A DNA stretch of 20,440 nt from positions 1 through 20,440 of the IMG/VR virus record IMGVR_UViG_3300030109_005233. One strand, written 5' to 3'. Source of the DNA: a virus. The position numbers were made by a program, and so were the translations under genes. Below are positions 1 to 20,440 of the stretch, piece by piece; the stretch's first letter is position 1, and every line of letters begins with the position of its first letter. Below the pieces are notes generated by a model. The model did not search any database. It was not told the origin of the DNA and saw only the letters and a program-made list of their open reading frames with translations.

Positions 1-58
1 GTCTTGTACCCCCGTTTTTTTCACCCCAGGGACCCTTTGATCCGGCACGGAGCAGCAG

Positions 59-487
59 ATGGCACGACCTAGCAAGCTAACAGCGGACACGCAGGCCACC
101 ATCTGCAACGCCGTCGAGGCGGGCACCCCGCTGAAGCACGCCGCGCTCTACGCTGGCGTCGGGGAGTCAACCGTGCATCGCTGGATCCAGCAGGCAAGCG
201 CGCCAGATCCGGAGCCCCAATTTGTGGAGTTCAGGGACGCCGTCCAACGCGCGCAGGCGCGAAGCGTCACCCGGCTGGTGGCGATGGTGACGAGGGCAGC
301 GGACAACGACTGGAGGGCAGCCGCGTGGCTGTTGGAGCGCCGCGCCCCCGAAGACTTCATGACAGCCGAGAAGCGCGCGAACCTGGAGGCCGCACGGGCC
401 GAGGCTGAAGTGGTCAAGGAGCAGGCGGCGGGCAAGCTGCGTTATTTGGATCGGCGCCGTGGCCGTGAGGTGGCGCGCGGTGAGTAG
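59..487 (+). CDS. Terminase small subunit (probable)
   Basis: Probable small subunit of the packaging terminase, which recognises phage DNA and hands it to the large subunit for cutting and translocation. The 142-aa protein has a helix-turn-helix at about residues 23-45, with an AGVGESTVHRWIQ core typical of terminase small subunits and transposase-like DNA binders. A DWRAAAWLLERR segment (85-95) of a kind common in such proteins follows, then a charged, probably coiled-coil C-terminus (101-140). The ATG has a GGAG ribosome site six bases upstream. It lies at the head of the structural operon, one gene ahead of the large terminase, which is the classic place. The family match is from motif and position only; a different small DNA-binding protein is possible but less likely. 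Confidence 0.75.
   Translation: MARPSKLTADTQATICNAVEAGTPLKHAALYAGVGESTVHRWIQQASAPDPEPQFVEFRDAVQRAQARSVTRLVAMVTRAADNDWRAAAWLLERRAPEDFMTAEKRANLEAARAEAEVVKEQAAGKLRYLDRRRGREVARGE
467..473 (+). promoter_or_regulatory. Ribosome binding site deciding a GTG start at 480
   Basis: GAGGTGG lies six bases before the GTG at 480, inside the last codons of the preceding gene. It favours that GTG over the in-frame GTG at 459, which has no comparable site. Confidence 0.5.
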
Positions 488-854
488 GCCAAGCCGCACC
501 GGCAAGGACGACCAGCGACGAGCCACGGCGATCGCTGAGTCGTCGCCAGTGGCCTGGTCCACTGTTCGGGACCTGTACCCGTCCAACATCGCCGACGCTG
601 TTGACGATTTGGTGGGCCGTGGCGGTGTCTCGCTGCGTGACCTGTCGGCCCTGACGCTGGCACAGTTGCTGCGCGACCTAGAGGACCAGCAGGACGGGGC
701 AGACTTGCGCGCCGAGGTTAGCAGGCACCTGCGGCTGCTGTTCAGGATCTCGGTAGTGTCTGGCGGCATGGGTGACGGCAGCACGGTGCTGGTCCAGGTG
801 CCCGAAGGGCTGGGCCTGTTGCCTGACCCGGACGACGGGGATGAGCTACTGTGA
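480..854 (+). CDS. Unknown 124-aa protein between the terminase subunits
   Basis: I do not recognise this protein. It starts at GTG 480, overlaps the end of the small terminase by eight bases in another frame, and ends in a GTGA overlap with the large terminase gene. A longer reading from GTG 459 is possible but lacks a ribosome site. The sequence begins with a basic stretch (RPSRTGKDDQRR), continues as a probably helical middle (about 28-90) rich in Leu, Asp and Arg, and ends in an acidic tail (DPDDGDELL). Small size, predicted helices and location suggest an accessory packaging or DNA-recognition protein. That is inference from position only, and no catalytic motif is visible. Confidence 0.7.
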   Translation: MSRPSRTGKDDQRRATAIAESSPVAWSTVRDLYPSNIADAVDDLVGRGGVSLRDLSALTLAQLLRDLEDQQDGADLRAEVSRHLRLLFRISVVSGGMGDGSTVLVQVPEGLGLLPDPDDGDELL

Positions 855-2317
855 CGGAGCGCCGACGCTGGGATCAACTACGGCAGCAGCTAGGCGTCAC
901 GCAAGACCGCGCGGCCCTGGTTCGACTGCTGGCGGCCACCACCAATTACACACCGTTGCCGCACCAGGCCCGGGCGCACTTGGCGCACGTCCCTGACGGC
1001 ACAACGCAGAAGCTGTTTCTGGCGGGCATCGGCGCAGGCAAGACCGTCTGGAGCATGGCCGAATGCGTCATGCTGGCGATCGCGAACCCTGGCTGCCTGG
1101 GGGCCATCACGGCCCCGACATACGATCAGGTGGTCAACGTGCTGCTGCCCGAGTGGCAAGCGCTGACCGATGCCATGGCCGCCAACGGATACCCCCTGGT
1201 TCGTCGGTTCATCAAGAGCATGAGCGAGGCGCACCTGGTCTGCGGTGGTCGGGTGCTGTTTCGGTCGTTCGGGAAGGTGGACCACCTGCGCGGGTTCTCG
1301 CTGGCCTGGGCCGCGCTTGATGAGAGCGAAGTGAGCATGAACCCCGTTCAGGTCTGGGATGTGCTGCAGGGCCGACTGCGTGATCCCCGGGCCAACATGC
1401 GGCAAATTCACTGCACGACTACCCCCCAAGGATTGCGCGGGGTGCCCGCCATGTTTGTCGAGGCGCGCAATCGAGCTGCGGGCATACAAGACCCGATCGA
1501 GCGATCTGCAGCCCTGCGGCGGCACTGGTCCTGCACGGCAACCAGCCACCAAAACACGCACCTGCCTGATGGCTACATTGATGCCCTGTCTTCAACCTAC
1601 AGCAAGCGCCAATACGACCAGGAGGTGCTGGCGAAGATCCTTAAGCCGTCGACCGCAGTGTGGCCCGAGTTTAACAAGGAGGCGCATGTGCGCCCCTGGA
1701 CCTATGACCCCTCGCTGCCCTATGCGATCTCGGCGGATTGGGGGCACCAGTACCCGCACGTGCTTTGGCTGCAGCGTGCGCCCGATGACTCTTGGATCGT
1801 GTTTGATGAATTCTGCGACGACCAGATCCCGCGTGACCATCTGCGCTATGCAATCCGCGCACGGTGCGAAGCGCTGGGCAAAGACCCCGAGCACGCCGTG
1901 GGAGACCGGGCGATCAAGGATGAGATGGCGTGGTTGATACATCAGTTCCCCCGCACCTACGTCCACCGCATGAGGACCAAGCAGGAGCAAAGCGTTAACC
2001 GAGGGATCGAGGTCGTGCGAGCGTTGCTAGACCCGATCGAAGGCTCCCCGCGCCTGTATGTGTCAGAGCGGATCGGTGCTAGTCAGGCCAGGCGCGGTCT
2101 GATACGGTGCTTGCAGAATTACCGCTATAGGATGCGGGCTGACGGGGGGATCCACGTCGGCCAACCGTTCAAGGACAACGTGCACGATCATGGCGCCGAC
2201 TGCTTGCGTATGTTCGCGGTCGCAGTGATCGAGGGAGATGCCGGGGCCTTCTCGGCTGGGAGGGGAGAGCGTGGCCGCACCGCCAGGACTAAGGGACACC
2301 GGGTACGTCGTCGCTGA
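851..2317 (+). CDS. Terminase large subunit (ATPase-nuclease)
   Basis: Motor and nuclease of DNA packaging: the ATPase pumps DNA through the portal and the RNase H-like nuclease cuts the concatemer. The 488-aa length is normal. Walker A AGIGAGKT is at residues 58-65, Walker B LAWAALDESE at 151-160 (Asp157, Glu158), and a coupling motif HCTTTPQG at about 187-194. The nuclease half starts near 290 with ISADWG (Asp296). Further acidic candidates are Glu320 in VFDEF, Asp352 in VGDRA and Asp450 in DHGADCLRM, a usual two- or three-metal pattern. The C-terminus (471-488) is very basic. The gene starts at GTG 851, overlapping the upstream stop as GTGA, and its 3' end overlaps the portal gene. Confidence 0.95.
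   Translation: MTERRRWDQLRQQLGVTQDRAALVRLLAATTNYTPLPHQARAHLAHVPDGTTQKLFLAGIGAGKTVWSMAECVMLAIANPGCLGAITAPTYDQVVNVLLPEWQALTDAMAANGYPLVRRFIKSMSEAHLVCGGRVLFRSFGKVDHLRGFSLAWAALDESEVSMNPVQVWDVLQGRLRDPRANMRQIHCTTTPQGLRGVPAMFVEARNRAAGIQDPIERSAALRRHWSCTATSHQNTHLPDGYIDALSSTYSKRQYDQEVLAKILKPSTAVWPEFNKEAHVRPWTYDPSLPYAISADWGHQYPHVLWLQRAPDDSWIVFDEFCDDQIPRDHLRYAIRARCEALGKDPEHAVGDRAIKDEMAWLIHQFPRTYVHRMRTKQEQSVNRGIEVVRALLDPIEGSPRLYVSERIGASQARRGLIRCLQNYRYRMRADGGIHVGQPFKDNVHDHGADCLRMFAVAVIEGDAGAFSAGRGERGRTARTKGHRVRRR
2258..2267 (+). promoter_or_regulatory. Ribosome binding site deciding the portal start
   Basis: GGGAGGGGAG lies just before GTG 2271. The alternative in-frame ATG at 2238 has its purine run (GAGGGAG) immediately adjacent, too close for normal initiation, so GTG 2271 is preferred. 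Confidence 0.5.
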
Positions 2318-3704
2318 CGATGATCGCGCAGGCGGCGATCGCTGGCGCTCGCTAATCCGAGTCCTATACCAGTACCTTCGCCGTGACATGCGCGACGCTC
2401 GCGAGCAGCGCGAATTCTACTACCCGCGCACGCATCACAACCACATCCAGAAGACTGTGCCGCTTATCTTCAGGATCTCCCGCGAGCTGGCCACGTTGTA
2501 CGTCAGGCCGCCCGCTAGGGAATACCTGGGCGCGTCTCCAGCGGTGCAGGAGCGGATTGACTCGATCATGCGCGGCGCGCAACTTGACCGGGTGATGCGC
2601 ACAGCGCAGGAGCAACTGGTGGCGCTCGCCCAGTCTACGGTCTGGGTCTGGCCCGTGCCCGAGGTCGGGGGGGTTAGGCTGTTGACGCCACCTCCGCACG
2701 ACCAGGCGGTGGAGCTAACAGATCCCACGTCTTCATCGGAGCGCGACGTGAAAACGTGGTGGCTGCGCCTTCCCGTTGGCGAGGACGCTATGACTGGCCT
2801 GGTGTCCTATGCCACTGCGGAGGTGACAGCGGACACGGCGATCTGGATCGAAGGCCCCGACAACATGAAGGGCAAAGGCATCTGGGCCGAGGACGGCAGC
2901 AACCCGATCGGCAGGATTCCGGCTGTGCGACTGAAGGGTGCAGACCCCGGGCCTGGCGAATTCTGGTGCCCGGTGCCCGAGGACCTGCTGGACGCGCAGC
3001 GGGGCATCAACCACATGATGACCGACCTGGCCCTGGTGGCGCGGATGCAGGGCCACGGCCAGCCGGTCGTCAAGGGCATCAGCAACGTCGCAGCCGAAGA
3101 GATGGAGCTAGGCCCGGAATCGATTATCGGGCTGTCTGACACCGAGGGGGACTTTCGCTATGTGCAGGCGAACCCTGACCTTGCGGGGTACCAGGGCGTG
3201 CTGGACAACTACCTGCGCGCTGTGATCAGTACCAACGGGTTGAACCCCGCGACGGTGATCAAGAGCACGGCGATCACGGCCCTGGGCAAGCAGCTGGAGA
3301 TCTTGGATCGCGAGGTCGAGCGCAAGCGCCAGGTGGTCGAATTCGAGCGCGCAGAGCGCAGCATCTACAACATCACGCGCGGCTGGGTCAACTGGCTGCG
3401 AAATACGGAGTTGCTGCCCGACGCGCGGGTGGAGGTGACGTATAGGGATCACCCCATGCCAGCCGACCCGCTGCATGAGGCGCAGGCGATCAAGATGCTG
3501 ATCGAGATGGGCCTGACGACACCCGCCCGCGAACTGGCGAAGATGGAAGGCATCAGCGTCGAGGACGCGCGGGCACAGGTGGCCGAGATGATGGCCGAGG
3601 CAATCCCCGAAGGCTTCCACATGCACCCGGACGGCAGCATCATGCCCGACCCGCCAGACATGGCAGCAAACGAGCCCAAGATCCGGGAGGTGGGCAATGC
3701 CTAA
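2271..3704 (+). CDS. Portal protein
   Basis: Forms the dodecameric channel at the capsid vertex that binds terminase and later the neck. The best start is GTG 2271 (477 aa, beginning AAPPGLRDTGYV after the initiator); an in-frame ATG at 2238 would add 11 residues. Length and layout fit SPP1/HK97-type portals. An N-terminal helical region (REFYYPRTHHN) is followed by a beta-rich wing. The segment PEDLLDAQRGINHMMTDLA near residue 236 and the helix ITALGKQLEILDREVERKRQ near 333 match the stem/crown region of portals, where an 'ALxxLxxxLxxK' type pattern is common. It overlaps the terminase gene by about 47 bases and ends overlapping a 42-aa gene. The family call is firm, but the exact subfamily is not identified. 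Confidence 0.87.
   Translation: MAAPPGLRDTGYVVADDDRAGGDRWRSLIRVLYQYLRRDMRDAREQREFYYPRTHHNHIQKTVPLIFRISRELATLYVRPPAREYLGASPAVQERIDSIMRGAQLDRVMRTAQEQLVALAQSTVWVWPVPEVGGVRLLTPPPHDQAVELTDPTSSSERDVKTWWLRLPVGEDAMTGLVSYATAEVTADTAIWIEGPDNMKGKGIWAEDGSNPIGRIPAVRLKGADPGPGEFWCPVPEDLLDAQRGINHMMTDLALVARMQGHGQPVVKGISNVAAEEMELGPESIIGLSDTEGDFRYVQANPDLAGYQGVLDNYLRAVISTNGLNPATVIKSTAITALGKQLEILDREVERKRQVVEFERAERSIYNITRGWVNWLRNTELLPDARVEVTYRDHPMPADPLHEAQAIKMLIEMGLTTPARELAKMEGISVEDARAQVAEMMAEAIPEGFHMHPDGSIMPDPPDMAANEPKIREVGNA
3685..3690 (+). promoter_or_regulatory. Ribosome binding site of the 42-aa gene
   Basis: GGGAGG sits six bases before ATG 3697, within the last codons of the portal gene. It is the main evidence that the very short reading frame downstream is translated. 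Confidence 0.6.
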
Positions 3705-3825
3705 GCACTACAGCGGCAAGGGCCTAAAGACTGGCTATAAAGCTTCAGGCAAGCCGCGCAAGATTAAACGCGCAACGGTTGGCAAGACGCGTCCTGTGGC
3801 CCCCAAGAAGAAGGGCAAAAAGTAG
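3697..3825 (+). CDS. Very small basic protein (42 aa), hidden gene
   Basis: An unrecognised 42-aa protein starting MPKHYSGKGLKTGYK and ending in a KKKGKK tail. It has 13 lysines, 3 arginines and no acidic residue. The ATG has a strong GGGAGG site, overlaps the portal stop by eight bases, and its TAG ends one base before the next ATG, so it exactly fills an otherwise empty gap. Its KGLKTGYKASGKPRK region loosely echoes the VKGYNKPKRTPKH segment of the 96-aa protein at 4716-5006. Extreme charge suggests nucleic-acid binding, or packing beside DNA in the head, but no function is known to me. It is too short for most gene callers. Confidence 0.7.
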   Translation: MPKHYSGKGLKTGYKASGKPRKIKRATVGKTRPVAPKKKGKK

Positions 3826-3826
3826 C

Positions 3827-4495
3827 ATGTTTAAGCTGCGGACAGATGTGCAGTTTCACAACGCGATCCAGGAGAGCGAGCGCAAGATGCTGGCCCCGAT
3901 GGTCGAGATCGCGCAATTCGCCAGCTCGCTGGTGCTGCGTCGCGCGCCTAAGGGCATTGGCGCCGACAACTCACGCTTTTTGCCCTACGTGCACGCCCCA
4001 CGCGCTAACCTGCGAGGAGGTGGGGAGAAGACGGGGCATTATTGGGCGCCACCCGGCGAGCCCCAGCCAACGAAAAACAAGCTTTATACGGTGCGCGGGT
4101 TTGCGGTCTACAAGAGCTACAAGGCCTACAAAGCCGGCATGAATGAGCACACGCGCACCTACAACAAGACGGGCACGCTGTGGAGCAACCTGCGGGTGCG
4201 GTTAATGTCGCCGAGTAAGGCGCGCGTGCAGTTCGCCGGTCGCAACAAAAAGGGCCTGACAAACAACAGGCTTGCCAGGATCGTCACGCACAGGGAGCCG
4301 CGCAGCATTCTGGACCTGGGCACCAAGGAGACCAGCCGCGTCGCGCGGTTCGTTGCCGAGACCTTGCCGGCGAGCTACCTAGACGCTTTGAAGATCTCGG
4401 AAATGGGGTTCAAGGCGCGCAAGCAGTTGGCCACAGCGCAACGGCGGCTGAAGAAGGCGCAGCAGCTATTCGAGCAGGCCCGACGGGCCGTTTAA
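3827..4495 (+). CDS. Putative neck/minor head protein, HK97 gp10-like (tentative)
   Basis: A 222-aa basic protein starting at ATG 3827. An in-frame extension upstream would run through the 42-aa gene and is unlikely. Its middle has a pattern I associate with phage neck or tail-completion proteins: a GHYWAPPGEPQP segment, then YTVRGFAVYKSYKAYKAG (about 87-104), then YNKTGTLWSNLRVRL near 112 and a glycine/asparagine-rich turn. The last 30 residues form a basic probable coiled coil ending in LFEQARRAV. It sits directly after the portal and small basic gene, earlier than the usual place for gp10-like proteins, which is beside the tail terminator. It could instead be another minor capsid component. 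The role is inferred and weak; the coding status is clear. Confidence 0.45.
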   Translation: MFKLRTDVQFHNAIQESERKMLAPMVEIAQFASSLVLRRAPKGIGADNSRFLPYVHAPRANLRGGGEKTGHYWAPPGEPQPTKNKLYTVRGFAVYKSYKAYKAGMNEHTRTYNKTGTLWSNLRVRLMSPSKARVQFAGRNKKGLTNNRLARIVTHREPRSILDLGTKETSRVARFVAETLPASYLDALKISEMGFKARKQLATAQRRLKKAQQLFEQARRAV

Positions 4496-4496
4496 C

Positions 4497-4507
4497 AGGG
4501 AGGAGGG
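4497..4507 (+). promoter_or_regulatory. Strong ribosome binding site
   Basis: AGGGAGGAGGG, five bases ahead of ATG 4513, is one of the best Shine-Dalgarno matches in the window. It suggests a high initiation rate for the following 68-aa gene. Confidence 0.6.
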
Positions 4508-4512
4508 ACAGC

Positions 4513-4719
4513 ATGCCCAAGAAGAAGACAGCAAAGGCCGCGCCGCAGGATGTGGAGTTGCCCGAGGTGACACCGCTGGCACTGGGCCAGACCTACGCAA
4601 CCAGCGAGGCCGTGACAGCCGAGCAAGCTATGGAGAAGATCGCGGCGGGCTGGGTCCTGACGCAGAATGACAACGATCTGATCGTGGTGGCGTGTCCCTC
4701 GGAGATCTACGAGGCATGA
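4513..4719 (+). CDS. Small unknown protein, lysine-rich N-terminus (68 aa)
   Basis: An unrecognised 68-aa protein with a very strong upstream ribosome site. It begins MPKKKTAKAAPQ, a short basic tail, followed by an acidic-neutral globular part with helices (SEAVTAEQAMEKIAAGW) and a likely beta strand (NDLIVVACP). Its stop overlaps the next start as ATGA, so the two are probably translationally coupled. It is the second of four small proteins between portal and capsid that carry a lysine-rich segment. A virion or DNA-binding accessory role is plausible from context but not shown. No known domain is recognised. Confidence 0.75.
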   Translation: MPKKKTAKAAPQDVELPEVTPLALGQTYATSEAVTAEQAMEKIAAGWVLTQNDNDLIVVACPSEIYEA

Positions 4720-5006
4720 GTGCCAAGAAGGATCCAAGGCTAGCCCGTGCAGGCGTTAAGGGGTACAACAAGCCTAAGCGCACGCCCAAGCATGCTACAA
4801 AGTCGCACGTCGTGGTTGCCAAAGAGGGCGGCAAGGTCAAGACGATCAGGTTCGGCCAGCAAGGCGCAAAGACTGCAGGCCCGCCTAAAAAGTCGGACAC
4901 TGCAGCGGACAGGGCGAAGCGGGCAGCGTTCAAGGCAAGGCATGCCAAGAACATCGCCAAGGGCAAAATGAGCGCGGCCTACTGGGCCGATAAAGTTAAG
5001 TGGTAA
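4716..5006 (+). CDS. Small basic protein resembling a marine/cyanophage family (96 aa)
   Basis: A 96-aa, strongly basic protein starting at ATG 4716 in an ATGA overlap. An upstream in-frame GTG at 4692 is not needed. Recognisable segments are AGVKGYNKPKRTP (about 11-23), HVVVAKEGGKVKTIRFGQQG (about 30-49) and a C-terminus rich in Lys/Arg/Ala ending in KARHAKNIAKGKMSAAYWAD and KVKW. From memory this closely resembles a short conserved hypothetical protein found in many cyanophages and other aquatic phages, whose function I do not know to be established. The RFGQQG strand followed by the basic helix could bind nucleic acid. Neighbours are other small basic genes between portal and scaffold. The resemblance has not been verified by search. 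Confidence 0.75.
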   Translation: MSAKKDPRLARAGVKGYNKPKRTPKHATKSHVVVAKEGGKVKTIRFGQQGAKTAGPPKKSDTAADRAKRAAFKARHAKNIAKGKMSAAYWADKVKW

Positions 5007-5018
5007 CAGGAGGGAGTC

Positions 5019-5252
5019 ATGGCACCAGCAAAGAAAAAGACGGCAGCAAAGAAGGCGGCGAAGTCGCAGCCCCTTAAGGACAGCATCCAGCGCGTCCACG
5101 GGGCCACGGTTTTCACGATGCGCAACGTAGACGAAAAGACCGCGACCAGCCTTGTGGCTGATCATGGTTTTCGTCTAGGCCAGCGCACTGACGACGGCGC
5201 CACGCTGTTCGCTGACAAGGTGGCCTTTGATTCTTGGAAGGCAAACCCGTGA
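5019..5252 (+). CDS. Small protein with histone-tail-like N-terminus (77 aa)
   Basis: An unrecognised 77-aa protein with a good AGGAGGG ribosome site before ATG 5019. The first 17 residues are a Lys/Ala tail (APAKKKTAAKKAAKS) like those of histone H1-like or phage DNA-packing proteins. The rest looks globular, with an alternating strand-helix-strand pattern (VHGATVFTMRNV, EKTATSLVADHGFRL, GATLFADKVAFDSW). The stop overlaps the next start as GTGA. The tail suggests DNA or RNA contact; the folded part gives no clue. It is the last of the four small lysine-rich genes after the portal. Confidence 0.75.
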   Translation: MAPAKKKTAAKKAAKSQPLKDSIQRVHGATVFTMRNVDEKTATSLVADHGFRLGQRTDDGATLFADKVAFDSWKANP

Positions 5253-5857
5253 GCGCCGACAAGGGGATCGCGGGCGCCCCAGTTGCTGACCCTGTAGACA
5301 GCGCACCAGCGACAGAGTCTGTCGCACCAGTGCAGGCCGCGCCTGAGCCGCAGCAGATTGAGCTGCCGGTCATGGCCCAGCCGGCGCCAGCGGCGCAGGC
5401 CGTTCCAGTTGCGCCCGAGGCGCCAGCGCCGCCGAAGGCCAAGCCCGTCACAAAGGCGCAGCCGAAGAAGGCTGATACAGGCAGGATCGACGCCTTGGAG
5501 GAAAGGCTAGAGGCTGAAGTTGCCGCTATGGCCGAGGCCCGCGCGGAGTTGCAGGAGAGGGCGAGGCAGGAGCGTGACCGCGCCCGGCTTGCCTACTTGC
5601 GCGACGTTGGCGCTGTCACCTCCCTGCGCGACGATCATCTACTGGCGCTTGCGCCTGACTTTGATCCGACCACGGCAGACGGGCGTGTGGAGTTGGATCG
5701 ATGGCGTGAGCAAAACGCCACGCTGTTCGCGGGTCGCGAGATGACTGGCGTACAGGTAGCGGAACAGGTGATCAGCAACGTGCCCAGCAGCCAGCACGGC
5801 ACGTTTGGGCCTAGACTAGCGCAGAAGATCGCGCGCGAAGTGTTCGGAGGGAACTAG
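5249..5857 (+). CDS. Scaffold-like protein with disordered N-terminus and coiled coil
   Basis: A 202-aa protein starting at GTG 5249, overlapping the previous stop. A TTG at 5234 in the same frame is possible but unneeded. Residues about 1-77 are Pro/Ala/Val-rich and certainly low complexity (PVAPEAPAPPKAKPV is typical). Residues about 79-120 are a highly charged coiled coil starting RIDALEERLEAEVAAMAEAR, and the C-terminal 80 residues are mixed helical, ending in REVFGGN. Size, composition and position two genes before the major capsid fit a capsid scaffolding protein, which guides shell assembly and is then lost. No serine-protease motif is seen, so it is not obviously a protease-scaffold fusion. 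The assignment rests on architecture and location. Confidence 0.5.
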   Translation: MSADKGIAGAPVADPVDSAPATESVAPVQAAPEPQQIELPVMAQPAPAAQAVPVAPEAPAPPKAKPVTKAQPKKADTGRIDALEERLEAEVAAMAEARAELQERARQERDRARLAYLRDVGAVTSLRDDHLLALAPDFDPTTADGRVELDRWREQNATLFAGREMTGVQVAEQVISNVPSSQHGTFGPRLAQKIAREVFGGN

Positions 5858-5859
5858 AC

Positions 5860-6366
5860 ATGGCAAAGCAGAAGCCCCAGGCCGCGCCCAGCGGCAAGAT
5901 GACAGCATCCGACGCCGAGGCCCAGGCTGTGCTTAAAATGCAGAGCTGGATTGAGGAGGTCGACAGCGCCGAGCGCATGCAGGTCGGCACCTGGTACGAC
6001 ATACCCGACGCCTATAAACAGTGGCGTTTCATTCGCTGCGGCTTGCGCAACAGCGACCGCGCGATGGCTTTGCGCGCCAGCCTGATGCGTATGGGCTACC
6101 AGGACGCGCCCAAGGGCGTGCGGTGCTGCGGGTTCGAGAGCGACGGAGACCATGGGCTCTACGTTTGTGTGCCGGAGCAGGTGTGGATGGTTATCAAGGA
6201 TCGCAAGGAGCGCGCCCGCCGCAGCATGCACGACACGATCAGCAGCCAGATGAGCGCCGATCTCGGCGGTGGGATCTTGGGGCCTGGTAGTTCGATCCAG
6301 GTCACAGGGCAGACGCATACGGGCACGGCTCGGGACATTGTTGAGCACCTGCGGTCCAACAGCTAA
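5860..6366 (+). CDS. Unknown 168-aa protein upstream of the capsid gene
   Basis: I do not recognise this protein. It starts at ATG 5860 with a CGGAGGG ribosome site. The N-terminus is Lys/Ala/Pro-rich (about 1-15), followed by a helix (SDAEAQAVLKMQSWIEEV) and a compact region with TWYDIPDAYKQWRFIRCGLR. Next come an adjacent Cys pair (RCCGFESDGDHG) and a strand-helix LYVCVPEQVWMVIKDRKERARR. The C-terminus is Gly/Ser/Thr-rich. It sits between the scaffold-like gene and the capsid gene, where decoration proteins, head accessory proteins or maturation proteases are often encoded. No protease motif is visible. A head accessory role is inferred from position alone. Confidence 0.7.
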   Translation: MAKQKPQAAPSGKMTASDAEAQAVLKMQSWIEEVDSAERMQVGTWYDIPDAYKQWRFIRCGLRNSDRAMALRASLMRMGYQDAPKGVRCCGFESDGDHGLYVCVPEQVWMVIKDRKERARRSMHDTISSQMSADLGGGILGPGSSIQVTGQTHTGTARDIVEHLRSNS

Positions 6367-6420
6367 CCTCCTGACCCTGCTACGGTTTCAGGAAATTGCA
6401 CACGGCCCGATCTCGCTGTG

Positions 6421-6453
6421 GCAGGCTGTTGTCACGTAACTCAACAGGCCAGC
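6421..6453 (+). promoter_or_regulatory. Hairpin in the capsid-gene leader
   Basis: The gap 6367-6469 is the longest gene-free stretch in the window. It holds an inverted repeat: CTGTTG (6426-6431) pairs with CAACAG (6442-6447) across a 10-base loop, and the stem extends with GG/CC past one bulged base and GC/GC past an A-A mismatch. It ends seven bases before the AGGAG ribosome site of the capsid gene. No U-tract follows, so it is not a standard terminator. It could stabilise or process the capsid mRNA. I see no convincing promoter boxes here. Confidence 0.35.
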
Positions 6454-6469
6454 AACACCAGGAGCGATC

Positions 6470-7378
6470 ATGGCCCTTACAACCTCGAATGTGAAACGCA
6501 CAGCGGTCGAGGCCTTCTTTGAGGGCATGGCGATCGTTTCTGACAACTGGCGATCCTTCATGGACTTCCGCACCGACGACGTGCCTGCGCTGCGACTCGC
6601 TGCCATGACCGGACTTGGTAACTTTACGTCCTGGGACGGCGCCAGCGATCTCGGCATCGAGACGGTCGATCGGCCTGGCCACGACGGGGTCACCCTGTCT
6701 TACAGTCAGTACGGCTACCAGTGCCGGATCAGCAAGGCCGACGTGGCCGACGTGCCTGGCATCGTGGGAGAGGCCAGCAAAAAGATCGGCGTTAGCCTCG
6801 CCAACACGTATGCGAACCTCGCATACACCCGGCTGAATCTCGGATTCGGCGGTGGCTCCACGGTGGGATCGGGCAATCAGATGTTTAGCCCAACGCACAC
6901 GCGGGCCTCTGGCACTCGCTCGAACCACACGAGCAGCGCGCTGGATCGGTCTTCGTTCATGGCGGCGATTACGGCTTACCGGGGATGGACCAACTATCAG
7001 TCCCAACCGTACGATCTGACCGCTGGCGGCTTCTGCCTTGTCGTGCCTCCCGCGCTGGAGGAGACGGCCAAGCAGATCGTGCGTTCGCCGTTTGCGCTGA
7101 CCACTGTAGCGTCTGCAGGAGCCCCCGCCCAAGGCGAGAGCAACATTGCAGGAGACTACGGCACCGAGGTCGTCGTGAGCCCCCACCTGACGGATGCCAA
7201 CAACTGGTTTCTGATGAGCAAGCTGGAGCGTACGATCAAGATCTGGGAGCGCTTCGCCCCCTCGATCGCCACTACGATCGACGAGGACGACAAGCGGGTG
7301 AAGATCTCGGTTGACTTCGCGCTGGCTACTGGCGTTAACGCGCAGCCTGATGGCGCTTATGGCGCCGAGGTCTCCTAG
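6470..7378 (+). CDS. Major capsid protein (HK97 fold, Mu gpT-like)
   Basis: Main shell protein, 302 aa, with an AGGAG ribosome site five bases before ATG 6470. The overall pattern fits Mu gpT-like HK97-fold major heads. An N-terminal helix region (VEAFFEGM) is followed by the glycine/aspartate-rich E-loop area (about 50-75: GNFTSWDG to VTLSYSQYGYQCRIS). A spine helix follows (EASKKIGVSLANTYANLAY, about 103-121). The central strand-helix LVVPPALEETAKQIV (about 196-210) is highly typical of this group. C-terminal P-domain strands include GTEVVVSPHL and VKISVDFALATGV. No N-terminal delta domain of the HK97 kind is evident, consistent with a separate scaffold gene upstream. It should be the most abundant product here. 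Confidence 0.85.
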   Translation: MALTTSNVKRTAVEAFFEGMAIVSDNWRSFMDFRTDDVPALRLAAMTGLGNFTSWDGASDLGIETVDRPGHDGVTLSYSQYGYQCRISKADVADVPGIVGEASKKIGVSLANTYANLAYTRLNLGFGGGSTVGSGNQMFSPTHTRASGTRSNHTSSALDRSSFMAAITAYRGWTNYQSQPYDLTAGGFCLVVPPALEETAKQIVRSPFALTTVASAGAPAQGESNIAGDYGTEVVVSPHLTDANNWFLMSKLERTIKIWERFAPSIATTIDEDDKRVKISVDFALATGVNAQPDGAYGAEVS

Positions 7379-7396
7379 CCTAAAGGATGACACGCG

Positions 7397-8296
7397 GTGG
7401 CACTGGAACTGATACAAGACACGGCGGCACCCGTGGCGTTTACGCCTACGGACCTGCCGGCGCGTCCAGCCAGTGCCACCCTGTCGTTCAAGGCCCCGGG
7501 TGGTGACGAGAAGGCCACGCCTAGCGTGACCGTCTCCACCGTCGGGGCTGGCGGGTTTGCCACTGTTAGCTCAGTCACATCGCAGACAAGCATTGCTGTT
7601 GACAACGCTACGGGCATCGCGCCAGGGGCGCAGGTCTGGGCCGAGACGACAGACGGATGGAAGGGCGCAGTGCGGATCAGCGAGGCTACAGGCACCGCGC
7701 TGATCCTTGAGTCTGCACCACCAGGCACCATCACAACAGCTACAAAGCTGTACGGCCTGACCCTAACAGCGACGATCCCAGCGGATGCCACAGGCACGCG
7801 GGACGCGCACTATCGTCTCGACTGGACGATCACCGATGGCGACGGTGTAGCCCACAAGCGCAGGCAGATGGCCCACGTCTGCGCTATGTCCTTTCGAGAC
7901 CCCCTCACGAGCGACGAGGCTGCGCGCTACATGGCCGCCACCTTTCCCGGGTTTGCGGCTGGCCTAGATGCCGGCCACTTCCGCGAGTTGGCGCGTAGGT
8001 CATCGAGCCGCGTGCGCAGGCTGCTGCAGAGCACCGGTAACTACCCCCACCTAGTTGGCGACCAGGACACGTTTATAGACGCGGGCCTGACTGCGTTACG
8101 GCTGGAGCTGGCCCTGGGCGATGGCCTAGTGCCTGCGGGGTACGACCCCAGCACCTACGTCAACGACCAGGACAGAGCGCTGCGCAAGGCTGTGGCCGAG
8201 GCGGTGGCGTCTAACTGGGTCGATCGAGACGATGATGGCAGCGTAGACCCCGACGACGTGCGCCCGCTGTTCACGCTGCGCGCTGTGCGGGCGTGA
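7397..8296 (+). CDS. Probable head-tail adaptor with beta-rich N-terminal extension and EF-hand-like loop
   Basis: A 299-aa protein starting at GTG 7397, with AAAGGATGA upstream. It appears to be two parts. Residues about 1-163 are beta-rich and Ig-like, containing a TSIAVDNATGIAPGAQVW module (about 64-81) and ending in a sandwich strand region (YRLDWTITDGDG, RRQMAHVC). Residues about 166-299 are helical and resemble gp6/gp15-type head-tail adaptors, which plug the portal: TSDEAARYMAATFPGF, RRSSSRVRRLLQ, AGLTALRLELALGDG, ALRKAVAEAVASNWV. Near the end, DRDDDGSVDPDD (276-287) has Asp at positions 1, 3 and 5, Gly at 6, Val at 8 and Asp at 12, a good EF-hand calcium loop. Position right after the capsid gene and before the tail terminator supports the adaptor call. 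The fusion is inferred. Confidence 0.5.
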   Translation: MALELIQDTAAPVAFTPTDLPARPASATLSFKAPGGDEKATPSVTVSTVGAGGFATVSSVTSQTSIAVDNATGIAPGAQVWAETTDGWKGAVRISEATGTALILESAPPGTITTATKLYGLTLTATIPADATGTRDAHYRLDWTITDGDGVAHKRRQMAHVCAMSFRDPLTSDEAARYMAATFPGFAAGLDAGHFRELARRSSSRVRRLLQSTGNYPHLVGDQDTFIDAGLTALRLELALGDGLVPAGYDPSTYVNDQDRALRKAVAEAVASNWVDRDDDGSVDPDDVRPLFTLRAVRA

Positions 8297-8715
8297 GGTC
8301 TTCCGGTGTCAGATCCGCGATCGTGTCCGTCGTGGAAGGTGCTTCCGTCGATGCAACTGCCGGGGGCCGTGACAAGTTTGTCCACGTCGACACCGGGGGG
8401 CGCGAGCTGGAGCAGGCCCCGGATCGAGTGTTCCGCGCTACGCTTACGCAACCCCCGCGTCGCACCAACTATCTCACGCTCGACGCCTATGTGGTCGAGT
8501 ACACGGTGGATCTGTACTACACACCGACCAAGCAGGTCGAAGACCGCATTGCGGCAGACTGCGAACAGGTCTCTTATGACCTGGCAACGCTCAATCAGCA
8601 GGATGCCGAGATCATGGTTGCCGAAGTCCAGAGCGGATCTGTGCTTGAACTGGACAACCTGCTGGTCGCCCGCATCCCTGTCCTTGTCACCTACCGCCTT
8701 ACAGGAGTCACCTAG
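8293..8715 (+). CDS. Probable tail terminator/completion protein
   Basis: A 140-aa protein starting at GTG 8293 in a GTGA overlap. Tail terminators such as lambda gpU cap the tail tube and join it to the head. The sequence shows an alternating beta pattern (DKFVHVDTGG, RVFRATLTQPP, TLDAYVVEYTVDLYYTP), a helix (KQVEDRIAADCEQVSYDLATL) and final strands (LVARIPVLVTYRLTGV). This matches the strand-strand-helix-strand layout and size of the gpU-like family. It lies between the adaptor and the tail tube gene, its usual place. No signature residue is decisive, so the call rests on fold pattern, length and synteny. Confidence 0.55.
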   Translation: MRSSGVRSAIVSVVEGASVDATAGGRDKFVHVDTGGRELEQAPDRVFRATLTQPPRRTNYLTLDAYVVEYTVDLYYTPTKQVEDRIAADCEQVSYDLATLNQQDAEIMVAEVQSGSVLELDNLLVARIPVLVTYRLTGVT

Positions 8716-8717
8716 CC

Positions 8718-9962
8718 ATGGCATTTTCACAGAGTAACATCGGGCGCGTTCGCCTCGGCAAGCAGACGGCATGGAACAACGCCACGCCCAGCCCCTCATT
8801 CAGCGATATTCACGTGGTAGAGGCCGAGGTGTTCTTGCCAGAGCTTGCGACCGAGGTGCTATCAACTGACGCCATGCGCGGCAACTACGCTGCGCGGCGA
8901 ACTGTAGACGGCGGCAAAAGCAACATTCCGGTCAGCCTGCGGATGCCTTTGCACGGGTGGAGCGCAACGGCGCCATCAAGCGATCCGACCGCGTCAAACC
9001 AGCACCCGGATGCTTTGATCCTGGAGTATGCGCTGGGGGCGGCCAGTTACGTTGCGGGCGTCGGCAGCGTGACGCACAGCAGCGCCGGCACGGCAGCGGC
9101 CACCGTTTACGCTTCCGGCGATGCGATCAGTGAAGGCAAGGCGGTCCTTGTTCCAATCAGCGCGACCACTTACGGCATTGGGTGGGCGCGTGACGTGGCA
9201 GGCGATACCTGTGCTTGGGCGTGTGAGCTTCCGAGCGCTGCCCATGCGTCTACGAACTGCAAGGGCGCGTTGCTGCAAACCATGTCAACAGCCAGCCCTG
9301 CGACCGGCCTGGTGATGCACTACCAGGGCCAGGACTCGAACACCGACATCACCCTAAGCAACGGCATGGTGACGAGCGCCAAGATCATCATGAATCCAAA
9401 CGCCCAGCCTATGCTGGAGGCTGAACTGGTGTTCGGCGCCTGGGCTCTGGGCACCAGCGGTGCGCCTGGGCTCTATGAGTACACCCTGCCCCAGTTGCCT
9501 GTCGCAGTCGGCAACAACGGCGCACGGCTCTGGGTCGGCGGCGACGGCGCTGGCGGTGGCGCGCTGAACGCCAGCGTGTTCACGGTGGAGCTTGATCTGT
9601 CGGTCGAGTACCAGCCCGTTCTGGGACACAGCGCTGCCGAGGGAATCAGCCAGTACATCGTCACCAACAGGGACGCGACGCTGACGATCACCGAGCCCAC
9701 TACGCACGCATACAACGACATGAACGTGGCAGGCGGCACGTCTGTCGGGTCAATTCAGGTTGATCTGTGCACGACGCCGGGCCGCGCGTTCTCCATGCTG
9801 CTGCCGTCTGCCGTGCTGGAGAACACCCGCACCCTGGGAGATAACAACGGCGTCGTCGGCACAACGAGCGTCTACAAGGCGGGCTACTATGACAACGACG
9901 GGAGCGACAGCGCAGTGGGCACGGCGCCCGCCGATACCATTGTCCGCACGGCGTTCCTCTGA
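8718..9962 (+). CDS. Major tail tube protein (probable)
   Basis: A 414-aa protein starting at ATG 8718, two bases after the previous stop, with AGGAG upstream inside that gene's end. The opening GRVRLGKQTAWNNATP, the segment after it leading to LSTDAMRGNYAARR, and the strand NIPVSLRMPLHGW match the N-terminus of siphovirus tail tube proteins, which polymerise into the hollow tail around the tape measure. The rest is almost wholly beta, rich in Gly, Ala, Ser and Thr, with strands such as GMVTSAKIIMNPNAQPMLEAEL and NRDATLTITEP. It is longer than simple tube proteins, which suggests an extra surface domain, perhaps in the 100-200 region with few helices. Location before the chaperone and tape measure genes fits well. 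Confidence 0.65.
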   Translation: MAFSQSNIGRVRLGKQTAWNNATPSPSFSDIHVVEAEVFLPELATEVLSTDAMRGNYAARRTVDGGKSNIPVSLRMPLHGWSATAPSSDPTASNQHPDALILEYALGAASYVAGVGSVTHSSAGTAAATVYASGDAISEGKAVLVPISATTYGIGWARDVAGDTCAWACELPSAAHASTNCKGALLQTMSTASPATGLVMHYQGQDSNTDITLSNGMVTSAKIIMNPNAQPMLEAELVFGAWALGTSGAPGLYEYTLPQLPVAVGNNGARLWVGGDGAGGGALNASVFTVELDLSVEYQPVLGHSAAEGISQYIVTNRDATLTITEPTTHAYNDMNVAGGTSVGSIQVDLCTTPGRAFSMLLPSAVLENTRTLGDNNGVVGTTSVYKAGYYDNDGSDSAVGTAPADTIVRTAFL

Positions 9963-9968
9963 TACCTT

Positions 9969-9986
9969 GGGGCGCACAGCGCCACC
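9969..9986 (+). promoter_or_regulatory. Short hairpin between tail tube and chaperone genes
   Basis: GGCGC (9971-9975) and GCGCC (9979-9983) form a 5-bp stem over a three-base loop. A further GG/CC pairs past a bulged A. It lies directly before the ribosome site of the next gene and has no U-tract, so it may damp read-through or mRNA decay rather than terminate. The evidence is weak. Confidence 0.25.
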
Positions 9987-9998
9987 AGGAGGAGGAGG
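9987..9998 (+). promoter_or_regulatory. Repeated strong ribosome binding site
   Basis: Four tandem AGG units (AGGAGGAGGAGG) end two bases before ATG 10001. Several registers can pair with 16S rRNA, so strong initiation of the chaperone gene is expected. Confidence 0.6.
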
Positions 9999-10000
9999 TT

Positions 10001-10405
10001 ATGCTGCCATTGATTCAGGTGCGGGACACCATTGCGGTGGTCTGCACAACAGATCCGTCTGTGAAGTGCACCAACGGCGAGAGGTCAGTGCCGACCTGGA
10101 AGTCGGCAGACAGCACCCGGCACAACAAGGACAGTCTGGTTGTGACCGTGCGGCCACTGTCTTCGTCGGAGTTGCTGCGGTGCCAGGGGTTTCTTGGAGG
10201 GGGCGCCGACGACCAGGCGGTGCTTACCGTACACGCCGCGAAGGCGGGCACGGTCAAGATCGTTGGCCCGGACATCATGTGCGAGACAACCGAGCAGATC
10301 GAGGACCTGCTGGAGCGTCTACAGCCGGGAGAGCTGGCGGCCCTTGGCGGGTACGTGCTGACGCAGAGTCTGACAACTGCGGACCCTACCAGCGCCACCG
10401 ACTAA
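10001..10405 (+). CDS. Tail assembly chaperone, first part (gpG-like)
   Basis: A 134-aa protein between tail tube and tape measure, where tailed phages encode the G/GT assembly chaperones that hold the tape measure during tail assembly. The sequence starts MLPLIQVRDTIAVVC, has a beta-rich first half (SLVVTVRPLSSSELLR), then helices (TTEQIEDLLERLQPGELAALGGYV) and a short Thr-rich tail before TAA. An exceptionally strong ribosome site precedes it. The following open frame is in -1 relation, as needed for programmed frameshifting. I see no canonical slippery heptamer near the end, so frameshifting is possible but unproven. The family assignment is by synteny, length and weak pattern, not by a signature motif. 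Confidence 0.55.
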   Translation: MLPLIQVRDTIAVVCTTDPSVKCTNGERSVPTWKSADSTRHNKDSLVVTVRPLSSSELLRCQGFLGGGADDQAVLTVHAAKAGTVKIVGPDIMCETTEQIEDLLERLQPGELAALGGYVLTQSLTTADPTSATD

Positions 10406-10437
10406 GAGCGGTCGCGTGGCTTGACGTTCTAAAGGAC

Positions 10438-10737
10438 ATGCACGGGCTGGCGTGTGCCGGGGGCGACCTGTCTGGCTGCAATGGCCAGGAAGGCGCCTGT
10501 GCGTCCCGTGGCGGGCTTATGCTCGGCGTGGTGTGGCCCGGGTGCCCTGTGCGCGAGATAATGCGCGACGCGCGCATACAGGCCGCGCTGGGGCTAGACA
10601 ACGCGCGCAAGATCTCCCCGCTGGCCGATTGGCCCCACGGGTTCGCGGCTTGGGTGCCAGAGATGCTGTCAACGCTCAAGGGGTTGCGCGACAGCCGCCA
10701 AGCGCACGACCAACAGGGGGGACAGAATGGCCGGTAG
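10438..10737 (+). CDS. Tail assembly chaperone, second part (T-like), cysteine-bearing
   Basis: An open frame, -1 relative to the upstream gene, ending just inside the tape measure gene. The first Met is at 10438 (99 aa), but its purine run AAAGGA ends one base before the ATG, which is a poor ribosome site. Plausible coding sequence (AVAWLDVLKDMHG) reads back upstream of the Met to about the previous stop, so it may be expressed by -1 frameshifting or another mechanism. It has four Cys in the first half (ACAGG, SGCNG, GACAS, WPGCP), which could bind metal or be chance, then helices REIMRDARIQAALGL and WVPEMLSTLKGLRDS. Position between chaperone and tape measure fits the T part of G/GT. The exact start is uncertain. 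Confidence 0.6.
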   Translation: MHGLACAGGDLSGCNGQEGACASRGGLMLGVVWPGCPVREIMRDARIQAALGLDNARKISPLADWPHGFAAWVPEMLSTLKGLRDSRQAHDQQGGQNGR

Positions 10738-13312
10738 CGTAAGGCTAGACATTGTTGCGCAAGCGCAGGACCAGGCAACGGCAACCATGCGCAAGGTGTC
10801 GCAGGGGCTGAACCAGGTTAGTCGCGACACCAAGGCGCTGGGGATTGAGCAGCAGAAAGCCAGCGGCGCAATGGGCAAAATGCAGTCAGCGTTCAGCAGC
10901 ATCAAGGGCGCCGTGGGCAAGGCGGTGGCAAGCCTGGCGATGTTCGGTCTTGCTGTGGAGGGCCTGAAGGCTGCAGCGGGTGCGGTGTCTTCTGTTGTGG
11001 GCTCAGTCAGCGAACTGGCGAACGCAGGCAGGGAGATAGAGAAAACTGCCAAGTCGGTCGGCCTGTCTGCTGAACAGTTCCAACGCCTACAAGGCGCAAC
11101 CCGTCTAACTGGCGACGACCTGCAGGCGGTCCTGCCAGCCTTCGCGAAGCTGGGCCGCGTGATCCGTGATGCGGCGACAGGCCAGGGCGAAGCTGCCAAG
11201 AAGATGGAGCGCATTGGCATCTCCGCCACCACGGCGACTGGCAGCCTGAAGGGCGCTACCGATGTGTTCTTTGAGATTGCCGACAGGTTCCGCGCGATGG
11301 AGGACGGCGCGGAGAAGAGCGCGCTGGCGCTGGACTTCTTCGAGGAGTCTGGCTTTAAGCTGATCCCGTTTCTAAACCGAGGATCGGAAGGGATCCGCGA
11401 GCTAGGCAACGAGGCGCAGAGCCTGGGCGTGGTCTTGAGCGACGACGTGATCGCAGAGTCGACAGAAGCGGCCACGGCTACGGCGCGGTTCGATCTTGCG
11501 ATTGAGGGCCTGACTAACTCGCTGTCCTCCACGCTGCTGCCTGTGCTGACCGACGCAGCCGACGGGCTAACCGAGATCGTCAAGGCGCTAAACAGCGCTG
11601 AGAAAACGTCGCAGCAATATGGCCAGTCTCTGTCTCAGGACGTGACGCAACAGCAGGCCAAGGGCACGCAGGCCACCGAAGAGTTCATTGCAACGCTGGA
11701 GCGCCTAGCCAAAGAGGGTCGCAGCAACGCAGAGGTAGAGGAGGCGCTGGCGCAGGCGAGGGCGGAAGGCGGCGAGGCGATGGACCTGGCCAACAGGATC
11801 GCCGCCAAGTACTTCGACGAGGCGAGACAGCTGGCCGAAGAATACTTCGAAACGCAGGACCTAGGCGCATCGGTCGCCGCGAAAACCGCAGAGGGCGAAG
11901 AGCGTGTGGCGCAGGGCGTCGCTGAGAAGAACGTGGCGCTGGAGCGCGCTGTGGCTGCCATCAAGGCGGCGCGAGAGCAGGAGGCTTTGCAGATTGACCT
12001 GGCCAAAGCGCACGTTGCGATCGTCGGGGGAGCAACGCTTAACACCCTAGCCCTGGCAGCGGCGCAACGCGAGTTCGCTGCGGCAACCAAGGAGGGCAGC
12101 AAGGCGTCGGCAGAGCAGATCCAGATCTTAGCGCTAAACGTCGAAACGGCGACCCGCGCTGTGGCAGAAGAGAAGAAGCGCGCAAAGCGCGGCGGGCGCG
12201 GCGGCGGGATGACGCTGCGCAAGATGCAGGCAGAATTGGAAAAAGTGCGCCTAGCACAGCAGGGCTACACCACAGCCAGAAACGCAGCAAGCGCAGCCGA
12301 CCGCGCCGGCATAGCCCTAGAGACGAAGCTGATGCAGATCGCTGCACAGCGAGAGAAGGGGCAGATCGGCGAACGCGCCGCAACCATCGCCCGCGCGCAG
12401 GCACAGTTCGCCTATGTGCAAGCCCGGGACAAGGCCACAGCAGCCGACGCCAAGGCGTCACTGGAGAGAGGCAAGCGCGCTGCCGAGGAGGCGCGAGCCG
12501 TTCAGACGCACCAGCTAGACCTGCAGTTGATGGGTCTGGAGCGCGCAGCGTTGGACGACTTGACTGCTGTGGAGCGTGCGGCCCTGGATGTTGCCCGTCA
12601 GCGGCTCGACCTGCAGCGGCAAGAGGTCAATGCGCTGGAGAGCGTGACGGCGCAGAAGCGCGCGATGGAGCTGGCCACCGAGCGGGTGACAATCGCAGAG
12701 GAGGGGCTAGGAAAAGCGATCAAGAAGCAGGACCTGGAGGCGCACGCTGCGCGGTTTGCTGATGTAAACGCGGTTATGTCTGAGTCTGCGGGCCTGCTGT
12801 CAAACATGAGCACAGAAGCCGGCGCAGTGTCGTCTGGCATTGCAGACCTTAGCAGCGCGATCGGAGCGTGGGGCGAAGGGCAAAAGAAACAGGTGGCTGC
12901 TGTAGATGGCGGCATTGCAGCCGGTCAGAAGCTGACGGGTGCGCTAGTGAAGGACCAGAAGACGCAGGCGGCCATCCTGGGTGCTATGGAGATCGCGCGA
13001 GGCGTTGCTGCCACGTTCACTAACCCCGCAGCCGCAGCGGCGCACTTCGCGTCTGCCGCGCTGTTCGGCGCAATTGCGGGCGGTGTCATCGGTGGCGGTC
13101 GCGGTGGTGGTGGAACGGCAAGCAGCCGAGCCGACACCGGGGCAGGGTTTCAGCGCAGCGACGCGGGAGGGGGCGAGGCGAAGACGCAGCAGGTGGTCGT
13201 CTCGTTTGGTGATGGCATTGTGCTGGGCACGCCCGGGCAGGTGGGCAAGGCGGTGGCGCAGGCTACTGGCGCGCTCGGCGGCACTGGCATGCAGACATCG
13301 GGGGCCTTCTGA
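10727..13312 (+). CDS. Tail tape measure protein
   Basis: Sets tail length and occupies the tube lumen until DNA ejection. The 861-aa protein starts at ATG 10727 with an AGGGGGGA site and overlaps the previous gene. The N-terminus has the usual LDIVAQAQDQATATMRKVSQ start. A hydrophobic stretch (KAVASLAMFGLAVEGLKAAA, about 65-84) comes next, then KTAKSVGLSAEQFQRLQGAT, a very typical tape measure motif, and FFEESGFKLIPFL. The middle (about 300-700) is Ala/Glu/Lys-rich coiled coil. Near 745-790 is a hydrophobic Ala/Gly-rich region (AAILGAMEIARGVAATF onwards to a poly-glycine stretch), then a Gly-rich C-terminus. By the usual rough rule of about 1.5 angstrom per residue the tail would be near 130 nm, which is inference. 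Confidence 0.88.
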   Translation: MAGSVRLDIVAQAQDQATATMRKVSQGLNQVSRDTKALGIEQQKASGAMGKMQSAFSSIKGAVGKAVASLAMFGLAVEGLKAAAGAVSSVVGSVSELANAGREIEKTAKSVGLSAEQFQRLQGATRLTGDDLQAVLPAFAKLGRVIRDAATGQGEAAKKMERIGISATTATGSLKGATDVFFEIADRFRAMEDGAEKSALALDFFEESGFKLIPFLNRGSEGIRELGNEAQSLGVVLSDDVIAESTEAATATARFDLAIEGLTNSLSSTLLPVLTDAADGLTEIVKALNSAEKTSQQYGQSLSQDVTQQQAKGTQATEEFIATLERLAKEGRSNAEVEEALAQARAEGGEAMDLANRIAAKYFDEARQLAEEYFETQDLGASVAAKTAEGEERVAQGVAEKNVALERAVAAIKAAREQEALQIDLAKAHVAIVGGATLNTLALAAAQREFAAATKEGSKASAEQIQILALNVETATRAVAEEKKRAKRGGRGGGMTLRKMQAELEKVRLAQQGYTTARNAASAADRAGIALETKLMQIAAQREKGQIGERAATIARAQAQFAYVQARDKATAADAKASLERGKRAAEEARAVQTHQLDLQLMGLERAALDDLTAVERAALDVARQRLDLQRQEVNALESVTAQKRAMELATERVTIAEEGLGKAIKKQDLEAHAARFADVNAVMSESAGLLSNMSTEAGAVSSGIADLSSAIGAWGEGQKKQVAAVDGGIAAGQKLTGALVKDQKTQAAILGAMEIARGVAATFTNPAAAAAHFASAALFGAIAGGVIGGGRGGGGTASSRADTGAGFQRSDAGGGEAKTQQVVVSFGDGIVLGTPGQVGKAVAQATGALGGTGMQTSGAF

Positions 13313-13956
13313 TGAGCGGCCACGTCGTCCTCTCTCGGCTGTCTGCAGGCTGGACTGGCTGCGTTGATCTGACTAACAACGCAACAGGGATCACGGCCAA
13401 GGTTGACCCGCCTTCGCGCACTTCCCCGGCGAGGATTTGGGCCGACGTGGTGACGCGGCTGTCTCACTTGTTGAACGCGCCAGTGCGCGGCTGGGTCACG
13501 GCTGCAGACCTGAAGCTACACTTGTCAACGACTGGCGGGTCGTTCACGCTTGCAGCAGACGGGACAGTGGAGACCCGGCTGGCATTGACGGGCACCTACA
13601 GCGGCGTCACGAGCGTGACCACCGCCAGCGCCGTCGCCAACCTGGTAAGCCCAGCGAGCACAGGCGTAGACGTGCCGGCTGCAGCGTATGCCACAGGAGC
13701 GCCTGCAGCCGACGGCGTGCTCGGCGTTCGCCCGATAGCTCAGGCGCCGAACGGCGGCCTTGTGCTGTACTCGCCGGACTACTTTTCCAACAGCCTTATC
13801 ATCGAGGCCGAGGTGGACGACGGCGGCACCTACGACGTGTTTGTGGATGGCAGGATCGTGACGCGCTTCCGCGCTGCCGAGGTCGTGCGCGAGCGGTGGG
13901 GCCAGCGTGCAACAAAGGCAGCGATCAACCTGTCTGCGGCAAAGGTCTCCCTGTGA
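13312..13956 (+). CDS. Tail-tip protein, distal-tail-like (unknown)
   Basis: A 214-aa protein starting with a one-base TGATG overlap with the tape measure stop. It is beta-rich and not clearly assignable. A segment near residues 43-110 has the pattern aromatic residue, helix (WADVVTRLSHLLNAP), GW, strand (LKLHLSTTGGSFTLAADG), then a second strand and turn. The same order appears in the next gene, so the two may share a module. The C-terminal half has strands (GLVLYSPDYF, SLIIEAEVDDGGTYDVFVDG) typical of a beta-sandwich. The position just after the tape measure is where distal tail (Dit) or minor tail proteins lie. The role is inferred. Confidence 0.5.
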   Translation: MSGHVVLSRLSAGWTGCVDLTNNATGITAKVDPPSRTSPARIWADVVTRLSHLLNAPVRGWVTAADLKLHLSTTGGSFTLAADGTVETRLALTGTYSGVTSVTTASAVANLVSPASTGVDVPAAAYATGAPAADGVLGVRPIAQAPNGGLVLYSPDYFSNSLIIEAEVDDGGTYDVFVDGRIVTRFRAAEVVRERWGQRATKAAINLSAAKVSL

Positions 13957-14651
13957 GCGCTTTCGATGCCACGCCCACGGCTTTCCTGTACGGCTACGTG
14001 GACACAGACGCGCCAGGATACAGACAGGTCAGCCTGGGCGGGTCGGTCAAGACGGTGGCGGCTGGTTACTACAGGTGGGACGCGTTCATCACCGCGATCA
14101 ATGCAGCGATCACGTCTGCGGGCTGGGCAATCGTCAGCACGTCTACAGGGCTTACGACGTTGACGAAGGCAAGCGGGACAGCCGCAGTTGTGTGGCCTGA
14201 CCGCATGGGCTGGCTGCTGGGCTACGACCAGCCACCTAATGCGGCAGAGGGCACGGTGGCCGCTGTGCAAGGGCGCACGGTGGCGCCGGGTGCGATTCCG
14301 CTGATAGGCGCGACCTGGGACAGCGTCGAGATCCAGAAGGAGCGGCAGTTCGTCGTCGACCGCAGCCAGCGAGGTCATGGGTACGTGTTCGGCACGTCGC
14401 GGGTCTGGCGGTGGCGCCTGGTCATGTCGGAGCACGCACTGGAGGCGTTGCGGTCTGGCTGGTGTCTGTCGGGCAAGGTTGTCGTGAGCGCCAAGGACCC
14501 AACGCAACTAGGCGCCGACAGCCCCTGGAGCACATCCAACACCGACGGCTACGTGGAGGGGGTGCCGGTAGGTGTTGAGGGCGTGCGGTGGCTTGATACA
14601 CTGCAGACGGTGGCCGAGGTCACACTACTGATCACAACGGCGGGTCCCTAA
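13953..14651 (+). CDS. Tail-tip protein, second distal-tail-like (unknown)
   Basis: A 232-aa protein. The frame stays open upstream to 13437, but that part is an out-of-frame reading of the previous gene; the start is GTG 13953 in a GTGA overlap. The N-terminal part has YRWDAFITAINAAITSAGW (about 37-55), strand TGLTTLTKASGTAAVVWP and then MGWLLGYD, a layout I associate with N-terminal modules of tail distal proteins. The middle includes KERQFVVDRSQRGHGYVFG and WRWRLVMSEHALEALRSG. The end has a beta pattern (VRWLDTLQTVAEVTLLI). A baseplate or tail-tip role next to the hub gene is likely, but the exact family is unknown to me. Confidence 0.5.
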   Translation: MSAFDATPTAFLYGYVDTDAPGYRQVSLGGSVKTVAAGYYRWDAFITAINAAITSAGWAIVSTSTGLTTLTKASGTAAVVWPDRMGWLLGYDQPPNAAEGTVAAVQGRTVAPGAIPLIGATWDSVEIQKERQFVVDRSQRGHGYVFGTSRVWRWRLVMSEHALEALRSGWCLSGKVVVSAKDPTQLGADSPWSTSNTDGYVEGVPVGVEGVRWLDTLQTVAEVTLLITTAGP

Positions 14652-17221
14652 TGGCTACAGAATGGTCAGACATGCTGAAGCGGGGCTGCGACATTGCCTG
14701 GGTGTTGAACATAGAGGGGATCCCCTGGGTGTTCACAGAGCGCGAGCACAAGCGCGCCGACAGCGTTGCCCCCGTTGCCCTGCCCACTTACTACAACGAG
14801 GCGATCCCTGCGTTGCTAATCAGCGATCGGGACCGGGTGAGCATCGAGCTAGATCGAAAGTCGGGGATCTCGCGCGGCGATGCCTGGGACATACTGCTGG
14901 CCTGGAACGCTTTGGAGGACAGCGGGTTTCTGGATGATCTGTTCTCTCGGCCTACAGCCAAAACAGCGCTGGCCGCTGTCCCTGATGGCGGGTCTGATTC
15001 GGTGCTGGAGTACAACCAGACCACCATCAAGGTCGTAGACAACACGGTGTTTGCAGCGGGCCAGCTAGTCTATCTCGGCAAGGACGCGATCAGCATTGGC
15101 GCGATTGACGCCGACGGCACGAGCCTGACCGGCTGCACTCGCGCGATGGCGGGCTACCCGCACCGTTTCGACAGTCAGAGCCTGAGCAACTACCGCCAAG
15201 TCACCAACCGACCGACAGCCTGGCGGGGCAGGTTCGTCGAACTACACGCGCACCTGGTGAGCCCAGAGGGCAGGTTTCTGGACTCTACCTACCTGACGGG
15301 CACCTATCACCGGGTCATGTGGCGCGGCTATCTCGACTCCCCTCCAGTTCCTGACATGCACGGCATGCGCTTGAGGGCGCTGCCGCTGGTCCGTCTAGCG
15401 GCCAACGATCTTGGCTTTGAGAGCAGCGCCACCATCGTCAACAGCGTGCCTTTTGAGGGCGAGATCAAGGGCGGCAACGACCCCAACATGATGAGCATGC
15501 TGATTCACGCCGATGGGCAGGGCAGCGAAAAGGTGCTGTTTCAGGTGCACTACAGCGAGGACGATGGCAGCAACCCGGCAGTCGCAACCTTTGTTTCTAA
15601 TTCCTCGTTAGCGTCTGGCATCCATCCCCTGGGAAACTGGGTCAAGCACAGCGTGGAGGGTCCGCTAAAGGCGCAGCTGGTCACTACTTTGGGCATTGCC
15701 ACAGCGGGCTCATCTGTGATCTTGAAGGGTGACGGCAACCTGCGGTTTGTGGTGTTTCAGCACCCCGATTACCTGATCGAAAGCATCACGATCTTTCCGC
15801 TGCCTGGCGCCTACTGGTGCCCGCAGTTGCCAATGCAGGCAACCCCCTGGAAGGAAGGGGCCACCATCGTTTTTGACTTCCAGCTCCACACCGAGGCGCC
15901 ACCTAACGGCTGGGTAGCAGTGAGCCCGCAGAGCGGCAGCGGGCTGCAGGATGTGACGCTGCCAGCGTCTGGGCTCGGCGTCATCGAGGGCCAAGAGGCG
16001 CGCGAGATTGTGCGCTGGAAGGCCAAGGACGAAACGCTGCTGGCTGACCACGATATCGTCATGCTGAACATCGCAGAAAGGCAGGTGAACGGCACGCCCC
16101 TGGTTCCGTTTGCAGAGGGCGGCAAGCTGGTCTGTCTGAGCGGGCACGCGGGCACGGTTGACAGCATTATCAAAACCGTCTTTCAGAGCAGCGGGACAGG
16201 TCAGCGCGGATCGTCCGATACGCTGCAGTATGGCCTGGGCCTGGGCGTGCCTGCTGCGTGGATGGATACGGCGGCCCTGACGGCTTCTGTGATGGGCTCC
16301 TACCCTGTCTTTGCTGTGAACCCTGGGCGCAGCAGCCTGGAGGATATGGTGGGCGGCTGGCTGGCGCTGTTTGGCAAGTGTCTGACGCAAGCGCTGAACA
16401 CGTCGGGCGAGTGCGTGATCACCGTGGTCGACACGCAGCCGATGGGAACCAAGCTGGGACCGAGCATCACAACCGCCGACGTGCTGATGGAGAGCGTCGG
16501 AACGCCGCAGGTAGTGGACACCCCAAACGAGGTTAAGATCGACCCGTCGGGGCTAGACAAGGCGCCGTCCCTATCTGTGCGCGATGTGCCGCGCATTCAA
16601 AGCGAGGGGCCTAGGTCGTGGGAGCTGAAATGCCCAAGTATCGATCTAAGCGTAGCGCAAGGATACGCCCAGAGCTTGATCGCGCAGGGCGATGGGCAGT
16701 CTGTAATTAGCCTTACGGTCGGCGCGTGGATGGACGTTCAGCCCGGGGCGACTGTGCGGCTGACGATTGCGCACCCCGCGATGTACGACTGGGGCACTGG
16801 AGCGCGGGCGCCGTCTGAGGTATACGCCAGGGTGGTCGGCTGGGAGTTGAGCCTTGCCAGCGGCAAGCAGCGCATCACGCTGCTGCTGTCAGGCAACGCG
16901 CTGGACACGCGCTACCTGTGCCCTTCTCCACTTGTGGCCAGCAAGGCAAGCAACACCGTGACAATGGCGACGCCAGGCGCTACCACCTGGTTCAGCGTTG
17001 GCGAGAAGGTGGAGCTGTACAACCCGGGTTCCGATGGGTCAGAAAACGAGACGCTGACGATCCAGGCGCTTAACTCTGGCACCAACCAGATCACGTTTAC
17101 GGGCACCCCGGCGTCGTGGGTAGGCATGGGCACGGTGTGCACTCATGCGATCTACAGCCAGGCAAGCACCGATCAGCAACTGTTCATGTATGTGCGCAGC
17201 GAAACAGAGTGGGGCTTCTGA
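14651..17221 (+). CDS. Large tail hub-like protein (856 aa)
   Basis: A large tail-tip protein starting at ATG 14651 in a TAATG overlap. It is almost all beta. Residues about 122-172 carry a small module TTIKVVDNTVFAAGQLVYLG leading to LTGCTRAM, and a related module recurs at about 766-835 (SNTVTMATPGATTWF, VGEKVELYN, ENETLTIQALNSG, NQITFTG). Residues about 560-755 resemble the C-terminal region of tail hub proteins of the gp27/gpJ-like type: a helix (MVGGWLALFGKCLTQAL), strand ECVITVVDTQ, a 'VKIDPSG' segment and then WMDVQPGATVRLTI and RVVGWELSLASGKQRITLLL. The hub caps the tail and holds the adhesins. It has no peptidase motif that I can see. Good coding evidence, moderate functional evidence. 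Confidence 0.55.
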   Translation: MATEWSDMLKRGCDIAWVLNIEGIPWVFTEREHKRADSVAPVALPTYYNEAIPALLISDRDRVSIELDRKSGISRGDAWDILLAWNALEDSGFLDDLFSRPTAKTALAAVPDGGSDSVLEYNQTTIKVVDNTVFAAGQLVYLGKDAISIGAIDADGTSLTGCTRAMAGYPHRFDSQSLSNYRQVTNRPTAWRGRFVELHAHLVSPEGRFLDSTYLTGTYHRVMWRGYLDSPPVPDMHGMRLRALPLVRLAANDLGFESSATIVNSVPFEGEIKGGNDPNMMSMLIHADGQGSEKVLFQVHYSEDDGSNPAVATFVSNSSLASGIHPLGNWVKHSVEGPLKAQLVTTLGIATAGSSVILKGDGNLRFVVFQHPDYLIESITIFPLPGAYWCPQLPMQATPWKEGATIVFDFQLHTEAPPNGWVAVSPQSGSGLQDVTLPASGLGVIEGQEAREIVRWKAKDETLLADHDIVMLNIAERQVNGTPLVPFAEGGKLVCLSGHAGTVDSIIKTVFQSSGTGQRGSSDTLQYGLGLGVPAAWMDTAALTASVMGSYPVFAVNPGRSSLEDMVGGWLALFGKCLTQALNTSGECVITVVDTQPMGTKLGPSITTADVLMESVGTPQVVDTPNEVKIDPSGLDKAPSLSVRDVPRIQSEGPRSWELKCPSIDLSVAQGYAQSLIAQGDGQSVISLTVGAWMDVQPGATVRLTIAHPAMYDWGTGARAPSEVYARVVGWELSLASGKQRITLLLSGNALDTRYLCPSPLVASKASNTVTMATPGATTWFSVGEKVELYNPGSDGSENETLTIQALNSGTNQITFTGTPASWVGMGTVCTHAIYSQASTDQQLFMYVRSETEWGF

Positions 17222-18183
17222 TGGCCAACTACACCCCAATCTCCCCGGCTGCGCTTGTGCCTGGCATCGGCGGAAATGACGCGGCATGGCAAGGGCTGAT
17301 CGTTAACGCTCAGCGCCTTTACAACGAAAGCACCGAAGGCGGCTACATGCCGATCATCGCAAGCGGCTCTATGGTCAGCCACGATGATACGATTTGCACA
17401 GGCACGGGCACGAGCTACGCCGAGATCTGCCGCGTATGGGTGCCGATGAACAATGATAACCAGCGCCTGCTGGTGACGGCGTTTATGAACGTGGACAGCG
17501 GGGACAGCGCGACTCTTAAGGTTGAATATGGGGGCGCGTCTGGGACCACCACCACCACCGCCACGGCATACACTGCAGTTCAGGCTGTGGCCACGCCAAC
17601 AGGCAGCGGTGGGCGTGAGGCTGTGATCAGCATCAAGGGCGGCACGGGGAGCGACAACTGGCGCGTGACCCATGTGGCTGCGCAGTTGTATCCGGTGACA
17701 GATCCAGCCAGCGCTCCTATGGCCAGCGGCGTCGTCGAGCCCGACGCCGAGCTATACACAAGCGGGGTCCCTGTCACCACCGAGCGCGTCAATCGCCTGA
17801 TGAACCTGGCGACCTTTGTGGCCAAGGACAGGCCCGCCACGCTCTACAGCCTGCTTGAGCACGTCGGCTTTGTGGGCTCGCGCTCTGGCTTGGTGTCTGC
17901 ATCTGCGACCCCCTCGCTAGCTGCGCGCACGTCGATGCTGGCCACGGATCTGTCTCCGCGTAATTATGGCGTCAGCATGTACCTCGCCCGCGATGGGTCG
18001 GGCGTGCCTGTTGGCCAGGTCAGCATCGGAGGCGAGAGCGTGACTGGCACTGGCACAGGGTGGCATCATGGCACTGTCAGCCTTGGCGGCTTGAGTACGC
18101 TGAAAATGGCCGCCATGCTGTCGCGTAGTAGCGGCACCGGCAACGTCTACCTGCGAGCACTGCAGATCTACAGGAGCGCATGA
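17221..18183 (+). CDS. Distal tail/adhesin-like protein, two beta-sandwich modules
   Basis: A 320-aa protein starting at ATG 17221, overlapping the hub stop by one base (TGATG). The open frame continues upstream only as an artefact. Two beta modules look alike in layout: about residues 42-160 (MPIIASGSMVSHDD, LLVTAFMNVDSGD, GREAVISIKGG, NWRVTHVAAQLYPV) and about 240-320 (YGVSMYLARDGSG, VGQVSIGGESVTG, LSTLKMAAMLSRSSG, NVYLRALQIYRS). Between them is a helical linker (TERVNRLMNLATFVAKD). The pattern suggests carbohydrate-binding or jelly-roll virion modules at the tail tip. A run of (ACC) codons encoding Thr occurs at about 17545-17560. The binding target is unknown. Confidence 0.5.
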   Translation: MANYTPISPAALVPGIGGNDAAWQGLIVNAQRLYNESTEGGYMPIIASGSMVSHDDTICTGTGTSYAEICRVWVPMNNDNQRLLVTAFMNVDSGDSATLKVEYGGASGTTTTTATAYTAVQAVATPTGSGGREAVISIKGGTGSDNWRVTHVAAQLYPVTDPASAPMASGVVEPDAELYTSGVPVTTERVNRLMNLATFVAKDRPATLYSLLEHVGFVGSRSGLVSASATPSLAARTSMLATDLSPRNYGVSMYLARDGSGVPVGQVSIGGESVTGTGTGWHHGTVSLGGLSTLKMAAMLSRSSGTGNVYLRALQIYRSA

Positions 18184-18749
18184 TGGCCGTCACCAAAGCC
18201 GCACAAAGCACGCCCCCGGTCGACCAGTTGACTGCGATCGCGATCACCGATCCCGAGCCCGCATCCATCGGCCTGCTGCACCACATCGACAACACCCTCC
18301 ACGCCCTAGCAAGCGCGTGGGGTCACCCGCCACACACGCAGCGCCTGCACATGCTGACAAACGGCGACACCCGCAACGTTCTGTTTCAGGTGGCGCCGTC
18401 TTGCCAGTGGGTCAACATCGGGCTGCTGGTCAGCGGTGCCGGATCGACCGTGATCACGAGCGACGCCAGCGACGGGTCAGCATCTGACACCACGACGCTG
18501 ACCTGGAATCTTGCCAACGGCGACAAGCTAGAGTTTGCGGAATGGGTCTGGACAACCGGCGCGATGAACCACAGCACCAGCACCGACAACAGCCCGGCGC
18601 TTTTTGTGCTGATCGATGCACACAAGGAGTGGTCCGCGACCATCTACGCCCGCATGCAAATCAATCCCGCCAATGCAGGCAGCAGCGATCCATCGGGCAC
18701 GATATGGGCGATCGCCGTGTCTCCAATCTTTGAGCCCCAACCGGTGTAA
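18180..18749 (+). CDS. Distal tail beta-rich protein (189 aa)
   Basis: An unrecognised 189-aa protein. Start codons ATG 18180 and ATG 18183 are adjacent; the first gives an ATGA overlap with the previous stop, and an AGGAG site precedes both. The N-terminal 60 residues are Pro/His-rich and probably extended (HHIDNTLHALASAWGHPPH). The rest is a beta-rich domain (NVLFQVAPSCQWVNIGLLVSG, TTTLTWNLANGDKLEFAEWV, GTIWAIAVSPIFEP). A single jelly-roll or beta-sandwich fold seems likely, such as a small tail-tip adhesin. Neighbours on both sides are also beta-rich. It carries no known enzymatic motif. Confidence 0.5.
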   Translation: MMAVTKAAQSTPPVDQLTAIAITDPEPASIGLLHHIDNTLHALASAWGHPPHTQRLHMLTNGDTRNVLFQVAPSCQWVNIGLLVSGAGSTVITSDASDGSASDTTTLTWNLANGDKLEFAEWVWTTGAMNHSTSTDNSPALFVLIDAHKEWSATIYARMQINPANAGSSDPSGTIWAIAVSPIFEPQPV

Positions 18750-18750
18750 G

Positions 18751-18793
18751 TGCCGGCAACAACAGAAGAACACAACAACGCACAAGGCCGGCA
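18751..18793 (+). promoter_or_regulatory. Inverted repeat with A/C-rich loop between two tail genes
   Basis: TGCCGGC (18751-18757) pairs with GCCGGCA (18787-18793), giving a 7-bp stem over a 29-base loop that is A/C-rich with no T. It lies in the 81-base gap between coding regions. There is no U-tract, so termination is not evident. It may be a processing or regulatory hairpin. The gap also has a weak -10-like TATGAT at 18805-18810 without a fitting -35. Confidence 0.3.
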
Positions 18794-18818
18794 GGCCGAT
18801 CGTGTATGATGACCCCGC

Positions 18819-18825
18819 AAGGAGG
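18819..18825 (+). promoter_or_regulatory. Strong ribosome binding site
   Basis: AAGGAGG, five bases before ATG 18831, is close to the anti-Shine-Dalgarno optimum. Together with the gap and hairpin before it, it suggests independent initiation of the following gene. Confidence 0.6.
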
Positions 18826-18830
18826 ACCGC

Positions 18831-19208
18831 ATGGCCACAGGATTCGCAGCAGATCAGCCTAAGCCCAAGGTGGACAAGGTACCGTTTGTCCAGACTGGCG
18901 TGATCTCGGACACCAACGTGCTGACCGTCACGTTTCTCAACATGACCGACCACATCACCGTCAGGAACGCCAACACGGCGACTACCAGCACGCTCAAGGT
19001 CGGCTTTACGGCGGCTGGCGTGGCTGCTGTTGCGTACGTCGCCCTTCACACTGGCGAGAGCATCACGCTAGACGCACGCATGAAGCAGATCTGTCTCCTG
19101 AAGTCTGCCGGCACGTCGATCATCTACACCCTTACCGGAGCCCTGACCCGGCTGGAGTCACAGGACTACCCGGACATCACGACCGCCAACGGCTTCGAGA
19201 AGGTCTAG
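18831..19208 (+). CDS. Small beta-rich virion protein (125 aa)
   Basis: An unrecognised 125-aa protein with the best ribosome site in this part of the window. After a short Pro/Lys-rich N-terminus it alternates strands: SDTNVLTVTFLNMTDHITVRNA, STLKVGFTAAGVAAVAYVAL, GESITLDARMKQICLLKSAG, SIIYTLTGALTRLE. It ends with YPDITTANGFEKV. The layout is that of a single small beta-barrel or cupin-like domain such as occurs in virion decoration or tail-accessory proteins. Its own initiation site suggests it may be made in larger amounts than its neighbours. The role is unknown; an adhesin or capsid/tail decoration role is a guess from context. Confidence 0.5.
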   Translation: MATGFAADQPKPKVDKVPFVQTGVISDTNVLTVTFLNMTDHITVRNANTATTSTLKVGFTAAGVAAVAYVALHTGESITLDARMKQICLLKSAGTSIIYTLTGALTRLESQDYPDITTANGFEKV

Positions 19209-19210
19209 CT

Positions 19211-19951
19211 GTGAGGCGTCGCGGCCCCAGTCTGCTGCTGCGGGAGCACTACCCTGCAGGCGCGCACGTCGTTATGGATGGCGTCTCTGAGTACGTCAAT
19301 ATTGACGCAGCCTCTGCGCTTGTCGACTTTAACGACGAGCCGCACACGATCGCGATCTGGTTTAAGGTCGCCGACATAACGAGCGACGCGGTAGGTGAGG
19401 CGCTGTTCGGGTTTGGTAACGCGGATTCTGGCAGCCGGTACTGGGCAACCATCAAGGACACCGGGGCGCTGGTGTTGTATGGGCTCGCCGATTCCTCGAC
19501 CTTCCTGTGGAGTGCAGCGGGCAAGGTGGTGGGCAGCGGGCTGGATGATGATGAGTGGCACGTTGTGGTGCTGACGTACAACGGATCAGACACGCTAACG
19601 GCTTACATTGACGGCGCTACAGGCGTCACGCAGGCGGTCGGGTCTGGCGATCTGCAGGGCACGGTCGGCGCGCTGGGCGCGCTGCGCTTTAACAGCGGGT
19701 CGTCAGTGTCTCGTTACTTCAGCGGCAAGGTCGCCTCCTTTGCAATGTTCGATCGCGTTCTGGATGCCGGCGAGATGGACGTGCTGGAGCGGCAGACCCC
19801 GCTGGCAGACATTCGGAACATGCAGCCCCAGGTCTGGCTGTGGTGCGGCGACAAAGACGCGATAACTGATATGCGCAATCATGGGCTGCTGGCCCTGACG
19901 CCTGCCATGCAGAACGCCGAAGTTGAAGACATCGCATCGGGGTCGCCGTGA
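19211..19951 (+). CDS. LamG/concanavalin A-like lectin-fold tail protein
   Basis: A 246-aa protein starting at GTG 19211, with GAGAAGG upstream inside the previous gene. Residues about 20-200 match the LamG-like jelly-roll fold: VVMDGVSEYVNIDAAS, HTIAIWFKV, ALFGFGNADS, GALVLYGL, then DEWHVVVLTYNGSDTLTAYI with DG (very characteristic), and finally RYFSGKVASFAMFDRVLDAG. These domains bind glycans or other surface ligands, and at this position one probably contacts the host surface. The last 40 residues (WLWCGDKDAITDM onwards) form an additional tail. Its stop overlaps the next start as GTGA. The fold call is good; the ligand is unknown. Confidence 0.7.
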   Translation: MRRRGPSLLLREHYPAGAHVVMDGVSEYVNIDAASALVDFNDEPHTIAIWFKVADITSDAVGEALFGFGNADSGSRYWATIKDTGALVLYGLADSSTFLWSAAGKVVGSGLDDDEWHVVVLTYNGSDTLTAYIDGATGVTQAVGSGDLQGTVGALGALRFNSGSSVSRYFSGKVASFAMFDRVLDAGEMDVLERQTPLADIRNMQPQVWLWCGDKDAITDMRNHGLLALTPAMQNAEVEDIASGSP

Positions 19952-20145
19952 GCACATACAGCATCACAGAGGCCGCACAGGTCGATGACACGCTAGAGGA
20001 CGCAGATTGCGTTAGCACGGCGCCGCGTTACAACGCTGCGGGAACGCAGGCCGTTTTGCGGTGGTCTCAAGACGGGGACGGAAGGATCAGCCACGCAGAC
20101 GCGCGCGTCTTGATGGCGACAGAGGCCTGGGAACAGGACCTGTGA
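19948..20145 (+). CDS. Small EF-hand-like protein (65 aa)
   Basis: An unrecognised 65-aa acidic protein starting at GTG 19948 in a GTGA overlap, and ending in another GTGA overlap with the endolysin gene. Residues 40-51 (SQDGDGRISHAD) have the spacing of an EF-hand calcium loop: Ser40, Asp42, Asp44, Gly45, Ile47 and Asp51 at positions 1, 3, 5, 6, 8 and 12. A helix follows (ARVLMATEAWEQDL). Only one loop is present, as in dockerins, which need two. It could be a tiny calcium-binding virion or lysis-accessory protein. Coding is supported by its coupling to both neighbours, but the function is unknown. Confidence 0.55.
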   Translation: MSTYSITEAAQVDDTLEDADCVSTAPRYNAAGTQAVLRWSQDGDGRISHADARVLMATEAWEQDL

Positions 20146-20440
20146 GCAGGACACCGCCGAAGCTGGCCGACCTGCACCCCCGGCTTGCCAGCGCCGTAGT
20201 CGCTCTTGCCGACCTGCACAGGGACGCAAACCCTGGCACCGCCCTGTGCCTGATCTGGGGCCTGCGCACGCCCGAGGAGCAGCGCAGGGCGCACGCTGCA
20301 GGCCGGTCGAAGATCGACGGAGTGAAGCGGCACAGCCTGCACGCCTATGGGCTGGCGGCTGATCTGTGGGTCTACACCGACGCCGAGGACACCAGGCTCT
20401 ACGAGAATCGACCGCCGAAGGCCGAGGGTCTGCAGTTGCA
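20142..20440 (+). CDS. M15 family peptidase endolysin, N-terminal part (truncated by window end)
   Basis: Start of a peptidoglycan peptidase (D-Ala-D-Ala carboxypeptidase or L-Ala-D-Glu endopeptidase type), probably the endolysin that frees progeny, or a virion-associated lysin. It starts at GTG 20142 in a GTGA overlap and has 99 codons before the window ends. The helix ASAVVALADLHRDA is followed by the strand CLIWGLRTPEEQRRAHAAGRS, a typical M15 opening. The zinc motif SLHAYGLAADL comes next, with His67 and Asp74 as ligands in the SxHxxGxAxD pattern. The third ligand (His) and catalytic Glu/Asp should follow off the edge. No signal peptide is seen, so delivery would need a holin or release from the virion. 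Confidence 0.85.
   Translation, partial: MSRTPPKLADLHPRLASAVVALADLHRDANPGTALCLIWGLRTPEEQRRAHAAGRSKIDGVKRHSLHAYGLAADLWVYTDAEDTRLYENRPPKAEGLQL

Follow-up and report, generated by a model that had tools for sequence, protein, structure and literature searches.

The locus examined here, a stretch of 20,440 nucleotides of viral DNA (hereafter the window), raises the question of what a run of tiny genes wedged between portal and scaffold contributes to the virus, and whether their products act together as internal head proteins that bind or condense DNA, as a preliminary description of the sequence had suggested. Our data show that the four ORFs do not form a four-protein system and direct attention to a single one of them, p96.

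Gene layout and conservation of the small genes

The four small ORFs are real and lie on the plus strand between portal-like and scaffold-like genes and upstream of the major capsid protein, giving the order portal, p96, scaffold and major capsid protein (Table 1). They are not an uninterrupted block of tiny genes, as an overlooked gene (p222) fills the gap between p42 and p68. Their portrayal as mostly lysine-rich holds for p42 and p96, which are strongly basic, is weaker for p77 (net charge +6) and fails for p68, which is acidic (net charge -5, pI 4.4). With a net charge of +22 and a pI of 11.1, p96 shares the strongly basic character of internal DNA-condensing head proteins. Lys/Ala runs are present in p68 and p77, but at the N-terminus rather than as tails. 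The KG-YK/NKPKRTPK-like segments said to be common to the four proteins do not rise above chance in a shuffle test, in which equal or better scores arose in 375 (p42-p96), 606 (p42-p68), 1384 (p42-p77), 1028 (p68-p96) and 981 (p96-p77) of 2000 shuffles each; the sole unusual pair is p68-p77 (18/2000), both of which start with a Lys/Ala-rich run.

Table 1. Genes of the portal-to-capsid region of the window.
Feature	Position	Strand	Evidence
Portal protein (context)	2238..3704	+	phrog_104, E 6.6e-8; portal-like
p42, 42-aa Lys-rich protein, net +16	3697..3825	+	71% identity to L154 copy
p222, 222-aa basic protein, pI 11	3827..4495	+	93% identity to L154 copy
p68, 68-aa acidic protein, Lys/Ala-rich N-terminus	4513..4719	+	
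p96, 96-aa stand-alone protein assigned to the DUF5754/Tlr6F superfamily (phrog_7595)	4716..5006	+	
p77, 77-aa protein, Lys/Ala-rich N-terminus, net +6	5019..5252	+	
Probable scaffolding protein (context)	about 5249..5857, GTG start assumed	+	phrog_1793, E 0.003
Major capsid protein (context)	6470..7378	+	PF25209 Phage_capsid_4, E 4e-12

For p42, p222, p68 and p77, no match was found in 50,697 phage records (p42 at E<=10), a profile search gave no family for p68, and NCBIfam returned no match for the six proteins tried. All four were traced to one close relative only (the L082/L154 record), and a single IMG/VR record was likewise found for relatives of the portal and p222. Measured against this relative, p42, p222, p68 and p77 are under purifying selection (dN/dS 0.15, 0.08, 0.21 and 0.11, respectively); p96 is not comparable there. 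The relative retains these four genes and the scaffold-like gene but lacks exactly p96, which breaks up the supposed conserved four-gene unit: window positions 714-4714 correspond to 1-3991 of L154 and positions 5008-10013 to 3989-8988. At the junction, the p68 stop codon, which overlaps the p96 start in the window (ATGA), overlaps the p77 start instead in L154 (TAATG). Therefore, p96 represents a single-gene insertion or loss with the clean presence/absence between close relatives of a moron-like cassette, and, as a close relative does without it, the gene is dispensable for this head type. p96 was also absent from the five records found via the capsid protein (0/5), although such an empty answer shows little.

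p96 and the DUF5754/Tlr6F superfamily

p96 matches phrog_7595 over its full length (E 8.6e-40, residues 2-96 of 96), as do all 37 members of our alignment A1; as this group carries no function label in PHROGs v4, the likeness is one of sequence alone. Homologues occur in 43 of the 50,697 phage records and in at least 596 IMG/VR stretches, the IMG/VR counts being lower bounds, and identities of 70-80% extend across very many unrelated phages. Carriers span alpha- and gammaproteobacteria, cyanobacteria, Bacteroidota and archaeal bins, and include the cultured phages S-H1 and KBS-S-2A (Synechococcus), ICBM2 (Lentibacter) and P12053L (Celeribacter). Among the IMG/VR loci, L159 and L160 share an identical stretch, and L138/L140 and L139/L141 are apparently the same contigs in two bins.

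On its own score p96 does not belong to the Pfam family DUF5754 (PF19058), reaching 12.6 bits with a cut-off of 27.4, and the DUF5754 profile matches 21 of the 37 family members at E<=10 (best 0.017). A bridge is provided by the protein of locus L244, which is 40% identical to p96 over 83 aa (E 1e-15) and passes the same cut-off with 44.1 bits. In addition, profile A3 aligns with profile A5, from which L319 was left out owing to a stop inside the given stretch, at 99.4% and E 3e-21 (hhalign). These comparisons argue strongly that p96 is a homologous member of the DUF5754/Tlr6F superfamily, though not of the Pfam family by cut-off, and identify it at the sequence level as the stand-alone phage form of this small domain. 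Members of DUF5754/Tlr6F/OLV2 (PF19058) are likewise small stand-alone viral proteins; p96 has a K-S-H motif, which A5 members lack.

Thus, the view that the set resembled no described system has to be revised for p96, which has homologues in a named, if uncharacterised, family. PMC4642659 reports Tlr6F from almost every PLV, from several virophages and many giant viruses, and from some phages. Since 2013-2015 at the latest, papers have listed it among the small proteins that many DNA viruses encode, uncharacterised yet "suggestive of an important role" (PMC3671162, PMC4642659).

Predicted structure and conserved residues

A first AlphaFold2 model from 29 sequences was poor (pLDDT 55), and the model from a 65-sequence alignment is confident (pLDDT 90) and predicts a fold of a beta-hairpin and two helices. 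Comparison with the PDB gave no match for this model, as the best Foldseek hit has E 1.6 and none of 115 chains reached Z>=2 with VIA-align; Foldseek pairs the model with a Tunisvirus protein (E 6.6e-3, prob 1.00) and with a CeV-01B protein (E 0.11, prob 0.91). Kinship with the "baseplate component" 9euf and with plastid L24 was rejected as weak (profile E 0.06-0.77 with A3, loose alignments with A1). A catalytic reading was also discarded, because the R-H pair does not keep its H, which is replaced by F in ICP1 and by M in CL131.

The domain conserves an aromatic/Gly/Arg core, not its charge; G47, R75 and W90 of p96 are conserved positions. Median charge is +19 both in A3 (65 sequences, a few fused copies included) and in A5 (30 sequences), and the domain is much less basic in protease- or portal-linked copies, at about +5 to +13, with +5 in ICP1, +5 in Aeromonas and +7 in CL131.

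Fusions of the p96 domain

Most family members are stand-alone proteins (19 of 27 in one set and 73 of 80 in another), so that fusions are a minority. In phage ICP1, ORF125 joins an XkdF capsid protease (PF14550, E 6.6e-10) to a p96 domain formed by its C-terminal ~80 residues (phrog_7595, E 5.8e-11), an assignment supported by the comparison of profiles A3 and A4 (97.6%, E 4e-12). The reversed order, with the domain before the protease, is found in Vibrio P018-4, in 1.101.O, in two Aeromonas phages and in the IMG/VR loci L335-L340. p96 itself, in contrast to the ICP1 protein, has no protease domain, and a search for Peptidase_S78_2 in it gave no match.

A second type of fusion involves the portal: CL131 combines portal, domain, InPase and MuF in one protein, and portal-domain-InPase was seen in 7 of the 80 IMG/VR loci of that search. 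Finally, the domain stands at the head of polyvalent-type proteins, being fused to SLT and ART-PolyVal in L144, to PcfJ and ART-PolyVal in L166 and to PcfJ in L165. The C-terminal parts of these proteins are partly common, and therefore not all of the fusions are independent events. In the accessible part of PMC5512222, phage polyvalent proteins are proposed to be packaged and injected, and their N-terminal "header" domains to bind nucleic acid; the name of the p96 domain does not appear there. The domain is a module beside the ART-PolyVal, SLT, PcfJ and InPase domains of such proteins, whereas p96 is a solo domain of 96 aa and polyvalent proteins have two or more disparate domains.

Genomic context in other phages

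In S-H1, p96, a putative scaffold and the coat gene follow one another, and KBS-S-2A has a portal upstream and a 226-aa protein between p96 and the major head gene, a layout that recurs with unnamed genes in MED4-184. In Zobellviridae, S-EIV1, S-CRES1 and CRP-810, p96 is located at the end of the late genes or by lysozyme, and in the giant phage NCTB a copy of the DUF5754 type has genes for a transcription factor and thymidylate kinase nearby. Several contexts of p96 are not beside head genes, an observation that speaks against a head role.

Among 122 loci, the neighbours fall into 85 upstream and 83 downstream clusters and almost none is conserved; this count excludes 29 loci in which a simple gene caller missed p96, as well as those that had fusions, more than one hit or short flanks. 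Small basic genes make up 59 of the 244 neighbours, compared to 192 of 1879 other called genes. p96 is a horizontally exchanged single-gene cassette, as is evident from its presence/absence in one pair of relatives and from the diversity of its neighbours, and its strand and context suggest late expression.

A possible module of the prohead interior

That the domain is fused to the capsid protease, to the portal and to proteins that are injected points to a function within the head of the virus. We therefore favour, at a probability of roughly 0.55, the reading that p96 is a portable docking module of the prohead interior; the family assignment is strong, and the mechanism is what we infer from the partners. 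Inside the prohead, the domain would dock its protein close to portal, scaffold or DNA, where the docked protein would take part in head maturation or remain with the packaged DNA. As part of a capsid protease, a portal or a polyvalent-type fusion protein, the module would work in cis. p96 alone may bind to the same partner in the head and serve either as a small internal protein or as an assembly factor beside the scaffold. In this respect, the earlier suggestion of internal head proteins survives for the p96 family, linked to the head by its fusions, and not for four proteins acting together. Searches of open-licence full text found no usable virion proteomics, binding or genetic data on any family member and no paper linking the Tlr6F/DUF5754 family to head proteins.

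Rather unlikely, yet the best of the alternatives, is that p96 is a DNA-binding or -condensing internal protein whose basic surface neutralises DNA that is packaged or entering, or organises it, with the domain tethering its partners to DNA in the fusions. The very basic stand-alone forms, the independence from host and capsid type, as expected for a ligand as universal as DNA, and the nucleic-acid binding proposed for "header" domains are consistent with this, and p96 may bind DNA. Against it, the conserved part of the domain is its core and not its charge, and the structure searches matched no DNA-binding fold.

It is improbable that p96 is a moron placed among structural genes by chance, expressed late and active in host takeover or against host defence, with the polyvalent-type fusions reflecting effector delivery. 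Such a protein would fit the single-gene presence/absence, the near lack of conserved neighbours and the polyvalent-type partners, but would leave unexplained the capsid-protease fusion in two orders and the portal/InPase insertion; the location of p96 on the same strand as the late genes speaks against it as well, and the family's occurrence in eukaryotic viruses, as reported in PMC4642659, argues against a bacterial target. A cooperative internal-head set of the four small proteins, despite their adjacency, the basic charge of two of them and the raised frequency of small basic genes beside p96 in other phages, is very improbable and largely refuted by the relative that retains the others without p96, in line with the acidic p68 and the lack of homologues of p42, p68 and p77 in the phage records searched.

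Extending the docking module beyond p96, we tentatively propose that the Tlr6F/DUF5754 domain could be a portable capsid-interior targeting module of tailed phages, which would use it by itself or joined to protease, portal and injected polyvalent-type proteins, and likewise of giant eukaryotic viruses, virophages and polinton-like viruses. If true, one packaging tag would be common to otherwise unrelated virus realms. The fusions turn the presumed important role of Tlr6F into a specific and testable prediction, the prohead interior, and the cultured carriers named above allow this prediction to be tested.

Results

All of the small genes pointed out between portal and scaffold in this 20,440-base IMG/VR virus sequence are real, and the gene of a larger basic protein, p222, interrupts what the preliminary description took for a continuous block. 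A basic composition holds for p42, p96 and p77 but not for p68, and is therefore not uniform; the segments said to be common to all four proteins were no better than shuffles, and only the pair p68-p77 exceeded them. The TerL and portal frames share 80 bases (2238-2317), so that the true portal start may be further downstream.

Genes from portal to major capsid protein (proteins named by length in aa)
Gene	Position	Net charge	Remark
portal	2238-3704		
p42	3697-3825	+16	
p222	3827-4495	+28	222-aa basic protein, not in the preliminary description
p68	4513-4719	-5	
p96	4716-5006	+22	
p77	5019-5252	+6	
scaffold	about 5249-5857		probable
unnamed	5860-6366		168 aa
major capsid protein	6470-7378		

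The nearest relative, IMGVR_UViG_2802429390_000033 (source of our loci L082, L153 and L154), aligns to positions 714-10013 as two blocks, 85-89% identical in DNA, from which exactly p96 is missing (714-4714 to L154 1-3991; 5008-10013 to L154 3989-8988). In L154 the p68 stop overlaps the p77 start (TAATG); in the window, p96 is placed precisely between the two, starting within the p68 stop (ATGA) and ending ahead of a ribosome-site-like AGGAGGG preceding p77. This relative keeps p42, p222, p68 and p77 (dN/dS 0.08-0.21) without p96. The four genes do not form one unit, the proposed set is no system, and p96 is mobile. None of p42, p68, p77 and p222 had a match among 50,697 phage records, and p222 was found only in the window and L154.

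p96, in turn, had matches in 43 of these 50,697 records (48-77% identical), and relatives occur in at least 596 IMG/VR stretches, the best 80 being 71-81% identical to it. Scanning one genome per species across 84,980 species gave 62 loci. Every one lies in a record that by title or construction is a MAG, a bin or an uncultured single cell, and no record bears the title of a cultured isolate, which fits lytic phages and not prophages. The family phrog_7595 matches p96 over its full length (E 8.6e-40) as well as 37/37 members of its alignment A1; DUF5754 matches 21 of the 37 (best E 0.017), with the window p96 scoring under the Pfam cut-off. A DUF5754 search of 37 genomes or records gave one match above cut-off (44.1 bits, cut-off 27.4): L244, a 97-aa protein of an Opitutae bin adjoining an ORF read as terminase-like and 40% identical to p96 over 83 aa (E 1e-15). 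In A5, the alignment around L244, DUF5754 matched 16/30 members (best 9.4e-15), and the A5 profile matched that of A3, 65 sequences of p96 type, at 99.4% (E 3e-21). Passages of the literature identify DUF5754 with the Tlr6F family (PMC12220804) and describe Tlr6F, there equated with OLV2, as a small uncharacterised protein shared among giant viruses, virophages, polinton-like viruses and some phages (PMC3671162, PMC4642659). p96 is a widely spread, uncharacterised viral domain.

In 14 annotated phage records, p96-type genes lie, judging from the annotation, within late or virion modules, and only sometimes near the portal. KBS-S-2A, S-H1 and MED4-184 have the window layout of small gene, p96, scaffold-size gene and capsid-size gene (S-H1 names scaffold and coat, KBS-S-2A major head). 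Elsewhere, p96 lies i) amid P22-like tail-accessory and stabilisation genes (MW202867), ii) about 2.5 kb after (S-CBS2) or a few genes ahead of (CRP-810) the capsid gene, iii) upstream of portal and scaffold (C72C1) or terminase (MW202701, HMO-2011), iv) last or nearly so in a same-strand run (ICBM2, SIO1, D274) or v) near lysozyme (S-EIV1, S-CRES1). The product of the KBS-S-2A gene preceding p96 (L089:7753-7974) has a TUDOR-like domain (Hva1_TUDOR, E 1.4e-9).

Among 122 loci with both flanking genes callable, 118 have the upstream gene and 104 the downstream gene on the p96 strand. Of the neighbours, 28/122 upstream and 31/122 downstream are small and basic (at most 120 aa, net charge at least +10) vs 192/1879 other called genes (Fisher odds ratio 2.8, p 1e-8, the loci not being independent). 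The proposed company of small basic proteins therefore stands as a tendency, but the partners differ each time, the neighbours falling into 85 upstream and 83 downstream unrelated clusters. Small Lys-rich families recur beside p96 (L008, L023, L025, L027, L031, L009, L024, L045 and others); the L025 neighbour has a weak DUF5872 match (E 0.001, under cut-off), a family listed alongside DUF5754 for giant virus CpV-BQ1 in a passage of PMC12085832.

The AlphaFold2 model of p96, built on 65 sequences (mean pLDDT 90.1, pTM 0.78), comprises helix 7-12, a beta hairpin (29-37/40-48) and helices 63-81 and 87-94. It had no match in the PDB (best E 1.6) and aligned with none of 115 chains at Z 2 or more. 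The viral structure library gave 10 matches at E 0.001 or less; weaker matches at probability 1.00 include a 1393-aa protein, ICP1 ORF125, Tunisvirus V9SE36 and an XkdF-annotated protein, with CeV-01B next at 0.91; past rank 19, E-values jump to 1.4.

ICP1 ORF125, annotated as 'capsid protease' in many ICP1 records, combines an XkdF protease (36-160, 6.6e-10) with a p96-type domain (184-261, phrog_7595 5.8e-11), matches the head maturation protease phrog_3017 (6e-13) and is part of the gene series terminase, ORF127, ORF126, ORF125, ORF124, head decoration and major head protein. The order is reversed between ICP1 and its relatives (L237-L243): the domain precedes the protease in Vibrio P018-4, Vibrio 1.101.O and two Aeromonas phages. 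The 27 IMG/VR loci of the ICP1-type subfamily comprise 19 stand-alone forms and 8 protease fusions, two protease-first (L333, L334) and six domain-first (L335-L340). In Aphanizomenon phage CL131 gp012, the domain (about 534-604) lies between portal (60-419) and InPase (631-752), with MuF at 991-1103; 7/80 IMG/VR loci of the CL131-type search share the portal-domain-InPase order and 73/80 are stand-alone.

Nine loci have the domain inside large open frames and count as few events, since the C-terminal parts of several are related. The L144 frame carries SLT (2.3e-22) and, just under cut-off, ART-PolyVal (5e-7); L165 carries PcfJ; L166, with an internal domain, has PcfJ and, under cut-off, ART-PolyVal; in L163, L164, L168, L169, L173 and L203, Pfam found no family above cut-off. 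A split form of L144 is seen in L161, L162 and the identical stretches L159 and L160, where the domain is encoded apart, by a gene with a stop that abuts or overlaps the transglycosylase start region. All nine fusions have [A/S/N]-[E/D]-G-G directly after the domain's last Trp, and a Y/F-A-E-G-G run is repeated between later segments (in L144, 8 [ED]GG vs 1.2 expected by composition); the [E/D]-G-G run may be a linker or processing site.

Discussion

The p96-type domain is best read as a docking module that would act in the prohead interior, as it is repeatedly attached to prohead protease, portal and proteins proposed as packaged and injected; the last is stated for phage polyvalent proteins in a passage of PMC5512222. 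The main rival explanation is that the stand-alone forms condense DNA. Net charge has a median of about +19 in A3 and in A5 but drops to between +5 and +13 where the domain is linked to a protease and to +7 where it is linked to a portal, while across 22 diverse members V33, G47, R75 and W90 do not vary and N18, P20, K29, F46, F72 and W96 hardly do. Since residues stay conserved where charge drops, the conserved function is more likely to be a site for a specific partner than bulk charge. Although the family itself was already known, the fusions supply a new, testable functional lead for the p96-type domain.
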